A DNA stretch of 64,000 nt from Flavobacterium glaciei (GTDB taxonomy: Bacteria > Bacteroidota > Bacteroidia > Flavobacteriales > Flavobacteriaceae). Location: positions 1 through 64,000 of the forward strand of contig NZ_QQBA01000007.1 in NCBI RefSeq assembly GCF_003350545.1, in the 5' to 3' direction. Below are positions 1 through 64,000 of the stretch, one piece after another; position 1 is the first letter of the stretch; the number at the start of each line of letters is the position of its first letter. The notes beneath the pieces were generated by a model. It did not search any database. It was not told the DNA's origin and saw nothing but the letters and a program-made list of their open reading frames with translations. The position numbers and the translations under genes were made by a program.

Positions 1-59
1 ATTAAATCATATAACGAAGAATACGGACTGAACTGAATTTTTTGTTGCTGAACTAACAT
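1..59 (-). CDS. Probable IS1182-type transposase, N-terminus only (cut by window edge)
   Basis: An ATG at 57-59 on the minus strand opens a frame that runs off the window, giving about 19 residues with the pattern QQKIQFSPYSSLYDL. From memory, IS1182-family transposases of Bacteroidetes begin with a very similar FSPYxxLYD stretch, so this is probably the start of an insertion-sequence transposase lying downstream of gldN. The fragment is too short for certainty. A competing reading is the plus-strand frame 1-36, which ends in TGA and could be the tail of a convergent gene. Confidence 0.45.
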   Translation of the reverse strand, partial: MLVQQQKIQFSPYSSLYDL

Positions 60-92
60 CTAAAAAGCCTTATGGTTACAGTTAAAAATACG

Positions 93-132
93 AAAAAAGG
101 AGCAAAAAACTATAGTTTTCTACTCCTTTTTT
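93..132. terminator. Bidirectional hairpin terminator downstream of gldN
   Basis: Arms AAAAAAGGAG (93-102) and CTCCTTTTTT (123-132) pair perfectly, with a second AAAAC/GTTTT stem inside the loop. On the minus strand the hairpin follows the gldN stop by about 80 bases and ends in a T run. Confidence 0.6.
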
Positions 133-213
133 ATTATATAATTAATTCTTAAAAAGACTTTTTCAGTGCCCTCCATTACAGTAAGAGTTTTTTAATATAT
201 TTTAAAATCAGTA

Positions 214-1104
214 TTAATAATTCCACATATCTTGTTCGAAATTGCGAATTTTTTCTTTTACTCTTTCTGATTCTAATAATTGGTTTTGAGCGTTATCCTT
301 CATGTATTCTTCAATAGTTCTATCGCCGTATACATTTTCTTCTTTGTAAATAACACTATTAAAACGTCTAGAGTTTAATATTTGATCAAATGAAACCGGC
401 ATTGCTGAATTTTTATCATTGAATGCTTTTGCTTCATGTAAAACATCTCTTGCTGCTGGGAAAAACACCCAGAACAATTCGATATAATCTTTTTCTTCAC
501 TGTTCATAGTGTAAACATCCGGAGTCACTGGACAAATTCCCAATAAACGATACTTCAATTCACTCTGACGTTTGTCAAAATACCAATATCCTTTAATTTT
601 ATATTGGGTTACATCTTGAGCTGCTAAGTCTTGTCGTAAAATATACTCATCCGATATTTGATTACCTGCATTAATTTGTTCTCTACCTGCATCAGTAGTA
701 TCTATACGAGTCAATGAAGCTTGAATATCTTGCAAAGATTTTTTTGTGTTAAAATAACTATCAGTATAAACCTCTGTGATTTTACCGTTCTTCATAGCTT
801 TAGTAAGCACATCATATAAAGACCTTCTATCAGACCCAATATTTGATGTATCAATTGGAAAATACAAAGCAAAATTAATTTTTTCACTTAAGTCGATAAT
901 TTCCCATGTAGTCTTACCCATCAAAACATCTCTATCATGTACATAACCATACGCTAATGGTTTATCATTATCTGATATAAGTTGCGCTGCAGTTTTAAGC
1001 CCTATTTGGTCAGGAGTTTTTGCATTAAGCAAATTAGACTGCCCAAAAGAAGCAAAACTTCCCGTAATAGAGACAATAGCGATTAAAATTTTTTTTACAT
1101 TCAT
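214..1104 (-). CDS. gldN: Gliding motility / type IX secretion protein GldN
   Basis: GldN forms, with GldK, the periplasmic ring under the outer membrane in the type IX secretion system (T9SS), which exports adhesins such as SprB and many hydrolases. The 296-residue product starts with a hydrophobic signal peptide ending near SFGQ (about residue 22). The rest is a soluble domain with the family's repeated aromatic and acidic segments. It is the last gene of gldK-gldL-gldM-gldN, 52 bases after gldM. A GldO-like paralogue, known next to gldN in some relatives, is not seen here. Length and context fit well. Confidence 0.95.
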   Translation of the reverse strand: MNVKKILIAIVSITGSFASFGQSNLLNAKTPDQIGLKTAAQLISDNDKPLAYGYVHDRDVLMGKTTWEIIDLSEKINFALYFPIDTSNIGSDRRSLYDVLTKAMKNGKITEVYTDSYFNTKKSLQDIQASLTRIDTTDAGREQINAGNQISDEYILRQDLAAQDVTQYKIKGYWYFDKRQSELKYRLLGICPVTPDVYTMNSEEKDYIELFWVFFPAARDVLHEAKAFNDKNSAMPVSFDQILNSRRFNSVIYKEENVYGDRTIEEYMKDNAQNQLLESERVKEKIRNFEQDMWNY

Positions 1105-1156
1105 AATGGTATCAAAATAATATATTAAAGCAGGTCAAAAAAAACTTACTTATTAT

Positions 1157-2698
1157 TTATTGTATTTCAAAAATTACTGGAGCAGTTCTTGGCAATAAAT
1201 AACTGCCTGCACCAACAAGTTTTGTTTTTATTTCAGAAATTGTAACTTGGTCACCTCTACCTGCTTTAGAAAGAACTGCTTTACATTGAGCATTCAATCT
1301 ATTTCCTTGAACAACTACAGTAGGCTGTCCAGTCACCTTAAGATTAAATCCAACAACATTTAAACCAACTTCAAAATCAAAATCCTCTAATTTCGCTCCA
1401 ATTGTTGCAATTTCAAGATTAGATTTAGGTCCTTTTACAACACCTGATTCTCCTCTAATAGTTCCAGTGGGTCCAGGAATTCCTTTAACTCTAAATACTT
1501 TTTTATCAGAAGCTACTTTTCCGTCAGCCATTTTTCCGGTAACATTAATAACTACCTCATTACCTCCTTGCGGACTCATACTATATTTTCCATTTCCAAC
1601 TTTAGTTAATCCTGGTGCAGATGCATTAACATCTTTATCTGAAATTCCTGCAAATGAAATAGAAATTGGATTTACAACTCCTCTATAAACTACATTCATT
1701 TTATCAGCTGAGATAGTAGCTGAGTTTGGTCTTGGTACAACAACGTATTTTCCAGAAAACTTTAACGGAATTGTTTTTCCATCTTCAACAAAAGTAAATT
1801 GTCCTCCAATTGTTTGTTCCCCTACACCTCCAGCAGTCAAAGCAATTTTAGCCTGACCTGTCGCAGGATCCAGTCTTGCTCCTGTCACACTTTTTGGTTT
1901 GGTATTTTCGTCATAACGACCTAAAACAACTTTTCCTGTAACTTGCTCACCTTGGAAATATGCATTTTTATCTAAAACTACAATTGCTTGATAGTTATTA
2001 TATGAAGCAGTCTCGACTGCCGCTTTACCTAAAGCAATACTATAAACATCTGATTCTGCTTTATTGATATCATTTTGCCAAGTAGATAATTTTGCTACCG
2101 ATGCAATTGCTGGGAATCCTTTGAAGTGGTAAGACAAATACTTGTCTTTTAAACCTTCTTTATTTTTAACATCCGAAAGATTAAACTTACTTTCAATTTC
2201 ACTGATAATTGAAGCATATTTTTTATCTGATCCTAAAGCAGTTTTCATGTCTGCCTTATATTTAGTGATGGTTGCAATAATTTCGTTTCCTTTTTTATCA
2301 TAACCTTCTCCAGTGAACCAATCGTCAATATTGTCACCTTTATCCATTTCTTCATAAGGTAATTTTCCTGTTTCTGGGTCAACTTCATACCCTTTAGTCG
2401 CTTGTTCTTTTAAAGAAGCGATATAATTATAGAAATTATCAGTGATAACTTTAACTTTATGAGCTGTTTGTGCAGCTATTGCGAATTCACCTTTAGCTTC
2501 TGCTGCTTTAGTATCTAAGGCAACAAGCATTTGATCATTAGTTTGTTTTGAATTTAAATTTGTACTTTCAAATTTTTCATTCATTAATCCAAAACCAGTT
2601 ATTACTTCTTTTGAAACATTCATTGCCAACATAGCGATAAAAACCAAGTACATTAGGTTTATCATCTTCTGTCTAGGGGTTAGTTTTCCTCCTGCCAT
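1157..2698 (-). CDS. gldM: Gliding motility / type IX secretion motor protein GldM
   Basis: GldM is the periplasmic shaft of the GldLM proton-driven motor that powers T9SS export and gliding. The 513-residue protein has a short cytoplasmic N-terminus rich in K and R, one transmembrane helix at about residues 13-33 (MINLMYLVFIAMLAM), a helical region, and then a long beta-rich region matching the stacked D1-D4 periplasmic domains. It lies 45 bases after gldL and 52 before gldN in one operon. Full length, with no internal stops. Confidence 0.96.
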   Translation of the reverse strand: MAGGKLTPRQKMINLMYLVFIAMLAMNVSKEVITGFGLMNEKFESTNLNSKQTNDQMLVALDTKAAEAKGEFAIAAQTAHKVKVITDNFYNYIASLKEQATKGYEVDPETGKLPYEEMDKGDNIDDWFTGEGYDKKGNEIIATITKYKADMKTALGSDKKYASIISEIESKFNLSDVKNKEGLKDKYLSYHFKGFPAIASVAKLSTWQNDINKAESDVYSIALGKAAVETASYNNYQAIVVLDKNAYFQGEQVTGKVVLGRYDENTKPKSVTGARLDPATGQAKIALTAGGVGEQTIGGQFTFVEDGKTIPLKFSGKYVVVPRPNSATISADKMNVVYRGVVNPISISFAGISDKDVNASAPGLTKVGNGKYSMSPQGGNEVVINVTGKMADGKVASDKKVFRVKGIPGPTGTIRGESGVVKGPKSNLEIATIGAKLEDFDFEVGLNVVGFNLKVTGQPTVVVQGNRLNAQCKAVLSKAGRGDQVTISEIKTKLVGAGSYLLPRTAPVIFEIQ

Positions 2699-2743
2699 AT
2701 TTTCTACTAATTAGTTTGTTGTTTATATCTCGTTTGAAACTAA

Positions 2744-3391
2744 TTAACCTTTATTTCCCATTGCAGATAGCATACCTCCGTAAACATTGTTTAGAGACGC
2801 AATATTTGCAGTCATAGATTGCATTTGTTCTTTCAATTTTCCTGCATTTTCAGCAATTTCTTTGTTTGCTTCAGCATTTCTTGAAGCACTTTCTAATTGA
2901 ACCTTATATAAACTATTTAAAGATTCCATCTGTGCTGCAGCCATAGATAATTCTTCACTATATTTTTTTGTTGCAGAAATCGAATCTACAGTTGGAGAAA
3001 TACTTTTAGCAGCTGATTCAAAATTTTTGATACTATTTCCTAAACTTGCCATTAATTCTCCATCAATTTTAGCATCTTTCAACATAGCATCTAATTTTTG
3101 AGATAACAAACCTTGAGTATCTTCAGCTACTTCTACTTTTTTCTTAGGCTCTGCTTTTACTCCGTTAGCCAATTCAGGATATACCAATGTCCAATCTAAC
3201 TCATTATCGACTGGCTCAAAAGCAGAAAGAGCAAAAATAAAAGCTTCTGTTAACAATCCTAATGAAAGCATCAAAGTACCTGTTAATGGACCTAATTCAA
3301 AGTGAGTAATTTTAAAAAGAGCTCCAATAATAACAACTGCTGCTCCCATACCGTATGCAAAATTCATTGCTTTTTTTCCTAGTAATGCCAT
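2744..3391 (-). CDS. gldL: Gliding motility / type IX secretion motor protein GldL
   Basis: GldL is the inner-membrane stator-like subunit of the T9SS motor. The 215-residue product has two transmembrane helices (about 11-31 and 36-58) and a long cytoplasmic tail predicted to be coiled coil. The second helix carries Glu49 in LGLLTEAFIF. That is the same residue number as the glutamate reported as essential for proton coupling in Flavobacterium johnsoniae GldL. The gene sits between gldK (50 bases) and gldM (45 bases). Confidence 0.96.
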   Translation of the reverse strand: MALLGKKAMNFAYGMGAAVVIIGALFKITHFELGPLTGTLMLSLGLLTEAFIFALSAFEPVDNELDWTLVYPELANGVKAEPKKKVEVAEDTQGLLSQKLDAMLKDAKIDGELMASLGNSIKNFESAAKSISPTVDSISATKKYSEELSMAAAQMESLNSLYKVQLESASRNAEANKEIAENAGKLKEQMQSMTANIASLNNVYGGMLSAMGNKG

Positions 3392-3441
3392 AATTTTATT
3401 TTTTTTGTTAGTTTAGGTTTTATTTAAATGGGGTTGAATAT

Positions 3442-4851
3442 TTATTTCTTTTTTCCGTTTCCAGTGGTTTGAAGCCCCATATAATCTTGTACAGTTCTAA
3501 AACCAATATAACTTCTTGCAGAATCTGCATATTCATGGTCACGAGTACTCACTTGCAAAAAGTAAGCTACATCTTTCCAGGAACCACCTCGAACCACTTT
3601 TCTTTGATTTTTATAATCCTGAACATTTGGGTTCATTGAAGAAACATATTCATAAGCATTTGGATCATAAGATGAATCGGTCCATTCAGCAACGTTTCCA
3701 GCCATGTTGTATAGATTATAACCGTTTGGTTCGTATGATTTAGCTTCTACAGTATACAAAGCTTCATCTGCCGCATAATCACCTCTATTTGGCTTGAAGT
3801 TAGCTAAGAAACAACCTCTGTCATTTTTAGTGTAAGGACCACCCCAAGGATAAGTTGCTGATTGCAAACCGCCTCTTGCTGAATATTCCCATTCTGCCTC
3901 CGTAGGTAATCGGAAAGAATTTATTAAATCACGACCTTTCTTTTTAGATTTTATATAGGTATTTTTATTTAAAGTTCTCCATGCACAAAAAGCTTTTGCC
4001 TGTGTCCACTTAACTCCTACTACCGGATAATCTCCATACGCTTTATGCCAGAAATAATCATTGTGCATTGGCTCATTATAAGAATAAGCGTAATCCTTAA
4101 TCCATACTGTTGTGTCAGGATATACTTTTACTTCTTCTGTTCTAATAAAATTTTTTCTATTACCCACTTTCGCTTTCGCAGCAGCTTGAATATCCATCCA
4201 AGAGTAACGGAATTTTAATTTATTCACATCAATAGTTCTTAGTCCATTATATGATGCCTCAATTGGTAAATACATTGAATCCATTACTTCAGCATAATAA
4301 GCATCTGGATATAGTTTAGTATCCTTAATTAGCTTCACTTTTTTATTCAATTTTCTTCCTGCATAGGGATCATCGGCAGTACCTACACTATAATAATTTT
4401 CATACATGTATTTATCATAAGCCGTCATCTTTTCAGGATCTGAATCATTAAAAGCAAAATCACCAATACTTCCAGCATTTTTACCTTTTCCTTTAGAATC
4501 TCCTGAGCCAGCAGTCTGTCCGCTTTCATCGGCAAGTATTGCCAAACGAACTCTCATAGTAGAATCTTTAACCCATTCTACAAACTGGCGGTATTCGCTA
4601 TTGGTAATTTCAGTTTCATCCATGTAAAAGGAACGCACAGTAACAGTTTTAGTAGGAGCATCTTCAACATTAGCTAAATCAGCATCTGATTTACCCATTA
4701 TGAATGCTCCCCCAGGAACTAAAGTCATTCCGTAAGGTTTTTCTGGGTGCCATTTACCTCCATTAATACCAACTAATTCTCCTTTATCGCTTGATTTACC
4801 ACAGCCAACTAAAAAGGCCAAAATAAAAGTATATGCAATGAACTTCTTCAT
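3442..4851 (-). CDS. gldK: Gliding motility lipoprotein GldK (FGE-sulfatase fold)
   Basis: GldK is an outer-membrane lipoprotein that forms the periplasmic ring of the T9SS with GldN. The 469-residue product has a lipoprotein signal with lipobox LVGC (Cys17). A formylglycine-generating-enzyme-like domain fills most of the rest, with GGAFIMGK, FRLPTEAEWEYSARGG, YNLYNMAGNVAEW and VVRGGSWKD. The fold is structural in this family rather than catalytic. It is the first gene of gldKLMN. The 127-base upstream gap is very A/T rich, and I could not pick out a clear -7 element in it. Confidence 0.96.
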   Translation of the reverse strand: MKKFIAYTFILAFLVGCGKSSDKGELVGINGGKWHPEKPYGMTLVPGGAFIMGKSDADLANVEDAPTKTVTVRSFYMDETEITNSEYRQFVEWVKDSTMRVRLAILADESGQTAGSGDSKGKGKNAGSIGDFAFNDSDPEKMTAYDKYMYENYYSVGTADDPYAGRKLNKKVKLIKDTKLYPDAYYAEVMDSMYLPIEASYNGLRTIDVNKLKFRYSWMDIQAAAKAKVGNRKNFIRTEEVKVYPDTTVWIKDYAYSYNEPMHNDYFWHKAYGDYPVVGVKWTQAKAFCAWRTLNKNTYIKSKKKGRDLINSFRLPTEAEWEYSARGGLQSATYPWGGPYTKNDRGCFLANFKPNRGDYAADEALYTVEAKSYEPNGYNLYNMAGNVAEWTDSSYDPNAYEYVSSMNPNVQDYKNQRKVVRGGSWKDVAYFLQVSTRDHEYADSARSYIGFRTVQDYMGLQTTGNGKKK

Positions 4852-4978
4852 ATAAATTTGGTTAACTATTCATTATTTTTAAGTGTGTAAACCTATTTAT
4901 TATTTTTTAGAAAAACAATTTTTTTATACTAAACAAACTGTTTTTTGTAAAAAAATCTTAAATAAGTAAAAAAAAAAT

Positions 4979-6130
4979 CTAAACTATGTTTTTTCTTTGC
5001 GCTTTCCACCATCTTTCAGGCAATTCTTGGTTGCAGGCCAATAAATACTCTTCATGCGAACATGGTAATAACGTATTTCTTTTTAATTTATTATTAACAT
5101 TTGAAATAAATGGAATTTCAATCCACCATCGATCCGTTTTATCACTTTTATAAAAAACAAGTTCCTCATCTTCTAATGGAACAATGTATTTTAAATAATT
5201 TTCCTTACTCCCAAAAGGATACTCATTAGAACGATAATGAAATCCTTCTATGAAATACCAAATTATCTGTGCAATGATGACAGATTCCTGTGCCGAATTA
5301 TTATGGTTGAATATTCCAAATGACGACACTTTATCACTAATCCCAGCATATCGAGACAAAGAACAAATCTCTTTTCCATTAAAACCATTTGGTGCAAACG
5401 AAATAAAATTTCCCGAATCAGAGGATTTAATCGAATTCAAATCAATACTTACTAAATCAGCATCTCTAAAAACAGGCTCTGAAATAGAGATATTATTCGA
5501 AACTTCGCCTAATCTATAGGCGTCGAAAAAAAGTTTTTCAATCAAATCTATTTCTTCCTGCGAGTTAAAATAAGTTTGATACCCAATATTACAATAATTG
5601 AAAAGATTATTGGGCTCGTCTACAATTATTTTTGTTAGATACGAAGAGGCCGAAACTTCTTCCTCATCCTTACCAAAATCAAATTTATTATCAATGGAAA
5701 CTAAATTAACCATTTGCTCCAGATCATCGTATGCTCTATAAAGCGCGTACGTCAAGTCCTGAGAACCGCCAATAACAATAGGAGTAACTTTATTCTTGAT
5801 TAAACTTGCAACTACTTTTTTTAATGCAAAATAAGTATCATCTGTAGAATTTCCTGCTAAAATATCACCTAAATCAGCAATTGAAGCATCCCAATTTCCT
5901 GGAAACAAACCGTAAAGCTCTTTTCTAAGTGGTACTAAATCAACCTTTGATACTGCTTTTTTATCTCCATGGTTTTCTAAAACACCTATTACAGCAATTT
6001 TAATCTTGTTTAAATCTGGAAATTGTTTATCGGTGTGCAAGACCATTTTACTCCCTAATTGTTGTGAAGTCAATCCGTTTATAAATTCCAAGATTTCGTC
6101 ATCAACGGGTTTCAGAAAATCAAATTCCAT
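4979..6130 (-). CDS. Arginase/formimidoylglutamase-fold protein, metal site degraded
   Basis: The 383-residue product has the arginase/agmatinase/formiminoglutamase layout, and databases would probably label it formimidoylglutamase. The signature motifs are altered. GGxH is GGSQ (121-124). DxHxD is DNKFD (147-151). SxDxD is SIDLN (228-232). So His becomes Gln, the second His becomes Lys and one Asp becomes Asn: three of six manganese ligands are lost. I infer a non-hydrolytic protein or one with changed chemistry. It lies 70 bases after topA on the same strand and no histidine-degradation genes are nearby. The C-terminus is rich in W and R. Confidence 0.75.
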   Translation of the reverse strand: MEFDFLKPVDDEILEFINGLTSQQLGSKMVLHTDKQFPDLNKIKIAVIGVLENHGDKKAVSKVDLVPLRKELYGLFPGNWDASIADLGDILAGNSTDDTYFALKKVVASLIKNKVTPIVIGGSQDLTYALYRAYDDLEQMVNLVSIDNKFDFGKDEEEVSASSYLTKIIVDEPNNLFNYCNIGYQTYFNSQEEIDLIEKLFFDAYRLGEVSNNISISEPVFRDADLVSIDLNSIKSSDSGNFISFAPNGFNGKEICSLSRYAGISDKVSSFGIFNHNNSAQESVIIAQIIWYFIEGFHYRSNEYPFGSKENYLKYIVPLEDEELVFYKSDKTDRWWIEIPFISNVNNKLKRNTLLPCSHEEYLLACNQELPERWWKAQRKNIV

Positions 6131-6200
6131 TTTTTACTTTTTTTTCCTCTCCCCAACCCTATCCGAAAGAAAGGGAGTAGAGACCGGAATGTTTTACTAT

Positions 6201-8732
6201 TTATTTCTTTTTAACCGCAGGCTTCTTTGCTACTGGTTTCTTTGCGACTGCTTTCTTCGCAGGTGCTTTTTTAGCAGCTACTTTTTTAGCCGGTGTTTTC
6301 TTGGCTATCATTTCTTGAACTTCTTCCAACGTCAATTTTGTAGCATCGACATCTTTACTTAATTCAATTTTGATTTTCCCTTTGGTAATCACTGAACGTC
6401 CCCAACGGGCTTTTTCAACTAAAATACCTTCGTCTTCCCAATTGTGCAAAACCTTATCAATGTTCTTTTGCAATTTATCTTCAATCAATGCTTCAATATC
6501 CGATTGAGACAAATTATCAAAATTGTATTTCTTACTTACATTGATAAACAAGCCTTCCCATTTGATAAAAGGGCCAAAACGACCGGTTCCTTTTTGTACA
6601 CCTTCGCCTTTATATACTGCTATTGGCGCATCAGCCAAAGCTTTTTCATCAATTAATTCCTGAGCTCTTTCATAATCTACATCTAATGGATTTTCACCTT
6701 TTGGCAAAGAAACAAAAGCTGCACCGTGACGAATATAAGGACCATAACGACCGTTACTTACTTCAACTTCTTCTCCTTTATATTCTCCAAGATTTTTTGG
6801 TAACAAAAATAAATTCAACGTTTCTTCTAAAGTGATGTTTCCAATATTTTGATCATTCATCAAACTCGCGAACTTTTTATCCTCATCATCTGCAGCTCCA
6901 ATTTGAGCCATTGGTCCAAATTTTCCTAAACGCACCGAAACCGGTTTTCCTGTTTTAGGATCTTTTCCCAGAATTCGTTCACCACTTTCACGCTCTGCAT
7001 TGGCTTCGACATCTTTTACCGTTGGGTGAAATGTATCGTAAAACTCTTGCATCATTTTTGTCCAAACGATATTTCCTTCTGCAATTTCGTCAAAATCCTG
7101 TTCTACTTTTGCAGTAAAATTATAATCCAAAATGTTTCCAAAATTCTTAACCAAGAAATCCGTAACAATCGTTCCAATATCTGTAGGGACTAATTTCCCT
7201 TTATCAGAACCGGTATTTTCTTTCAGTAACTTCTCCCCTACTTTTCCGGATTGTAAAGTCAGTTGTGTATAATTACGTTCCTGACCGTCAAGATTTCCTT
7301 TCTCTACATAATTTCTGTTGATAATAGTAGAAATCGTTGGCGCATAAGTAGAAGGACGGCCAATACCCAATTCCTCTAATTTCTTCACCAAAGAAGCCTC
7401 CGTATATCGTGCAGGCGGTCTAGAATATCTTTCAGTTGCTGAGATATAATTGTTTTGTAATTTTTCATCGACTTTCATCGCCGGCAACATTCCTTCTTGC
7501 TCTTCTTCATCGTCATCATGACCTTCCAAATACACTTTTAAGAAACCTTCAAAAAGCAAAACCTCTCCTGAAGCCGTGAATATTTCACCGTGATTGTTCG
7601 CTTCAATTTTAACGTTAGTACGTTCTAATTGTGCATCACTCATTTGCGAAGCCAATGTTCTTTTCCAGATCAAATCATACAAACGCGCTTGATCTCTGTC
7701 GATATCTACCGTATGACGTGACATATCCGTAGGACGAATCGCCTCGTGCGCTTCCTGTGCGCCTTTGCTTTTATTGACAAAAGTTCGAGGTTTAGAGAAT
7801 TCTTTTCCGTAGGATTTAATAATTTCAGCCTGAGCAGCTTCCATTGCATCTTTGGATAAGTTCACACTATCCGTTCTCATATACGTGATAAGTCCGGCTT
7901 CGTATAAACGCTGTGCGAGTTGCATGGTAATTCCAACAGGCAAATACAATTTACGAGCGGCTTCTTGTTGCAAAGTCGAAGTCGTAAATGGACCAGTTGG
8001 AGATTTTTTGGTAGGTTTCGTTTCTAAATCGGCTACCTTATATGTAGAACCGATATTTTTATTTAAAAAATCTTCGGCTTCTTTTTTAGTATTGAAATTT
8101 TTAGGTAGTTTGGCTTTGAATATTTTACCGGATTCGTTAGTAAATTCAGCCACTACAGAATACGTAGCAATAGCTTTGAAATTTTGAATTTCTCTTTCAC
8201 GCTCCACAATTAAACGAACAGAAACAGATTGCACACGTCCCGCAGAAAGTCCTCCTTTTATTTTTCTCCAAAGTACAGGCGATAATTCATAACCCACTAA
8301 TCTGTCTAAAACACGTCTTGCTTGTTGCGCATTGACTAAATTATAATCGATTTCACGTGGATTATCAATTGCTTTTAGAATTGCAGTTTTAGTAATTTCG
8401 TGAAATACAATACGTTTTGTTTTGGTTTTGTCTAATTTCAATTCTTCGGCTAAATGCCAAGAAATGGCCTCACCCTCGCGATCCTCATCACTTGCTAACC
8501 AAACCATTTCAGCTTTTTTAGCTAGGCCTTTTAATTTAGTGACCAATGCTTTTTTATCGGCAGAAACTTCGTATTTAGGTTTAAAACCATTTTCCACATC
8601 TACACCAATTTCTTTGGAAGGTAAGTCAGCAATATGCCCGTAACTGGACTCTACCTGAAAATCACTTCCTAGAAATTTCTCGATTGTTTTTGCCTTTGCA
8701 GGGGACTCCACTATAACTAAATTCTTTGCCAT
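6201..8732 (-). CDS. topA: DNA topoisomerase I (type IA) with Lys/Ala/Pro tail
   Basis: TopA relaxes negative supercoils through a 5'-phosphotyrosine intermediate. The N-terminal Toprim domain shows LVIVESPAKAKTIEKFLG and SDEDREGE. The catalytic Tyr is in ITYMRTDSVNLS. Topo_C repeats follow, and the last 30 or so residues are tandem PAKK/VAKK-type units like a histone H1 tail; no C4 zinc fingers are seen. The frame is open to a TTG at 8753, but the ATG at 8732 (MAKNLVIVES) fits the family start. A TAnnTTTG promoter element at 8751-8758 overlaps the longer start. Product 843 residues. Confidence 0.96.
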   Translation of the reverse strand: MAKNLVIVESPAKAKTIEKFLGSDFQVESSYGHIADLPSKEIGVDVENGFKPKYEVSADKKALVTKLKGLAKKAEMVWLASDEDREGEAISWHLAEELKLDKTKTKRIVFHEITKTAILKAIDNPREIDYNLVNAQQARRVLDRLVGYELSPVLWRKIKGGLSAGRVQSVSVRLIVEREREIQNFKAIATYSVVAEFTNESGKIFKAKLPKNFNTKKEAEDFLNKNIGSTYKVADLETKPTKKSPTGPFTTSTLQQEAARKLYLPVGITMQLAQRLYEAGLITYMRTDSVNLSKDAMEAAQAEIIKSYGKEFSKPRTFVNKSKGAQEAHEAIRPTDMSRHTVDIDRDQARLYDLIWKRTLASQMSDAQLERTNVKIEANNHGEIFTASGEVLLFEGFLKVYLEGHDDDEEEQEGMLPAMKVDEKLQNNYISATERYSRPPARYTEASLVKKLEELGIGRPSTYAPTISTIINRNYVEKGNLDGQERNYTQLTLQSGKVGEKLLKENTGSDKGKLVPTDIGTIVTDFLVKNFGNILDYNFTAKVEQDFDEIAEGNIVWTKMMQEFYDTFHPTVKDVEANAERESGERILGKDPKTGKPVSVRLGKFGPMAQIGAADDEDKKFASLMNDQNIGNITLEETLNLFLLPKNLGEYKGEEVEVSNGRYGPYIRHGAAFVSLPKGENPLDVDYERAQELIDEKALADAPIAVYKGEGVQKGTGRFGPFIKWEGLFINVSKKYNFDNLSQSDIEALIEDKLQKNIDKVLHNWEDEGILVEKARWGRSVITKGKIKIELSKDVDATKLTLEEVQEMIAKKTPAKKVAAKKAPAKKAVAKKPVAKKPAVKKK

Positions 8733-8750
8733 TGCTCTATTTTTCTGGGA

Positions 8751-8758
8751 CAAAAGTA
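8751..8758 (-). promoter_or_regulatory. -7 promoter element of topA
   Basis: TACTTTTG on the minus strand matches the Bacteroidetes -7 consensus TAnnTTTG and sits 18 bases before the topA ATG at 8732. No good -33 TTG was found. Its position argues against the upstream TTG as the start codon. Confidence 0.55.
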
Positions 8759-8850
8759 TCTATTTTTTTTAAATATTAGGCTTTAGATTTTATTTTTGAA
8801 TTATTTCACACTCAATAATAGGTAAGTTATAACCATATTCGACTGTTTTT

Positions 8851-9025
8851 TAGCCCCGATTATAGTGAAAAGCCCAGAGCAAAAAATTAAAAGTTTTCTA
8901 TTCTAAAAAAGCCACAAACGGAAGCTCTTTATAGAAATTTGGAAACTTTGCTTTTTTATGATTCCCAAAGAGTCGGGGTTGTAGCGGAAAGCAGGACACG
9001 AACAAAGCGAACTGACGAAGTAAAT
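8851..9025. repeat. Dispersed intergenic repeat, copy A (topA-miaB gap)
   Basis: The 390-base gap between topA and miaB holds no gene. It contains AGCCCCGAT (8852-8860) facing TCGGGGTT (8973-8980), and two related segments, TTATAGTGAAAAGC and TTGTAGCGGAAAGCAGGA, at the ends of an A/T-rich hairpin-like core. The same end motifs recur at about 30445-30594 and 59274-59375. It ends with CGAACTGACGAAGTAAAT (9008-9025), which is nearly repeated in the groES-groEL gap. Confidence 0.5.
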
Positions 9026-9076
9026 AGCCATCCAGAAAAAATGGCTTAAAATAGTGTTAATTCTTAATCTGACATC

Positions 9077-9108
9077 TTGTCATATTTATTTGAATTGCGT
9101 TATCTTTG
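9077..9108 (+). promoter_or_regulatory. Promoter of miaB
   Basis: TTG at 9077-9079, 21 bases, then TATCTTTG at 9101-9108. This matches the Bacteroidetes -33/-7 pattern (TTG, TAnnTTTG) and lies just ahead of the miaB start. Confidence 0.65.
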
Positions 9109-9122
9109 TCCTTTGAAAATAC

Positions 9123-10571
9123 ATGATGGAAAAGATTATTGAAGAAAGTAAGCAGGGCGAAAGTCTTGTTCTGGAGAATAAACCTGAAAATACAAAAAAA
9201 CTATTTATAGAAAGTTATGGCTGTGCTATGAATTTTTCGGACAGTGAAATTGTAGCTTCCATATTATCTGGAAACGGATACAATACAACGCAAGTGCTGG
9301 AAGAAGCCGATTTAGTTTTGGTCAATACTTGTTCGATTCGGGACAAAGCAGAGCAAACCATTCGCAAACGTTTGGAAAAATACAATGCGGTGAAACGCAT
9401 TAATCCAAAAATGAAAGTGGGCGTTTTAGGCTGTATGGCCGAGCGTTTGAAAAGCCAATTCCTTGAAGAAGAAAAAATTGTAGACCTAGTTGTAGGTCCG
9501 GATGCCTATAAAGACTTGCCAAACCTTTTGCAAGAAGTGGAAGAAGGCCGTGATGCAATTAACGTTATTTTGTCTAAAGATGAAACCTATGGTGATATTT
9601 CACCGGTTCGATTGATGAGTAATGGAATTACAGCGTTGGTTTCTATCACTCGTGGTTGTGATAATATGTGTACGTTTTGCGTGGTACCTTTTACCCGCGG
9701 ACGCGAACGCAGCCGTGAACCACAAAGTATAATGAAGGAAATTCAGGATTTATGGGACAAAGGATTTAAAGAAATTACACTTTTAGGACAGAATGTTGAT
9801 AGTTATTTATGGTACGGCGGCGGTTTGAAAAAAGATTTCGAAAATGCTACCGAAATGCAAAAAGCAACTGCTGTAGATTTTGATCAATTATTAGAAATGG
9901 TTGCAGTAGGTTTTCCGAAAATGCGCATTCGATTTTCGACATCAAATCCTCAGGACATGCACGAAAGTATTTTGCATGTGATTGCAAAACATCCTAATAT
10001 ATGTAAGCACATTCACTTGCCGGTTCAATCAGGAAGCAATAGAATTCTGAAGGAAATGAATCGTTTGCACACGCGTGAAGAATATATGACTTTGATTGAC
10101 AAAATCAGAGCTATTATTCCGAATGGCTCTATTTCGCAGGATATGATTTCAGGTTTTCCAACTGAAACCGAAGAAGATCATCAAGACACCTTGAGTTTGA
10201 TGGAATATGTGAAATATAATTTTGGTTATATGTATTCCTATTCAGAACGTCCGGGAACATTAGCAGGAAGAAAAATGGAAGATGACGTAACCGAAGAAAC
10301 GAAAGCACGAAGATTGCAGGAAATTGTCGATTTACAACAAAAACATGCTTGGTTGCGCTCAGAGGAATTCATTGGTCAAACGGTAGAAGTTTTGGTTGAA
10401 AAAGTTTCTAAAAAATCAACCGAAGAGTTTTCCGGAAGAAATTCACAAAGTATTACGGTTGTTTTCCCAAAAGAGAATTATAAAATTGGTGATTTTGTAA
10501 ACGTAAAAATTACGAGTTGCACAAGCGGAACTTTGAAAGGGACAGCAATTAGTTTAAGTGAGATGAATTAA
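9123..10571 (+). CDS. miaB: tRNA-2-methylthio-N6-dimethylallyladenosine synthase MiaB
   Basis: This radical-SAM enzyme adds the methylthio group to i6A37 of tRNAs reading UNN codons. The 482-residue product has the N-terminal UPF0004 domain with three cluster-binding Cys (YGCAMNFSDSE, NTCSIR, LGCMAER). The radical-SAM core has CDNMCTFC and TRGRERSR, and a TRAM domain lies at the C-terminus. The ATG at 9123 is followed at once by a second at 9126, and either could be used. A good promoter lies 15 bases upstream. Confidence 0.97.
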   Translation: MMEKIIEESKQGESLVLENKPENTKKLFIESYGCAMNFSDSEIVASILSGNGYNTTQVLEEADLVLVNTCSIRDKAEQTIRKRLEKYNAVKRINPKMKVGVLGCMAERLKSQFLEEEKIVDLVVGPDAYKDLPNLLQEVEEGRDAINVILSKDETYGDISPVRLMSNGITALVSITRGCDNMCTFCVVPFTRGRERSREPQSIMKEIQDLWDKGFKEITLLGQNVDSYLWYGGGLKKDFENATEMQKATAVDFDQLLEMVAVGFPKMRIRFSTSNPQDMHESILHVIAKHPNICKHIHLPVQSGSNRILKEMNRLHTREEYMTLIDKIRAIIPNGSISQDMISGFPTETEEDHQDTLSLMEYVKYNFGYMYSYSERPGTLAGRKMEDDVTEETKARRLQEIVDLQQKHAWLRSEEFIGQTVEVLVEKVSKKSTEEFSGRNSQSITVVFPKENYKIGDFVNVKITSCTSGTLKGTAISLSEMN

Positions 10572-10577
10572 TTTTTT

Positions 10578-10606
10578 ACCACAAATTTCGCAAATTTTCA
10601 CAAATT
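10578..10606 (+). repeat. Left inverted repeat of the GxxExxY unit
   Basis: A 29-base sequence built from three CACAAATT-like blocks about 10 bases apart. It matches the reverse complement of 11025-11053 at 26 of 29 positions. It starts 7 bases after the miaB stop codon. Confidence 0.75.
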
Positions 10607-10627
10607 CATTTAATAAAAACATCAAAC

Positions 10628-11017
10628 ATGAGCGAGTCTAATGAGTATTATTATAAAAAAAATGAAAATTACGAAATAGTTGGTCTTTGTATGGAAGTAC
10701 ATAGAATACTCGGCCCTGGTTTACTAGAAATCGTTTATAAAGATGCCTTAGAAATAGAATTCAAAAATCACAATATTCCTTATGAAAGAGAAAAAGAGTA
10801 TACTGTTGAATACAAAGGAATAATTTTACCCCATAAATTTTATGCCGACTTTGTGGTTTATACCGACATTATTCTAGAAGTAAAATCAATTAAAGAAATC
10901 AGTAATGATCATCTTGCGCAAATATTGAACTATATGAAATTAGCCGATACTCCCATCGGAATAATAGCAAATTTTCAAAATAAATCGTTAGTTCACAAAA
11001 GATTAATAAATACCTAA
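10628..11017 (+). CDS. GxxExxY family protein (PD-(D/E)XK nuclease-like)
   Basis: A 129-residue protein carrying the family signature GLLEIVY (Gly31, Glu34, Tyr37) after LGPG. A likely nuclease core follows: Asp74 in YADFVV and Glu84-x-Lys86 in ILEVK, then a helix ending near Gln98. These residues fit the PD-(D/E)XK pattern assigned to GxxExxY proteins. The cellular role is not known. No restriction, toxin or CRISPR genes are beside it. It sits alone between miaB and a sigma-54 activator, inside a pair of 29-base inverted repeats, which suggests it came in as a small mobile unit. Confidence 0.85.
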   Translation: MSESNEYYYKKNENYEIVGLCMEVHRILGPGLLEIVYKDALEIEFKNHNIPYEREKEYTVEYKGIILPHKFYADFVVYTDIILEVKSIKEISNDHLAQILNYMKLADTPIGIIANFQNKSLVHKRLINT

Positions 11018-11024
11018 AAATACA

Positions 11025-11053
11025 AATTTGTGATAATTTGTGTAATTTGTGGT
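11025..11053 (-). repeat. Right inverted repeat of the GxxExxY unit
   Basis: Reverse complement of the left arm at 10578-10606 with 3 mismatches in 29. It again carries three CACAAATT-like blocks. It ends 14 bases before the ATG of the sigma-54 regulator gene. Confidence 0.75.
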
Positions 11054-11066
11054 TGAGAAAAAAAAT

Positions 11067-12323
11067 ATGGAATCAGTACAATCAATAAAACAGCGATTTG
11101 AGATTATCGGGAATGACCCGAAGCTTAATCGTGCGATAGAAAAAGTCATTCAGGTAGCTCCTACTGATATTACAGTCTTAGTAGCTGGAGAGAGCGGAGT
11201 TGGGAAAGAGAATATTCCTAGAATTATTCATTCGCTTTCGCATAGAAAACATGGGAAATACATTGCCGTAAACTGTGGCGCCATTCCAGAAGGAACAATT
11301 GACAGTGAACTTTTCGGACATGAAAAAGGTGCTTTTACTGGAGCCACAGGTACTCGTGAAGGTTATTTTGAAGTGGCTGACGGCGGAACTATATTTTTGG
11401 ATGAAGTAGGTGAATTACCGTTAACTACACAAGTTCGTTTGTTGCGTGTTCTTGAAAATGGCGAATTTATAAAAGTCGGTTCTTCACAAGTACAGAAAAC
11501 GGACGTCCGAATTGTTGCGGCTACGAATGTCAATTTATTTGATGCGATTGAAAAAGGGAAATTCCGTGAGGATTTGTATTATCGTTTGAGTACTGTGGAT
11601 ATTACTTTGCCGCCTTTGCGCGATCGAAAAGATGACATTCATTTGTTATTCAGGAAATTCGTTGCTGATTTTGCCCATAAATACAAAATGCCTCCATTGA
11701 AGTTAGATGAAAATGCAGTTCAGCTACTGCAGAAATTTCGTTGGAGCGGAAACATTAGACAATTAAGAAATGTAGCGGAACAAATCTCCGTTTTAGAAAC
11801 TAATAGAGATATATCAGCCGTAACATTACAATCTTATTTGCCAGCGCAAGGAAGCAATTTACCTTCTGTTATAAAAGACAAAAAAAGCGAAAGTGATTTC
11901 AGTACTGAAAGAGAAATTTTGTACAAAGTACTTTTTGACATGAAAAGTGATTTGAATGATTTGAAAAAATTAACATTAGAACTGATTCAAAATGGAGGTT
12001 CAAAAGTTCAGGAGACGAATCAACATTTGATAAAAAAAATATACGGCTCGAAAGAAAATGATAGTGAAATTGATTTTGAAGAAGAACCAAAAGCAGCATT
12101 CATTACAGCTCAAAATAATGAAGAGCTGTATCAAGAACATGACGACAATTATCTATTTGCAGAAACTGTCGAGGAAGAAGAAACCTTGCGTTTAGAACAA
12201 AAAGAAATCGAAATGATAAAAAAATCATTAGAAAAAAATAAAGGTAAACGAAAAGCTGCCGCGGATGAATTAGGTATTTCAGAAAGGACATTATATAGAA
12301 AAATTAAACAATTTGACTTGTAG
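11067..12323 (+). CDS. Sigma-54-dependent transcriptional activator (no receiver domain)
   Basis: An AAA+ enhancer-binding protein that opens sigma-54 promoters. It has Walker A GESGVGKE, the sigma-54 contact loop GAFTGA, Walker B GGTIFLDEVGEL and an arginine finger region. The C-terminal Fis-type helix-turn-helix ends in RKAAADELGISERTLYRKI. The AAA+ domain begins almost at the N-terminus, so there is no response-regulator domain. Between AAA+ and HTH lies an acidic linker of about 130 residues. The frame extends back to a GTG at 11049, but that lies inside the inverted repeat, so the ATG at 11067 is preferred (419 codons including stop). Confidence 0.93.
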   Translation: MESVQSIKQRFEIIGNDPKLNRAIEKVIQVAPTDITVLVAGESGVGKENIPRIIHSLSHRKHGKYIAVNCGAIPEGTIDSELFGHEKGAFTGATGTREGYFEVADGGTIFLDEVGELPLTTQVRLLRVLENGEFIKVGSSQVQKTDVRIVAATNVNLFDAIEKGKFREDLYYRLSTVDITLPPLRDRKDDIHLLFRKFVADFAHKYKMPPLKLDENAVQLLQKFRWSGNIRQLRNVAEQISVLETNRDISAVTLQSYLPAQGSNLPSVIKDKKSESDFSTEREILYKVLFDMKSDLNDLKKLTLELIQNGGSKVQETNQHLIKKIYGSKENDSEIDFEEEPKAAFITAQNNEELYQEHDDNYLFAETVEEEETLRLEQKEIEMIKKSLEKNKGKRKAAADELGISERTLYRKIKQFDL

Positions 12324-12358
12324 TTTTTAAGTCCCAAAATGATTTAATTGAAAATGAA

Positions 12359-12366
12359 TACCTTTG
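12359..12366 (+). promoter_or_regulatory. -7 promoter element of lptE
   Basis: TACCTTTG matches TAnnTTTG and lies 44 bases ahead of the lptE ATG. No convincing -33 partner was found, so transcription from the gene upstream is also possible. Confidence 0.4.
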
Positions 12367-12410
12367 AACTAAACGTTGGTAAACCGGCACAGTAATTTTT
12401 AAAACAAAAA

Positions 12411-12914
12411 ATGAAACATATAAAATTTATACTTTTTTCCATAATTATACTGAGTATGCATAGTTGCTCGGTTTATAACTTTACAGGAACCGGCAAAATT
12501 GACGCTGAAACATTTCAGGTAGGCTTTTTTCAGAATAATGCGGAGTTAATCGAGCCCGGAATTGACCTAACTTTCACACGTGAACTTCAAGATTTGATTC
12601 AGAATCAAACCAATTTGAACTTGGTCAAAAACGGTGCTGATTTGACCTATGAAGGAGAAATTGTAGATTACAGAATAAGCCCTATGACAGCAACGGCAGA
12701 TCAGCGAGCTGCTCAAAACAGACTGACGATTAGGGTAAATGTTCGTTTTACTAATAAGAAAAAAGAAGCTGATGATTTTGAAAAACCATTCACCTTTTTC
12801 TATGATTATCCAGCAGAACAACAACTAACAGGAGCAACTCTAAACAGCGCATTAAAGGAAATTTTTGAAAGAATTACACAAGACATCTTTAATGAGTCAC
12901 TGGCAAAATGGTAA
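12411..12914 (+). CDS. lptE: LptE-family LPS-assembly lipoprotein
   Basis: LptE plugs the LptD barrel and helps insert lipopolysaccharide into the outer membrane. The 167-residue product has a lipoprotein signal with lipobox MHSC (Cys19). A small alpha/beta domain follows with the family's pattern of an initial GTG segment, FFQNNAELIEPGI and a late FERITQDIFNESLAKW helix. It lies 87 bases after the sigma-54 regulator. In Bacteroidetes this regulator-lptE adjacency is, as far as I recall, frequent, but a functional link is not shown. Confidence 0.88.
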   Translation: MKHIKFILFSIIILSMHSCSVYNFTGTGKIDAETFQVGFFQNNAELIEPGIDLTFTRELQDLIQNQTNLNLVKNGADLTYEGEIVDYRISPMTATADQRAAQNRLTIRVNVRFTNKKKEADDFEKPFTFFYDYPAEQQLTGATLNSALKEIFERITQDIFNESLAKW

Positions 12915-12923
12915 ATGAAGTTT

Positions 12924-12964
12924 AATTGTTGAAATTATTTAATCGATTAAACAGTTCAACAATT
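12924..12964. repeat. Nested palindrome between lptE and the TPR-like gene
   Basis: AATTGTTGAA (12924-12933) and TTCAACAATT (12955-12964) are perfect inverted repeats. They enclose a perfect 14-base palindrome, TTTAATCGATTAAA (12938-12951). No T run follows, so it is not a typical terminator. Confidence 0.6.
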
Positions 12965-12983
12965 CCACGATTAAACACTAAAA

Positions 12984-13835
12984 ATGAACGTAACAGATTA
13001 TACTTATTTGATTAATAAACCTGATGCTATCCATGAAAAGCAAACGGAAGCTTTGGAAAAAGTACTCGATGAGTTTCCTTATTTTCAAAGTGCTAGAGCA
13101 ATTCAATTAAAAGGGCTTTATAATCTAAACAGCTTTAAATACAATACTGCTTTAAAAATCACTGCAGCACATTCAACGGACCGTTCAATTTTATTTGATT
13201 TCATCACATCAGACACGTTTACTTCCATTCAAAAGGGACTTTACGATAAAAAAACATTAGAAATTCTTGATATAAAAGTTGTAGACAGTGAGATTATTGT
13301 TACTGAAGAAAAAACAGAGTCTAAAATAAATCCTTTAGAAAGATCCATACTCACTTCAATAAAAGAAGCCTCAACAACTGATGTTGATGACACTTCAAAA
13401 ACAACCGAAGAGAAACTGGCCATTGGAAAACCCTTAGATTTCTCAAAAAGCGAACAACATTCCTTTCAAGAATGGCTTCAGCTTTCCCGAACTGAGCCTA
13501 TAGTAAGAGAAAAAGAAAGTACTATTAATTTGCCACTACCTATAATAGATGAAGACAAAAGAAAAAAATTAGAATTAATAGATAAGTTTATTGAAGCCAG
13601 TCCAAAGATTTCTCCGGTAAAACACGGAGTTGCTTCAACTGTCAATTTGGATCTAAATGCAGCTGACAATTCCTTCTTGATGACGGAAACTTTGGCCAGA
13701 GTCTATTTAGAACAAAAAAAATATCAAAAAGCGATTCAAGCTTATGAAATATTAATTTTGAAATATCCAGAAAAAAGTAGTTTCTTTGCGGACCGCATAT
13801 CGGATATTAAGATTTTACAACATAATAATAATTAA
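12984..13835 (+). CDS. Conserved hypothetical protein with TPR-like C-terminus
   Basis: I recognise no named family. The 283-residue protein has no signal peptide. Its N-terminus (about 1-85) is helical, with aromatic residues in YLINKP and FPYFQSARAIQLKGL resembling a half TPR. The middle (95-210) is acidic and low in complexity. A single TPR-like helix pair lies near the end (about 230-270: TLARVYLEQKKYQKAIQAYEIL). It is three bases ahead of secG and 69 after lptE, so it is probably co-transcribed with both. The context hints at an envelope role, but that is inference. Confidence 0.7.
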   Translation: MNVTDYTYLINKPDAIHEKQTEALEKVLDEFPYFQSARAIQLKGLYNLNSFKYNTALKITAAHSTDRSILFDFITSDTFTSIQKGLYDKKTLEILDIKVVDSEIIVTEEKTESKINPLERSILTSIKEASTTDVDDTSKTTEEKLAIGKPLDFSKSEQHSFQEWLQLSRTEPIVREKESTINLPLPIIDEDKRKKLELIDKFIEASPKISPVKHGVASTVNLDLNAADNSFLMTETLARVYLEQKKYQKAIQAYEILILKYPEKSSFFADRISDIKILQHNNN

Positions 13836-13838
13836 ACA

Positions 13839-14183
13839 ATGAGCACATTTTCAATTTTTTTAGTTTTAATAACTATAGTTTGTTTTCTATTAATCGTAGT
13901 TATCATGGTTCAAAACCCTAAAGGTGGAGGATTATCTTCTACAATAGGTGGTTCCCAAATGTTAGGTGGAGTACAAAAAACAACAGATTTTTTAGACAAA
14001 AGCACTTGGACATTAGCAACTATATTAATTGCACTTATTTTACTTTCTAGCTTAAGTTTTACAGGAACACTAAGTGATACTGATTCTAAAATCATTGAAA
14101 ACACAGGAAGTACAGCACCTACTACAAACACACCTGCTGCTCCTGCTCAAAACACTCCTGCTGCAACAAATCCAGCCAAATAA
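13839..14183 (+). CDS. secG: Preprotein translocase subunit SecG
   Basis: SecG is the small accessory subunit of the SecYEG channel. The 114-residue product has two transmembrane helices (about 3-23 and 52-72). Between them is the conserved cytoplasmic loop with MVQNPKGGGLSS and GGSQMLGGVQKTTDFLDK. The last 35 residues are a Pro/Ala/Thr/Asn-rich tail. It starts three bases after the preceding gene and is followed by a hairpin terminator. Confidence 0.94.
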   Translation: MSTFSIFLVLITIVCFLLIVVIMVQNPKGGGLSSTIGGSQMLGGVQKTTDFLDKSTWTLATILIALILLSSLSFTGTLSDTDSKIIENTGSTAPTTNTPAAPAQNTPAATNPAK

Positions 14184-14202
14184 ATTATTAAAACATATTC
14201 TA

Positions 14203-14232
14203 AATGCCAGCCTGTCAAAGCTGGCATTTTTT
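14203..14232 (+). terminator. Terminator after secG
   Basis: AATGCCAGC (14203-14211) pairs with GCTGGCATT (14220-14228), followed by a run of T. It closes the lptE-secG unit and separates it from groES. Confidence 0.75.
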
Positions 14233-14322
14233 ATAAGAAATTATGTCAGTTTCATTAGGATGGCATAATTTCTGAAATCTTAATAATAGTAATAAAAATA
14301 AATAATATAAAAATATACAATC

Positions 14323-14598
14323 ATGGCTTTAAACATTAAACCACTTTCAGACAGAGTTCTTATCGAACCTGTAGCAGCTGAAACAAAAACTGCTTCAGGG
14401 ATTTTTATTCCAGACACTGCAAAGGAAAAACCACAAAAAGGAACTGTTGTTGCTGTTGGAAACGGAACAAAAGAACATACAATGACTGTAAAAATTGGTG
14501 ATTCTGTTCTTTACGGAAAATACGCTGGAACTGAATTGAAATTGGAAGGGAAAGATTATTTAATCATGCGTGAAGACGATATTTTAGCAATTATCTAA
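14323..14598 (+). CDS. groES: Co-chaperonin GroES
   Basis: GroES caps the GroEL cavity during folding of client proteins. The 91-residue product has the family start [12 protein letters not shown], the mobile loop (about 17-33, [12 protein letters not shown]) and the conserved C-terminal [13 protein letters not shown]. It is 110 bases ahead of groEL. No CIRCE operator or clear TAnnTTTG element could be seen in front of it. Confidence 0.98.
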
Positions 14599-14646
14599 AT
14601 AGTATTAAGTCCTAAGAATTAAGTATCAAGACAACTTGACCCGAGA

Positions 14647-14672
14647 GCTTTGCTCGAACTGGCGAAGCAAAC
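14647..14672 (+). repeat. Hairpin and dispersed repeat fragment in the groES-groEL gap
   Basis: GCTTTGC (14647-14653) can pair with GCGAAGC (14662-14668) with one G-T pair. The segment CGAACTGGCGAAGCAAAC (14655-14672) matches 9008-9025 at 15 of 18 positions, which suggests a fragment of the same dispersed repeat. Confidence 0.4.
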
Positions 14673-14693
14673 TTTAAACAAATTTAACCTTAA

Positions 14694-16337
<1,644 letters not shown>

Positions 16338-16353
16338 TAGCATTTCCCCAAAT

Positions 16354-16392
16354 AAAAAACCGTCCCGATTTAATCATCAGGACGGTTTTTTT
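16354..16392 (+). terminator. Terminator after groEL
   Basis: AAAAAACCGTCC (16354-16365) pairs with GGACGGTTTTTT (16380-16391), with a T run. It can also serve the convergent DedA gene, whose stop is at 16409. Confidence 0.85.
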
Positions 16393-16408
16393 ATGCTATA
16401 AAATTTTA

Positions 16409-17089
16409 TTATTCTTGAGTTTTTGATTTTTTGCTGAACTTATAAATTACTGGTATAACAGTGATCCCAACCAAAGCAATAACAATAATTTCAATATGCT
16501 CTTTCAAATCTATTTGATAATTGTTAAGCAAAAAGCCATATAAATAATGACCCGCAAAAATCAAAGTGAATGACCAAATGAAAGAACTAAGGACATTATA
16601 AAACATGAATTTTTGTTTGTCCATAGACACAATCCCAGCTACTATAGGGGCAAAGGTTCTGAATATTGGAAGAAAACGGGCAAAAATAATTGCTTTGCCC
16701 CCATATTTTTCAAAGAAATCTTTTGATTGAACCAAATATTTTTTCTTAAACCAAAAACTATCTTCCTTATTGTACAAATAATATCCACTTTTTGAACCAA
16801 ACCAATATCCAACAATATTACCCAATATCCCTGCTAAAGCAACTAGTGTTGCCAAAAGAATAACATTCGCAAAATCATTTTGAATGAAAAATATGTTTTC
16901 TATTAAATCGCGACTATATATACCTGCTAAAAACAACAAACTATCACCTGGTAAAAAGAAACCCGCAAAAAGACCTGTTTCTGCAAAAACAATAAATAAA
17001 ACTATATAAATACCCAATTTAATTCCATTAATATCAAAATGAATATAAAAAAGCGGGTCAATCAAATTCTTCCAATCAAAATCATTCAT
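16409..17089 (-). CDS. DedA family membrane protein (SNARE-associated/VTT domain)
   Basis: A 226-residue inner-membrane protein with about five hydrophobic segments. It has the DedA signature motifs FFLPGDSLLFLAG, GNIVGYWFGSKSGYY, KYGGKAIIFARFLPIFRTFAPIVAG and a late hydrophobic helix. The first helix has the acidic FAETGLFAG. DedA proteins act in lipid carrier or phospholipid flipping and proton-dependent envelope homeostasis; the exact substrate here is unknown. The gene is convergent with groEL. The 262-base gap upstream holds no gene that I can see. Confidence 0.9.
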   Translation of the reverse strand: MNDFDWKNLIDPLFYIHFDINGIKLGIYIVLFIVFAETGLFAGFFLPGDSLLFLAGIYSRDLIENIFFIQNDFANVILLATLVALAGILGNIVGYWFGSKSGYYLYNKEDSFWFKKKYLVQSKDFFEKYGGKAIIFARFLPIFRTFAPIVAGIVSMDKQKFMFYNVLSSFIWSFTLIFAGHYLYGFLLNNYQIDLKEHIEIIVIALVGITVIPVIYKFSKKSKTQE

Positions 17090-17313
17090 TCTACGGTGTT
17101 TTATGCTTAAATTATTTGTGCGTGAAAGTACGGATAATATATCTTAACCGCAATTTATGCCTCTATTTTAAAGTTTTATTAACTATTTAAATTCGTCAAA
17201 TTAACTACGCAATACCAACAATCAAATATTGTTTTTGCGATTTGACATCTCGGCTAATAAAAAATATCATTTTGTATAGTCAGCAGCCAATTACATAATA
17301 AAAATCAGGCGCT

Positions 17314-17347
17314 AAAAAAACCAAAGTTTTCACTTTGGCTTTTTTTT
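17314..17347 (-). terminator. Terminator after the HMA-domain gene
   Basis: On the minus strand a CCAAAGT/ACTTTGG stem (17321-17327 with 17332-17338) with a TTTC loop is flanked by A and T runs. It begins a few bases past the stop at 17352. Confidence 0.7.
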
Positions 17348-17351
17348 AAAA

Positions 17352-17696
17352 TTATTTTCGCTCATATTGACAACAAGTATGAAGTTTATCGTAATCTTCC
17401 TTTAATGCCTTGAAATCATCTGTATCATGTCCTGCTTTTGCAACCGCTTTTTGAATTGTAGGTACATCCGTTTTCTGCTCGTTAACAATCAAGTATAAAG
17501 TGCCACAATCCATATGCCAATCGGCAGATTTTACACCTGAAACGCCTAATGCCGCTTTTTCAACTCTTTTTTTACACATTTCACAATTCCCGCTCACATG
17601 AAACTCAACCTTAGCGTTCTTATTTCTAACCTCTTGAGCCTGAAGTGTAAATCCAAAAAAAGTCATTACCAATACTACTATGATATTTTTCATCAT
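17352..17696 (-). CDS. Secreted heavy-metal-associated (HMA) domain protein
   Basis: A 114-residue protein with a signal peptide (cut near LQAQ, about residue 21). It carries one HMA/ferredoxin-like fold domain with the metal-binding CxxC in GNCEMCKKRVEKA (about 36-39), the ADWHMDC strand and a late CCQYERK that adds two more Cys. It is probably a periplasmic copper or other soft-metal carrier. It starts 15 bases after the TonB receptor stop and is the last gene of a three-gene set with that receptor and a HYC_CC_PP protein. The metal is not proven. Confidence 0.85.
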   Translation of the reverse strand: MMKNIIVVLVMTFFGFTLQAQEVRNKNAKVEFHVSGNCEMCKKRVEKAALGVSGVKSADWHMDCGTLYLIVNEQKTDVPTIQKAVAKAGHDTDDFKALKEDYDKLHTCCQYERK

Positions 17697-17711
17697 TTAA
17701 TTTTTTTAAGA

Positions 17712-19724
17712 TTATTTAATTTTAAAACGTAAACCCGCATAATACATTTGTCCAAAAACTGGACCATAAACTATTGAAGCGTCAAAAGTAGGTCCAAAAG
17801 GATTTTCATTACCTAAGATAACATTAACCTGCTTGTAATTACCAATATTTTCACCGCCAATGTAAACTTCAAAAGTAGAAGAAAAAACTCTAGTAACTTG
17901 TACATTCATCACAGAAAATGAAGGTGAAAATTCAGGTAGTCTGTCTGCTTGAGGATTTGTTGACGTATTCGGTAATTGTTGTTTGCCGAGCCAGTTAATA
18001 GTGTAATCAAATTTCCATTGTTTTCCATTTTCTAAAATATGCGTTTCATATCCTAAATTTCCAAAGAAACGATGTTTAGCCTGCAATGGCCTTTGATAGG
18101 TTCCTGACAAATAATCCGTTTGAATGTCATAATATTTATAGGCTGTTCTCAAATTAAAATTTTTCATCAATTCATAATTGAACTCTACTTGCAAACTATT
18201 CGCATATGATTTTCCTTCTAAGTTGTAAAACAAAACCTGTTGCGGACTTTGCATTACATCGACAACTGCCTGATTTTGAAAATCGGTTCTGTAAAAATCA
18301 AAACCAATATCAGCACTCTTGCCAAATAGCAAAAAACCTTGCATAAAACTCATCCCATAATTCCATGCAATTTCAGGATTCAAACCGTAGATTTTTCCAT
18401 TGGAATCTAAAAATTCAAAAGTTCTTGAACTCGCTAAAAGCTGTTGATTTTCGGCAAAAACGTTAGCGCTACGCTTGCCTCTACCAGCTGAAAATCGCAA
18501 AACACCTTTCTCCCAAGGATTGTATCGCACATGTAATCTAGGCGTAGCAAAAGTGCCCAAACGATTATGATTGTCTATTCTACCGCCCAAAACTACGCTA
18601 AAATTATCCGTGTTATCATAGGTATATTCAAAAAAAGCACCCGTTGAATTATCAATTCTACTGTAATCATTGACATTGACAAACTCACCGTATTTATCAT
18701 ACGTAAAATTCAAACCCGCAGAAAATTTATGTTTTGTATTATTGATAATCGAATTGAAAATCAGGTTCGAATAATAACTTTTTTGTTTGATATTAAATTG
18801 ATTTAATCCAAAATAAGAGTTTTGATCATGACTGTTAAATGCATTTTGAAAACCAATACTTTGATAGGGCATATCTGGAAAAACATAGCCTATTTTAGTA
18901 GAAACATCAAACCGTTCCGTATTGATTTCGGAGCCCCAATAATTAGTTGTTCCCTTGTCTTTATCTGGGTCAAAATTTAATTCTCCTGTTTGCTTTTGAT
19001 CATTTAAATAACGAAAATTGATAAAACTCACCCAGCCTTTTTCGGCATTGGTATATTGCCAACGATTTAAAACATTGACTTGTTTTGCCAAGGGATTGTC
19101 CAGAAACCCATCGTCATTCATGTCGTTTTTTAAAACTCTAGTATTTCCGTGAACAAACAAACTACTACTCCATTTATCAGAAATTTTCTTGTTGAAATGA
19201 GTATTTAATTCAAATCGAGAATCTGTAGAGCCGTATACATTTAGAAAAAATGGAATATCGCTGATTGGCTTTATTAATTCGGTATTAATTTGCCCCGATA
19301 TACTTTCGAAGCCATTAACAACACTTCCTGCGCCTTTAGTAATTTGGATACTTTCAACCCAAGTTCCTGGCGTAAATGACAATCCGTAGGCTTGCGAAGC
19401 ACCACGAACCGAGGGAATGTTTTCCTCGGTAATCATTAAATATGGACTAGTTAATCCTAGCATTTTTATTTGTTTCGTACCGGTCAAAGCATCTGAGAAA
19501 TTGACGTCGATTGAGGGATTTGTTTCGAAACTTTCTGCTAGATTACAACAAGCGGCTTTTAGTAATTCTTTACTTGTTAGGATTGTAGTATTAGCCGTTA
19601 GTCTATATGATTTTTTTAAACTTTTACTGTTTCCTTGAACTTTAATCTCTTGCAAGGTATCTTGCGAGTAAGTATTAAAAGCGCAAAAGAAGAACAATAA
19701 AAATATTGAAATTTGTTTTTGCAT
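17712..19724 (-). CDS. TonB-dependent outer-membrane receptor, probably metal related
   Basis: The 670-residue product has a signal peptide (about 1-21), a TonB box region, a plug domain (about 30-150) and a long beta barrel ending in AGLRFKIK. It lacks the N-terminal carboxypeptidase-like domain of SusC-type receptors. The plug has a paired-Cys motif, AACCNLAESFETNP (Cys59-Cys60), which I recall from a Bacteroidetes subfamily near copper genes. Neighbours are a HYC_CC_PP protein (69 bases upstream) and an HMA protein (15 bases downstream). That context points to uptake of a metal or a metal-binding ligand rather than a sugar. Confidence 0.88.
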   Translation of the reverse strand: MQKQISIFLLFFFCAFNTYSQDTLQEIKVQGNSKSLKKSYRLTANTTILTSKELLKAACCNLAESFETNPSIDVNFSDALTGTKQIKMLGLTSPYLMITEENIPSVRGASQAYGLSFTPGTWVESIQITKGAGSVVNGFESISGQINTELIKPISDIPFFLNVYGSTDSRFELNTHFNKKISDKWSSSLFVHGNTRVLKNDMNDDGFLDNPLAKQVNVLNRWQYTNAEKGWVSFINFRYLNDQKQTGELNFDPDKDKGTTNYWGSEINTERFDVSTKIGYVFPDMPYQSIGFQNAFNSHDQNSYFGLNQFNIKQKSYYSNLIFNSIINNTKHKFSAGLNFTYDKYGEFVNVNDYSRIDNSTGAFFEYTYDNTDNFSVVLGGRIDNHNRLGTFATPRLHVRYNPWEKGVLRFSAGRGKRSANVFAENQQLLASSRTFEFLDSNGKIYGLNPEIAWNYGMSFMQGFLLFGKSADIGFDFYRTDFQNQAVVDVMQSPQQVLFYNLEGKSYANSLQVEFNYELMKNFNLRTAYKYYDIQTDYLSGTYQRPLQAKHRFFGNLGYETHILENGKQWKFDYTINWLGKQQLPNTSTNPQADRLPEFSPSFSVMNVQVTRVFSSTFEVYIGGENIGNYKQVNVILGNENPFGPTFDASIVYGPVFGQMYYAGLRFKIK

Positions 19725-19793
19725 GATTGATTTTTAATGTTAGAAAAATGTAAAACCACAAAAGTGTGATTCAAGTTTTATTAAACATTAAAA

Positions 19794-20195
19794 CTATGCG
19801 TAGAAAATATATTGATGGTATAATTTAAAAAAAGGCGGCCCATTTGAATCGCAATAATAGGAAGTAAACTGACTATTTTTAAAATTTGAGGCAAATGAAA
19901 ATATAGAATTTTTCCAATCCTCTATTAAAAAGATAAAATCCGAATAGACAATAACAATTTTCTGAATTAAGTCATTCGTTTTCTTTTCAAAATTAATCTC
20001 TTTGTTTTTACAACAATGTGATTTTTTCTCAACAAATCCACAACAATCTTTTTCTACATTTTGATTCTGAATAGGAGCTTTAAGAGTAACTGCCGTTATC
20101 TCATTCCCGCAATAACGTATATTAAATGCTAATCCTGTATTTGAGAGCAACAGGAAAAACGCAAGAAGAAGACTAATAGGTCTTTTAAATTTCAT
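19794..20195 (-). CDS. HYC_CC_PP family protein
   Basis: A 133-residue protein with a signal peptide (about 1-23) and the motif set that names this family. These are a first Cys in IRYCGNEI (His of HYC replaced by Arg), Cys pairs in DCCGFVEKKSHCCKNK (about 51-64), and a C-terminal GPPFF segment. The many Cys suggest metal binding at the periplasmic face. It is the first gene of a set with the TonB receptor and HMA protein. The function of the family is not established. Confidence 0.8.
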   Translation of the reverse strand: MKFKRPISLLLAFFLLLSNTGLAFNIRYCGNEITAVTLKAPIQNQNVEKDCCGFVEKKSHCCKNKEINFEKKTNDLIQKIVIVYSDFIFLIEDWKNSIFSFASNFKNSQFTSYYCDSNGPPFFKLYHQYIFYA

Positions 20196-20248
20196 GATGC
20201 TAATATCGTGATTTAATTAAACTAAAAAAACTAAATTCATATTAAAAT

Positions 20249-21604
20249 CTACAATTCAAATTCTTGCCCCATCAAAGGAACTTTACAATCAAAACCATAT
20301 TTTTCATATACTTTTATTCGGAGTTCATCCAACGGTTCATTTTCGCCATGAACTAAAAACACTTTGGACGGTTTATTTTCTAAATCTGACAACCAATTCA
20401 ATAAGTCTTTTTGATCTCCATGTGCTGACAACCCTCTTATTTCTAAAATTTTGGCTTTTACAGGATAATATTGCCCATGAATTTTAATTTCTTTTGCCCC
20501 TTCCAATAATTTTCTTCCGCGCGTACCTTCAGCTTGATACCCTACAAAAATCACTGTGGTTTGTGGCAATACAATATACTTTTCTAAATAACTTAATACT
20601 CTTCCACCTGTTGCCATCCCGCTTGCTGCTATGACCACTTTAGGCTGTTCGTCAAAAATCATTTCAATTGTTTCTTGATAATCAGATACTAATGAAAACA
20701 TTTTATTCATTTCTGCACATACTTCCAGCGGCAACTTATGCCATTTTATATTACTCGAAAAAATATTCAGAGCATTAATTCCCATAGGCGTATCAACAAT
20801 ATATGGGATATAAGGAATTTTACCTTGTTCTCTTAGCTGCCATAGCAAATACATGATAGTTTGAGCGCGCTCAACAGCAAAACTCGGAATTATAACTGTT
20901 CCACCATTCTCAACGGTATTATTGATAAAAGTTTCAAGTTCTAATTTGGTATCCGTATGAGGATGCAGTCGATCACCATAGGTACTTTCTAGGAAAACAT
21001 AATCAGCTTTTTTTGGCTTGGTAGGTGGATACATTAAAACATCATCATCCCGACCAATGTCACCGGAAAAAACTAATGTTTTATTTTCAAGTGTCAAAGC
21101 AATACTGCTCGCACCTAAAATATGACCAGCGATTGTAAAAACAGCTTCGATCTGGGCGTCTAAAGAAACAGGCTCATTGGTTTTAATTACCTTAAATAGC
21201 GGGAAAACTTTTTCAGCTTGTTCTACCGTATAAAGCGGCTCAGCAATTTGATGTTTAGAGTATTTTCCTTCATTCGCTTTTTTAGCTTCCTCTTCTTGAA
21301 TTTTAGCACTATCAAGAAGAATGAGTTTAGTAATATCTTTTGTAGGACTGGTACAATAAATTTTGCCATCAAAACCCTGATTAACTAATCTTGGCAACCA
21401 ACCACAATGATCTAAATGACCGTGAGTCAGCAAAACAAAGTCAATAGTGGATGGCAAAATAGTTAAAGGCTCCCAATTGAGTTCTCGTAAAGGTTTAACA
21501 CCTTGAAATAGCCCACAATCAATCAAAATCCGAATCCCATTACTTTCAATTAATGTTTTAGAACCGGTAACTGTGCCTGCGCCTCCAATAAATTTAACTT
21601 TCAT
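20249..21604 (-). CDS. Beta-CASP metallo-beta-lactamase RNase (CPSF73-like)
   Basis: The 451-residue product is a full-length MBL-fold protein with a beta-CASP and an RMMBL domain. Motif 2 is THGHLDH (His61, His63, Asp65, His66). The late motifs are SAHGDQKDL and a final VHGE. The beta-CASP part has AASGMATGGRVLSYLE and VGYQAEGTRGRKLL. Relatives act as RNA endo- or 5' exonucleases. The gene begins 37 bases after the stop of an ATP-cone nuclease-like gene on the same strand, so the two are probably co-transcribed. Confidence 0.92.
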   Translation of the reverse strand: MKVKFIGGAGTVTGSKTLIESNGIRILIDCGLFQGVKPLRELNWEPLTILPSTIDFVLLTHGHLDHCGWLPRLVNQGFDGKIYCTSPTKDITKLILLDSAKIQEEEAKKANEGKYSKHQIAEPLYTVEQAEKVFPLFKVIKTNEPVSLDAQIEAVFTIAGHILGASSIALTLENKTLVFSGDIGRDDDVLMYPPTKPKKADYVFLESTYGDRLHPHTDTKLELETFINNTVENGGTVIIPSFAVERAQTIMYLLWQLREQGKIPYIPYIVDTPMGINALNIFSSNIKWHKLPLEVCAEMNKMFSLVSDYQETIEMIFDEQPKVVIAASGMATGGRVLSYLEKYIVLPQTTVIFVGYQAEGTRGRKLLEGAKEIKIHGQYYPVKAKILEIRGLSAHGDQKDLLNWLSDLENKPSKVFLVHGENEPLDELRIKVYEKYGFDCKVPLMGQEFEL

Positions 21605-21641
21605 TTGATTTGAATTTAAAATTAAACAATCTAGTATTGTT

Positions 21642-22472
21642 TTAAATATAACTGCATAACTCTGTTACTTCTTTTAAAACGTTTTTAATCCGATTAGGAC
21701 TCAATCCTATTCTGTTTAAACAATCTGAATTGTTTATTATTTCTTTTGCCAAAATCACATCTAATATCAATAATTTATCTTTTTCGGCGATAGACAAGGT
21801 CGTTAAACACGTTACAGGATAAAGAGAATTTAAATCATTTTTAGTTTTCAAATTGTTATCATCAGGGTAACTCCAACTTAATAAATTCAATCCAGAGCAT
21901 TTAGCAAAAGTTATTGCATCAGCTGTAAACCGATTATTGGTGACAATCCAACATTTAGAGACTATGTCTTTTCTATCAAAAACAGGCTGATTTCTTTCCT
22001 TAATATCATTAAAACGAGACAGAATATACATTGGAACTTTTACATCCGAAGCAACATCTCTACCAGCATGGAACTTACATTCAACCATAGCAATTTGTTC
22101 TTTCTTCTTTACTAATACATCAATTTCATGCATCACACATTTGCCCTGCAAAGTCAAATTTGTTACTGTTTGATACTGTTCTGAAGCAAAAAGACGGGCT
22201 ATATATTTTTCAAAAAAGAAACCTGCAGGACCTAACAAACGTATCGATTCTCTTAAATTATAACGGGCCGCATGAGAATTAGCCGTTTTTTTTAATAAAG
22301 AAAAAGCCATTTTATAAATTTGCTTCGTAGAAATGCCTTTATATAATTGTGCTTTTATAACATGAAGAATGTTGTCGACCACAATAGCACTAGCCCCTGA
22401 TTTTAAGAGTGATTTTTTAAGTTTATCTGAATTGAATTCTACAATATCTCCAGAGTTCTTGATTACCTTCAT
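21642..22472 (-). CDS. ATP-cone domain fused to a restriction-endonuclease-like domain
   Basis: A 276-residue protein. Residues 1-85 or so match an ATP-cone, the nucleotide-sensing module of ribonucleotide reductases and NrdR (VIKNSGDIVEFNSDKLKKSL; later YNLRESIRLLGP). The second half fits an Mrr-like PD-(D/E)XK core: HEIDVLV (Asp118), then MVECKFH (Glu131, Lys133). It probably cuts or binds nucleic acid under nucleotide control; this is inference. It is the first of two genes with the beta-CASP RNase (37-base gap). There is no methyltransferase nearby, so a classical restriction system is unlikely. Confidence 0.8.
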   Translation of the reverse strand: MKVIKNSGDIVEFNSDKLKKSLLKSGASAIVVDNILHVIKAQLYKGISTKQIYKMAFSLLKKTANSHAARYNLRESIRLLGPAGFFFEKYIARLFASEQYQTVTNLTLQGKCVMHEIDVLVKKKEQIAMVECKFHAGRDVASDVKVPMYILSRFNDIKERNQPVFDRKDIVSKCWIVTNNRFTADAITFAKCSGLNLLSWSYPDDNNLKTKNDLNSLYPVTCLTTLSIAEKDKLLILDVILAKEIINNSDCLNRIGLSPNRIKNVLKEVTELCSYI

Positions 22473-22530
22473 AGCTTTATTGTTTTAATAAACAGACACT
22501 TAAATCAACATTAAAGATACGAAAAAAAGA

Positions 22531-22974
22531 CTACTTATTTTGTTTTTGATAATAAAATCCAGGAACGAATAACAAAACAAAAATAGGCTGAATCAAAAAC
22601 CTACGAATATAAAATAGAACCCAATTACTATTTGCGTTCGCAAAGCAAACTATGTAGAAAAAAGCAACAATTAAAATCATGAAGAAAAAATAATACAGGA
22701 CAAATGCAAATTTAACCATCGCTACGTCTTTGAAAAGGATATAAATAATACCCAATGAAATAGACGTATTTAATGTAAAACGAAACAATAGTCCCAAAAA
22801 CAATTGAGCTGTATTAAAACTTGGTAATCTTAGCTTGATAAAATCTTTTTTGAAAAAATCCAAAAAAGGATCATAAAATAATTCATTTTCAAAAGCACGA
22901 ACAAGCACTAACAATACCACCAATAAAAGGAATTGCAGAAATCGAGTTCTGTTATTTAGTATCTTTTGAAGCAT
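22531..22974 (-). CDS. Exosortase F system-associated membrane protein
   Basis: A 147-residue inner-membrane protein with four hydrophobic helices. It matches the small partner always found beside exosortase F in Flavobacteriia: an early RFLQFLLLVVLLVLVRAFE followed by FYDPFLDFFK. Its start overlaps the end of xrtF by 23 bases, so translation is likely coupled. The exact role is unknown. Confidence 0.82.
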   Translation of the reverse strand: MLQKILNNRTRFLQFLLLVVLLVLVRAFENELFYDPFLDFFKKDFIKLRLPSFNTAQLFLGLLFRFTLNTSISLGIIYILFKDVAMVKFAFVLYYFFFMILIVAFFYIVCFANANSNWVLFYIRRFLIQPIFVLLFVPGFYYQKQNK

Positions 22975-23500
22975 ATCTAGAAAAATTTCGAACCCAAATT
23001 AACCACAACATAAAAACTACACCATAAATATACAATGGAAAAAGAACTTCGTGCAGAAATGGCTCATATTTAGGAAAATAAAAAATCAGCGCACTTAAAA
23101 CTGAAATTCTTAAAACATTCAATACATAAATAATTAGGCTTCCTCCTAAAATAAAAAGCAAGGTAGTTTTTAGCTTTCCAGAAAAAGAGACCACAAATGA
23201 AATAAACAAAATAATCACACTAATAGCATTACACCCTTCTACAATTCGGGCAACATACTTAGAATTAAAAAACAACTTTGTATACGGGTGTGTTGTACTT
23301 TCTTCAATATAAGATTGTTGATTAAACAATTGTATAACTTGCTCAGTATTATCACTAACCATTCTAGTAAATGAGTCTATTTTGTTTTCTTCAAAACCAT
23401 TAAGAAATTGTTGATACAAGAACGTCAAAACAATATATGTCAAAAAAAAGGTGCTTAAAAAAAGTAAAAACGGTTTGTAGAGAATAAAATATTTTTTCAA
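22952..23500 (-). CDS. xrtF: Exosortase F (XrtF), membrane cysteine transpeptidase-like
   Basis: Exosortases are integral-membrane Cys proteases thought to cut and transfer proteins with C-terminal sorting signals. The 182-residue product has several hydrophobic helices and the catalytic triad in place: Cys90 in VEGCNAISVIILF, Arg131 in NVLRISVL and His150 in FLHEVLFPLY. The start is TTG at 23500. No in-frame ATG exists before residue 47, and a TAA lies five codons upstream. It pairs with the next gene and is divergent from the GAF gene. No sorting-signal target is seen in this window. Confidence 0.87.
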   Translation of the reverse strand: MKKYFILYKPFLLFLSTFFLTYIVLTFLYQQFLNGFEENKIDSFTRMVSDNTEQVIQLFNQQSYIEESTTHPYTKLFFNSKYVARIVEGCNAISVIILFISFVVSFSGKLKTTLLFILGGSLIIYVLNVLRISVLSALIFYFPKYEPFLHEVLFPLYIYGVVFMLWLIWVRNFSRYASKDTK

Positions 23501-23549
23501 AATATATTTTTTTTAACAAATTTATATAATTTTTGAAACTGGCTTTAAA

Positions 23550-23557
23550 TACTTTTG
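23550..23557 (+). promoter_or_regulatory. -7 promoter element of the GAF-domain gene
   Basis: TACTTTTG matches TAnnTTTG, 19 bases ahead of the ATG at 23576. A TTTTG at 23531-23535 could be the -33 element, but the 14-base spacing is short. Confidence 0.5.
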
Positions 23558-23575
23558 CATAAAAAAATATAAAAC

Positions 23576-24031
23576 ATGACATTTCAAGAATTACAACCAA
23601 AAGTAACCGAAATTACATCAAATACAACGCAAACCAGAGACGAAAAACTATTGTCTATTTGTCAATTGCTAAACGAATCCATCGATTATTACAATTGGGT
23701 TGGATTTTATTTTGCAAATCATGAGTCTAAAACATTGCACTTAGGACCTTATGTAGGAGCAGAAACAGACCATACTGTCATCCCTTTCGGAAAAGGAATT
23801 TGCGGTCAAGTTGCTGTATCTAATGAAAACTTTGTAGTTCCTGACGTAGCGGCACAAGACAATTACATCGCTTGTAGTTTTACCGTGAAATCAGAAATAG
23901 TAGTACCTCTTTTTGTTAACGGCACAAACATAGGACAAATTGATATAGACAGCCATGTATTAGATCCTTTCACTGAAGAGGACGAACGATTTTTAGAGTT
24001 TGTAAATGAGGAAATTGCAAAATTATATTAA
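23576..24031 (+). CDS. GAF-domain protein, probable free methionine-R-sulfoxide reductase
   Basis: The 151-residue protein is one GAF domain. It shows KGICGQVA (Cys76), NYIACSFTVKSEIVVPL (Cys100) and IDIDSHVLDPFTEED. These segments align well with E. coli MsrC (fRMsr), including the Cys in GVCG and the catalytic Cys in IAC. It would reduce free methionine-R-sulfoxide with thioredoxin. The third Cys of the E. coli enzyme is not seen at its place, so the resolving step may differ. It has its own -7 element and is divergent from xrtF. Confidence 0.8.
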   Translation: MTFQELQPKVTEITSNTTQTRDEKLLSICQLLNESIDYYNWVGFYFANHESKTLHLGPYVGAETDHTVIPFGKGICGQVAVSNENFVVPDVAAQDNYIACSFTVKSEIVVPLFVNGTNIGQIDIDSHVLDPFTEEDERFLEFVNEEIAKLY

Positions 24032-24100
24032 GAAAAAATTCAAATCACCATTAGTAATTTACAATTGCTTGGTCAGTTCATAAATAAAGAAAGGTTTATT

Positions 24101-24131
24101 TTGTTCTTGTCATAATTATTTTTTACTTTTG
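24101..24131 (+). promoter_or_regulatory. Promoter of rpsO
   Basis: TTG at 24101-24103, 20 bases, then TACTTTTG at 24124-24131, a good Bacteroidetes-type promoter. Transcription would start about 24137, leaving a 5' leader of about 50 bases before rpsO. Confidence 0.65.
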
Positions 24132-24136
24132 CACCC

Positions 24137-24157
24137 GTCATATAATAGATATATGAC
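24137..24157 (+). promoter_or_regulatory. Perfect inverted repeat at the start of the rpsO leader
   Basis: GTCATATA (24137-24144) and TATATGAC (24150-24157) are perfect inverted repeats with a 5-base spacer. The pair lies at the predicted transcription start, 30 bases before the rpsO ATG. It could be an RNA hairpin or an operator. Confidence 0.5.
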
Positions 24158-24187
24158 ATACATAAAAATCATTAAACAAATATTGGA

Positions 24188-24454
24188 ATGTATTTAACTA
24201 AAGAGATTAAAGAAGAAATCTTCGCTCAACACGGAGAAAAAACAAACACAGGAAAAGCTGAAGCGCAGATTGCTTTATTCACTTTCAGAATTAGCCACTT
24301 GACTGAGCACTTGAAAAAAAATCGTCATGATTATAATACAGAGCGTTCATTAGTATTGCTTGTAGGTAAAAGAAGATCTTTGTTGGATTACTTGAAGAAA
24401 ACAGAAATCAACAGATACCGTGAAATTATCAAAGTATTGAATATCAGAAAATAA
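24188..24454 (+). CDS. rpsO: 30S ribosomal protein S15
   Basis: S15 binds 16S rRNA in the central domain of the 30S subunit. The 88-residue product shows the family signature: LFTFRISHLTEHLKKNRHDY, then RSLVLLVGKRRSLLDYLK. It has its own promoter and a terminator. Pnp follows after 238 bases, the order common in many bacteria. Confidence 0.98.
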   Translation: MYLTKEIKEEIFAQHGEKTNTGKAEAQIALFTFRISHLTEHLKKNRHDYNTERSLVLLVGKRRSLLDYLKKTEINRYREIIKVLNIRK

Positions 24455-24461
24455 TCAATAT

Positions 24462-24490
24462 AAAAGAGGTGCGAAAGTGCCTCTTTTTTT
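24462..24490 (+). terminator. Terminator after rpsO
   Basis: AAAAGAGG (24462-24469) pairs with CCTCTTTT (24480-24487) around a loop containing GCGAAAGT, followed by T residues. Confidence 0.75.
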
Positions 24491-24692
24491 ATTTTACAAT
24501 TTAAAGTCTACTGATTCTATTTTGGTCCTGACACAAAAGGGATTAGAATCAAGACTTCACCATAAAGTCTGTACTAATTTTAGTAGAGATGAATAAAAAA
24601 AGTTTGGTTTTTCATTGGGTTTTAGGCATTAACTACGCAAAACAACAACTACAACACAACTAGAACCCATGTTTAACTAATAAATTAAATTT

Positions 24693-26828
24693 ATGATTCC
24701 ACAATTATTTGTAGAAAGTATCGATTTAGGTGATGGCAGAAACATCACAATCGAGACAGGTCGTTTAGCCAAACAAGCGGATGGATCTGTAGTAGTAAGA
24801 ATAGGAAAAACTGTTATTTTAGGAACAGTTGTATCTTCAAGAAAAGCAAGTCCAGGTATCGACTTTTTACCGCTTACGGTAGATTATCGTGAAAAATTTG
24901 CTGCAGCAGGACGTTTTCCTGGTGGTTTCTTCAAAAGAGAAGCACGTCCAAGTGATAACGAAGTATTAACAATGCGTTTAGTAGACCGTGTATTGCGTCC
25001 ACTTTTCCCGGATGATTACCACGCAGAAGTACAGGTAATGATTCAATTAATGTCTTATGATGAAGACGTAATGCCAGATGCATTAGCTGGTTTAGCCGCT
25101 TCAGCAGCATTAGCTTTGTCTGACATTCCTTTTGAAACTTTAATCTCTGAAGCTAGAGTTGGAAGAATTGATGGTAAATTTATCATCAATCCAAGTCGCG
25201 CACAATTAGCATTATCTGACATTGATATGATGATTGGAGCTTCTATGGATTCTATTGCGATGGTAGAAGGTGAGATGAAAGAAATTTCAGAAGCAGAAAT
25301 GTTAGAAGCAATTAAATTTGCTCACGAACACATCAAAAATCAAATTGCTGCTCAACTACGTTTGCAAGCTGCTTTTGGGAAAAAAGAAGTTCGTACATAC
25401 GAAGGAGAGAGAGAAGATGAGGCTATTTATGCAAAAGTAAAAGCAGCAGCTTACGATAAAATTTATGCTATTGCAAGCAAAGGATCTTCAAAACAAGAGC
25501 GTACAGCTTCATTTGCAGAAGTAAAAGAAGAAGTAAAAGCATTGTTTACAGAAGAAGAATTAGCTGCAAATGGCGATTTAGTTTCTAAATATTTTTACAA
25601 AACTAACAAAGAAGCAGTTCGTAACGTAACCCTAGATTTAGGAACACGTTTAGACGGAAGGAAAACTAACGAAATCAGATCAATCTGGAGTGAAGTAGAT
25701 TATTTACCATCAGTTCACGGATCAGCATTATTTACTCGTGGAGAAACTCAAGCATTGGCTACAGCAACTTTAGGAACTTCTAGAGAAGCTAACCAAATTG
25801 ACTCTCCATCAGAACAAGGTGAAGAAAAATTCTACTTACATTATAACTTCCCTCCTTTCTCAACTGGTGAAGCTCGTCCTTTAAGAGGAACTTCAAGAAG
25901 AGAAGTAGGTCACGGAAACTTGGCTCAAAGAGCTTTAAAAAATATGATTCCTGCAGATTGTCCTTATACAATTCGTGTGGTTTCTGAAGTTTTAGAATCT
26001 AATGGATCATCTTCTATGGCTACCGTTTGTGCTGGAACATTAGCACTTATGGATGCTGGTATCCAAATGATTCGTCCAGTATCTGGAATTGCAATGGGAT
26101 TGATTACTGACGGAGAACGTTTTGCGGTATTGTCTGATATTCTTGGTGATGAAGATCACTTAGGAGATATGGACTTTAAAGTAACTGGAACTTCAGTAGG
26201 AATTACAGCATGTCAAATGGACATCAAAATAGACGGTTTGAAATATGAGATTATGGAAGCAGCATTGGCACAAGCTCGTGACGGTCGTTTACACATTCTT
26301 GGAAAATTAATCGAAACTTTAGCTGAGCCAAAAGCGGATGTTAAAGCATATGCTCCAAAAATAATTACTAGAACAATTCCTGGTAACTTTATTGGTGCTT
26401 TGATTGGACCTGGTGGAAAAGTAATTCAAGAATTACAAAAAGCTACTGGAACAACTATCGTAATCAACGAAGTAGACGAACAAGGAGTTATCGAAATCTT
26501 AGGAACGGATCCTGCTGGAATTGAAGCAGTATTGGCTAAAATTAAGTCAATCACTTTCAAACCACAAATGGGAGAAGCTTACGAAGTGAAAGTAATCAAA
26601 ATGCTAGATTTTGGTGCAGTTGTGGAGTACCTTGATGCTCCAGGAAATGAAGTATTACTTCACGTTTCTGAATTAGCTTGGGAAAGAACAGAAAATGTTA
26701 CCGATGTAGTAAATATGGGTGATGTATTCATGATTAAGTATCTAGGTTTAGATCCTAAAACTCGTAAAGAAAAAGTATCTAGAAAAGCTTTAATGCCAAG
26801 ACCTCCACGTGAGGAAAAAAAAGAGTAA
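24693..26828 (+). CDS. pnp: Polyribonucleotide nucleotidyltransferase (PNPase)
   Basis: PNPase degrades RNA 3' to 5' by phosphorolysis. The 711-residue product is full length. It has a first RNase PH domain ([18 protein letters not shown]), a helical linker, and a second RNase PH domain with [17 protein letters not shown] and the Asp-rich active site in [18 protein letters not shown] domain ([13 protein letters not shown]) and an S1 domain near the C-terminus complete it. The ATG at 24693 fits family starts (MIPQ...). The 200-base leader could be a site of self-regulation, but no clear stem like that of E. coli is seen. Confidence 0.98.
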
Positions 26829-26861
26829 TCAGATCTTAGTTTACTAAAGGTTTATTTATAG

Positions 26862-26896
26862 AAAATCCCGTTTCATGAATTTGAAACGGGATTTTT
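26862..26896 (+). terminator. Terminator after pnp
   Basis: AAAATCCCGTTTCA (26862-26875) pairs with TGAAACGGGATTTT (26882-26895): 14 base pairs and a 6-base loop, ending in T. Confidence 0.85.
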
Positions 26897-26994
26897 GGTT
26901 TTTAATTAATTTATTTTTAGAAACATTGTAACTTTTTTGTAACTCCATACGTATAATCATTTGTACACTTAAAAATTGAGGAGACAAAAAAAAC

Positions 26995-27858
26995 ATGAGA
27001 CAACTAAAAATCACCAAGCAGGTAACCAATCGTGAAACTGCTTCATTAGACAAGTATTTACAAGAAATTGGTAAAGTTGACCTTATTACCGCTGACGAAG
27101 AGGTAGAATTAGCACAGAAGATTAAAGCCGGTGACCAGAAAGCATTAGAAAAATTAACAAAAGCCAATTTACGTTTCGTGGTTTCGGTAGCAAAACAATA
27201 TCAAAATCAAGGGTTAACCCTTCCCGATTTGATTAACGAAGGAAATTTAGGATTGATAAAAGCAGCACAACGTTTTGATGAAACACGTGGTTTCAAATTC
27301 ATTTCGTACGCCGTATGGTGGATTCGTCAATCTATCTTACAAGCATTGGCAGAACAATCTCGTATCGTTCGTTTGCCTTTGAACAAAATTGGTTCTATTA
27401 ACAAAATCAACAAAATGTACGCTTTATTAGAGCAATCTAACGAACGTCCACCATCTGCTGAGGAAATTGCAAAAGAACTTGACATGACCGTAAATGACGT
27501 AAAAGAGAGTATGAAAAACTCTGGTCGTCACTTATCAATGGATGCACCTCTTGTAGAAGGAGAAGATTCTAACCTTTATGACGTTTTACGTTCAGGTGAA
27601 TCTCCTAATCCAGACAGAGAATTAATTCACGAATCTTTACGTACTGAAATCGAGCGTTCCTTAGAAACATTGACTCCAAGAGAGGCTGATGTAGTTCGTT
27701 TATATTTTGGTCTTGGCGATCAACACCCAATGACATTAGAGGAAATCGGGGAAACTTTCGACTTAACTCGTGAGCGTGTACGTCAAATCAAGGAAAAAGC
27801 AATCCGTAGATTAAAACACACTTCTAGAAGTAAAATATTAAAAACGTATTTAGGATAA
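26995..27858 (+). CDS. rpoD: Primary RNA polymerase sigma factor (RpoD/SigA type)
   Basis: The 287-residue protein has sigma regions 1.2 ([14 protein letters not shown]), 2 ([31 protein letters not shown]), 3 and 4 ([28 protein letters not shown]). It lacks region 1.1 and the non-conserved insert, as usual for Bacteroidetes primary sigma factors, which read the TAnnTTTG promoters seen in this window. The gene stands alone with a terminator before it and hairpins after it. Confidence 0.95.
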
Positions 27859-27874
27859 TACAGTCAAATGCTAC

Positions 27875-27920
27875 AAAGTCAAAAATCATATCGTCTAACA
27901 ACAATATGATTTTTGACTTT
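27875..27920. terminator. Long hairpin after rpoD
   Basis: A perfect 17-base stem: AAAGTCAAAAATCATAT (27875-27891) with its complement at 27904-27920. It has a 12-base loop and little T run. It probably ends or stabilises the rpoD message. Confidence 0.6.
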
Positions 27921-27981
27921 CGGTTTTCGACTAATAAGTAACGACGGTCTGATTAACTGTTCGTTTTTTGATTGATGATTG

Positions 27982-28017
27982 AAACTCCGGCTGATTACCG
28001 GAGTTTTGTTTTTTTAG
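27982..28017 (+). terminator. Second hairpin terminator in the rpoD-rpe gap
   Basis: AAACTCCGG (27982-27990) pairs with CCGGAGTTT (27998-28006), followed by TGTTTTTTT. The rest of this 330-base gap (28020-28090) contains TTCGAACTG-rich sequence like the dispersed repeats, but no gene. Confidence 0.75.
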
Positions 28018-28099
28018 CAAAACTCTAGTCAGTTCGAGTTTAGCTTCGAACTGTTCGACTTTCAGTCTCAAATCAGGAATTTATATTTTTTACCTGCAC

Positions 28100-28133
28100 T
28101 TGTTTCAGGTTATCTAATTATAAATTACTTTTG
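28100..28133 (+). promoter_or_regulatory. Promoter of rpe
   Basis: TTG at 28100-28102, 23 bases, then TACTTTTG at 28126-28133. Transcription would begin near 28139, about 54 bases before the preferred ATG at 28193. Confidence 0.55.
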
Positions 28134-28192
28134 CACAAACAACACAAACTGTAAAGATGCACTTCAGTTCATCTCTACATAACAATTACACA

Positions 28193-28855
28193 ATGAAGAA
28201 TACACTTATTGCACCATCAGTGCTTGCTGCCGATTTTGGAAACCTGCAACGCGACATCGAAATGATCAACAACAGTGAAGCCGATTGGTTTCATATTGAT
28301 ATCATGGATGGCGTTTTTGTACCAAACATTTCTTATGGAATGCCAGTTTTAGAAGCCATTAACCGCCATGCAAAAAAAACAATTGACGTTCACTTAATGA
28401 TTGTGGATCCAGACCGTTACATTAAAACTTTCGCTGAATTAGGTGCTAATATTTTAAGTGTACACTATGAAGCTTGCACTCACCTTCACAGAACGCTTCA
28501 AGCTATTAAAGCAGAAGGAATGAAAGCTGGAGTTGCTATCAATCCACACACTTCAATTGATTTGTTAGAAGATGTGATTAATGACATTGATTTGGTTTGT
28601 ATCATGAGTGTAAATCCTGGCTTTGGCGGACAATCTTTTATAGAAAACACCTATGCTAAAGTTGAAAAACTTAAAGCTTTAATCACTAAAAAAGGAGCCA
28701 ATACAATTATAGAAATAGATGGCGGCGTAACCAATAAAAATGCAAAAAAATTAGTAGAAGCCGGTGCAGATGTTCTTGTAGCCGGGAGTTTTGTTTTTAA
28801 AGCAGAAAATCCAACAGCAACTATTGCGAACTTGAAGAAGCTCACAAATTTCTAG
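28193..28855 (+). CDS. rpe: Ribulose-phosphate 3-epimerase
   Basis: Rpe interconverts ribulose-5-phosphate and xylulose-5-phosphate in the pentose phosphate pathway. The 220-residue TIM barrel shows IAPSVLAADFGNL, FHIDIMDGVFVPNISYG, VHLMI, VNPGFGGQSFI and IEIDGGV with the catalytic Asp residues and metal-binding His. The frame is open to an ATG at 28157, but the second ATG (MKNTLIAPS) is where family members begin and gives a normal leader from the promoter. A bidirectional terminator follows. Confidence 0.97.
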   Translation: MKNTLIAPSVLAADFGNLQRDIEMINNSEADWFHIDIMDGVFVPNISYGMPVLEAINRHAKKTIDVHLMIVDPDRYIKTFAELGANILSVHYEACTHLHRTLQAIKAEGMKAGVAINPHTSIDLLEDVINDIDLVCIMSVNPGFGGQSFIENTYAKVEKLKALITKKGANTIIEIDGGVTNKNAKKLVEAGADVLVAGSFVFKAENPTATIANLKKLTNF

Positions 28856-28884
28856 AAAAAATGGCGCTTAATGCGCCATTTTTT
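28856..28884. terminator. Bidirectional terminator between rpe and the peptidase gene
   Basis: AAAAAATGGCGC (28856-28867) pairs with GCGCCATTTTTT (28873-28884) around a 5-base loop. A and T runs on both sides serve both converging genes. Confidence 0.85.
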
Positions 28885-29692
28885 ATTTCAACAATTCTTC
28901 TTTAAAATTAATCATGGTAGCAACATGCGCATACAATTCAGGATGAAAACTTTTAAACAAACTTGGCGTCTCAAAGAAATGCTCCAGAATTACTGATAAA
29001 AATTCGAATTTATTTTCATAAGCATACATTCTAAAATAATCCTTTTGAGTCAACTCAATATTTAAAAGTTGATCGCTATAATATTTTATTACCTCATTAA
29101 ATTCATCAAAAAATACAATGGCGCTTGGATCGTTACTTTTTAAACAATGAAAATGCAACACATGTGAAAACTCGTGTAAGCCTAGATTAACATTATCATT
29201 AGATGTCTGATGCCCCAGCAAAAAATCTTCCCATGAAAAAACAATTGTTTTCATTTGAGGATTAAATTCTCCTTTATGATGCACTAGATTTACAGTAGAA
29301 AAATAACTTGAAGGATAAATTATAATTTTATTAAATAGTGTAACAAGATAATTTCTCATACCAAAAGTTAACATTACATACGTCCCCGCAATAAGCATTC
29401 TCATTTGTTCAGTAACAACAGTTTCTTTGCCAATAAAGTCATACTTAACAATAAACTCATTTACACGATGTTCAAAATACATTTTCTTTTTAGAAGAAAG
29501 ACTTGTATAGAATGGAAAATCATTCTCTAAAATCTGGCGTTGGCTTAGTTTTAATTTTTTAGAGAAAGGATACCAATGAATATAAAGTGGTTTATTGAAC
29601 AGTAAAATATAAGTGGGTTCTACCACTCTAAAAATAAAAAGAAGAAGAAATAATGTGCCAAAAAGTACTGAAAAAAAAATTTGCAATAACAT
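28883..29692 (-). CDS. Zinc-dependent peptidase, MtfA-like
   Basis: The 269-residue protein has an N-terminal membrane helix (about 2-24) and a zinc-peptidase motif, HEFSH (His173, Glu174, His177), with a distal Glu-rich helix. This layout matches the MtfA/anthrax-lethal-factor-like family (M90). In E. coli, MtfA is a soluble peptidase that binds the Mlc repressor; here the membrane anchor suggests a different setting. The substrate is unknown. The gene stands alone, upstream of tRNA-Arg in the minus direction. Confidence 0.8.
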   Translation of the reverse strand: MLLQIFFSVLFGTLFLLLFIFRVVEPTYILLFNKPLYIHWYPFSKKLKLSQRQILENDFPFYTSLSSKKKMYFEHRVNEFIVKYDFIGKETVVTEQMRMLIAGTYVMLTFGMRNYLVTLFNKIIIYPSSYFSTVNLVHHKGEFNPQMKTIVFSWEDFLLGHQTSNDNVNLGLHEFSHVLHFHCLKSNDPSAIVFFDEFNEVIKYYSDQLLNIELTQKDYFRMYAYENKFEFLSVILEHFFETPSLFKSFHPELYAHVATMINFKEELLK

Positions 29693-29779
29693 ATTTTTAC
29701 AACTGTTTTAAAATAAAAATGCTTCAAAATAATTTCAAGGAAACTTGATTTTTTTTTGAAGCATTCCAATTTGTATTTG

Positions 29780-29853
29780 TGGCCGCGACAGGGTTCGAAC
29801 CTGCAACCCTCAGAGTCGAAATCTGATATTCTATCCAGTTGAACTACGCAGCC
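29780..29853 (-). tRNA. tRNA-Arg (anticodon UCG)
   Basis: The minus strand folds as a full cloverleaf. The acceptor stem GGCTGCG/CGCGGCC has one G-T pair. The anticodon stem is TCAGA/TCTGA with loop TTTCGAC, giving anticodon TCG. The T arm is GCAGG-TTCGAAC-CCTGT. The discriminator base is A and CCA is not encoded. Confidence 0.95.
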
Positions 29854-29910
29854 ATTTGATTTTAGATTACTGATTTTAGATTTAAAATCGTTAATCTTGA
29901 ATCATAAAAT

Positions 29911-30360
29911 TTATGTCAATAATTTTTTTACAATTGTAGAAATAGTTTTTCCTTCGGCTGTCCCTCCTAACTGTGCTGCTGCTAAACCCATCACTTTTCC
30001 CATTGAAGCAATTCCTGACGCACCCGTATCTGCAATGATTTTAGCAATCACTGTTTCCACTTCAGCTTCACCTAATTGCGCTGGCAAGAATTTTTCGATT
30101 ACTGCAATTTGTGCTAATTCTGGTTCAGCTAAATCTAAACGGTTTTGTTCTGTAAAAATTCTAGCGCTTTCTTTACGAGTCTTTACTAATCTTTGAAGCA
30201 ATTTAACCTCGTCATCTTCCGTTATTTCTTCTTTTGATCCTGATGCTGTTTGGGCTAATAGGATTTCAGATTTAATAGCTCTTAACGCTTCTAGTGCAAC
30301 GGTATCTTTGGCTCTCATGGCGGTTTTCATTTCGTCCATGATTTGTACTGATAAACTCAT
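29911..30360 (-). CDS. GatB/YqeY domain protein
   Basis: A 149-residue helical protein of the YqeY family, related to the tail domain of the GatB amidotransferase subunit that binds tRNA. Visible features are MKTAMRAKDTVALEALRAIKS at the start, RKESARIFTEQNR, LPAQLGEAEVE and the closing GKVMGLAAAQLGGTAEGKTIS. Its role when free of GatCAB is not settled. It lies downstream of ftsZ in the same direction, but a terminator and a 350-base gap separate it from the division cluster. Confidence 0.93.
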   Translation of the reverse strand: MSLSVQIMDEMKTAMRAKDTVALEALRAIKSEILLAQTASGSKEEITEDDEVKLLQRLVKTRKESARIFTEQNRLDLAEPELAQIAVIEKFLPAQLGEAEVETVIAKIIADTGASGIASMGKVMGLAAAQLGGTAEGKTISTIVKKLLT

Positions 30361-30444
30361 ATTCTTTATTGTTAATTTAATTAATCAATTATTGATTTAA
30401 TCAATTGTTGAAATACTATTTTTAAAACGATTCATTTATGCCTC

Positions 30445-30594
30445 AGTCCCGACGATTCGGGAGTAGTGGAAAGCCTTTTTAGGATAAAATGAATTTTTTA
30501 TTGCGTTTAAAAAGCGACTTTAGAAGCTCTTTTAAAGGCGTAGAAAAAAACATTTTTGATAAAAAGCTTGAAATAACAGCTGGACTAAGGCCCA
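30445..30594. repeat. Dispersed intergenic repeat, copy B (yqeY-ftsZ gap)
   Basis: The 350-base gap between the yqeY-like gene and ftsZ has no gene. Left end: AGTCCCGACGATTCGGGAGTAGTGGAAAGCC (about 30445-30475, itself containing a TCCCGA/TCGGGA hairpin). Right end: ACAGCTGGACTAAGGCCC (about 30576-30593). The ends resemble copies A and C. The A/T-rich core differs. Confidence 0.5.
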
Positions 30595-30651
30595 ACAAAA
30601 TTAAAGAAATTTACTGTAATTAACAATAGATTGATTGTAGCTAAAAACGCC

Positions 30652-30686
30652 AAAAAAATAACCCGAAAATTAAATGAATTTTCGGG
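30652..30686 (-). terminator. Terminator after ftsZ
   Basis: On the minus strand CCCGAAAATT (30677-30686) pairs with AATTTTCGGG (30662-30671), followed by a T-rich run. It lies 25 bases past the ftsZ stop and closes the division cluster. Confidence 0.8.
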
Positions 30687-30710
30687 CTACCTCATTTTGG
30701 TTTGAGTTAG

Positions 30711-32642
30711 TTAATCTACATTGTCATGTAAATATGAGTTGTTTGAACGCAACTGTAAATCATTATTGCTGTCTGTACCCACAGAAATTCTCGAATTTGT
30801 ATTATTAGCTTGATTGTTTGAAATATCTATTCCTAATCTTTTGTAAGCCGGTTCTTTTTCATACTCATCAATTTTAGAAACATTGTTATGAAACTTATAA
30901 TTGAATTCTTTTAATTTTTTCCTTCTTTCATCAGCTCTCATTCTCAATGATTCCTCTATTGTCATTTCCATAGGAGAAATAGCGTCAAAGTCAACTGTAG
31001 TATTTATTGATGTATCTACTTGTTTCATTGTGATATTTAATTCCTCCGGAATTACAACTTCTTGAGCTTTAGCAACTGGCTTAGCCATGAAATCATGCTC
31101 TGGCTCCATAAACTCTTCAAGAGAATATTTGATAATTCCATTGTCAGTCAATTCTGTTACTGGAACAAATTGAACTGCTTCGTTTACTTTGATATCACGA
31201 GTTTCATTTGTCAATTCAAACACTACTTTGTTTTCCTCAACTTGTGCTACCGGTTCTGCCTTAAATAGTGGCAAATCAAAAGAGAAAGTAGTTTGTTCTT
31301 GTTTTTCGATAACTTTTGGTTGAACCGCTTTTACTTCAGCTACTGGAGATGAAATTGTAAAATCAATATCCGTAATAGGAGAAACGATTTCGAAAGTCAC
31401 GTCTAAATTTTTAATAAACTCAGACATCACCATCAAATCATCTTTATTAACAGTTGGTGACGTTACCACTGGTTCAGCAGCTTCAACAGTATCTTCTAAT
31501 AAATCAAAAACTATTCTTTCGTTTGAAGAAGCTGGTGATTCTATATTCAAATCAAAAGGTGCAACCGTTTTATTACTTAGATTATGAACACTTCTTTGCT
31601 CATCTTCTAATGTGTGTATAATTTTTTTTGGCTCAGTATTTACGATTTCGTTTTGTTGTTCAATATCAAAACCCGTAGCGATTATAGTCACTGCTATTGC
31701 ATCACCAAGAGATTCATCTTCACCAACCCCCATAATAATATTTGCATTATGCCCAGCTTCTGCCTGAATATGATCATTGATTTCTCCAATTTCGTCAATT
31801 GTAATTTCATTAGTTCCAGAAACGATAAGCAACAATACGTTTTTAGCACCTGTAATTTTATTATCATTTAACAAAGGAGAATCTAAAGCAGCAACAATGG
31901 CCTCCTTAGCTCTATTTTCACCAGAAGAAACAGATGATCCCATAATAGCTGTTCCGCTATTATACAACACTGTTTTGGCATCTCTTAAATCGATATTTTG
32001 AGTATAGTGATGCGTAATTACTTCGGCAATCCCTCTTGAGGCTGTTGCCAAAACTTCATCCGCTTTTGAAAATCCAGCTTTGAAACCAAGATTCCCGTAT
32101 ACTTCTCTTAATTTATTATTATTGATAACAATTAATGAGTCGACTTGTTTGCGTAATTTCTCAATACCGATTAATGCTTGTTCCTGACGCACTTTCCCTT
32201 CAAATAAGAAAGGTAATGTCACAATCCCTACAGTAAGAATGTCTCTTTCTTTAGCCAATTGTGCAATTACTGGTGCAGCTCCAGTACCTGTTCCACCACC
32301 CATTCCGGCAGTAATGAATACCATTTTAGTATTTCTATCTAACATTTTTTCAATCTCAGAAATGCTTTCAATAGCAGATTGCTGTCCTACATCTGGGTTT
32401 GCTCCAGCACCAAGACCTTCTGTCAGATGTACTCCTAACTGAATTTTATTAGGCACAGAACTATTGTTTAAAGCTTGAGAATCCGTATTACATACGATAA
32501 AATCTACACCTTTAATTCCTTGTTTAAACATGTGGTTTATAGCGTTACTTCCACCTCCACCTACACCAATAACTTTTATTACATTTGATTGGTTCTTTGG
32601 TAAATCAAATGAAATACTTCCAAATTCTGAGTTGCTCATCAT
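30711..32642 (-). CDS. ftsZ: Cell division protein FtsZ with long C-terminal extension
   Basis: FtsZ is the tubulin-like GTPase that forms the division ring. The N-terminal 330 or so residues hold the GTPase core: GGGGSNAINHM, the signature GGGTGTGAAPVIA and the T7 loop. The remaining ~310 residues form an acidic, Val/Pro-rich low-complexity linker. A conserved-looking EPAYKRLGIDIS then appears about 40 residues before the end, perhaps the FtsA-binding peptide. The total of 643 residues is much longer than the usual ~380. Two ATGs are present (32642, 32639). It is the last gene of the cluster. Confidence 0.97.
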   Translation of the reverse strand: MMSNSEFGSISFDLPKNQSNVIKVIGVGGGGSNAINHMFKQGIKGVDFIVCNTDSQALNNSSVPNKIQLGVHLTEGLGAGANPDVGQQSAIESISEIEKMLDRNTKMVFITAGMGGGTGTGAAPVIAQLAKERDILTVGIVTLPFLFEGKVRQEQALIGIEKLRKQVDSLIVINNNKLREVYGNLGFKAGFSKADEVLATASRGIAEVITHHYTQNIDLRDAKTVLYNSGTAIMGSSVSSGENRAKEAIVAALDSPLLNDNKITGAKNVLLLIVSGTNEITIDEIGEINDHIQAEAGHNANIIMGVGEDESLGDAIAVTIIATGFDIEQQNEIVNTEPKKIIHTLEDEQRSVHNLSNKTVAPFDLNIESPASSNERIVFDLLEDTVEAAEPVVTSPTVNKDDLMVMSEFIKNLDVTFEIVSPITDIDFTISSPVAEVKAVQPKVIEKQEQTTFSFDLPLFKAEPVAQVEENKVVFELTNETRDIKVNEAVQFVPVTELTDNGIIKYSLEEFMEPEHDFMAKPVAKAQEVVIPEELNITMKQVDTSINTTVDFDAISPMEMTIEESLRMRADERRKKLKEFNYKFHNNVSKIDEYEKEPAYKRLGIDISNNQANNTNSRISVGTDSNNDLQLRSNNSYLHDNVD

Positions 32643-32696
32643 TTTATTTGGTTTTTGATATTTATTATTAATTATTGTGTTTTTTGGGGCACTGCC

Positions 32697-34079
32697 CTAT
32701 TCTGCGTTATCTAAGAAATCCTTAATCTTATCCACATAGCGGTCAAAGAAATTTCTTTGTATTCTATTTACGGTAGAATTATGTTTTTCATTTGAGTTTT
32801 GCTCGTCCTTCTCTTCATCAACAACTTCATTTACAACCGGGGTTTGAACTACCATTTGCCTTTGTACAGGTGCTTCTTTCGGTTGTTCTACAGCGTCCAT
32901 TCTTACCGCACTTTGTGTTTTATTCTCAATGCTTTTCATTACTAATCCAACTGCAGTTGCATACAAAGGACTTGATATTTCCTCATCTGAATTCCCTGCT
33001 AAATGTTCGTTTGGATATCCTATTCTAGTATCCATCCCGGTAATATATTCCACTAACTGTTTGATGTGTTTCAATTGTGCACCACCACCAGTAAGTACAA
33101 TTCCTGCAATTAGTTTTTTACGAGGATCCTCGTGTCCATAAGCTTTCACTTCCGTGAATACTTGATCGACAATTTCTACAACACGAGCATGAATTATTTT
33201 CGACAGATTTTTTAAAGAAATCTCTTTTGGCTCTCTACCTCTTAGTCCAGGAATAGAAACAATCTCGTTGTCTTTATTTTCTCCCGGCCAAGCTGAGCCA
33301 AATTTAACTTTCAATAATTCGGCTTGTTTCTCAATGATAGAACATCCTTCTTTGATATCATCCGTAATTACATTTCCTCCAAAAGGAATTACCGCAGTGT
33401 GCCGAATAATACCATCCTTAAAAATAGCCAAATCAGTTGTTCCACCACCTATATCGATAAGTGCAACTCCCGCTTCCTTTTCTTCCTGACTTAAAACTGC
33501 GTCTGCAGAAGCCAACGGTTCTAGTGTCAAACCAGATAATTCGATTCCAGAACTTTGAATACATCTACCTACATTACGAATCGATGAAGCTTGTCCTACT
33601 ACAACATGAAAACTAGATTCTAATCTTCCGCCATACATTCCTATAGGCTCTTTGATTTCAGATTGTCCGTCAATTTTAAATTCTTGTGGCAAAACATGTA
33701 TAATTTCTTCGCCTGGTAACATAGCCAATTTATTAACTTGGTCAATCAAAAGCTGAATGTCATTCCCTCCAATTACTTCTTCGGGATTGCTTCTGCTTAT
33801 ATAATCTGTATGTTGAATACTACGGATGTGTTGACCCGCAATACCTACTACTACGTCTTTAATTTTATAGCCTGAATTAATTTCGGCTTCTTGTATAGCT
33901 TGCTGTATTGATTGTATGGTTTGAGTAATGTTGTTGACAACGCCTCTAGCCACACCCAAACTTTTAGATTTACCTACACCTAAAATTTCTAGTTTCCCGT
34001 ACTCATTCTTCTTGCCTATCATGGCAACTATTTTAGTTGTCCCAATATCTAGACCTACTGCAATATTCTCTTTTTCCAT
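32697..34079 (-). CDS. ftsA: Cell division protein FtsA
   Basis: FtsA is the actin-like protein that ties FtsZ to the membrane. The 460-residue product begins VGLDIGTTKIVAMIG and has the ATP-binding VALIDIGGGTTDLAIF and LTGGGAQLKHI. After a linker of about 50 residues it ends in an amphipathic helix (FFDRYVDKIKDFL) that should bind the inner membrane. It lies 54 bases before ftsZ and 6 after ftsQ. Confidence 0.98.
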   Translation of the reverse strand: MEKENIAVGLDIGTTKIVAMIGKKNEYGKLEILGVGKSKSLGVARGVVNNITQTIQSIQQAIQEAEINSGYKIKDVVVGIAGQHIRSIQHTDYISRSNPEEVIGGNDIQLLIDQVNKLAMLPGEEIIHVLPQEFKIDGQSEIKEPIGMYGGRLESSFHVVVGQASSIRNVGRCIQSSGIELSGLTLEPLASADAVLSQEEKEAGVALIDIGGGTTDLAIFKDGIIRHTAVIPFGGNVITDDIKEGCSIIEKQAELLKVKFGSAWPGENKDNEIVSIPGLRGREPKEISLKNLSKIIHARVVEIVDQVFTEVKAYGHEDPRKKLIAGIVLTGGGAQLKHIKQLVEYITGMDTRIGYPNEHLAGNSDEEISSPLYATAVGLVMKSIENKTQSAVRMDAVEQPKEAPVQRQMVVQTPVVNEVVDEEKDEQNSNEKHNSTVNRIQRNFFDRYVDKIKDFLDNAE

Positions 34080-34085
34080 TATCTA

Positions 34086-34808
34086 TTATTTAGTGCAAAC
34101 TACTTGTTCCGTAAATCGGAGGTCAATTTTTTTATATTTATACAACGAACTATCTAAAATCGCTTTCTGAAAAAAAGCTTTGTAATTTTTGAATTTACGC
34201 TCCACATTTATCATTCTACCAAAATCAATTTGATATTCAAAATTCCTATTGAGCATTTTTAAGCTACCATTAGGCATAATTTGTATCCCGATGATGTTTT
34301 TTTTCAAAAACGCATCGTCATAGATTAAGCGAAATAAATCGGATAAATCTTCGTTATTTTTTTTATTAATCCCCCCTGAAACAAGTGGAACTCTAGCTGT
34401 AAAATTAGTTGACAAGGGCATTCTATTTCCTTTGTAATCAATATAAAAAGAACCTTTATTGTCAAAAACTCTAGCAATAGGAGTCTTTTGTTTCACCACT
34501 GCTTTTAACACACCATCAATACTCACAAATACATCTGATTTTTCAATCATTTCATGTGCATTAATAGTTATCTCCAGTTTATTCAAATCTAAATTAACTT
34601 TTTGAATGCTTGATGCATCTTTTTTATTTTCTATTAACAATTTATTAACCGTTTCTTGCTTTACAAAAGGAGCGTTATCTCCTACAAAAACAACTACAGA
34701 TTTAGTAAGTTTTCTATTTGCATTACGATTGGACGTAAACGAAAACAGAAATATCACCAATACAAACATCAGTAATAATCGAATATTTGTCCAATTAAAG
34801 AGTTTCAT
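34086..34808 (-). CDS. ftsQ: Cell division protein FtsQ/DivIB
   Basis: A 240-residue single-pass protein: cytoplasmic MKLFNWTN, one helix (about 9-25), a short POTRA domain (VVFVGDNAPFVKQETVNKLL) and a beta domain with ISIDGVLKAVVKQKTPIARVF. FtsQ joins the FtsL/FtsB complex in the periplasm. Sequence conservation is low, so the call rests on topology and place. Its start overlaps the murC end by 14 bases and ftsA follows after 6. Confidence 0.9.
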   Translation of the reverse strand: MKLFNWTNIRLLLMFVLVIFLFSFTSNRNANRKLTKSVVVFVGDNAPFVKQETVNKLLIENKKDASSIQKVNLDLNKLEITINAHEMIEKSDVFVSIDGVLKAVVKQKTPIARVFDNKGSFYIDYKGNRMPLSTNFTARVPLVSGGINKKNNEDLSDLFRLIYDDAFLKKNIIGIQIMPNGSLKMLNRNFEYQIDFGRMINVERKFKNYKAFFQKAILDSSLYKYKKIDLRFTEQVVCTK

Positions 34809-36144
34809 TTATCGCTTTTTTAATTGATGGCACTAATTCTCCAATATCTCCTGCTCCAATTGTAACAATAATAGGTGCATCGCTTGCTAAAATTGTTGTA
34901 ATCAAATCATCTTTATTTACAATTTTTTTATGCATATTCGTCATTTTATCCATGAGCCATTGTGAGTTTATTCCCTCCATTGGTAATTCACGTGCTGGAT
35001 ATATATCTAGTAAAATAACATCATCAAAAGCAGACAAACTTTTGGCAAAATCATCTGCAAAATCTCTCGTTCTGCTAAACAAATGAGGTTGAAAAATTGC
35101 CAAAACTTTTTGGTTTGGATACAATTCCCGAACTGCCTGATGTACTGCATTTATCTCCGTTGGATGATGTGCATAATCATCAATATAAACCTTAGCTTCT
35201 GCTTTAATTTGATAAGAGAATCTTCTTTTTATCCCCTTAAATGAAGCAATAGCTTTTGCAATGGCATCGGTTGGGGTGCCGAATAATTTTGCCATTGCGA
35301 TAGCCATTAGTGCATTCATTAAATTATGTCTTCCCGGCAATCCAAAATGTAAATCGCTGATTACCTCCGTAGGCGTTTGTACATCAAAAACATAGCTGCC
35401 ATTTCCTATTCTAACATTAAAAGCTTTAAAAACCGCATCTTCGTTTACAGCGCAAGTAACTCCCTCTAATGGCAATTCATTGGTTATAAAAAGATTGCTT
35501 TTATCCTCAATTTTCGAAGCAAATTCAAGAAAAGATTCTTCAATCGCTTCACTTGTTCCGTAAATATCTAAATGATCTGCATCCATAGAAGTTATGCAAG
35601 CAATATTTGGATGCAAATGCAGGAAAGAACGATCGAACTCATCAGCTTCAACAACTGTTACTGTCGTTCCGTTTCCTATTAAATTCGAATTATAATTTTC
35701 GACTATTCCACCAATAAAAGCAGTAACATCGGCACCACTTTCGTTTAAAATATGCCCTAAAATTCCCGATGTTGTTGTTTTCCCATGTGTTCCAGCTACC
35801 GCAAAACAATACGTGTCTTTTGTAATTAAGCCTAAAACTTCGGCCCTCTTTTTTATTTCATAATCTCTTTCCAAAAAATAATTCCATTCTGAATGCGTAA
35901 TTGGAACTGCGGGTGTGATAATCACCAGCGTATTTTCAATATAAAAATCCTTTGGAATCAAATCAATATTATCTTCAAAATGAATTGTTATTCCGCTCTC
36001 CATCAATTCATTTGTAAGAGCTGAAGGCGTTTTATCATAACCTGAAACCTGCTTACCTAAATTCTTAAAATAACGCGCAAGATTACTCATCCCGATGCCT
36101 CCGATTCCGATAAAATAGACGTTATGTATTTGATTTAAGTTCAT
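34795..36144 (-). CDS. murC: UDP-N-acetylmuramate-L-alanine ligase
   Basis: MurC adds L-Ala to UDP-MurNAc, the first step of stem-peptide synthesis. The 449-residue product has the UDP-binding GIGGIGMSNLARYFKNLG, the ATP loop AGTHGKTTTSG, the Mg-binding Glu/His region, YIDDYAHHPTEI and FQPHLFSRTRDF, in the usual Mur ligase order. It is 37 bases after murG and overlaps ftsQ. Confidence 0.98.
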   Translation of the reverse strand: MNLNQIHNVYFIGIGGIGMSNLARYFKNLGKQVSGYDKTPSALTNELMESGITIHFEDNIDLIPKDFYIENTLVIITPAVPITHSEWNYFLERDYEIKKRAEVLGLITKDTYCFAVAGTHGKTTTSGILGHILNESGADVTAFIGGIVENYNSNLIGNGTTVTVVEADEFDRSFLHLHPNIACITSMDADHLDIYGTSEAIEESFLEFASKIEDKSNLFITNELPLEGVTCAVNEDAVFKAFNVRIGNGSYVFDVQTPTEVISDLHFGLPGRHNLMNALMAIAMAKLFGTPTDAIAKAIASFKGIKRRFSYQIKAEAKVYIDDYAHHPTEINAVHQAVRELYPNQKVLAIFQPHLFSRTRDFADDFAKSLSAFDDVILLDIYPARELPMEGINSQWLMDKMTNMHKKIVNKDDLITTILASDAPIIVTIGAGDIGELVPSIKKAINETL

Positions 36145-36181
36145 CTTATTTTGAGTCTTTGGTTTAATATCTTTTTTAATT

Positions 36182-37270
36182 CTATCTAATTAACTTCACA
36201 ATTTCATCAACAATTTGTTTTGTTGCTTCCGGCATAGCCAATAATTTTATATTTTCACTCAGCTGATTTTGCTTTCCCTGATCTTTTAGTAAGACTTCAA
36301 AAACAAGGCCGAATTGTGAATCAAGTTCGGATTCTTTCAACATTAAAGCTCCTTTTTTATTGACTATGGCTTGTGCATTTTTAGTTTGATGGTCCTCAGC
36401 CACATTTGGGGACGGAATAAAAATTACTGGTTTTCCCACTATACATAATTCCGATACTGAAGATGCGCCAGCGCGAGATAATACAATATCTGCCGCCGCA
36501 TACACTAAATCCATTCTTTCAATAAAAGCAACAACCTGAACATTAGCCGAATTGTATTTTTTATAATCATTTAAATACAACTTTCCACATTGCCAAATCA
36601 CTTGCACATTCTGAGAAAGCATATTAGCCAACTCTTTTTCAATTAATTGGTTTACTCTTCTAGCTCCAAGACTTCCTCCTAAAACCAAAACTGTTTTTTT
36701 ATTTGGATCTAATTTAAAATATTCAATCGCTTCTTCTCTTTTGCTTTCGATGTCAATTAAATCCTGACGCACTGGATTTCCAGTCAAAATCATTTTCTCT
36801 TTTGGGAAAAAGCGTTCCAGATTTTCATATGCAACACAAATTTTATTTGCTTTTTTACTCAATAGTTTATTGGTAATTCCTGGAAAAGAATTTTGTTCTT
36901 GAATCACTGTTGGAATTCCTGCAATTGCTGCAACTTGCAATAACGGGCCACTGGCAAAACCTCCTGTTCCTATAACCACATCTGGCTTGAACTGTTTTAT
37001 TATTGTCCTTGACGTAAATAAACTTGAAAGCAACTTCACTGGAAAAAGAGCATTATCAAAGGTAAGTCTACGTTGTAAACCGGAAATCCAAAGTCCTTTA
37101 ATAGTATACCCTGCCTGAGGTACTTTTTGCATTTCCATTTTGTCTTTAGCACCTACAAAAAGAAATTCCGCATCAGGAAAACGAGATTTTAATTCATTTG
37201 CAATAGCAATTGCCGGATAGATATGTCCTCCCGTTCCGCCACCGCTTAATATGAATTTATACTGTTTCAT
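36182..37270 (-). CDS. murG: UDP-GlcNAc-(pentapeptide)-pyrophosphoryl-undecaprenol transferase
   Basis: MurG turns lipid I into lipid II at the inner face of the membrane. The 362-residue GT-B protein shows [39 protein letters not shown] and a C-terminal UDP-GlcNAc site with [17 protein letters not shown] and [14 protein letters not shown]. It lies between ftsW (30 bases) and murC (37 bases). Confidence 0.98.
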
Positions 37271-37300
37271 TTTTATTAATTTCTAATTTTCAAAAACGAC

Positions 37301-38587
37301 TTATTTATTTAAAACCGCATGCATTGGATTTTTAGCTTTATCTTCAATCGAATAATTCTCAGCCTTATCCACTTCCTCTTCTAATTCCCTGTCAATTAAT
37401 TTCTGAAGTGCTTCTTCTCTTTTAGCAGCGTCTTTCATTTCTTGGGCAATTTCTTCTTCTTTTTTAGTAACGCTAATGATGATCCCAAGTGCAAAACAAG
37501 TCATCCAGATGGAACTACCTCCACTACTTATTAAGGGTAATGTTTGTCCAGTAACGGGTAATAATTCAACCGCGACAGCCATATTAACCATTGCCTGAAA
37601 AATCATGGGAAACCCCAATCCCACAACCACTAATTTTCCGAATAGCGTATTCGCTTTGTGTGATGCTATTACGAATCGAAACAACAATAATAAATATAAT
37701 GTCAGAACACCTAAACCACCTAAAAGTCCATATTCTTCTACGATTATGGCAAAAATAAAATCGGAGGAAGATTGAGGTAAAAAGTTCTTTTGAACACTTT
37801 TTCCAGGGCCTAAACCGTATATTTTTCCTGATGCTATTGCAATTTTAGCCTTTTCTATTTGATAATCATCTTCATCAGGTTTATCACTTGTAAAACTATC
37901 AATACGGCTAATCCATGTATCCACACGGTTTGGAAAAGCATCAGGAAAAGCTTTAGCAACAAGTATAAAAAATGCAAGAAAAACTATTCCTGAGCCTACA
38001 ATAATTCCAATATAACGCATGGGATATTTTCCAATGTAAACCAACATCAAAACCATGGAAAAAATTAATGCCGTAGTAGAAAAATTAGCCGGAAGAATGA
38101 ATCCTAACGTAATAAAAACCGGTAACCAAAGCTCCCAAATTGATGACTTAAAAGAAACAGCAACTTCTCTGGTTTTAGACAAATAACGCGCTACAAAAAT
38201 AAACAATACCATTGCAGCCAATGTTGACGTTTGAAACGTAACTCCTATGAACGGCACCTGAATCCATCGACTCGCATTGGCACCAGCTATTACTGTTCCT
38301 TTTATTAAAGTGTAGGCTAGTAGTACCCACACAATATACAACGCCCCTTTAGAAACTGCCTTGAAATAGTGATAAGGCACTTTGTGCACCATAAAAATAA
38401 TAGTAAAACCAATACAAATATGCACGATATGCTTCACCAAATAGCCTAACGTATTACCGTTACCTTGACCGATGTAAGCTAAGTTACTACTAGCACTAAA
38501 AACAGGCATAAATGAAAACAAGGCCAATAAGGCCACGAATGACCAAATCCCTTTATCTCCTTTTAAATTGCTGACTAGTTGTTTCAT
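37301..38587 (-). CDS. ftsW: FtsW, lipid II glycosyltransferase of the divisome
   Basis: A SEDS-family polymerase that works with FtsI at the septum. The 428-residue protein has about ten membrane helices and the SEDS signature PVTGQTLPLISSGGSSIW, with the conserved Asp region near DFIFAIIVEEYGLLGG. The C-terminal tail of about 60 residues is charged and cytoplasmic. The 75-base gap to murD is rich in TTTAAAGTTT-like imperfect repeats of no clear meaning. Confidence 0.97.
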   Translation of the reverse strand: MKQLVSNLKGDKGIWSFVALLALFSFMPVFSASSNLAYIGQGNGNTLGYLVKHIVHICIGFTIIFMVHKVPYHYFKAVSKGALYIVWVLLAYTLIKGTVIAGANASRWIQVPFIGVTFQTSTLAAMVLFIFVARYLSKTREVAVSFKSSIWELWLPVFITLGFILPANFSTTALIFSMVLMLVYIGKYPMRYIGIIVGSGIVFLAFFILVAKAFPDAFPNRVDTWISRIDSFTSDKPDEDDYQIEKAKIAIASGKIYGLGPGKSVQKNFLPQSSSDFIFAIIVEEYGLLGGLGVLTLYLLLLFRFVIASHKANTLFGKLVVVGLGFPMIFQAMVNMAVAVELLPVTGQTLPLISSGGSSIWMTCFALGIIISVTKKEEEIAQEMKDAAKREEALQKLIDRELEEEVDKAENYSIEDKAKNPMHAVLNK

Positions 38588-38662
38588 TTTTTATTTGTTT
38601 AAAGTTTCATTTTGTTTAAAGTTTAAAGTTGCTCAACCTTAGACTTTAAACATTAAACTTTT

Positions 38663-39994
38663 CTATAAATTCTTAACTGCTTGTTTGAATTGCTTCCCTC
38701 TGTCTTCGTAGCTTTCGAATAAATCGAAACTAGCACAAGCTGGAGATAATAAAACAGTATCACCTTTCTCTGATAATCGTTGCGCCATCTTTACAGCATC
38801 ATTCATATTAGAAACTTCAATCATCATGTCGACCACGTTACCAAAAACATCAATGATTTTTTTGTTATCTACACCAAGACAAATGATTGCTTTTACTTTC
38901 TCACGAACTAATGACATCAATTCGTTGTAATCATTTCCTTTATCAACACCTCCCACAATCCAAACTGTAGGTGTATTCATGCTATCTAATGCAAAAAAAG
39001 TAGCGTTTACATTAGTGGCTTTTGAATCATTTATGTACTGCACATTTTGAATTTTCAAAACTTTTTCAAGACGGTGTTCTACTCCCTGAAAATTAGATAA
39101 ACTTTCACGTATTGTAGATTTTCTAATCTGCATCAATTTTGCCACAGAGGTTGCTGCCATTGCGTTTTTCATGTTATGTTTTCCTTCTAAGGCAATATGT
39201 TCTGTGTCCATTGTAAACTCTTCTTGATTGATTGAAATTTCCATTTTGTTGTTTTTTATATAAGCTCCTTCGCTGAAAGTTTTTGTCAATGAAAAAGGAA
39301 TTAATTTAGCTTTTGTTGTATGTGTTTTAAACCATCCTGCAATGGCCTCGTCATCGGCATCATAAATGAGGTAATCTTCCTCGGTTTGATTCATCGTAAT
39401 TCTAAACTTTGCATCGATGTAATTTTCATATTTGTATTCGTATCGGTCTAAATGATCAGGACTGATATTCGTAATAATGGCAATATGCGGTTTGAAATTT
39501 TTTATTCCGTCGAGCTGAAAACTACTCAACTCCAGCACATACAAGTCATATTTATTATCTACAATTTGCCAAGCAAAACTTTTTCCAATATTTCCACCCA
39601 ATCCTACATTTAATCCAGCTGACTTTAGCAAATGGTAGGTTAACATTGTCGTAGTTGTTTTTCCATTACTACCAGTTATGCCTATTATGGTTGCATCTGT
39701 AAATGGTGCCGCAAATTCAATTTCAGACAATACTGGAATTCCATTTTCAATAAGCTTTTTTACTATTGGAGATTTATCAGGAATTCCGGGACTTTTCATG
39801 ACTACATCAGCATTCAGAATCAGATTTTCAGTATGCTTTTCTTCTTCCCAAGCTATTCCATTAATGATAAGAACCTCTTTGTAATTTGCTTTTATCTTTC
39901 CAAAATCAGAGACAAAAACTTCATAACCTTTTTTCTTGCCCAAGATAGCAGTACCTACACCACTCTCTCCTCCACCTAAAATCACTAGTCTCAT
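38663..39994 (-). CDS. murD: UDP-N-acetylmuramoylalanine-D-glutamate ligase
   Basis: MurD adds D-Glu to the stem peptide. The 443-residue product has the N-terminal VILGGGESGVGTAILGKKKG, the ATP loop GITGSNGKTTTTML, NISPDHLDRYEYKYENY, the linker GVEHRLEKV with YINDSKATNV, and the late LLSPACASFDLFESYEDRG. It starts one base after the mraY stop. Confidence 0.98.
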   Translation of the reverse strand: MRLVILGGGESGVGTAILGKKKGYEVFVSDFGKIKANYKEVLIINGIAWEEEKHTENLILNADVVMKSPGIPDKSPIVKKLIENGIPVLSEIEFAAPFTDATIIGITGSNGKTTTTMLTYHLLKSAGLNVGLGGNIGKSFAWQIVDNKYDLYVLELSSFQLDGIKNFKPHIAIITNISPDHLDRYEYKYENYIDAKFRITMNQTEEDYLIYDADDEAIAGWFKTHTTKAKLIPFSLTKTFSEGAYIKNNKMEISINQEEFTMDTEHIALEGKHNMKNAMAATSVAKLMQIRKSTIRESLSNFQGVEHRLEKVLKIQNVQYINDSKATNVNATFFALDSMNTPTVWIVGGVDKGNDYNELMSLVREKVKAIICLGVDNKKIIDVFGNVVDMMIEVSNMNDAVKMAQRLSEKGDTVLLSPACASFDLFESYEDRGKQFKQAVKNL

Positions 39995-39995
39995 G

Positions 39996-41225
39996 TTATC
40001 TTAGTTTTAAAGTAACAATTGATAATATGGCGAGCATAATAGCAACAATCCAGAAACGTGTTACGATTTTACTTTCGTGATAGCCCTTCTTCTGATAATG
40101 ATGATGTAAAGGCGACATTAGAAATATTCTTCGGCCTTCGCCAAAGCGTTTCTTGGTATATTTAAAATAACTTACTTGTAAAACAACTGATAAGTTTTCG
40201 ACCAGAAAAATTCCGCATAATAAAGGAATCAGCATTTCTTTTCGAACAGCAATTGCCAAAACAGCGATAATTCCACCAATAGTCAAACTACCTGTATCCC
40301 CCATAAATACCGATGCAGGATAAGAATTATACCAAAGAAACCCAATCAATGAACCTACAAATGCAGCAATAAAAACTGTCATTTCCCCCGAATTAGGGAT
40401 GTACATAATATTCAAGTAATTAGAGAAAATTATATTTCCTGAAACGAACGTAAATATTCCTAACGCTAAAACTGAAACAGCTGAAGTTCCTGCGGCAAGT
40501 CCATCAATACCATCTGTTAAATTAGCACCGTTAGAAACTGCCGTAATAATAAAAATAACAACAGGAATAAAAATCAACCAAGCCCATTTTTCGTGTCCTT
40601 CACCTGTCCAAGCTAATAATTCAGCATAATCAAATTCATTATTTTTAAAGAAAGGAATCGTAGTTGCCGTAGATTTCACTTCCACGGATGCAGGCATAAT
40701 CACAGTTTCTGTAGGCTCTTTAAAAATATCTGATGTAGAGGTATCTGTACGAACCGTTACACCAGGACTAAAATAAAGGACAGTACCTACAATTAAACCA
40801 AGACCTACTTGACCAAAAACTTTAAATATCCCTTTAAGACCCTCTTTATCTTTCTTGAAAATTTTGATATAATCATCGATAAAACCAATTGTTCCCATCC
40901 AAAGTGTGGTTACAATCAACAAAACGATATATATGTTATGCAGTTTTGCAAAAAGCACTACAGGAACTAAAGTGGCAAATATGATAATTAGCCCTCCCAT
41001 TGTTGGCGTACCCGCTTTCTCGTTTTGACCTGCTAACCCAAGCTCACGAACGGTTTCTCCTACTTGTTGTCTTTGCAGAAAACGGATTATTCTTTTTCCA
41101 TAAATTGTAGACAATAACAAAGAAAGCATTAATGCTAATGCAGATCTAAAAGTGATGTACTGAAAAACACCTGTTCCAGGAACATCTAATATTTTGTCTA
41201 AATATTCAAATAAGTAATACAGCAT
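39996..41225 (-). CDS. mraY: Phospho-MurNAc-pentapeptide transferase
   Basis: MraY makes lipid I from UDP-MurNAc-pentapeptide and undecaprenyl phosphate. The 409-residue protein has about ten membrane helices. Its active-site motifs are [34 protein letters not shown] and [11 protein letters not shown]. It has an insertion of roughly 60 residues (about 175-235) with hydrophilic sequence between helices, as in other Bacteroidetes MraY proteins. It is packed between murE (6 bases) and murD (1 base). Confidence 0.97.
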
Positions 41226-41231
41226 ATTTTT

Positions 41232-42695
41232 CTATTTATGGAGTTGTTCTAATATTTCTTTAACTATTTTCATATCGTCAAAATCATGACGAATACCATT
41301 TATTTCTTGATAAGTCTCATGCCCTTTTCCGGCAATTAAAATAATATCATTAGGCTGAGCCAATTGACATGCTGTTTTGATGGCTTGCTTCCTATCAGTT
41401 ATAGTCAACATTTTTTTAAAATTCTGAGAGGCTACACCTTGTTCCATTTCAGCAATAATGACTTCTGGATCTTCATTTCTTGGATTATCAGAAGTGAAAA
41501 TTGCTTTATTACTCAAATCCGACGCTATACTAGCCATAATTGGTCGCTTGGTTTTATCTCTATTACCACCACAACCTACAACCGTGATTAATTGTTCGTT
41601 TTTTGTACGAATGTCATTAATGGTTTTCAGTACATTTTCAAGGGCATCTGGCGTATGTGCATAATCCACAATCGCTGTAATATTTGAGGTCGAAACGATA
41701 TATTGAAAACGACCCGAGACACTTTCTAAATCGGATAACAATCTAAGTACTTCCAAACTATCTATTCCAAGCTCAACAGCAGTACCGTAAATTGCCAATA
41801 AATTATAAGCATTAAAAGTCCCTATCAGTTTGACCCAAACTTCATTTCCATTTATTTTCAATAACAAACCTGATAATTGATTTTCTAGGATTTGTGCTTT
41901 AAAATCAGCATATGATTTTAAGGCATAGGTCAGTTTTTTAGCCGCCGTATTCTGCAACATCACTTGCCCATTTTTATCATCAATATTTGAAAGGGCAAAG
42001 GCTGTTTTGGGTAAATAATCAAAAAATGTTTTTTTTACATCTCTGTATTCTGCAAATGTTGGGTGATAATCCAAATGATCGTGAGACAAATTAGTGAAAA
42101 TTCCACCTACAAAATGCAATGCTTCGGTTCTTTTTTGATGAATTCCATGTGAACTCACTTCCATAAAACAATACTCAATCCCGTTTTCGACCATTTCAGC
42201 CAGAAAATGATTTATCGTAATTGAATCTGGAGTAGTATGAGTCGCTTTATATTCTATTTCGTCAACCAATATTTTAACTGTCGAAAGTAATCCTACTTTA
42301 AAACCTGCCTTTTTAAACAATTGATACAATAAAGAAGCAATGGTAGTTTTACCATTAGTTCCAGTAATTCCTACCAATTTTAATTTTTGAGATGGATCTC
42401 CAAAATAATTAGCAGCCATAAATGCTAATGCAGAATTCGTGTCTTTAACTTGAACATAGGTTACTCCTTTAGCAATATTCTCCGGAAAAGTATCGCATAC
42501 AACTGCAATAGCACCTTGAAGAATAGCTTTTTCTATAAAATCGTGACCATCAGAAATAGAACCACGAATAGCTACAAAAACATCATTTGTCCTAATTTTC
42601 CTAGAATCAAAATCGATTGTATTAATAGCAATATCCGTCGAACCTTTTACGGCTTCGATAGCGACTTTGTATAATATATCTTTTAGTATACTCAT
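41232..42695 (-). CDS. murE: UDP-MurNAc-tripeptide synthetase, meso-DAP type
   Basis: MurE adds the third residue of the stem peptide. The 487-residue product shows the ATP loop GITGTNGKTTIASLL, TTPDSITIN, SSHGIHQKR, NLSHDHLDYH and AHTPDAL. The substrate loop SDNPRNEDP carries the DNPR motif that selects meso-diaminopimelate over lysine. It overlaps ftsI by four bases (ATGA). Confidence 0.98.
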   Translation of the reverse strand: MSILKDILYKVAIEAVKGSTDIAINTIDFDSRKIRTNDVFVAIRGSISDGHDFIEKAILQGAIAVVCDTFPENIAKGVTYVQVKDTNSALAFMAANYFGDPSQKLKLVGITGTNGKTTIASLLYQLFKKAGFKVGLLSTVKILVDEIEYKATHTTPDSITINHFLAEMVENGIEYCFMEVSSHGIHQKRTEALHFVGGIFTNLSHDHLDYHPTFAEYRDVKKTFFDYLPKTAFALSNIDDKNGQVMLQNTAAKKLTYALKSYADFKAQILENQLSGLLLKINGNEVWVKLIGTFNAYNLLAIYGTAVELGIDSLEVLRLLSDLESVSGRFQYIVSTSNITAIVDYAHTPDALENVLKTINDIRTKNEQLITVVGCGGNRDKTKRPIMASIASDLSNKAIFTSDNPRNEDPEVIIAEMEQGVASQNFKKMLTITDRKQAIKTACQLAQPNDIILIAGKGHETYQEINGIRHDFDDMKIVKEILEQLHK

Positions 42696-44698
42696 GATAA
42701 TTCCAATAGTATAGTTGTATTTTTTACAATATTCTCTCCCGGAGCAAGCGATTGTTTTTTCACTTTACCAACTCCAACTGCCTTAACTTTTATACCTAAA
42801 TTCTCTAATAAAGCAACCGCATCCATTCCAGACATTCCTTTCACATTTGGAATAAATTGTAACTTCTTTCCTGATTTAACAAAATAAGAATCGTAATTAT
42901 TCTCTTGTTTTGCAATCTTCCTATTTAGATTTTTAATTTCATTAGTAGATGGCGCATCGGTGAAAATTTTTTGCGCAATTCTCTTAAAAACTGGCCCAGC
43001 AACATCTGCACCATAATAATTGTTCTTAGATGTATTAGGTGCATGAACAACAACAATACATGAATATTTAGGCTGTTCCACCGGAAAAAAACCTACAAAA
43101 GATGAAATATAATGTTTGTCATTTCCACCATTTTTTCCATAATTAGCCTGTGCTGTCCCTGTTTTTCCTGCCATAGAGAAATCTTTAGAGTATAATTTTG
43201 CACCTGTTCCTCTTTTTACCACATTTGATAACAAAGCTTTTAATTTTTTGATTGTTCCATCAGAACAAATCTTCGGATTAATGATTTGTTTATCATATTT
43301 CTTGATGGTCTTATTCCATTCTTTAATTTCTGAAACAAACTGTGGCTTTACCATTTCTCCGTTATTTGCAACAGCATTATACAGAGTCAAAGTTTGCAAA
43401 GGTGTCATGGCAACACTATAGCCAAAAGCCATCCATGGTAAAATATTAGGATTCCAATTTTTATCCGATGTTTGATGTACAATAGGTTTTCCTTCTCCTT
43501 GAAATGGCAATCCAAGAGGTTTGTTTAAACCCATTTTATTTATTCTATCTATAAATTGTTGTGGATTATTTTTATAATTTTCTACAACTGCTTGAACTAA
43601 AATAGTATTAGAAGAAACTTCAAAGCCTTTTCCAAGCGAAATTTTTCCATATCCGCCTTCGTGCGAATCACGAACTTTGTCACCTCTGTAAGTTACAACC
43701 CCACCATGACTATCGTAAACCTTAGATGTATCGACTTTGTTGTCATCCAAAAGCGCGATCATATCTACCAATTTGAATGTAGAACCTGGCTCGTGAGATT
43801 CAGCAACAGCATAATTTATAGTTTCATAATAATTGCCTGATTTTACGTCCCTTCCCAAATTTGAAATCGCTTTAACCCGACCTGTTTTAGTTTCCATAAC
43901 CACCACACAACCGTGTTCGGCTCCATATTCTTCTAATTGCTTCAACAAAGCATGATGAGCAATATCTTGAATGTAAACATCAATAGTTGAAATTACATCG
44001 TATCCATCCTGCGGATCAACTTCGTTTACATCTCGAATGGGTTTCCACTGCCCTTTTGCAATTTTTTGTTTTAAAATTTTTCCGTCTTTCCCATTTAGAT
44101 ATTTTCCGAAGGCGCCTTCTATTCCAACTCGTTTTAGTTGACCACTTTCGTCAATTTTATCGTAACCAATGGTCCTTTCAGCAATTTTACCAATTGGGTG
44201 CTCTCTTACGGTTTCTTGTTCAATTATAATTCCGCCCTTGTAAGCTCCTAAATTGAACAATGGAAAACTTTTTATTTTAGAATACTGGGTATAACTTAAT
44301 TTACGCGCAACTAAATAATACCTATTTTTATTAGCTCTTGCTTTTCGTAATTCGTTTTCAAAAAAATTAGATGGTTTCCCTAAAACTATTGCCAATGAAT
44401 CTGACAATGACTTAACATTTTTTTCAAAAGATTCGGCCTTTGGTGCAACTGCGTCAAAACGTATTTCATAATTAGGAATGGAAGTAGCTAAAAGACTCCC
44501 ATCAGCTGAATAAATATTTCCTTTATTAGCTGGAATCACAAAATTCTTAACGGTTCTTTCTTTGGCTAATTTTCTATAATAATCCCCTTCGACCCATTGA
44601 ATATTTGTCAACTTAACAGCAATCGCAATAGCCATCAATAAGATAGCGAATGCAACCAGATAAATTCTGTACGATATGTATTTATCTTCTACTGCCAT
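42692..44698 (-). CDS. ftsI: FtsI, divisome penicillin-binding protein with PASTA domain
   Basis: A class B transpeptidase that crosslinks septal peptidoglycan with FtsW. The 668-residue product has one N-terminal helix (about 9-28), a PBP dimer domain, and a transpeptidase domain with EPGSTFKLV (Ser-x-x-Lys), VSSNTIL (SxN) and MAGKTGTAQ (KTG). One PASTA domain lies at the C-terminus (about 605-668: FIPNVKGMSGMDAV). The PASTA module is absent from E. coli FtsI. It overlaps ftsL by 10 bases and murE by 4. Confidence 0.97.
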   Translation of the reverse strand: MAVEDKYISYRIYLVAFAILLMAIAIAVKLTNIQWVEGDYYRKLAKERTVKNFVIPANKGNIYSADGSLLATSIPNYEIRFDAVAPKAESFEKNVKSLSDSLAIVLGKPSNFFENELRKARANKNRYYLVARKLSYTQYSKIKSFPLFNLGAYKGGIIIEQETVREHPIGKIAERTIGYDKIDESGQLKRVGIEGAFGKYLNGKDGKILKQKIAKGQWKPIRDVNEVDPQDGYDVISTIDVYIQDIAHHALLKQLEEYGAEHGCVVVMETKTGRVKAISNLGRDVKSGNYYETINYAVAESHEPGSTFKLVDMIALLDDNKVDTSKVYDSHGGVVTYRGDKVRDSHEGGYGKISLGKGFEVSSNTILVQAVVENYKNNPQQFIDRINKMGLNKPLGLPFQGEGKPIVHQTSDKNWNPNILPWMAFGYSVAMTPLQTLTLYNAVANNGEMVKPQFVSEIKEWNKTIKKYDKQIINPKICSDGTIKKLKALLSNVVKRGTGAKLYSKDFSMAGKTGTAQANYGKNGGNDKHYISSFVGFFPVEQPKYSCIVVVHAPNTSKNNYYGADVAGPVFKRIAQKIFTDAPSTNEIKNLNRKIAKQENNYDSYFVKSGKKLQFIPNVKGMSGMDAVALLENLGIKVKAVGVGKVKKQSLAPGENIVKNTTILLELS

Positions 44699-45036
44699 AT
44701 TTTTTTGAAAAAGCTTTTTTCTTCTTCTTTTTTAACCTTTATTTTTACCGGAGGGACTGTTGAGGGAAAAATTTCTTTTTCTATCATTTTTTCAGAAACA
44801 GTCGATTCCATTTTTAATTTCATTAATTCTGAACGTCTATCCACAAATTCTGAACGCAATTCTTTAACCTGATTTGTCAACTCAGCAATCCGAAAAACTT
44901 TTTGCTCAAATCGCTGTGTATTAGCAATCATAACAATCGCTAGTAGTATTACAAAAACAATAAACCGCCAGTTTTTTACCGCATCATCATTTATAAGAAA
45001 CCTCGCTTTCAATAGGCTGTAAACTCCGTTTTTCAT
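44689..45036 (-). CDS. ftsL: FtsL-like cell division protein
   Basis: A 115-residue single-pass protein. It has a short cytoplasmic start, a helix (about 24-41: WRFIVFVILLAIVMIA), a coiled-coil segment (about 50-85) and a Lys-rich tail. It is short and poorly conserved, so the call rests on topology and on its place between rsmH (12 bases) and ftsI (10-base overlap), as in nearly all such clusters. Confidence 0.88.
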   Translation of the reverse strand: MKNGVYSLLKARFLINDDAVKNWRFIVFVILLAIVMIANTQRFEQKVFRIAELTNQVKELRSEFVDRRSELMKLKMESTVSEKMIEKEIFPSTVPPVKIKVKKEEEKSFFKKIWQ

Positions 45037-45048
45037 TTTTATGACTAA

Positions 45049-45957
45049 TTAGATCTTCTCTGCAATTCTTAATTTAGCACTTCTTGCTCTATTGTTTTCT
45101 TTTATTTCAGCGTTATCCGGAACAATTAATTTCCCAACAGTTTTAAATGGCACTGAAAAATTTCCGAAAAAGTCTCGTTCTGGTTCTCCTTCAAACATTC
45201 CGTTTTTCATAAATCTTTTTACCAAACGATCTTCTAATGAATGATATGAAATCACACTTAATCTCCCGCTTGGATTCAATATTTCTAAGGATTGTTCTAA
45301 AAACTCTTTCAAAACATCCATTTCCTGATTCACTTCAATTCGGATAGCTTGATAAATCTGAGCCAATATTTTATTCCTAACTCTTTCCGGTAAAAATCTC
45401 GCCAAAACTTCTTTTAATTCATCAGTAGTCTTGATTGGTTGCTCCTCTCTGGCTTCTATGATTGTTCTGGCCAAAGCAGGTGCATTTTTCAATTCACCAT
45501 AATCTAAAAACACCCTTTTCAAATTAGCATCGTCATATTCATTGACAACCCGGTAGGCGTTCAAATCATTTTTTTGACTCATTCTCATATCCAAGCCAGC
45601 ATCAAAACGAGTAGAAAAACCTCTTTCAGGAACATCAAACTGATGAGATGAAACCCCTAGATCGGCCAAGATACCATCAACACTTTTTATCCCATAAAAA
45701 CGCAAAAACCGTTTTATAAAACGGAAATTCTCATTAATCAGCGTAAATCTTTCATCAGATAAGGCATTTGCTAAAGCGTCTTCGTCCTGATCGAAAGCAA
45801 ATAGCTTCCCGTTTGGTCCGAGTCTTTTCAATATTTCTTTCGAATGTCCCCCACCGCCAAAAGTCACATCAACATAAATGCCGTCTGGCTTAATATTTAA
45901 ACCATCTACTGATGCCTGAAGCAAAACCGGATTATGATATTCCATTGTCGTCGTCAT
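45049..45957 (-). CDS. rsmH: 16S rRNA (cytosine-1402-N4)-methyltransferase
   Basis: RsmH methylates C1402 in the ribosomal P site. The 302-residue product shows YHNPVLLQASVDGL, DVTFGGGGHSKEILKR (SAM site), ADLGVSSHQFD and SYHSLEDRLVKRFM. Two starts are possible, 45957 and 45945 (MEYHNPV); both overlap the end of mraZ, by 26 or 14 bases. The shorter start fits the family slightly better. Confidence 0.97.
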   Translation of the reverse strand: MTTTMEYHNPVLLQASVDGLNIKPDGIYVDVTFGGGGHSKEILKRLGPNGKLFAFDQDEDALANALSDERFTLINENFRFIKRFLRFYGIKSVDGILADLGVSSHQFDVPERGFSTRFDAGLDMRMSQKNDLNAYRVVNEYDDANLKRVFLDYGELKNAPALARTIIEAREEQPIKTTDELKEVLARFLPERVRNKILAQIYQAIRIEVNQEMDVLKEFLEQSLEILNPSGRLSVISYHSLEDRLVKRFMKNGMFEGEPERDFFGNFSVPFKTVGKLIVPDNAEIKENNRARSAKLRIAEKI

Positions 45958-46405
45958 TTATATTTCCCATTACTTCTTCTGCCAAATCTGCAAAATCAAC
46001 ATCTTCACCATTTATTGATTTTTCATATAAATCTTTATCCCAAATCTCAACAATATTCACTGCCGATGAAAAGACAACTTCCTTAGCAATACTAGCAAAT
46101 ACCACCAAATCTTTTGGTACTAACAACCTACCTAAAGCATCTATTTCAACCACTTTAACCCCAGCAGTAAACCTGCGGATAAAATCATTGTTTTTCTTCA
46201 CAAACCGATTCAGTTTATTGATTTTTTGCATCATCAAATCCCATTCACTCATAGGATACAACTCTAAACAAGGCTGAAACACGGAACGCTTCAAAACAAA
46301 ACCGTTTTGAAGTGAAGCAGCCAATTGCTTTTTTAAGGGAGCTGGCAACAACAACCTCCCTTTAGCATCGACTTTACATTCATATGTTCCAATAATTGTG
46401 TCCAA
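45932..46405 (-). CDS. mraZ: MraZ, transcriptional regulator of the division cluster
   Basis: MraZ is an AbrB-like DNA-binding protein that represses its own cluster in E. coli. The 157-residue product has two SpoVT/AbrB-type halves with YECKVDAKGRLLLPAPLK and VVEIDALGRLLVPKDL, each with the DxxGR core. The start is TTG at 46405: the codon before it is TGA in frame, and there is no ATG before residue 52. An array of GTGG boxes lies 48-92 bases upstream. Confidence 0.95.
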   Translation of the reverse strand: MDTIIGTYECKVDAKGRLLLPAPLKKQLAASLQNGFVLKRSVFQPCLELYPMSEWDLMMQKINKLNRFVKKNNDFIRRFTAGVKVVEIDALGRLLVPKDLVVFASIAKEVVFSSAVNIVEIWDKDLYEKSINGEDVDFADLAEEVMGNINDDDNGIS

Positions 46406-46432
46406 TCAAAAAGTTTTAAAATGATAGTAGAG

Positions 46433-46440
46433 CAAAAATA
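46433..46440 (-). promoter_or_regulatory. -7 promoter element of the mraZ cluster
   Basis: TATTTTTG on the minus strand matches TAnnTTTG. It lies between the GTGG boxes and the mraZ TTG start, giving a leader of about 25 bases. A TTGTGG at 46453-46458 overlaps the likely -33 zone. Confidence 0.5.
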
Positions 46441-46452
46441 TAAAAAATATTA

Positions 46453-46497
46453 CCACAATTTACCACTATATCCCACTTTGTTAATAAGTTTAACCAC
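46453..46497 (-). promoter_or_regulatory. MraZ-type operator: four GTGG boxes
   Basis: On the minus strand GTGG occurs at 46497-46494, 46476-46473, 46466-46463 and 46456-46453. The last three are exactly 10 bases apart and the first is 21 bases further. MraZ of E. coli binds TGGGN repeats with 5-base spacers, and that of mollicutes binds AAAGTG repeats. Two of these boxes read AAGTGG/AAAGTGGG. The array overlaps the -33 region, as expected for a repressor. Confidence 0.65.
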
Positions 46498-46753
46498 TTT
46501 AGAATAAAAACACTTAATTTTTGGACAGTCAGAACTTTAGCTCATTTTTGTTTTATTTAGAAGAAAGATGATGTTATTGAAAAAAAAGAGGTCTTGTACA
46601 CCGAAATTTCAATTTAAAATTGCAGTAACTAATTTTGAAAAATTATAATAAGCAGCTCGATCAAGCAAATAGAGGAACCTGAATTTTTATGATGATTAGC
46701 ATAATTTTACAATTAAAAATTGTTCTAAAAATTCTTTTTTATTTATTAAATCC

Positions 46754-46761
46754 TATATTTG
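46754..46761 (+). promoter_or_regulatory. -7 promoter element of the hydrolase gene
   Basis: TATATTTG fits TAnnTTTG. If used, transcription starts near 46767, which favours the ATG at 46791 over those at 46689 or 46767. Confidence 0.35.
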
Positions 46762-46790
46762 TCAAAATGGAAAATCCGTATTCTAAAAAA

Positions 46791-47564
46791 ATGGAAAAAC
46801 ACTACAAAAAAGAAGGTAGATATAGCTATTATGAAGCTGGTGAAGGAACTCCAATTGTCATTTTACATGGACTAATGGGTGGACTTAGCAACTTTGACGC
46901 TGTTGCAAATTACTTCTCTACAAAAGGATATAAAATAATCATTCCAGATCTACCAATATACACTCAGAACATTTTAAAAACCAATGTGAAGAGTTTTGCA
47001 AAATATGTTAAAGACTTCATCACATTCAAAGGGTTAGACAGAGTAATTCTTTTAGGAAATTCATTAGGTGGTCATATTGCATTATACCATACTAAAATGT
47101 ATCCTGAGAAAGTAGCTGGACTTGTAATAACCGGTAGCTCTGGTCTTTACGAAAGTGCGATGGGTGATAGTTATCCTAAAAGAGGTGATTATGAATACAT
47201 AAAGAAGAAAGCTGAAGATGTATTTTACGATCCTAAAGTAGCTACAAAAGAACTTATTGATGAAGTTTACGAATCTGTAAATGACAGAATAAAATTAATA
47301 AAAACACTGACAATTGCAAAAAGTGCGATTCGTCATAACATGGCAAAAGATTTGCCAAAAATGCATGTCCAAACCTGTATAATATGGGGGAAAAACGACA
47401 AAGTTACACCTCCTGATGTTGCAGAAGAATTCAATAAATTATTACCTAATTCTACCTTGTACTGGATAGATAAATGTGGACATGCTGCGATGATGGAACA
47501 TCCTGAAGAATTTAATCGTTTGTTAGAGGATTGGTTAACAAACACACACTTATCTTTACACTAA
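46791..47564 (+). CDS. Alpha/beta hydrolase
   Basis: An alpha/beta-fold hydrolase with the oxyanion segment ILHGLMGGLSNFD, the nucleophile elbow GNSLGGH (Ser), an Asp near IWGKNDKVTPP and the catalytic His in DKCGHAAMMEHPE, so the triad is complete. The substrate is unknown. The frame extends back to ATGs at 46767 and 46689. The 5' extension would add a hydrophobic stretch, while MEKHYKKEGRYSYYEAG looks like the natural start and follows a -7 element. It is followed after 30 bases by engB on the same strand. Confidence 0.85.
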   Translation: MEKHYKKEGRYSYYEAGEGTPIVILHGLMGGLSNFDAVANYFSTKGYKIIIPDLPIYTQNILKTNVKSFAKYVKDFITFKGLDRVILLGNSLGGHIALYHTKMYPEKVAGLVITGSSGLYESAMGDSYPKRGDYEYIKKKAEDVFYDPKVATKELIDEVYESVNDRIKLIKTLTIAKSAIRHNMAKDLPKMHVQTCIIWGKNDKVTPPDVAEEFNKLLPNSTLYWIDKCGHAAMMEHPEEFNRLLEDWLTNTHLSLH

Positions 47565-47594
47565 TCCTAGTAGGAGAATTTTACACTCAGAAAA

Positions 47595-48215
47595 ATGAAA
47601 ATTAATACTGCCGAATTTGTTATCAGCAACTCCGATGTAGCCAAATGTCCTAAGGACTTTTTGCCGGAATACGCTTTTATAGGCCGATCAAATGTAGGGA
47701 AGTCCTCTTTGATAAATATGCTAACGAATCATAAAAAGTTAGCTAAAACATCCGGAAGACCAGGAAAAACACAATTAATTAATCATTTTTTGATTAATAA
47801 CAATTGGTTTCTTGTAGATTTACCAGGTTACGGTTACGCTAAGGTTTCTAAAAAAACGAAATCAATTTTTCAGGAATTTATTACTGATTATTTCGAAACT
47901 AGAGAACAATTAGTTTGTGCTTTTGTTTTGATTGACATTCGTCATGAAGCGCAAACCATAGATATTGAATTTATGTCATACATGGGCGAAAGTGAAATCC
48001 CTTTTTGTATCGTTTTCACCAAAGCCGACAAGATAAGTAAAGTAAAAATCGACTCTCATATTGCAGCTTACAAAAAGAAAATGTTCGCAAACAATTGGGC
48101 CGAAATGCCTCAATATTTTGTTACTTCCGCCACAGAATCAACTGGAAAAGAAGAGTTACTTTCTTATATTGACGAGGTAAATCAAGAAGTATTCAAGAAC
48201 AATAGCCAGTTTTAG
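47595..48215 (+). CDS. engB: Ribosome biogenesis GTP-binding protein EngB (YsxC/YihA)
   Basis: EngB is a GTPase needed for 50S subunit assembly. The 206-residue product shows G1 GRSNVGKSSLIN, the G2 Thr in SGRPGKTQLI, G3 DLPGYGYAKV, G4 TKADK and G5 TSATES in order. It lies 30 bases after the hydrolase gene and ends in a strong bidirectional terminator. Confidence 0.97.
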   Translation: MKINTAEFVISNSDVAKCPKDFLPEYAFIGRSNVGKSSLINMLTNHKKLAKTSGRPGKTQLINHFLINNNWFLVDLPGYGYAKVSKKTKSIFQEFITDYFETREQLVCAFVLIDIRHEAQTIDIEFMSYMGESEIPFCIVFTKADKISKVKIDSHIAAYKKKMFANNWAEMPQYFVTSATESTGKEELLSYIDEVNQEVFKNNSQF

Positions 48216-48233
48216 AAACGCTAACTAATAAAC

Positions 48234-48272
48234 AAAAAACCCAAAAATTTAGATTTAATTTTTGGGTTTTTT
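48234..48272. terminator. Bidirectional terminator between engB and gldC
   Basis: AAAAAACCCAAAAATT (48234-48249) pairs with AATTTTTGGGTTTTTT (48257-48272). A 16-bp stem with A and T runs on both sides serves both converging genes. Confidence 0.9.
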
Positions 48273-48291
48273 GTTTTAATTAAAATCAACT

Positions 48292-48627
48292 CTATTTCGT
48301 TAAATCCAATTTTTCAGCAAAATAATCGCAGAAATCTTTCATGGTATCCGCCATTTTTTCATCATCAGTAGCACGTTTAAATGTTTCAGACATCGCCACT
48401 AGAGTCTGATGAAAGAATATTTTCATTTCATCTACCGGCATATCTTTAGTCCACAAATCAATTCGCATACTCTCTTTTGCCTTGCTGTCCCAGATAGACA
48501 ACATTATTGCTTTAGCCTCTTCCTGTTCTACTCCACCGTCTTTGGCAGACCACATTAATTTTTCAGGAACACGATTTTCATCTAACTCAATTAGAAACTT
48601 AATTTCTGATGTATTTTTATTTGACAT
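48292..48627 (-). CDS. gldC: Gliding motility protein GldC
   Basis: A 111-residue cytoplasmic-looking protein with no signal peptide. It matches GldC of Flavobacterium: EIKFLIELDENRVPEKLMWSA, then MSIWDSKAKESMRIDLWTKDMPVDEM. GldC supports efficient gliding and depends on GldB; its biochemistry is not known. Its ATG shares one base with the gldB stop (TAATG), so translation is coupled. Confidence 0.95.
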   Translation of the reverse strand: MSNKNTSEIKFLIELDENRVPEKLMWSAKDGGVEQEEAKAIMLSIWDSKAKESMRIDLWTKDMPVDEMKIFFHQTLVAMSETFKRATDDEKMADTMKDFCDYFAEKLDLTK

Positions 48628-49583
48628 TACTTTTTGGGTTTGTATTTTGATTTAACAAATATTTCTTTCGCACTAGTTTTTAATAAATCTACTAAAGGCA
48701 CTTCGTTATTATTCATATAAGAACGTACCATTTGCCATCCTATCCAAGCACCAACCTGACCTGGTGAATCATTATCAATTTCCAAATAAAATTTAGAAAA
48801 TGGAGCTGGATTAATAAACCGGGAAATTAACTTTTGATCATTACTGTAAAGCATTTCTTTTTCGATAAAATAACGCCACATATAACTTTCGTTTTCTTGA
48901 CACCAAATTATCTGTTCTGGAGTATATCCCATTTTTTCAGCATCGGTATAATCCGGCAAAAGTAAGTCTTTTAAGTACAATTGTTTTCCTGAATAAATCA
49001 TCTGACTTATTAAATCTTTTTCTAAAACAGGTGTAATATTTCGTGCCGAAAAACTTGATACTACGTCAGGTGCAATTTGTCTTTCCTCAAAATTTTGTTT
49101 CAGATAATTTGGAAACTGATAAAACTTATGATTTTTCCCTAAGTACAATTCAAGGGAAATTACTACCAAACTGTCTGCATAAATGGCTTTATTTTTATAA
49201 TCCATCTCAGAGATTACAGTAATTACCTTAGGTGTTTTAGTCTTAGGGAAGTAATATTTGACATGCTTAAAAAGTGTTTCTAACTCCATTTTTACGGGCT
49301 TAAAATCACCGTATTTTTTTTGAACTTCCGTGTACAACTCTCTCCATAAAGGATCTTGCATTTTCTCTAACCAAACACTATTGTCATTTCCTGGAGGAAA
49401 AAAAAATGGAAACTGTTTTTTTACTTTTTCTAAATCTTGTGGAGGAGTTTCAAAAAATATTTTATCAAAGCGTTCTACTTTTATTTCTAAAGGAATTGCT
49501 GTAACGGCACTTTCTACTTTGCTTTTCTTATCACAGGATAAAATAAAGAGACAAAAGGCTACAAGAAACAGATATTTTTTCAT
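48627..49583 (-). CDS. gldB: Gliding motility lipoprotein GldB
   Basis: A 318-residue lipoprotein with lipobox ILSC (Cys17). GldB is required for gliding and T9SS function in Flavobacterium. Visible family segments are ERFDKIFFETPPQDL, FPFFFPPGND and GAWIGWQMVRSYM near the C-terminus. It is the first gene of gldBC. A probable promoter and a leader hairpin lie upstream. Confidence 0.95.
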   Translation of the reverse strand: MKKYLFLVAFCLFILSCDKKSKVESAVTAIPLEIKVERFDKIFFETPPQDLEKVKKQFPFFFPPGNDNSVWLEKMQDPLWRELYTEVQKKYGDFKPVKMELETLFKHVKYYFPKTKTPKVITVISEMDYKNKAIYADSLVVISLELYLGKNHKFYQFPNYLKQNFEERQIAPDVVSSFSARNITPVLEKDLISQMIYSGKQLYLKDLLLPDYTDAEKMGYTPEQIIWCQENESYMWRYFIEKEMLYSNDQKLISRFINPAPFSKFYLEIDNDSPGQVGAWIGWQMVRSYMNNNEVPLVDLLKTSAKEIFVKSKYKPKK

Positions 49584-49596
49584 ATATATTAATTAA

Positions 49597-49626
49597 ATTT
49601 GTTTCAGAAAATCTGAGGAAACAAAT
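49597..49626 (-). promoter_or_regulatory. Hairpin in the gldB leader
   Basis: ATTTGTTT (49597-49604) and AAACAAAT (49619-49626) are perfect inverted repeats. Inside them CAGA pairs with TCTG around an AAA loop, with a 3-base bulge. It lies 14 bases ahead of the gldB ATG, inside the predicted leader, so it could hinder ribosome access. Confidence 0.45.
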
Positions 49627-49645
49627 ACTCAACAAATTGGTTTTG

Positions 49646-49653
49646 CAAATATA
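49646..49653 (-). promoter_or_regulatory. -7 promoter element of gldBC
   Basis: TATATTTG on the minus strand matches TAnnTTTG and would give a leader of about 57 bases. No clear -33 partner. Confidence 0.4.
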
Positions 49654-49682
49654 CATTCCTGATTTTTAAAACGTAAACTATT

Positions 49683-50480
49683 ATGACTAAAAAAAGCACA
49701 TTTCAAGTTGAAAAAGTAAATGACCACATTGTAAATTGGTTAAAAACTTATGCAGAAAATGCAAAAGTAAATGGTTTTGTAATTGGGATTTCCGGAGGCG
49801 TAGATTCAGCAGTTACCTCAACATTGTGTGCACAAACAGGATTAAAAGTTTTATGCGTTGAAATGCCCATCCATCAGGCGCAAAGTCATGTAACTCGTGG
49901 ACGGGAGCATATTGAACAATTAAAAAAAAGATTCCCAAACGTATCTAGTATTGAAGCTGATTTGACCTCTGTTTTTGAAACTTTTAAAACAGTAGTGCCA
50001 GATGTGACAGATACAGCAAAACTTCATCTATCACTTGCCAATACTCGAGCAAGACTGAGAATGACTACACTGTATTACTTTGCGGGGATTCATTCTTTTT
50101 TAGTTGCCGGAACTGGAAATAAAGTAGAAGATTTTGGGGTAGGTTTTTATACAAAATATGGTGACGGTGGAGTAGACTTAAGTCCAATTGCTGATTTAAT
50201 GAAGTCAGAGGTGTTTCTTTTAGGCAGTTATTTACAAGTTCCAGAGTCTATTTTAAATGCATCACCAACTGACGGACTATTTGGCGACGACCGTAGCGAT
50301 GAAGATCAGTTAGGAGCTAGTTATGATGAATTAGAATGGGCGATGCTTGCAAATGAAGCTGGTAAGTCAGCTGAAGACTTTTCAGGACGAGAAAAAATTG
50401 TTTTCGAAATTTATAAGCGACTAAACACCATTAATCAACATAAAATGACACCAATTCCCGTTTGTTTGATCACTAAATGA
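49683..50480 (+). CDS. nadE: NH3-dependent NAD+ synthetase
   Basis: NadE makes NAD+ from nicotinic acid adenine dinucleotide, ATP and ammonia. The 265-residue product is the short form without a glutaminase domain. It has the P-loop GISGGVDSAVTSTL, NTRARLRMTTLYYFAG, AGTGNKVEDFGVGFYTKYGDGGVD and PTDGLFGDDRSDEDQLG. It stands alone, divergent from gldB. Confidence 0.96.
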   Translation: MTKKSTFQVEKVNDHIVNWLKTYAENAKVNGFVIGISGGVDSAVTSTLCAQTGLKVLCVEMPIHQAQSHVTRGREHIEQLKKRFPNVSSIEADLTSVFETFKTVVPDVTDTAKLHLSLANTRARLRMTTLYYFAGIHSFLVAGTGNKVEDFGVGFYTKYGDGGVDLSPIADLMKSEVFLLGSYLQVPESILNASPTDGLFGDDRSDEDQLGASYDELEWAMLANEAGKSAEDFSGREKIVFEIYKRLNTINQHKMTPIPVCLITK

Positions 50481-50577
50481 TAAAGAAGTAATATTTTATA
50501 TTGATTTACAATTAATTACAGAATTTATTTATTAATTTTACATTTCCAATTACAAACAATTCTAAAAATTTAAAATT

Positions 50578-51207
50578 ATGATTAAAGTATGTATAGCCGA
50601 TAATTATCCTGTTGTGCATTTTGGAGTAAAATCTTACTTTAAAGATAATGCGGACATCTCAATTGTTGCCAATGTCGGCAATTTCTTGATGGTAAGGGAT
50701 ATTCTTCAAACAAAAGACATTGATGTATTAGTATTAGATTTGGAGCTGGAAGGTCTTTCCAGTATTTTTGAGGTTAAAGCAATCTTAAAAAACTTTCCAA
50801 AAACTAAAATTATTGTTTTCAGTGGGCTTTCAGAACAAATTTATGCGCCAAATGCCATAAAAGCCGGAGTATCTGGCTTTGTGCATAAATCAGAAAAGCT
50901 TGAAACTTTAGGGATTTCAATTATCAAAGTCTCCCAAGGTAAGATTATCATGAACGAAACCGTGAAGAAAAACTTAGCCTTAATTGCAAAACAAAGTAAA
51001 AGCGAACGTTTATACCGCAAACTTTCCAACCGTGAGGTAGAAGTTCTACGTTATTTAAGTGGTGGGAAAAAGAATCATGAAATTGCTGATATTTTAAATC
51101 TTAATGAAAAAACCATTAGCACTTACAAATTGCGATTATTAACCAAACTAAACGTTACAAATCTAGTGGATTTAGTAGACAAAGCTAAAAAATTAGAGAT
51201 CGTCTAA
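50578..51207 (+). CDS. Response regulator, LuxR/NarL type
   Basis: A 209-residue protein. The receiver domain (1-120) has the acidic IADN start, the likely phospho-Asp in VLVLDLELEG and the late Lys in FVHKSEK. The output domain (about 140-209) is a LuxR-type HTH: LSNREVEVLRYLSGGKKNHEIADILNLNEKTISTYK. No histidine kinase is beside it. Its stop overlaps the dnaG stop by three bases in a convergent pair. Confidence 0.93.
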   Translation: MIKVCIADNYPVVHFGVKSYFKDNADISIVANVGNFLMVRDILQTKDIDVLVLDLELEGLSSIFEVKAILKNFPKTKIIVFSGLSEQIYAPNAIKAGVSGFVHKSEKLETLGISIIKVSQGKIIMNETVKKNLALIAKQSKSERLYRKLSNREVEVLRYLSGGKKNHEIADILNLNEKTISTYKLRLLTKLNVTNLVDLVDKAKKLEIV

Positions 51208-53180
51208 TAATACCTAGACATTACTCTTCCTAATTTTTTGGAAAAAGAGTGGATTAAAATATTATAATCCATTATTAAAGATAAAGACTCTGTATTGTCT
51301 GAACTCGGTTCAGATGATATGGAGCTTTTTAGTTCTTCAATGATTTTACCTACTAAATACCATCTTAGAGTTAAAATCGTTTCGGATACATTTTGACTTA
51401 TTGTATCACTTTTTGATTTCGGAAAAATATTTTGTCCTACCCAATCGTGAAGAACAACTCGTTCGTCCTCCATTAGGATGTCAGTTACTTCCTGTGCAAA
51501 ATCAACCTGTAAATGCATTAAATATTGCTCTAAACTGAAACTTTCATTCTGATGATAATAGTTAATTAAATCATTAAAAATATCTCTAAATAATGGATTT
51601 GCTAATTCAACTTCATCTTCCTGTAAACTAAGATAGATGCGTTGATACACTTTATATTCTTTTTTCTCGGTAACGGTTTCTATTTCCCCTTCCTCGTTAG
51701 TTCTCAAAAATATATCTTCAAATTCTTCTACTTTATTTCCATATAACAAAAGAATTTCAATTATTTTTCTTTCCAATCGATATAAAACATCAACTTTTTC
51801 AGCTTCAACAGGATTTTCGTTTTTTACAACTTCAAAAGCTTTTTGCTCTGTTTTTTGTTTTTTTCCAACCTCGTTTATATCTTTTTGTACCAATTGCGCT
51901 AAAGTACTCACTAAAACTTGCTCGGAGATATCCATAATTCGAGAACATTCTTGGATATAAATTTCGCGTTGAATTCTATCCGGAATTTTCGAAATACTGA
52001 TTACCATATCCCGAATCAAATCGGCTTTTTTTATGGGATCATTCTTAGCTTCATTCATCAAAAGTGATGCTTTAAATTGAATGAAATCTTTAGCATTATT
52101 TTCAAGATATAAAACTAAATCTTCGTAAGAAGTTTTTTTTGCAAAACTATCCGGGTCTTCTCCATCAGGAAAAGTGCATACTTTTACATTCATTCCTTCT
52201 TCAAGAATCAAATCGATTCCGCGAATAGAAGCCCTTAAACCAGCCGCATCACCGTCAAAAAGGACCGTAATGTTTTTTGTTAATCTATTTATTAAACGGA
52301 TTTGATCTGGCGTCAATGCTGTTCCAGAAGAGGCAACAACGTTCTCAATACCCGATTGATTGAATTGAATTACATCAGTATATCCTTCAACTAAATAACA
52401 ATTATTCAGTTTTGCAATGGATTGTTTGGCTTGAAAAATACCATACAGCACTTTACTCTTGTGATAAATTTCACTTTCGGGTGAATTCAAGTATTTTGCC
52501 GCTTTTTTATCATTGGTTAAGATACGTCCTCCAAAACCTAAAACTCTTCCCGACATGCTTTCAATAGGGAACATCACACGTCCTTTGAACCTGTCAAAAG
52601 GCCTATCGTCTCTTGGGATTGTAAGTCCTGTACTTTCTAAAAATTCTAATTTATATCCTTTGCCAAGAGCTTCTTTTGTAAACGCATCCCAACTTTCAGG
52701 TGAATATCCTAAGCTAAATTTTTTGATGGTTTCACTTGTAAAACCTCTTTCCTTAAAGTAAGAGTATCCGATGGCTTTACCCTCTTCTGAATTTAAAAGC
52801 GTGTTGTGAAAATACGTTTTGGCAAATTCCGATACCAAATACATGCTTTCTCGAGTATCTGTTAGTGCTTTTTCTTGATCTGTTTGCTCTGTTTCTTCAA
52901 TTTCAATATTGTATTTTTTGGCTAAATACCGAATGGCTTCTGGATACGTAAAATGAGAATGTTCCATCAAGAAAGCAACCGCATTTCCGCCTTTTCCAGA
53001 ACTAAAATCTTTCCAAATTCCCTTTGCCGGCGAAACCATAAATGATGGCGAACGCTCTTCAGAGAAAGGACTTAAGCCTTTATAATTACTTCCTGCTCTT
53101 TTTAAATGAACAAATTCACCAATAACCTCCTCTACACGAGCAGTTTCATAAACAGTATCAATTGTAGCTTTTGAAATCAA
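51204..53180 (-). CDS. dnaG: DNA primase DnaG, zinc ligands missing
   Basis: DnaG makes RNA primers at the replication fork. The 658-residue product has the N-terminal CHC2-like fold (NYKGLSPFSEERSPSF; FSSGKGG), the primase core with VEGYTDVIQF and LFDGDAAGLRASIRG (Toprim), and a C-terminal DnaB-binding helical region. The four zinc ligands are gone: Cys/His of CPFH are Ser37 and Ser40, and the two later Cys are Asp58 and Ser61. The start is TTG at 53180; no in-frame ATG offers a better start. Confidence 0.95.
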   Translation of the reverse strand: MISKATIDTVYETARVEEVIGEFVHLKRAGSNYKGLSPFSEERSPSFMVSPAKGIWKDFSSGKGGNAVAFLMEHSHFTYPEAIRYLAKKYNIEIEETEQTDQEKALTDTRESMYLVSEFAKTYFHNTLLNSEEGKAIGYSYFKERGFTSETIKKFSLGYSPESWDAFTKEALGKGYKLEFLESTGLTIPRDDRPFDRFKGRVMFPIESMSGRVLGFGGRILTNDKKAAKYLNSPESEIYHKSKVLYGIFQAKQSIAKLNNCYLVEGYTDVIQFNQSGIENVVASSGTALTPDQIRLINRLTKNITVLFDGDAAGLRASIRGIDLILEEGMNVKVCTFPDGEDPDSFAKKTSYEDLVLYLENNAKDFIQFKASLLMNEAKNDPIKKADLIRDMVISISKIPDRIQREIYIQECSRIMDISEQVLVSTLAQLVQKDINEVGKKQKTEQKAFEVVKNENPVEAEKVDVLYRLERKIIEILLLYGNKVEEFEDIFLRTNEEGEIETVTEKKEYKVYQRIYLSLQEDEVELANPLFRDIFNDLINYYHQNESFSLEQYLMHLQVDFAQEVTDILMEDERVVLHDWVGQNIFPKSKSDTISQNVSETILTLRWYLVGKIIEELKSSISSEPSSDNTESLSLIMDYNILIHSFSKKLGRVMSRYY

Positions 53181-53255
53181 GTTGAATAAAATATTTAAGG
53201 ATTGAAAAATGTAAAATTACACAAATCAAATTGGATAATTCGCAATCTAAAAAAC

Positions 53256-53286
53256 AAAAAAGCACTTCTTTACAAAGTGCTTTTTT
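53256..53286 (-). terminator. Terminator after the composite outer-membrane protein gene
   Basis: AAAAAAGCACTT (53256-53267) pairs with AAGTGCTTTTTT (53275-53286) around a 7-base loop. It lies 25 bases past the stop at 53311 on the minus strand. Confidence 0.85.
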
Positions 53287-53310
53287 ATGCTACTAAAATA
53301 CTATTTGTAA

Positions 53311-54906
53311 TTAATTAAAATCAAAACGCAAACCTAGAGAAACATTATTTTGCTTGACAGTATTGTCCTCAAACAATGGATTTAAATCGTATTTCAAGTA
53401 CAAACTTGTAGCTTTATACCCTATGTAAGTGCTTAATCCGTAGACAAAATCACTGGTGTTAAAATCTCCTTTTGTCTTTTCAGTTGATTTTAAATCTGAA
53501 TTTTCATATTGTAAAATCTGTTTCGTTTTCACGTTTATTCCTGCGTAACCGCCCAATCCTACTCTAACACTTTGATGAGATTTAAAATAGGTTTTGTCGT
53601 TCTTGACCTCTGGCTTTGTAAAATCAAATTCTAAATGCAATGGAAACACTAAGCTCACATTTCTAAATCTAGAATCATTTAATTCAATAGGATTCAATGT
53701 CAAACTAGTTTGATTTCCATTCACCTCAAAACTACGATTGTTTGTAGGGCGCAAGTTATTGTACATTACTGACAAACCGTATTTAGCGTGCAATAAGTTA
53801 GAATTGTTAAAAAGTCTTGAATTATAAGAAACGCCAATTTCATAAAAATGAGAACCTAGGTATCTAAAATCAGAATCTTTTACTTCACCATCAGTAATTA
53901 CGTTATTTAAACCTGCAGCAAAAACAAATTGAGAGGTGGTCCTTTTGGATTGGCGTTCTTCCTTGTCCTCTTGTCCATTGTAGACTTTCATCGAAGAAAT
54001 GTTGATCTCTGTTTGATTAGGACCAAGCTCTTCAGAATTAGTCCCAAAAATAACCATTCTGCCGCCTCTTTTATTATCCTTAGCGTCCTGCACTTTTCCA
54101 TCCACTTTATCTTGTACAAGCTGGTTGAGTTTTTCTTCTTGAACACTAACTTTAGAATCAATATTTGCGGCGTGAACGGCTGCTTTCTTTAACTTTAAAT
54201 CATCCGCTTGTTCCTCAGTAATTACTTTATTATCCAAATCTTTATCAATTTGTTCAATCTCTTTTTTTAGCGCATTTTTTTCTGAACTTGTTATTGACTT
54301 AATTTCGTTACCAATTGCTTTAGCTCTGGTCTCAAATGCAATTGATTTGTGGTCTTGACCTTTGATTTGCCCCGTTTCCTCAACGGTATCCTCTACAACT
54401 TCAAGAACAACGTTTTTAAACCAAACTTGACCAGTTTCATTTAACAAAATACCATACGTAATTGCAGTAGCCTCAGCTGGGACATGCAACACAATTTCAT
54501 ATTTAGCCCAATCTTTGGTGCCTTTTATGGGTCTTCTTCGCATGTTATCAAAAGCAAAAACGGCAACATCATAATAGTCCACACGCATCCATAAACCAGA
54601 CCAAGATTTAACATTTTCACACCTTACGTATCCTGACATTTTAATTGTTTTCCCCAAATACAAGTCCGATTTTATTGTTTTCATAATCGTCCCAAAACCA
54701 TTGATTTTACTTTTAACCGATCTAATAGTCAAAATATTTTCTTCTTTGAGTTCTGAGCTCTTTTCAAGACTCATTTCATATTTTGGTGACACAGGTTGCC
54801 AGTAAGTCCAGTCTAGAATATCTTTGTAAGCTCCTTTTTCTTGCGCATTTGCTTTTATCAAAATGGCTGATAAAAATAGTACTGTGATTAAAATGATTTT
54901 TTGCAT
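53311..54906 (-). CDS. Composite outer-membrane protein: CBM-like + coiled coil + beta barrel
   Basis: A 531-residue protein with a signal peptide ending near NAQE. Residues about 25-175 form a jelly-roll, carbohydrate-binding-module-like domain (GYVRCENVKSWSGLWMRVDYY; VWFKNVVLEVVED). Residues 195-285 are a charged coiled coil (EIEQIDKDLDNKVITEEQAD). The rest is beta-barrel-like with alternating aromatic strands and ends LGLRFDFN. I recall relatives that start at the coiled coil, so the front domain may be an added module. It is the third gene after an ECF sigma factor and a membrane protein, and may be a target of that sigma. Confidence 0.65.
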   Translation of the reverse strand: MQKIILITVLFLSAILIKANAQEKGAYKDILDWTYWQPVSPKYEMSLEKSSELKEENILTIRSVKSKINGFGTIMKTIKSDLYLGKTIKMSGYVRCENVKSWSGLWMRVDYYDVAVFAFDNMRRRPIKGTKDWAKYEIVLHVPAEATAITYGILLNETGQVWFKNVVLEVVEDTVEETGQIKGQDHKSIAFETRAKAIGNEIKSITSSEKNALKKEIEQIDKDLDNKVITEEQADDLKLKKAAVHAANIDSKVSVQEEKLNQLVQDKVDGKVQDAKDNKRGGRMVIFGTNSEELGPNQTEINISSMKVYNGQEDKEERQSKRTTSQFVFAAGLNNVITDGEVKDSDFRYLGSHFYEIGVSYNSRLFNNSNLLHAKYGLSVMYNNLRPTNNRSFEVNGNQTSLTLNPIELNDSRFRNVSLVFPLHLEFDFTKPEVKNDKTYFKSHQSVRVGLGGYAGINVKTKQILQYENSDLKSTEKTKGDFNTSDFVYGLSTYIGYKATSLYLKYDLNPLFEDNTVKQNNVSLGLRFDFN

Positions 54907-54933
54907 AATGTTCGATTTTTGATTGATGATTGA

Positions 54934-55665
54934 TTATTCTTTTTCGTAATTTCTGTTGGCCAAAACTGTTTTTATAGCATTGTAATTTTTATTAAACTTA
55001 CTTATGGCAGACTCTCTAAAGGTTTGGCTCATCTCAGTTTCTACATCCGATAATAAATTCTGTGGAGAAACCGTATTTGCTCTTTTTGATTTCTGAGTAG
55101 TCTGCAAACTAGTTGATGACTCTAGTTCTGTATTACTCACATCAGCCAGTAGTGATGCCGCCGAAACGTATTTATTTTTAGTTTTTATATTGAGATTATT
55201 ATTTGCTACTAAAACGGCTAAACTATCACTCTTAAAAGTATTAATTTGGGCTGCAGCTAGTTGATTCCTCTCTGATTTTAATGAACTTTGCTGCGAGGGA
55301 GCTTGATACGAGGAAGCAACCACACCTTTTTGAATGCTATGTTTTATGATATTTGGCAGTGCATTTGTATTTTGTAACGTATCATTTGTAGTTAGATTAT
55401 CTTCTTGATTTATTGAATTTTGTAATACGACTCCATCCTCTTGATTTACATTTACACTTTCTTTTTGATTAAAAAATAAAGTTCCAATAAGTAGGAAACC
55501 TGCAAAACTAGCTGCGATATACAACCATGGAAATTTAGTTTTTTGTTTCTCTTTCTCTGATAGCATGCTGTCTAGCTTATCCCAAGCCATCGCCGAAGGT
55601 TTGATTTCTCGAGCATTTAACCGCTCTTTTATCTGTATTTCAAATTTATTCGGTTCCATACTCAT
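54934..55665 (-). CDS. Membrane protein in the anti-sigma position
   Basis: A 243-residue protein with a cytoplasmic N-terminus of about 45 residues (ERLNAREIKPSAMAWDKLDSML), one membrane helix (about 46-64: WLYIAASFAGFLLIGTLFF) and a Gln/Ser/Asn-rich periplasmic part. It overlaps the ECF sigma gene by 20 bases, so the pair is co-translated. Topology and position fit an anti-sigma factor, but it has no zinc-binding ZAS motif. It could instead be a structural partner of the downstream outer-membrane protein. Confidence 0.6.
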   Translation of the reverse strand: MSMEPNKFEIQIKERLNAREIKPSAMAWDKLDSMLSEKEKQKTKFPWLYIAASFAGFLLIGTLFFNQKESVNVNQEDGVVLQNSINQEDNLTTNDTLQNTNALPNIIKHSIQKGVVASSYQAPSQQSSLKSERNQLAAAQINTFKSDSLAVLVANNNLNIKTKNKYVSAASLLADVSNTELESSTSLQTTQKSKRANTVSPQNLLSDVETEMSQTFRESAISKFNKNYNAIKTVLANRNYEKE

Positions 55666-56206
55666 AATTTTTTATTGTACTAATTTGTACTTGTAGCATT
55701 TTTCTAGCATGCGATAATTGCGACTTTGATGTGCCTTCATTAATCCCTAACATAGTTGCAATTTCATGGTGTTTAAAACCTTCTATCGCATATAAATTAA
55801 AAACCATTTTATAACCGTCTGGTAAATTATCTATCAAAGATTGAATATCATCAATGGAAAATTGGCTTTCTATGTTGTTGAAACTTTCTTCAAAATAGAT
55901 TTCATCTTCACTATATTTCAACTTTTTTTCAACTCTGATAAAAGAAATACATTCATTAACCATGATTCTTCTAATCCAGCCCTCGAAACTTCCTTTAAAC
56001 TGAAAATTTTTCAGATTTGTAAACACTTTCATAAAAGCAGTAATCATTATATCTTCGGCCTGGCGTATGTCTTTTATGTATTGGCGGCAAACGCTTAACA
56101 TTTTTGGAGAAAACTGGGTGTAAATCTGCTGTTGTGCCTGCCGATTTTTTTCGACCGCCAACCGGATTAGTTCCTTTTCTTCGTGATGTAAGTTGATTAC
56201 TTTCAT
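55646..56206 (-). CDS. ECF-type RNA polymerase sigma factor
   Basis: A sigma-70 family factor with only regions 2 and 4. Region 2 is QFSPKMLSVCRQYIKDIRQAEDIMITAFMKVF followed by FEGWIRRIMVNECISFIR. Region 4 is LPDGYKMVFNLYAIEGFKHHEIATMLGI then SQLSHARKML. The frame opens at a TTG (56224), but the ATG at 56206 (MKVINLHHEEKE) is the better start, giving 186 residues. It is the first gene of a three-gene unit with the anti-sigma-like protein and the outer-membrane protein. Confidence 0.9.
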   Translation of the reverse strand: MKVINLHHEEKELIRLAVEKNRQAQQQIYTQFSPKMLSVCRQYIKDIRQAEDIMITAFMKVFTNLKNFQFKGSFEGWIRRIMVNECISFIRVEKKLKYSEDEIYFEESFNNIESQFSIDDIQSLIDNLPDGYKMVFNLYAIEGFKHHEIATMLGINEGTSKSQLSHARKMLQVQISTIKNYEYGTE

Positions 56207-56419
56207 AAAATGTTGCAATGGCAAAAATCAATTTCAACGTCAATATTTTTCATTGCTTTTGCAATTGATTCTTCATATTGAACCTCATCTCTATTAACAT
56301 AGACGATTGACAATGCAGAAAGGTTGCATCTAGAATAGAAAAAAATTGATTTTAAAATTAAAAAAACAAAAAAGTCAATAAAATTGGTAGTTAGCGAGAG
56401 TGAATTATTTTAAAAAAAA

Positions 56420-57397
56420 TTATTTTTTTCTTTCAATAACGTAATTGACCATTAAAATAAGAGCACTTTTATATTCTGATTCAGGGAATTCTTGAAGTAA
56501 CAAGAGCGCTTCATGTTGAAAAGCAACCATCTTTGCTTCGGCATAAACCAAACCATCGTTGTTTTTTACAAATGCAATTACTTCTTTGACGCGTTTTTTG
56601 TCTTTGTTGTGGTTTTTTATGGAATTGATTAGCCAACTTTTCTCTTTTGACGTACATGTATTTAAGACATGAATAAGTGGCAAAGTCATTTTTTGCTCTT
56701 TGATGTCAATCCCGGTTGGTTTACCAATGGCTTCCTCAGTATAGTCAAATAAATCATCTTTGATTTGGAAAGCCATGCCTATCAGTTCGCCAAATTTGCG
56801 CATCTTTTCAACTTGCTCCTCATTTTCAATTACAGAACGAGCACCTAAAGCACAACAAGCAGCTATAAGGGTAGCTGTTTTTTTTCGAATAATTTCATAG
56901 TAAACATCTTCTGTGATGTCTAGTCTTCGGGCTTTTTCAATTTGAAGTAATTCGCCCTCGCTCATTTCGCGTACAGCGACAGATATAATTCGAAGCAAAT
57001 CAAAATCACCGTTATCTATAGACAGTAACAAGCCTTTTGATAATAAATAATCCCCTACTAGTACAGCAATTTTGTTTTTCCACAGCGCATTTAAAGAGAA
57101 AAAACCTCTTCGGCGATTACTATCATCTACTACATCATCGTGAACTAACGTTGCAGTATGTATCAGCTCAATAACGCAAGCTCCGCGATAGGTTCGTTCA
57201 TTTACTATCCCAGCAGAAACCATTTTAGCAGTCAGAAAAACAAACATTGGTCGCATTTGCTTGCCCTTCCTGTTGACGATATAATACGTGATTCTATTTA
57301 GCAAAGCCACTTGCGAAGTCATCGATTCGTAGAACTTTTTTTCAAAAAGTTCCATTTCATTAAAAATGGGCTGTTTTATTTGTGAAGTAACATTCAT
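56420..57397 (-). CDS. Polyprenyl diphosphate synthase
   Basis: A trans-prenyl chain elongation enzyme that probably makes the menaquinone side chain (octaprenyl type). The 325-residue product has the first Asp-rich motif LVHDDVVDDSNRRRG, GDYLLSKG, KTATLIAACCALGA and the second motif FQIKDDLFDYT. The chain length cannot be read from the sequence with confidence. It lies 80 bases after rlmN in the same direction. Confidence 0.93.
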   Translation of the reverse strand: MNVTSQIKQPIFNEMELFEKKFYESMTSQVALLNRITYYIVNRKGKQMRPMFVFLTAKMVSAGIVNERTYRGACVIELIHTATLVHDDVVDDSNRRRGFFSLNALWKNKIAVLVGDYLLSKGLLLSIDNGDFDLLRIISVAVREMSEGELLQIEKARRLDITEDVYYEIIRKKTATLIAACCALGARSVIENEEQVEKMRKFGELIGMAFQIKDDLFDYTEEAIGKPTGIDIKEQKMTLPLIHVLNTCTSKEKSWLINSIKNHNKDKKRVKEVIAFVKNNDGLVYAEAKMVAFQHEALLLLQEFPESEYKSALILMVNYVIERKK

Positions 57398-57477
57398 TAG
57401 ATTTCAAAGATACAATTTTAGCCAGCAATCTTGCAACTGCTGCCATTCTTTTGAATGCTTTTCGAGAAGAAAAATTT

Positions 57478-58521
57478 TTATGCTTCTTTATTGGCCAGTT
57501 GTCCACAAGCAGCATCAATATCTTTTCCGCGGCTTCTGCGTACTTTGACCACAATTCCACTTGCTTCAAGTGCTTTTATGTATGCATTGATAGATTCCTC
57601 GGAGGCTTGTTGAAACTCCCCGTCATCAATAGGATTGTATTCGATAAGATTCACTTTACAAGGAACGTATTTACAAAACTTTACCAAAGCATCAATAGAG
57701 GCTTTATTGTCGTTGATATCTTTCCAAACAACATATTCGTAAGAGATTTTACTTTTTGTTTTTCGATACCAATATTCTAATGATTCACGTAAATCTACCA
57801 AAGGAAAATTAGCGCTAAATGGCATAATTCTAGAACGAATTTCGTCGATTGCTGAGTGTAGCGAAACTGCTAATTTGAATTTTACATCATCATCAGCTAA
57901 TTTTTTAATCATTTTAGGAACTCCCGAAGTTGAAACCATAATACGTTTAGGTGACATTCCTAAACCTTCTGGAGACGTAATCATTTCAATGGCTTTCAAA
58001 ACATTGTTATAATTCATAAGTGGCTCACCCATACCCATAAAAACAATATTCGACAATGGATGATTGTAATACAAACGACTTTCTTTATCAATGGCAATTA
58101 CCTGATCATAGATTTCAGCCGGTTCCAGATTTCTCATTCTTTTTAATCGCGCTGTAGCGCAAAAGTTGCAATCTAAACTACAACCCACTTGACTAGAAAC
58201 ACACGCTGTAGTTCTTGTATTTGTAGGTATCAAAACCGATTCGACTACCAAACCATCGTGCAAACGAACTGCATTTTTTACGGTTCCGTCTTCACTGCGT
58301 TGCATGGTATCTACTTTGATGTGATTGATGACAAAGTGCGTTTCGAGCATCATTCGTGTTCCTTTAGAAACATTAGTCATGTCCTCAAAACTATGAGCGC
58401 CTTTGCTCCATAACCATTCGTAAACCTGATTACCACGAAAGGCTTTATCGTTATTAGCAACAAAAAAATCTCGTAATTGTTCTTTTGATAGGGAACGTAT
58501 GTCTTTTTTCTCGATTTCCAT
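57478..58521 (-). CDS. rlmN: 23S rRNA (adenine-2503-C2)-methyltransferase RlmN
   Basis: A radical-SAM enzyme that methylates A2503 of 23S rRNA and A37 of some tRNAs. The 347-residue product has the N-terminal helical domain (LRDFFVANNDKAFRGNQVYEWLW), CVSSQVGCSLDCNFCATA with the CxxxCxxC cluster site, MGMGEPLMNY, and a C-terminal conserved Cys in DIDAACGQLA. Both catalytic Cys are present. The ATG at 58521 fits the family. Confidence 0.97.
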   Translation of the reverse strand: MEIEKKDIRSLSKEQLRDFFVANNDKAFRGNQVYEWLWSKGAHSFEDMTNVSKGTRMMLETHFVINHIKVDTMQRSEDGTVKNAVRLHDGLVVESVLIPTNTRTTACVSSQVGCSLDCNFCATARLKRMRNLEPAEIYDQVIAIDKESRLYYNHPLSNIVFMGMGEPLMNYNNVLKAIEMITSPEGLGMSPKRIMVSTSGVPKMIKKLADDDVKFKLAVSLHSAIDEIRSRIMPFSANFPLVDLRESLEYWYRKTKSKISYEYVVWKDINDNKASIDALVKFCKYVPCKVNLIEYNPIDDGEFQQASEESINAYIKALEASGIVVKVRRSRGKDIDAACGQLANKEA

Positions 58522-58569
58522 GGTGCAAATTTAATGACAATTTGTTGATTTGTTGATTTGATAATTTGA

Positions 58570-58577
58570 TAACTTTG
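58570..58577 (+). promoter_or_regulatory. -7 promoter element of the O-methyltransferase gene
   Basis: TAACTTTG matches TAnnTTTG. TTG triplets at 58545-58547 and 58550-58552 give spacings of 22 or 17 bases. The region upstream is a TTTGTTGATT direct repeat. Confidence 0.5.
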
Positions 58578-58602
58578 TTTACTATTGAAAAAAACATCAA
58601 AA

Positions 58603-59244
58603 ATGCATTTCATTTCTCCAGAATTAGAAGATTACATTGAGCAACATTCCGAAAATGAGCCAGCTTTACTAGCGGCATTAAACAAAGAAACCTACCAGAA
58701 GATTTTGCTACCTCGAATGTTAAGTGGCCATTTTCAAGGCCGAGTTTTGAGTATGTTATCTAAATTGATTCGACCTATAAATATTCTTGAAATTGGCACT
58801 TACACCGGTTATTCGGCATTGTGTTTGTGCGAAGGCATGCAAGATAACGGTCAGTTGCATACGATTGACATCAAAGAAGAGCTAGTTGATTTTCAACGCA
58901 AGCATTTTGACAAATCACCATGGGGAGCACAAATTGTTCAACATCTAGGTGAAGCAATTGATATTATTCCGTCACTTGATTTGAAATTTGATTTGGTTTT
59001 TATAGATGCAGATAAAGAAAACTATGGAAACTATTTTGAGTTAATTCTCCCAAAAATGAATAAAGGCGGGATTATTTTATCAGACAATGTGTTGTGGAGC
59101 GGTAAAGTTCTGGAACCGTTACAACCGAATGATTTGAGTACAAAAGTTTTGCTGGAATACAATCGATTATTAAAGAATGATCCTAGAGTAGAAACGGTTT
59201 TGTTACCTATTCGTGATGGATTGACGGTAAGTAGAGTTCTTTAG
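58603..59244 (+). CDS. SAM-dependent O-methyltransferase (family 3)
   Basis: A catechol/caffeoyl-CoA type O-methyltransferase. The product shows NILEIGTYTGYSALCLCEGM (SAM site), HTIDIKEE, FDLVFIDADKENYGNYFE (metal-binding Asp) and GGIILSDNVLWSGKV. The frame opens at a TTG (58585), but the ATG at 58603 (MHFISPELEDYIEQH) gives the usual start and a normal distance from the -7 element: 213 residues. The natural substrate is unknown. It is divergent from rlmN. Confidence 0.92.
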   Translation: MHFISPELEDYIEQHSENEPALLAALNKETYQKILLPRMLSGHFQGRVLSMLSKLIRPINILEIGTYTGYSALCLCEGMQDNGQLHTIDIKEELVDFQRKHFDKSPWGAQIVQHLGEAIDIIPSLDLKFDLVFIDADKENYGNYFELILPKMNKGGIILSDNVLWSGKVLEPLQPNDLSTKVLLEYNRLLKNDPRVETVLLPIRDGLTVSRVL

Positions 59245-59273
59245 TTTAAAAGTGCTAGTGAAAAACAACTACC

Positions 59274-59375
59274 CTAGCCCTGATGGAAGCGGCATCTCCC
59301 GATCTTAAAAAACAAGGCTCTTTTTGCCGTAGTTGTTTTTATCGGGAATACAGCGGACAGCAGGAAATAGCTCCT
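59274..59375. repeat. Dispersed intergenic repeat, copy C
   Basis: Between the methyltransferase and PAP2 genes. The left end is CTAGCCCTGATGGAAGCGGC (59274-59293) and the right end TACAGCGGACAGCAGGAAAT. The core forms a strong hairpin: TCCCGAT (59297-59303) with ATCGGGA (59341-59347), then AAAAACAA with TTGTTTTT (to 59340). It may double as a terminator for the converging genes. Its end motifs resemble copies A and B. Confidence 0.6.
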
Positions 59376-59949
59376 ACAACTTTTTAGGTTGTGGAAAATA
59401 TCTTTCTTGTGCTATTTTGTAAACAACATAAAACAGAAAACCAGAAATAAATCCAAATAAATAGCCTGATAAAATGTCTAATGGATAATGTAATCCCAGA
59501 TAAATCCTGCTATATGCAAAGATGAAAGGCCAAATAAAGAGAAGACCAAAAAATTTGATTTTATCTTTAAAATTAAAAAACAAAAATGTAGCAACTGCCA
59601 TTGAATTTGCTGCGTGTCCTGAGAAAAAACTAAACGAGTTTCTGACTTGAACTATTCGAATAAAGGAATTGATTTCAGGATTATTACAAGGCCGTAAACG
59701 CTGAAATCCGTTCTTAAAGACATTTGTCGTTTGGTCTGTAAATGTTACCAAGAATGCCACAAACAATAGAAAATACAATGTTTGTTTTGCTCCTAATTTT
59801 TTAAAAATAACATACAATAGTAATAAAAAAAGGGGGATCCAGTTGCTTTGTTTAGTAATGAGTAACCAGAGTCCGTCAAACATTTCTGATCCTAATCCAT
59901 TTAAAAACACAAACAATTTTGTGTCTAAAGAAAGTAATTTTTCTAACAT
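59374..59949 (-). CDS. PAP2 family phosphatase
   Basis: A 191-residue membrane protein with five or six helices and the acid-phosphatase motifs: KNGFQRLRP (KxxxxxxRP), FFSGHA (SGH) and SRIYLGLHYPLD (SRxxxxxHxxxD). It probably removes phosphate from a lipid such as undecaprenyl diphosphate. It shares one base with the tatA-like gene stop, so the two are coupled. Confidence 0.93.
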   Translation of the reverse strand: MLEKLLSLDTKLFVFLNGLGSEMFDGLWLLITKQSNWIPLFLLLLYVIFKKLGAKQTLYFLLFVAFLVTFTDQTTNVFKNGFQRLRPCNNPEINSFIRIVQVRNSFSFFSGHAANSMAVATFLFFNFKDKIKFFGLLFIWPFIFAYSRIYLGLHYPLDILSGYLFGFISGFLFYVVYKIAQERYFPQPKKL

Positions 59950-60350
59950 TACATCTGGCGTTTTATAGGTCCAGCAACATCTTCTATAATTTCTTTAGTA
60001 GCTTCAATTTGAGTAGATGTGTCGCCAAGCAAATTATCTTTGGCTTTATTAATTTCTGAAGTAATATTTCCTGTAATATCAGTAAATTGAGAGGTATCTC
60101 CCAACAAATCATCCTTAGCTTTATTGATGTGTGAAGTAATGTTCCCTCTAAAATCAGTTAATGTTTGTGAATCAAATCCATTAGCCTCTGCTCCTTTTTG
60201 AATTTCGCTTTTGATATCATTAGTAGCATTTTTTAATTGCGCCATTGCTTTACCCATGGTACGAGCTATTTCTGGTACTTTATCTGACCCAAAAAGCATG
60301 AGTACTATAAACATGATGAAAATTAATTCTCCTCCTCCTATGCCAAACAT
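59949..60350 (-). CDS. tatA: TatA/TatB-like protein with a tandem 25-residue repeat
   Basis: The 133-residue product begins with the Tat membrane helix (FGIGGGELIFIMFIVLMLFG), then the amphipathic SDKVPEIARTMGKAMAQLKN typical of TatA/TatE. The tail holds two copies of a 25-residue unit (about 65-89 and 90-114: GNITSHINKAKDDLLGD, GNITSEINKAKDNLLGD), identical at 19 of 25 positions. TatA forms the export pore for folded proteins; no tatC is nearby. Assignment to A or B is uncertain. Confidence 0.88.
   Translation of the reverse strand: MFGIGGGELIFIMFIVLMLFGSDKVPEIARTMGKAMAQLKNATNDIKSEIQKGAEANGFDSQTLTDFRGNITSHINKAKDDLLGDTSQFTDITGNITSEINKAKDNLLGDTSTQIEATKEIIEDVAGPIKRQM
60009..60158 (-). repeat. 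Tandem 75-base repeat inside the tatA-like gene
   Basis: Two in-frame 75-base units encode the 25-residue repeats at residues 65-114. They look like an internal duplication. Confidence 0.7.
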
Positions 60351-60417
60351 ATTTCTTATTTTTTATTGCTACAAATATACCTAATTTTGAATCTTTGACT
60401 TTTAATTTTTTCATAAA

Positions 60418-60445
60418 AAAAAAGACTCTTTTCAGAGTCTTTTTT
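60418..60445 (-). terminator. Terminator after the M1 peptidase gene
   Basis: GACTC (60424-60428) pairs with GAGTC (60435-60439), extended by A and T runs. It lies 17 bases past the stop at 60462 on the minus strand. Confidence 0.8.
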
Positions 60446-60461
60446 AATCTTATGTCGTTAT

Positions 60462-62705
60462 TTAATCAAATTTAGACTTCACTTCTTCTTTAGGCCAAGT
60501 GTTATTAGTTACATCAATATCAGCTGTTTCTAATTTTGGATCTATTTGAATCTTTTTGATTGCTTTTTCAGTTGCATAAATTTTCTTAGCAGTATCATTG
60601 TTTTTTCTCCAAATTTGAGCTGGATATTTGAATGTTTCTTTCGAGTCATCTTCGTAAGTCAACTCAACGATGATTGGCATTAACATCCCTCCTGGCTTAT
60701 TAAACTCTACCTCGTAGAAAAACTTAGGTGATTTTAATTTTGATTTGTCTTCAGCAGAAAAATTTTGATTTACATATTCTGATAATAAATTTACATCTGC
60801 AATTGCTAATGCCTTCTTATTTTTAGCTGACAATTCTTCGCTAGTTCCTGGAACTAAATATACGAAAGGTCCTTTTTCTTGACCAAAACGTCCTCTTCTT
60901 ACTACTGCATCTTTCAGTTCCTTTGTAGCTGTCTCAGATACGTAATATTGTTTTACTTCTTTAACACCGATATCTACAAAATCAGTAGAGTAAAACCACC
61001 CTCTGAAAAACCAGTCTAAATCTACTGCAGATGCATCTTCCATAGTTCTAAAAAAGTCTTCTGGAGTAGGATGTTTAAATTTCCATCGGTTCGCATAAAC
61101 TTTGAAAGCATGGTCAAACAATTCTCGTCCCATAATTGTTTCTCTAAGAATATTTAAACCTGTTGCCGGCTTACCATAAGCATTAGCTCCAAATTGTACT
61201 ATTGTCTCAGAATTTGACATAATAGGTTCTAAGAATTTTTGATCTCCGCTCATGTAAGGAACAATTTTGCTTGCAGGTCCACGACTAGAAGGAAAATTTG
61301 TACCCATTTCTTGTTCAGCCATATATTGCATAAAAGTATTAAGACCTTCATCCATCCATGACCACTGACGCTCATCAGAATTTACAATCATAGGAAAGAA
61401 GTTGTGTCCTACTTCATGTATTACTACGCCAATCATTCCGTTTTTAATACGATCACTTGTCACTCCTTTTTCGTCAGGACGACCGTAATTCCAGCAAATC
61501 ATTGGATATTCCATCCCTTGATCCTCAGCCGATACAGAGACTGCTTTAGGATAAGGATAATCAAAAGTATGCGCTGAATAGCTTTTTAAAGTATGCGCCA
61601 CAGTTCTGGTTGATGTCTCTCCCCAAAGCGGATTTGCTTCTTTAGGATATACAGAAACAGCCATTACCGTTTTCTCATTTAGTTTTACTGCCATCGCATC
61701 ATAAATAAACTTTCTTGAAGTAGCAATACCAAAATCTCTTACGTTTTTAGCACTAAATTTCCATGTTTTCTTTTTGTCTGAGAAACCTTTCTCAGCCGCT
61801 TCAGCTTCTGCCTGCGTAACAATAACTACTGGCTTATCAAATGTTTTTGTTGCTAGTTCATATCTTTTTACCTGCTCAGCAGTAAATACTTCGCTTCTGT
61901 TCATCAATTCTCCCGTAGCTTCCATAACATGATCTGCAGGTACGGTAATATTTACATCAAAGTCCCCAAAAGGCAACGTAAATTCTCCTGTTCCCCAGAA
62001 CTGCATATTCTGCCATCCTTCAACATCATTGTAAACTGCCATCCTAGGATAGAACTGAGCAATTACATATAATTTGTTTCCTTCTTTTTCGAATAGCTCA
62101 TAGCCCGAACGGCCACCATCTTGTCTATAGTTATTAATGTTATACCACCAATTTATAGAAAAAGTAAATCTTTCTCCTGGTTTCATTGGAGTTGCTAAAT
62201 TAATACGCATCATAGTTTGATTAATCGAATAGGATAAAGGATTTCCTTTAACATCTTTAACAAACTCAATATTAAAACCACGTTCTTGTTCTTGTTTTAA
62301 AAACTTATTTACGAAGTTTCCAGCAGGAAAAACTTGTTCCATTCTTTGGCTTTCAGCCAGCGGTGTTTGTGACGTTTTCGCAGCTTGATTTTGGTCTAAC
62401 TGTACCCATAAATACTCTAAAGTATCTGGAGAATTATTGTAATAAGTAACCGTTTCAGACCCAGTTAATCTAGAATTTTTATCATCTAGCTCTATGTTTA
62501 TCTTGTAGTCAGCCTGTTGCTGATAATAAGCTGGACCAGGAGCTCCAGAAGCTGTACGAAACATGTTAGGTGTAGCTAACAGATCATACATTTGACTAAA
62601 TTTATTCGTATCGTATTTCCCTGTTTGTTTTGGCGTAACAGGTGCCGTTTTTTCTTGGGCAAATAAAATTGCGGGAAGAAGTAATAATAATGTAAATTTT
62701 TTCAT
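60462..62705 (-). CDS. M1 family metallopeptidase
   Basis: A gluzincin aminopeptidase-like protein of 747 residues with a signal peptide (about 1-16, LLPAILFAQ), so it acts in the periplasm or outside. The zinc site is complete: HEVGH (His430, Glu431, His434) and distal Glu453 in WMDEGLNTF. The GxMEN exopeptidase motif appears as DQGMEYP (about 396-402), so Asn is replaced and cleavage preference may differ. It is the last of three genes with a DUF6702-like and a CarboxypepD_reg-like gene. Confidence 0.92.
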   Translation of the reverse strand: MKKFTLLLLLPAILFAQEKTAPVTPKQTGKYDTNKFSQMYDLLATPNMFRTASGAPGPAYYQQQADYKINIELDDKNSRLTGSETVTYYNNSPDTLEYLWVQLDQNQAAKTSQTPLAESQRMEQVFPAGNFVNKFLKQEQERGFNIEFVKDVKGNPLSYSINQTMMRINLATPMKPGERFTFSINWWYNINNYRQDGGRSGYELFEKEGNKLYVIAQFYPRMAVYNDVEGWQNMQFWGTGEFTLPFGDFDVNITVPADHVMEATGELMNRSEVFTAEQVKRYELATKTFDKPVVIVTQAEAEAAEKGFSDKKKTWKFSAKNVRDFGIATSRKFIYDAMAVKLNEKTVMAVSVYPKEANPLWGETSTRTVAHTLKSYSAHTFDYPYPKAVSVSAEDQGMEYPMICWNYGRPDEKGVTSDRIKNGMIGVVIHEVGHNFFPMIVNSDERQWSWMDEGLNTFMQYMAEQEMGTNFPSSRGPASKIVPYMSGDQKFLEPIMSNSETIVQFGANAYGKPATGLNILRETIMGRELFDHAFKVYANRWKFKHPTPEDFFRTMEDASAVDLDWFFRGWFYSTDFVDIGVKEVKQYYVSETATKELKDAVVRRGRFGQEKGPFVYLVPGTSEELSAKNKKALAIADVNLLSEYVNQNFSAEDKSKLKSPKFFYEVEFNKPGGMLMPIIVELTYEDDSKETFKYPAQIWRKNNDTAKKIYATEKAIKKIQIDPKLETADIDVTNNTWPKEEVKSKFD

Positions 62706-62765
62706 AGGTGAAAGTCTGGTTAATCAGTGCGTGAAAATAATAATTTAAAACAAATTTTTCTCAAC

Positions 62766-63272
62766 TTATTCATATTTTAACATTCCCTTTGTTGTGGACT
62801 CTGTAAAAAGTAATGTGTTTTTTACCCCAAAAACATTAAAATGCATAATATTCTGTTGTTCAGAATTTCCTTCTATGTTAATAGCATTGTAAACCTCGAT
62901 TGAATTAACTTTAGGAACTTCCTTAATATTTAAATAACAGATAAGTACATCTCCTTCCATTTCTTTACTTAATAAATTCATAGGTCTAGAATGACCATTT
63001 ATTTTTATAGAGAACTTTTCGCTTAAATATTTTTTTAGCAAAATTAAATCTTCATCTGTTTCATTTTCGGAGCCTATATTGATATTTTTAGTATACTTTT
63101 TACCAACTGCGCTATTCAAATCATCAACAAAAATTCGAGCAGTGATTTGAAGCATTTTCTTTTGTGGAACATAATTTATTTGATAGAGTGCCACATAAAA
63201 TTTATGCACACTAAAAGAGGTCATCGTTAAAAATAATAGGCCAAAAAAAGTAATTAAGATTGTTTTTTTCAT
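62766..63272 (-). CDS. DUF6702 family secreted protein
   Basis: A 168-residue protein with an N-terminal signal or anchor (about 1-20, FLTMTSFSVH) and a soluble beta-rich domain with KFYVALYQINY and QITARIFVDDLNSAVGKKY. It fits the DUF6702 family of Bacteroidetes, whose members are short and exported with unknown function. It lies 60 bases before the M1 peptidase gene in one direction, an order I recall in related genomes. Confidence 0.75.
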   Translation of the reverse strand: MKKTILITFFGLLFLTMTSFSVHKFYVALYQINYVPQKKMLQITARIFVDDLNSAVGKKYTKNINIGSENETDEDLILLKKYLSEKFSIKINGHSRPMNLLSKEMEGDVLICYLNIKEVPKVNSIEVYNAINIEGNSEQQNIMHFNVFGVKNTLLFTESTTKGMLKYE

Positions 63273-63352
63273 TCGAAGCTTCTAATTGTTTTTATATCGG
63301 AATATGGTATCTCCATTCTTCCATCTTATTGTATTCAGGAATCGAGACGATT

Positions 63353-64000
63353 TCACTTTTCAAAAATAGTAATTCTTTTAAACTCTATGTTCTTAGTGAT
63401 TAAAAAATCAATTAGTAAAAATTCGTCCTCTTGTTTTAATAAAGTCTTTGACTTAGAATCATTCTCACAATAATCTAGAAAAAGTCCAATTTCTTCGTTT
63501 TTTAACTTCAATGTATGTATAAAAAAGTATTTATCAATTCCCCTAGAAACCACGTCCGAAAAATCTACATTTGAATTTAAATCGGTTTTCTGTGCCGAAT
63601 CATTCTTAAATAACTTAGAAACCATTTTAAATATTCTAACAATATCCATTCCGTTTTCTATACTTCCATCAGAAGGCATCGTTCTATTTATAGGCGAAGA
63701 TTTCGCATCGTCAAAAAATTTCAAATCCACTATACCCTGAGAATTTCCGGTTATTGGTTTTATTTCGGCTTTACGCTTCACAATTACTTCGTTTAACAAC
63801 GTAGTTTGTATTTCTAAATTAACGACAAACAAAGGTTTTAAAAAATCTTTGTCCTGAATTACAATTCTTTTAGACTTAAAAGAAGGACTTGAAACCAACA
63901 ATGTGTCTTTGGCTTTCACCAAAATATCAAAAAAACCTTGGTCACTAATAAAGGTTCTTGTTTTTGAATTTATATTAAAAACGTACCCATTATCTACAAA
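63353..64000 (-). CDS. CarboxypepD_reg-like domain protein, 5' end cut by window
   Basis: The frame is open from the window edge, with no start visible; an apparent GTG start at 63922 is internal. Residues near the edge read NGYVFNINSKTRTF, ISDQGFFDILVKAKDTLLVSS and NLEIQTTLLNEVIVKRKAE. This is the beta-sandwich pattern of the carboxypeptidase-regulatory-like domain found at the N-terminus of TonB receptors and in stand-alone exported proteins. The helical C-terminal half (about residues 100-190 of the visible part) matches nothing I know. It is the first visible gene of the set with the DUF6702 and M1 genes. Confidence 0.75.
   Translation of the reverse strand, partial: FVDNGYVFNINSKTRTFISDQGFFDILVKAKDTLLVSSPSFKSKRIVIQDKDFLKPLFVVNLEIQTTLLNEVIVKRKAEIKPITGNSQGIVDLKFFDDAKSSPINRTMPSDGSIENGMDIVRIFKMVSKLFKNDSAQKTDLNSNVDFSDVVSRGIDKYFFIHTLKLKNEEIGLFLDYCENDSKSKTLLKQEDEFLLIDFLITKNIEFKRITIFEK

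Follow-up and report, generated by a model that had tools for sequence, protein, structure and literature searches.

A predicted ATP-cone nuclease paired with a beta-CASP RNase in Flavobacterium glaciei: a candidate module for energy-controlled nucleic-acid turnover

Two adjacent genes of Flavobacterium glaciei encode an ATP-cone domain fused to a PD-(D/E)XK nuclease and a beta-CASP metallo-beta-lactamase predicted to be an RNase, and their pairing exceeds chance and is co-inherited. Because the pair is kept through much of Bacteroidota, usually among stress genes, it looks less like a virus-defence system than like a module that turns over nucleic acids under energy control. The reading that we favour, to which we assign a probability of roughly one half, is that an ATP- or dATP-gated nuclease and a 5'-3' RNase would turn over nucleic acids under energy or oxygen stress, and that ribose salvage would be an optional extension; gating by nucleotides, a shared RNA substrate, and salvage of what is released are inferred here.

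Two predicted enzymes encoded in the window

The window is the 64,000-nucleotide stretch of F. glaciei DNA that was analysed. Within it, the nuclease gene (276 aa, 21642..22472) lies upstream of the beta-CASP gene (451 aa, 20249..21604), both on the minus strand; the first-pass annotation had likewise placed them on one strand, 37 bases apart. The short gap upstream of the nuclease gene (22473..22530, minus strand) contains a TATCTTTA-like box that is conserved in an alignment of 24 Flavobacterium loci and may be the gene's own promoter. Directly upstream, on the same strand, 22531-23500 encodes exosortase F (XrtF) and its associated membrane protein (NCBIfam TIGR04128 and TIGR04127), and the downstream region (17352-20195) carries apparently metal-related genes for a TonB-dependent receptor, a heavy-metal-associated domain protein, and a small Cys-rich protein. 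Both proteins of the pair are intact and under purifying selection, with dN/dS values of 0.04-0.11 for both genes against nine relatives. The earlier observation that neither a methyltransferase nor a toxin gene is near is borne out among the open reading frames at 14-29 kb of the window, and identification as Mrr-type restriction-modification was rejected on the absence of a methyltransferase in that interval and of any known defence context.

ATP-cones are well known from ribonucleotide reductases (RNRs) and NrdR, and those in other proteins sense dATP. The ATP-cone of the nuclease (aa 1-77; 22242..22472, minus strand) scores 29.2-33.4 bits against the PF03477 cut-off of 25.8, and the PD-(D/E)XK domain that follows (about aa 78-217; 21822..22241, minus strand) scores 29.5 bits for Mrr_cat against a cut-off of 21, which confirms the fusion proposed in the first-pass annotation. 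The AF1548-like C-terminal domain (PF22357; 21657..21821, minus strand), with a cut-off of 23.9, reached 27.1 bits in one search and 23.1 bits, just below the cut-off, in another. The nearest solved structure for residues 83-269 is AF1548 (1y88, E 4e-25). In an AlphaFold2 model built from 30 sequences, with a mean pLDDT of 93.6, residues 1-77 match the ATP-cones of NrdR and class I RNR (Z 9-11.5 over both; Z 9.8-11.5 and rmsd 1.3-2.1 Å for NrdR) and residues 80-276 match AF1548 (Z 23.7), while more distant fold matches of the nuclease domain include AspBHI (Z 12.2), MspJI, EndoMS, and Can2/Card1 (Z 9-10). All 118 distinct homologs have E88, E116, D118, E131, and K133; the catalytic Asp/Glu/Lys on which the first-pass proposal depended are thus present in the alignment, as D118/E131/K133, the counterparts of D38/E51/K53 that were proposed to be catalytic in AF1548 (PMC1821046). 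With the predicted D...ExK residues all kept, the nuclease is predicted to be catalytically intact.

The ATP-cone residues K5, G8, K17, and T49 are conserved in relatives and are the same in the class I RNR ATP-cone of the F. glaciei genome itself. The classical KRDG motif reads KNSG in the nuclease, and the ligand preference of this ATP-cone may therefore differ, as the Arg is replaced by Asn. PD-(D/E)XK enzymes mostly cut DNA, which makes RNA as the substrate of the nuclease a guess.

The 451-aa protein is, judged from its motifs and matches, a predicted RNase of the TTHA0252 type. Its Lactamase_B, Beta-Casp, and RMMBL domains all lie well above the Pfam cut-offs, beta-CASP motifs 1-4 and A-C are present, and the residues of the metal and beta-CASP motifs (D29, H61, H63, D65, H66, H161, D182, E206, H395, and H419) are conserved at 99-100% in 125 paired homologs. 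The first-pass annotation had called the protein CPSF73-like; the beta-CASP assignment stands, although TTHA0252 (E 4e-67), which together with type VII Cas14 provides the closest solved structures, is a better match than CPSF73 (E 4e-40). Three other identities were rejected: RNase J (TIGR00649, 11.6 against a cut-off of 400), type VII CRISPR Cas14 (NF045584, 393.6 against 800), and aCPSF1/FttA (TIGR03675, 280 against 580, with a match that spans model positions 176-625 only, where N-terminal KH domains are required). The model of the ligase-associated DNA exonuclease gives 50, far under its cut-off of 325. TTHA0252 itself has 5'-3' exo-RNase activity (PMC4229858).

These assignments bear on whether the pair might instead maintain genome stability, the ATP-cone sensing dATP/ATP and gating a DNase that acts in repair or under replication stress, helped by the metallo-beta-lactamase protein. 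Such a role would suit the resemblance of the PD-(D/E)XK fold to EndoMS and restriction enzymes, and also the dATP sensing of ATP-cones elsewhere; it is nevertheless unlikely, as the partner falls within an RNase subfamily, far from the DNA exonuclease model, and no DNA-repair genes are found nearby.

Co-occurrence and shared inheritance of the two genes

The family sample comprised 149 Flavobacteriaceae genomes, with close to a single genome for each genus, and beta-CASP presence was scored at E up to 1e-30. The nuclease is present in 62 of these genomes and the beta-CASP in 58, all 58 of which also have the nuclease (Fisher p 5e-37, uncorrected for phylogeny). The adjacency that had been noted in the window is kept in relatives, as 64 of the 67 beta-CASP loci in the sample adjoin a nuclease gene on the same strand, with the nuclease upstream in 63. 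The gaps between the two genes are mainly 13-42 bases, except in one subtype, where they are 318-339 bases long and contain an open reading frame of 84 aa. Of 247 genomes sampled across the phylum, 38 have the nuclease, 25 of them with an adjacent beta-CASP, so that about a third of the nuclease-bearing genomes have no linked beta-CASP.

The paired beta-CASPs (52 paired rows and one from a genome with the two genes on different contigs) form one clade with an SH-aLRT support of 98, apart from the widespread unlinked homologs of Bacteroidota and from those of Proteobacteria; both gene trees are quick builds that carry SH-aLRT support only. The main subclades of the nuclease tree are the same as those of the beta-CASP tree, and distances on the two trees correlate with r 0.90, against a maximum of 0.13 in 1000 permutations, a correlation to which shared species history contributes. 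In 11 genomes that have two pairs from different subclades, no partner has been swapped. Neither partner strictly needs the other, as lone copies of the nuclease and nuclease-free proteobacterial operons exist.

Most Flavobacterium carry the pair at a constant chromosomal site immediately downstream of the XrtF pair, and the whole locus is syntenic; in several species, the pair lies intact at another site. F. johnsoniae strain CI04 also has a pair (L078). Flavobacterium-like loci were also seen on metagenome-assembled (MAG) contigs whose titles name Klebsiella pneumoniae, Bifidobacterium breve, and Sphingobacterium thalpophilum (L051, L066, and L090); given the character of the loci, mistitled records or mixed bins are the probable cause. 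The synteny of the locus, together with the missing partner of about a third of the nuclease genes in the phylum sample, would fit an adjacency preserved by operon inertia between functionally unlinked genes, but this explanation is highly improbable, because the pair is kept across many different genomic contexts and shows partner fidelity in the two-pair genomes.

Stress neighbours, salvage genes, and the proposed function

In Flavobacteriaceae other than Flavobacterium, the pair lies in stress islands, and a universal stress protein (Usp) domain lies within 2.7 kb of 24 of 25 checked pairs, which came from genomes hand-picked among those with the pair; the expectation is about 0.03 domains per search window. 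In the subtype with the 84-aa protein, the gene order is Usp, nuclease, 84-aa protein, beta-CASP, phosphorylase, and PRPP synthetase; genes for a P-type ATPase and for dehydrogenases are found close by. The 84-aa protein, encoded between the nuclease and beta-CASP genes of these stress islands (for instance at L125:10747-11001 and L120:9866-10120), has no match in Pfam or PADLOC. In a single stress island of Flavobacterium, the position after the beta-CASP that phosphorylase and PRPP synthetase hold elsewhere is occupied by an AAA_28/deoxynucleoside-kinase-like protein (L130:8077-8622). In Pontibacter and Criblamydia, a four-gene row is found on plasmids: nuclease, beta-CASP, phosphorylase, and PRPP synthetase.

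Each of the 12 AMP-phosphorylase-like genes of the Flavobacteriaceae sample has a paired beta-CASP as its immediate neighbour; a 13th match, 31% identical, is an ordinary relative. In these other genomes, the protein passes TIGR02645 but scores 480-492 against the AMP phosphorylase cut-off of 535, and its nearest solved structure, 4ga5, is named a putative thymidine phosphorylase. The F. glaciei genome has no match to this gene, which means that only the nuclease core is present there, and the archaeal AMP (pentose bisphosphate) pathway was accordingly rejected for this genome. No PRPP synthetase gene adjoins the F. glaciei pair. The missing phosphorylase gene and the lack of adjacent Usp genes at the window both stand against the favoured reading.

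Related operons without the ATP-cone nuclease are found on proteobacterial plasmids, where a beta-CASP gene accompanies phosphorylase and PRPP synthetase genes and/or those for phosphoketolase, acetate kinase, and Usp. Some members of the TIGR00730/LOG family release ribose 5-phosphate from monophosphates, and a gene of this type adjoins the beta-CASP in Aureibacter and in Bradyrhizobium BTAi1 (L188:8481-9167 and L190:5877-6800), where it perhaps replaces the phosphorylase. The small "ATPase" encoded next to the beta-CASP of Methylophaga was also checked for an ATP-cone and has no Pfam match. In Bradyrhizobium diazoefficiens, bll3117-bll3116-bll3115 are induced in microoxia, and bll3115-bll3117 are annotated as an MBL hydrolase, a PRPP synthetase, and a member of the thymidine phosphorylase family (PMC6515984); these genes require FixK2, a dependence that they share with a phosphoketolase and an acetate kinase (PMC9104804). 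In Burkholderia cenocepacia, BCAM0300, an MBL protein of the low-oxygen-activated locus, becomes more abundant in chronic colonisation (PMC6127331). By annotation, bll3115 and BCAM0300 are candidate orthologs of the window's beta-CASP protein.

According to the favoured reading, the two genes would form one functional unit that degrades cellular nucleic acid in a regulated way, with RNA as the likeliest target. The ATP-cone would read the adenine-nucleotide state (ATP versus ADP or dATP) and switch the attached PD-(D/E)XK nuclease, and the ends generated by its cuts would be digested in the 5'-3' direction by the beta-CASP enzyme to nucleoside monophosphates. In the subtype with the phosphorylase, which is not that of F. 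glaciei, the AMP-phosphorylase-like enzyme and the PRPP-synthetase paralogue may turn these monophosphates into nucleobases and ribose phosphates, which would enter salvage or ATP-yielding fermentation. A fuller route from RNA to energy is rather unlikely: digestion of RNA would be started by the ATP-cone nuclease at falling energy charge and continued to monophosphates by the beta-CASP enzyme, and, where present, the AMP-phosphorylase-like enzyme and the PRPP-synthetase paralogue would yield ribose bisphosphate or PRPP that feeds phosphoketolase and acetate kinase to provide ATP in anoxia.

The same enzymes could also control RNA processing or decay in a nucleotide-gated manner, in the maturation of mRNA or stable RNA, with no catabolic purpose and with stress neighbours that reflect co-expression only. 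Disruption of TTHA0252 alters global mRNA levels, chiefly in log phase (PMC4229858), the pair stands alone in Flavobacterium with no salvage genes, and its patchy occurrence suits an accessory regulator. The placement of all 12 phosphorylase genes of the family sample beside the pair and the LOG-type proteins beside two other beta-CASPs, however, point to the processing of monophosphates, and control of RNA processing or decay is a possible but doubtful account.

A role in defence, which the first-pass annotation had offered beside nucleotide-controlled processing, has little support. PADLOC returned only sub-threshold PD-(D/E)XK matches, no defence genes were found among the neighbours at the window, and none of the annotated genes around the pair was CRISPR-associated; a single C5 methyltransferase gene occurs in one related locus (L131). 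No viral relatives were found in phage records or, for close patterns only, in viral contigs. An anti-phage system in which a phage-driven change in ATP or dATP triggers the nuclease and aborts infection would be consistent with the patchy distribution, the two different pairs in some genomes, the two plasmid occurrences, and the likeness of the nuclease fold to the effector domain of Can2/Card1. Those negative searches, the conserved chromosomal locus beside XrtF in Flavobacterium, and the stress and metabolic operons elsewhere argue against such a system, which we regard as quite improbable. Nucleotide-controlled nucleic-acid processing, the other half of the first-pass proposal, remains the best reading.

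If correct, an ATP-cone on a catalytically intact nuclease that is co-inherited with a 5'-3' RNase would link the adenine-nucleotide state directly to nucleic-acid degradation. Taken with the proteobacterial operon induced in microoxia, the phosphorylase and PRPP-synthetase genes beside the pair support a testable idea, namely that stressed bacteria may draw on RNA as a store of ribose, nucleobases, or energy.

Comparison with known systems

No published description of the ATP-cone nuclease/beta-CASP pair, or of an ATP-cone-gated nuclease as such, was found in a search, mostly of non-subscription literature, for ATP-cones with nucleases or metallo-hydrolases. The first-pass view that no function had been described needs qualification, as relatives of the parts have been described, and the pair is a new arrangement built from known parts. 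Proteobacterial relatives of the beta-CASP occur in microoxia-induced operons (PMC6515984, PMC9104804), and the FixK2-activated bll3117-bll3116-bll3115 of B. diazoefficiens resembles the island subtype in its annotated gene content. It differs in that no ATP-cone nuclease has been reported there, and F. glaciei, for its part, has neither the phosphorylase nor a PRPP synthetase beside the pair.

The CARF-PD-(D/E)XK nucleases Can2 and Card1 likewise join a nucleotide-sensing domain, predicted in the case of the pair, to a PD-(D/E)XK effector, but their sensor is a CARF domain rather than an ATP-cone, and no CRISPR-associated gene was seen among the annotated genes around the pair. The ATP-cones of NrdR and class I RNR share the fold of aa 1-77 and the positions of K5, G8, K17, and T49; the window ATP-cone is instead fused to a nuclease, not to a repressor or reductase, and has KNSG in place of KRDG.

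AF1548 of Archaeoglobus fulgidus, a predicted restriction-type endonuclease (PMC1821046; PDB 1y88), shares the PD-(D/E)XK and C-terminal domains and the same D/E/K triad, with about 30% identity in the structural alignment, whereas its crystallised chain has no ATP-cone. TTHA0252 of Thermus thermophilus, an RNase that acts on global mRNA levels (PMC4229858), has a domain set identical to that of the window's beta-CASP protein; it has not been reported with an ATP-cone nuclease, whereas the clade of the window protein travels with one.

Follow-up and report, generated by a model that had tools for sequence, protein, structure and literature searches.

A primase whose ribbon has lost its zinc ligands

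The zinc atom of the bacterial primase DnaG is a textbook-essential part of the enzyme. The dnaG gene of Flavobacterium glaciei analysed here, located on the minus strand (51204..53180) of a 64,000-nucleotide stretch of contig NZ_QQBA01000007.1 (hereafter the window), encodes a primase of 658 amino acids in which all four residues that would hold this atom are missing. This raises the question of whether the gene is defective, is backed up by a second, zinc-bearing copy, or encodes the ordinary replicative primase of the cell, and in the last case how such an enzyme folds and recognises its template.

The open reading frame is intact, starts with TTG and encodes the CHC2 ribbon, DNAG_N, Toprim and DnaB-binding domains in this order. 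The N-terminal CHC2-type ribbon domain without zinc ligands (residues 1–97, 52890..53180, minus strand as all features below) matches PF01807 (Zn_ribbon_DnaG) over residues 3–97 with 92.9 bits at a cut-off of 24.9. It is followed by the start of the RNA polymerase domain (DNAG_N, PF08275, residues 124–252, 52425..52811; match 6.8e-39) and by a Toprim domain (Toprim_2, residues 262–346, 52143..52397; match 1e-19), which together form the core of a DnaG, and the C-terminal region carries the DnaB-helicase binding region (DnaB_bind, PF10410, residues 380–421, 51918..52043; 33.7 bits, cut-off 20.6). The acidic catalytic residues E265 and D309 are invariant among 26 aligned zincless DnaG proteins, and D311 is present in at least 90% of them. 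A sequencing error or a pseudogene is ruled out by the intact reading frame, the complete set of domains and the agreement of relatives, and a second, zinc-bearing DnaG by the profile search, in which this gene gave the single PF01807 match in the whole 3.14 Mb genome. The best explanation, which we regard as probable as a whole, is that this DnaG is the cell's ordinary replicative primase, with a ribbon that folds without zinc and has kept its template reading.

The Cys-His-Cys-Cys set of the CHC2 family is replaced by Ser37 (agt, 53070..53072), Ser40 (tct, 53061..53063), Asp58 (gat, 53007..53009) and Ser61 (tct, 52998..53000) at the first to fourth ligand position, respectively, and residues 1–100 of the window protein contain no cysteine at all. 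Both the codons and the PF01807 match thus bear out the initial annotation, which had described the replacement of these four ligands within a preserved ribbon frame.

Distribution of zincless DnaG

Ligand residues were determined at 329 DnaG loci (326 distinct, three pairs being the same sequence twice, and many others close relatives). They fall into 155 loci with CHCC and 174 zincless loci of the type S-x-[C/D]-[S/T/A], without intermediates; low-scoring genomes were fetched on purpose, and the ratio of 174 to 329 is not a prevalence. Zincless forms made up 76 of 149 loci from genomes of the window's phylum and nine of 50 in each of two further phyla, that of a Saccharibacteria genome (taken as Patescibacteria) and that of a Puniceicoccaceae genome (taken as Verrucomicrobiota); both of these samples consisted of the 30 best and 20 of the weakest scorers. 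A named scan that used the zincless patterns returned 80 of 80 zincless loci by design, among the matches listed. Zincless DnaG thereby occurs in Bacteroidota/Chlorobiota, Saccharibacteria, Verrucomicrobiota and viral contigs, and named carriers include Chlorobium phaeovibrioides, Chlorobium ferrooxidans, Roseivirga, Mangrovivirga, Brumimicrobium, Candidatus Saccharibacteria and Opitutales. Among the best 80 of 453 confirmed loci on viral contigs, 25 were zincless, 54 CHCC and one CPCC (L398). Three loci need a comment: a 100-base region (L149) without DnaG was dropped, a fragment with a frame problem (L134) reads VSMV or, as a fragment, CHCC, and the second, shorter primase of one genome (L100) is included in the 155 CHCC loci.

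Every member of the window's family that was read, i.e. all fetched genomes of this family, is zincless. In the same order, CHCC is kept in four genomes (L032–L035), and the zincless form is kept in a genome of 0.3 Mb (G432, L136). The loss had been taken for a probable lineage trait common to other Flavobacteria rather than a defect. The heritable, non-defective part of this view is borne out by the intact reading frame and the agreeing relatives, and it holds throughout the family, but the trait extends well beyond this lineage, as it recurs on viral contigs and in no fewer than three phyla of bacteria. The loss of the ribbon ligands reflects neither gene decay nor an event confined to one lineage.

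A fixed replacement rule

The residues that take the place of the ligands follow a narrow rule. Position 37 is Ser in all 174 zincless rows, position 58 is either Cys (92) or Asp (82), and position 61 is Ser (107) or Thr (66) in all rows except one with Ala, while position 40 shows no such constraint (T, S, V, N, H, K, A, R, G). A fifth position switches together with the ligands: residue 60 (Ser60 in the window, 53001..53003) is Ser in 172 of 174 zincless rows, whereas 141 of the 155 rows with zinc ligands have Gly. No partial zinc site was found in the 329 rows beyond the lone Cys58 or, in six rows, His40. Cysteines or histidines shifted to nearby positions, which would have spoken for a relocated zinc site, were looked for among the zincless relatives and are ruled out by the residue counts over the 174 rows. 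No cysteine occurs within residues 1–100 in 79 of the 82 rows of the Asp58 type, and the commonest Cys or His besides the retained Cys58 are His74 (50 rows), His76 (37) and His57 (21), so that nothing in the ribbon domain apart from Cys58 is widely conserved, His74 with 50 of 174 coming nearest.

Among 12 independent pairs on supported branches, the change from Gly60 to Ser accompanied the zinc switch in 10.4 and ran opposite in none. The next co-switching column, Leu36, changed in the same direction in 7.1 and in the opposite one in 0.3, and the median excess over 69 columns was 0.6. Since Ser60 tracks the switch far above the median column, the ligand swap is, as judged from these alignments, a coordinated replacement within a small core and not drift. 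Moreover, at equal identity of the catalytic domain, conservation is higher among zincless than among zinc ribbons (0.78 v 0.73, 0.82 v 0.76 and 0.85 v 0.80 in the top three bins), a pattern that speaks against relaxed selection. Lysines at positions 34, 53, 57 and 63 are commoner in zincless than in zinc forms by raw counts that ignore relatedness. A compensating gain of positive charge was considered and rejected, the mean net charge of residues 20–80 being lower in zincless rows (1.71 v 2.47).

The DUF164 ribbon and zinc economy

The same kind of replacement has been described in a second protein family. DUF164 proteins (FlgZ-type ribbon; PF02591, Zn_ribbon_9) of Flavobacteria generally carry SXXS-X20-DXXS in place of two CXXC motifs, according to the portion of PMC3372290 consulted; they belong to another family than DnaG and are not primases. 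The DUF164 protein of the window genome (ASAGS...TDEHS) follows the same zincless rule as its DnaG. We searched PF02591 in 80 genomes and assigned the ligand states "C4" and "none" by pattern, and the rows called "none" include some that keep one or two cysteines (among them G049, G186, G146, G109 and G430). Genomes with zinc DnaG had a C4 DUF164 in 36 of 38 cases (for three of these 38, DnaG was classified by its HMM score). A DUF164 without the C4 set was found in 27 of 31 genomes with DnaG of the Asp58 type, compared to two of 38 with zinc DnaG, while the Cys58 type went with a C4 DUF164 in nine of 11. For the association between Asp58-type DnaG and DUF164, Fisher p was 1.6e-12 across the 77 genomes read, a value inflated by relatedness; in seven independent pairs differing in DnaG zinc, DUF164 changed in the same way in 4.5 and in the opposite way in 0.2 (median p 0.125), too few pairs for significance to be reached. 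The exceptions were the three genomes of f3 g32 and G422, which combine the Asp58 type with a C4 DUF164, G045 and G428 with the Cys58 type and no C4 set, and G096 and G147 with zinc DnaG and a degenerate DUF164.

The DUF164 gene was seen less than 5 kb from dnaG in four genomes (G236, G152, G019 and G023; not a systematic count). A neighbourhood of the two genes in other genomes is also mentioned in the consulted part of PMC3372290, and together these positions hint at a functional link between DnaG and DUF164.

The parallel loss in DnaG and DUF164 could also reflect zinc economy, i.e. a scarcity of the metal in response to which many proteins shed zinc, DnaG being one case of a cell-wide programme. 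We consider this unlikely, even though several observations point in its direction. Apart from the covariation with DUF164, the profile of the RecR zinc finger found no match in seven of 42 genomes with zincless DnaG (five Chlorobi-type genomes, G316 and the 0.3 Mb genome G432) and in only one of 38 zinc genomes. In addition, the window genome has no Top1 zinc ribbon, and Bacteroidetes mainly possess the zinc-free type of topoisomerase I according to the excerpted text of PMC9369019. These zinc-free C-terminal repeats (Topo_C_Rpt) resemble the DnaG ribbon in being a DNA-binding, replication-related domain without zinc in Bacteroidetes, but they are a separate repeat family with apparently no residue-for-residue ligand replacement, as far as the same excerpts go. 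A cell-wide programme is at odds with the proteins that have kept their ligands. RecR was matched in 72 of the 80 genomes and retains its C4 finger in all 34 zincless-DnaG genomes read (21 + 11 + 2; the matched G053 lies outside this set), and C4 is also retained by LigA and ClpX of the window genome. Likewise, 20 extra CHC2-like proteins comprised six with CHCC, one with CCCC, three with a displaced fourth Cys, eight with Ser37 and Asp or Cys at position 58, and two others, and five of them (L417, L418, L422, L423 and L425) retain CHCC despite a zincless-DnaG host. The predominance of C4 DUF164 in genomes with Cys58-type DnaG also fits poorly with a general shedding of zinc. Because RecR, LigA, ClpX and these five CHC2-like proteins keep their zinc ligands, these cells still make use of the metal and lose it selectively, though zinc economy may have played a part.

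Repeated changes between the zinc and zincless states

The number of switches was counted on a tree of the catalytic domain with 140 rows, from which the ribbon was left out; eight of the 329 rows were shorter than 400 amino acids and were omitted from trees. On this tree, a quick one with some long rows on which the stars are less trustworthy, the state changed 21 times, 12 of which are forced by starred, i.e. well-supported, branches. A careful tree of 36 Bacteroidia rows required eight changes. For a set of 66 rows, 32 of them zincless, a tree with a single zincless clade was rejected by the catalytic domain (p-AU 0.0006) and also by the ribbon after removal of the switched columns (p-AU 4.5e-6). 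Ser37 is encoded by both codon classes (AGY 79 and TCN 56 of the 135 zincless rows read out of 174), as repeated origins would give. The zincless state thus seems to have arisen or changed many separate times in bacteria and phages; tree counts are blind to the direction, and some of the changes may be returns to zinc.

Alternatively, the state may have originated once or a few times long ago and spread between lineages and phages as a gene or domain cassette instead of by repeated conversion in place. Zincless ribbons are indeed more alike than the catalytic domain predicts, also where identity is low (0.47 v 0.41), and in closely related pairs of opposite state the ribbons differ to an unusual degree (0.61 v 0.80 at identities of 0.8–0.9, with only two pairs, and 0.60 v 0.73 at 0.7–0.75, with 17 pairs). 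In the ribbon tree, moreover, the zinc rows L033–L035 join L068/L078, away from their catalytic-domain neighbours, and both forms are present on viral contigs. We nevertheless judge such a spread improbable as the main route, given that the ribbon itself, even stripped of the switched sites, rejects one zincless clade, that the Ser37 codons are split between two classes, and that zincless ribbons of Patescibacteria and Verrucomicrobiota mostly lie beside zinc ribbons of their own phylum in a weakly resolved tree. Since same-state ribbons are more alike across lineages and close cross-state pairs are unusually different, local ribbon exchange may have contributed to the state changes alongside repeated conversion. 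For L033–L035 such a cassette swap is not established: the corresponding clade was not rejected on the catalytic domain (p 0.109), which leaves a swap within Flavobacteriales as no more than a candidate. An apparent domain mosaic between L109 and L108 was discarded, as it reflects a poorly matching stretch in L108 at 321–480.

Predicted fold and proposed template reading without zinc

The window ribbon belongs to the same sequence family as the DnaG zinc-binding domains of Bacillus stearothermophilus (1D0Q) and Aquifex aeolicus (2AU3; PF01807), shares their place before the polymerase domain and is predicted to share their fold, but it lacks all four ligands and has Ser60 in place of Gly. The AlphaFold2 model of residues 1–105 (mean pLDDT 90.6) superimposes on 1d0q with an rmsd of 1.1 Å over 92 columns (TM 0.83/0.86), and with 1.3 Å over 98 residues (Z 16.8) in a second comparison. 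The zincless ribbon is hence predicted to keep the fold of the zinc form, although the solved structures used to train AlphaFold2 include zinc-bound relatives and the program may produce the known fold regardless of the metal, which makes the model a sign of compatibility and not a proof.

We propose that Ser37, Asp58 (Cys58 in other lineages), Ser60 and Ser/Thr61 would hold both knuckles of the ribbon against each other through hydrogen bonds and packing, taking over the role of zinc coordination, with position 40 lying outside this core and free to vary. The outer face of the ribbon would still read the template trinucleotide, and Lys57, beside the lost third ligand, would set the trinucleotide preference. 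The hydrogen bonds are suggested by the residue types. That a hydrogen-bonded Ser/Ser/Asp/Ser core replaces zinc and that template reading survives is the account we favour with reasonable confidence. As Cys58 occupies 92 of the 174 zincless rows, one network chemistry cannot fit all zincless forms, and weak metal binding by Ser, Asp and His could in principle occur.

The initial annotation had further argued that loss of zinc implies a changed choice of start sites, which finds no support here. In the primase of Clostridioides difficile (CD1454), K70, beside the third ligand, matters for the preference of 5'-CCC over CTA, which moves towards CTA in the K70H variant (PMC5204125, in the part consulted). 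Its equivalent in the window is Lys57 (53010..53012), as indicated by this source and by alignment with the A. aeolicus primase (2AU3), which likewise has Lys at this specificity position. Among representatives, position 57 is Lys in 74, His in 20 and Tyr in four of 98 zincless proteins, and His in 63, Lys in 58 and Tyr in 13 of 136 zinc proteins; both kinds of specificity residue are thus present with and without zinc. With the fold predicted to be unchanged and the equivalent of the published specificity residue kept, zinc loss need not change start sites. Because Lys57 matches the lysine at the C. difficile specificity position, the window DnaG would be expected, by analogy, to prefer C-rich starts.

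Animal mitochondrial Twinkle, a primase-helicase relative, has also lost its zinc cysteines. The modelled ribbon is structurally similar to its N-terminal domain (7t8c, Z 5.8), but primase activity was lost in Twinkle (PMC10557236, in the part consulted), while the window DnaG has intact catalytic residues and is the sole DnaG of its genome, so that a primase-dead protein of the Twinkle kind can be rejected as far as its sequence tells. The strong form of the start-site idea, in which the ribbon is a relic that reads no template and loose start sites are directed by the helicase and the catalytic core, draws on this case and on the T7 primase, which produces random di-ribonucleotides when its zinc domain is missing (PMC6163395, in the part consulted), but we hold it to be very improbable in view of the raised conservation of zincless ribbons, their rule-bound replacement residues, the intact Toprim residues and the more frequent lysines at the four positions given above.

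Implications for primase function and zinc use

Among open-licence PMC papers, we found no statement on a zincless DnaG. Our comparisons indicate that zinc ligands have been lost repeatedly, and by a fixed rule, from an enzyme essential for replication; the cell would thereby gain a primase insensitive to zinc shortage, zinc chelation and the oxidation of zinc thiolates. Taking DnaG and DUF164 together, there may exist a re-usable zinc-free ribbon code, Ser-x2-Ser/Thr...Asp-x2-Ser, by which a zinc ribbon becomes metal-free while keeping its shape and function. DnaG would then have switched at least 12 times in several phyla and phages, with the Asp form written jointly into DUF164, which would imply functional coupling or a common selective pressure, and zinc would be dispensable for reading start sites. 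This joint reading is tentative, and we place it slightly short of evenly balanced. The fixed replacement rule, being common to the DUF164 ribbon, suggests that a metal-free ribbon could be designed.

For annotation, the finding is a warning that zinc binding should not be assigned from the CHC2 family name, and it likewise warns against primase inhibitors that act via zinc ejection. Natural zincless primases, some of them in close sister pairs with zinc forms, make the role of zinc in primase directly testable, and a comparison of such enzymes could replace the breaking of a single enzyme when asking what the zinc does.

The dnaG gene and other CHC2-type ribbons

The 3' ends of dnaG and of a convergent open reading frame (50578-51207), which by eye looks like a LuxR-type response regulator, overlap by four bases in the window (51204-51207). 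In the dnaG of genome G214 (locus L108), identity to congeners falls to approximately 0.3-0.45 in residues 321-480 only, and this low-identity stretch is perhaps due to a frameshift in the assembly or in the gene.

Small Toprim/CHC2-like proteins of approximately 300 aa (loci L412-L415, L421, L427, L428, and L430) are hosted by genomes of the zincless-DnaG type and likewise lack the zinc ligands, mostly displaying S-R-D-S/E/L/I at these positions; they probably belong to mobile elements. Viral contigs encode CHC2-type ribbon proteins of approximately 940 aa, with both zinc and zincless forms present among the best 80 of 453 confirmed loci (L331-L410), and one of these loci (L398, 591 aa) carries CPCC at the ligand positions.

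The RecR zinc finger and the DUF164 ribbon

The profile of the RecR zinc finger gave a weak or no match in seven Chlorobi-type genomes (G010, G048, G079, G133, G087, G005, and G280). In the two of these whose RecR was read (G010 and G005), all four cysteines are kept, with extra residues between the pairs.

A zinc-free DUF164 ribbon (PF02591; ASAGS...TDEHS) is encoded in the Flavobacterium glaciei genome itself (G000:C1:176912-177004, L485), and it follows the same replacement rule as the ribbon of DnaG. The DUF164 protein of genome G430 (L476; ATGGS...SEHC), with serine and cysteine in place of the usual aspartate and last serine, reads as an odd mixed variant of this zinc-free ribbon. In at least four of the 80 genomes, noticed by their gene places, dnaG lies approximately 5 kb or less from the DUF164 gene (G236:C1, G152:C40, G019:C21, and G023:C61), and this proximity hints at a functional link between DUF164 and dnaG.
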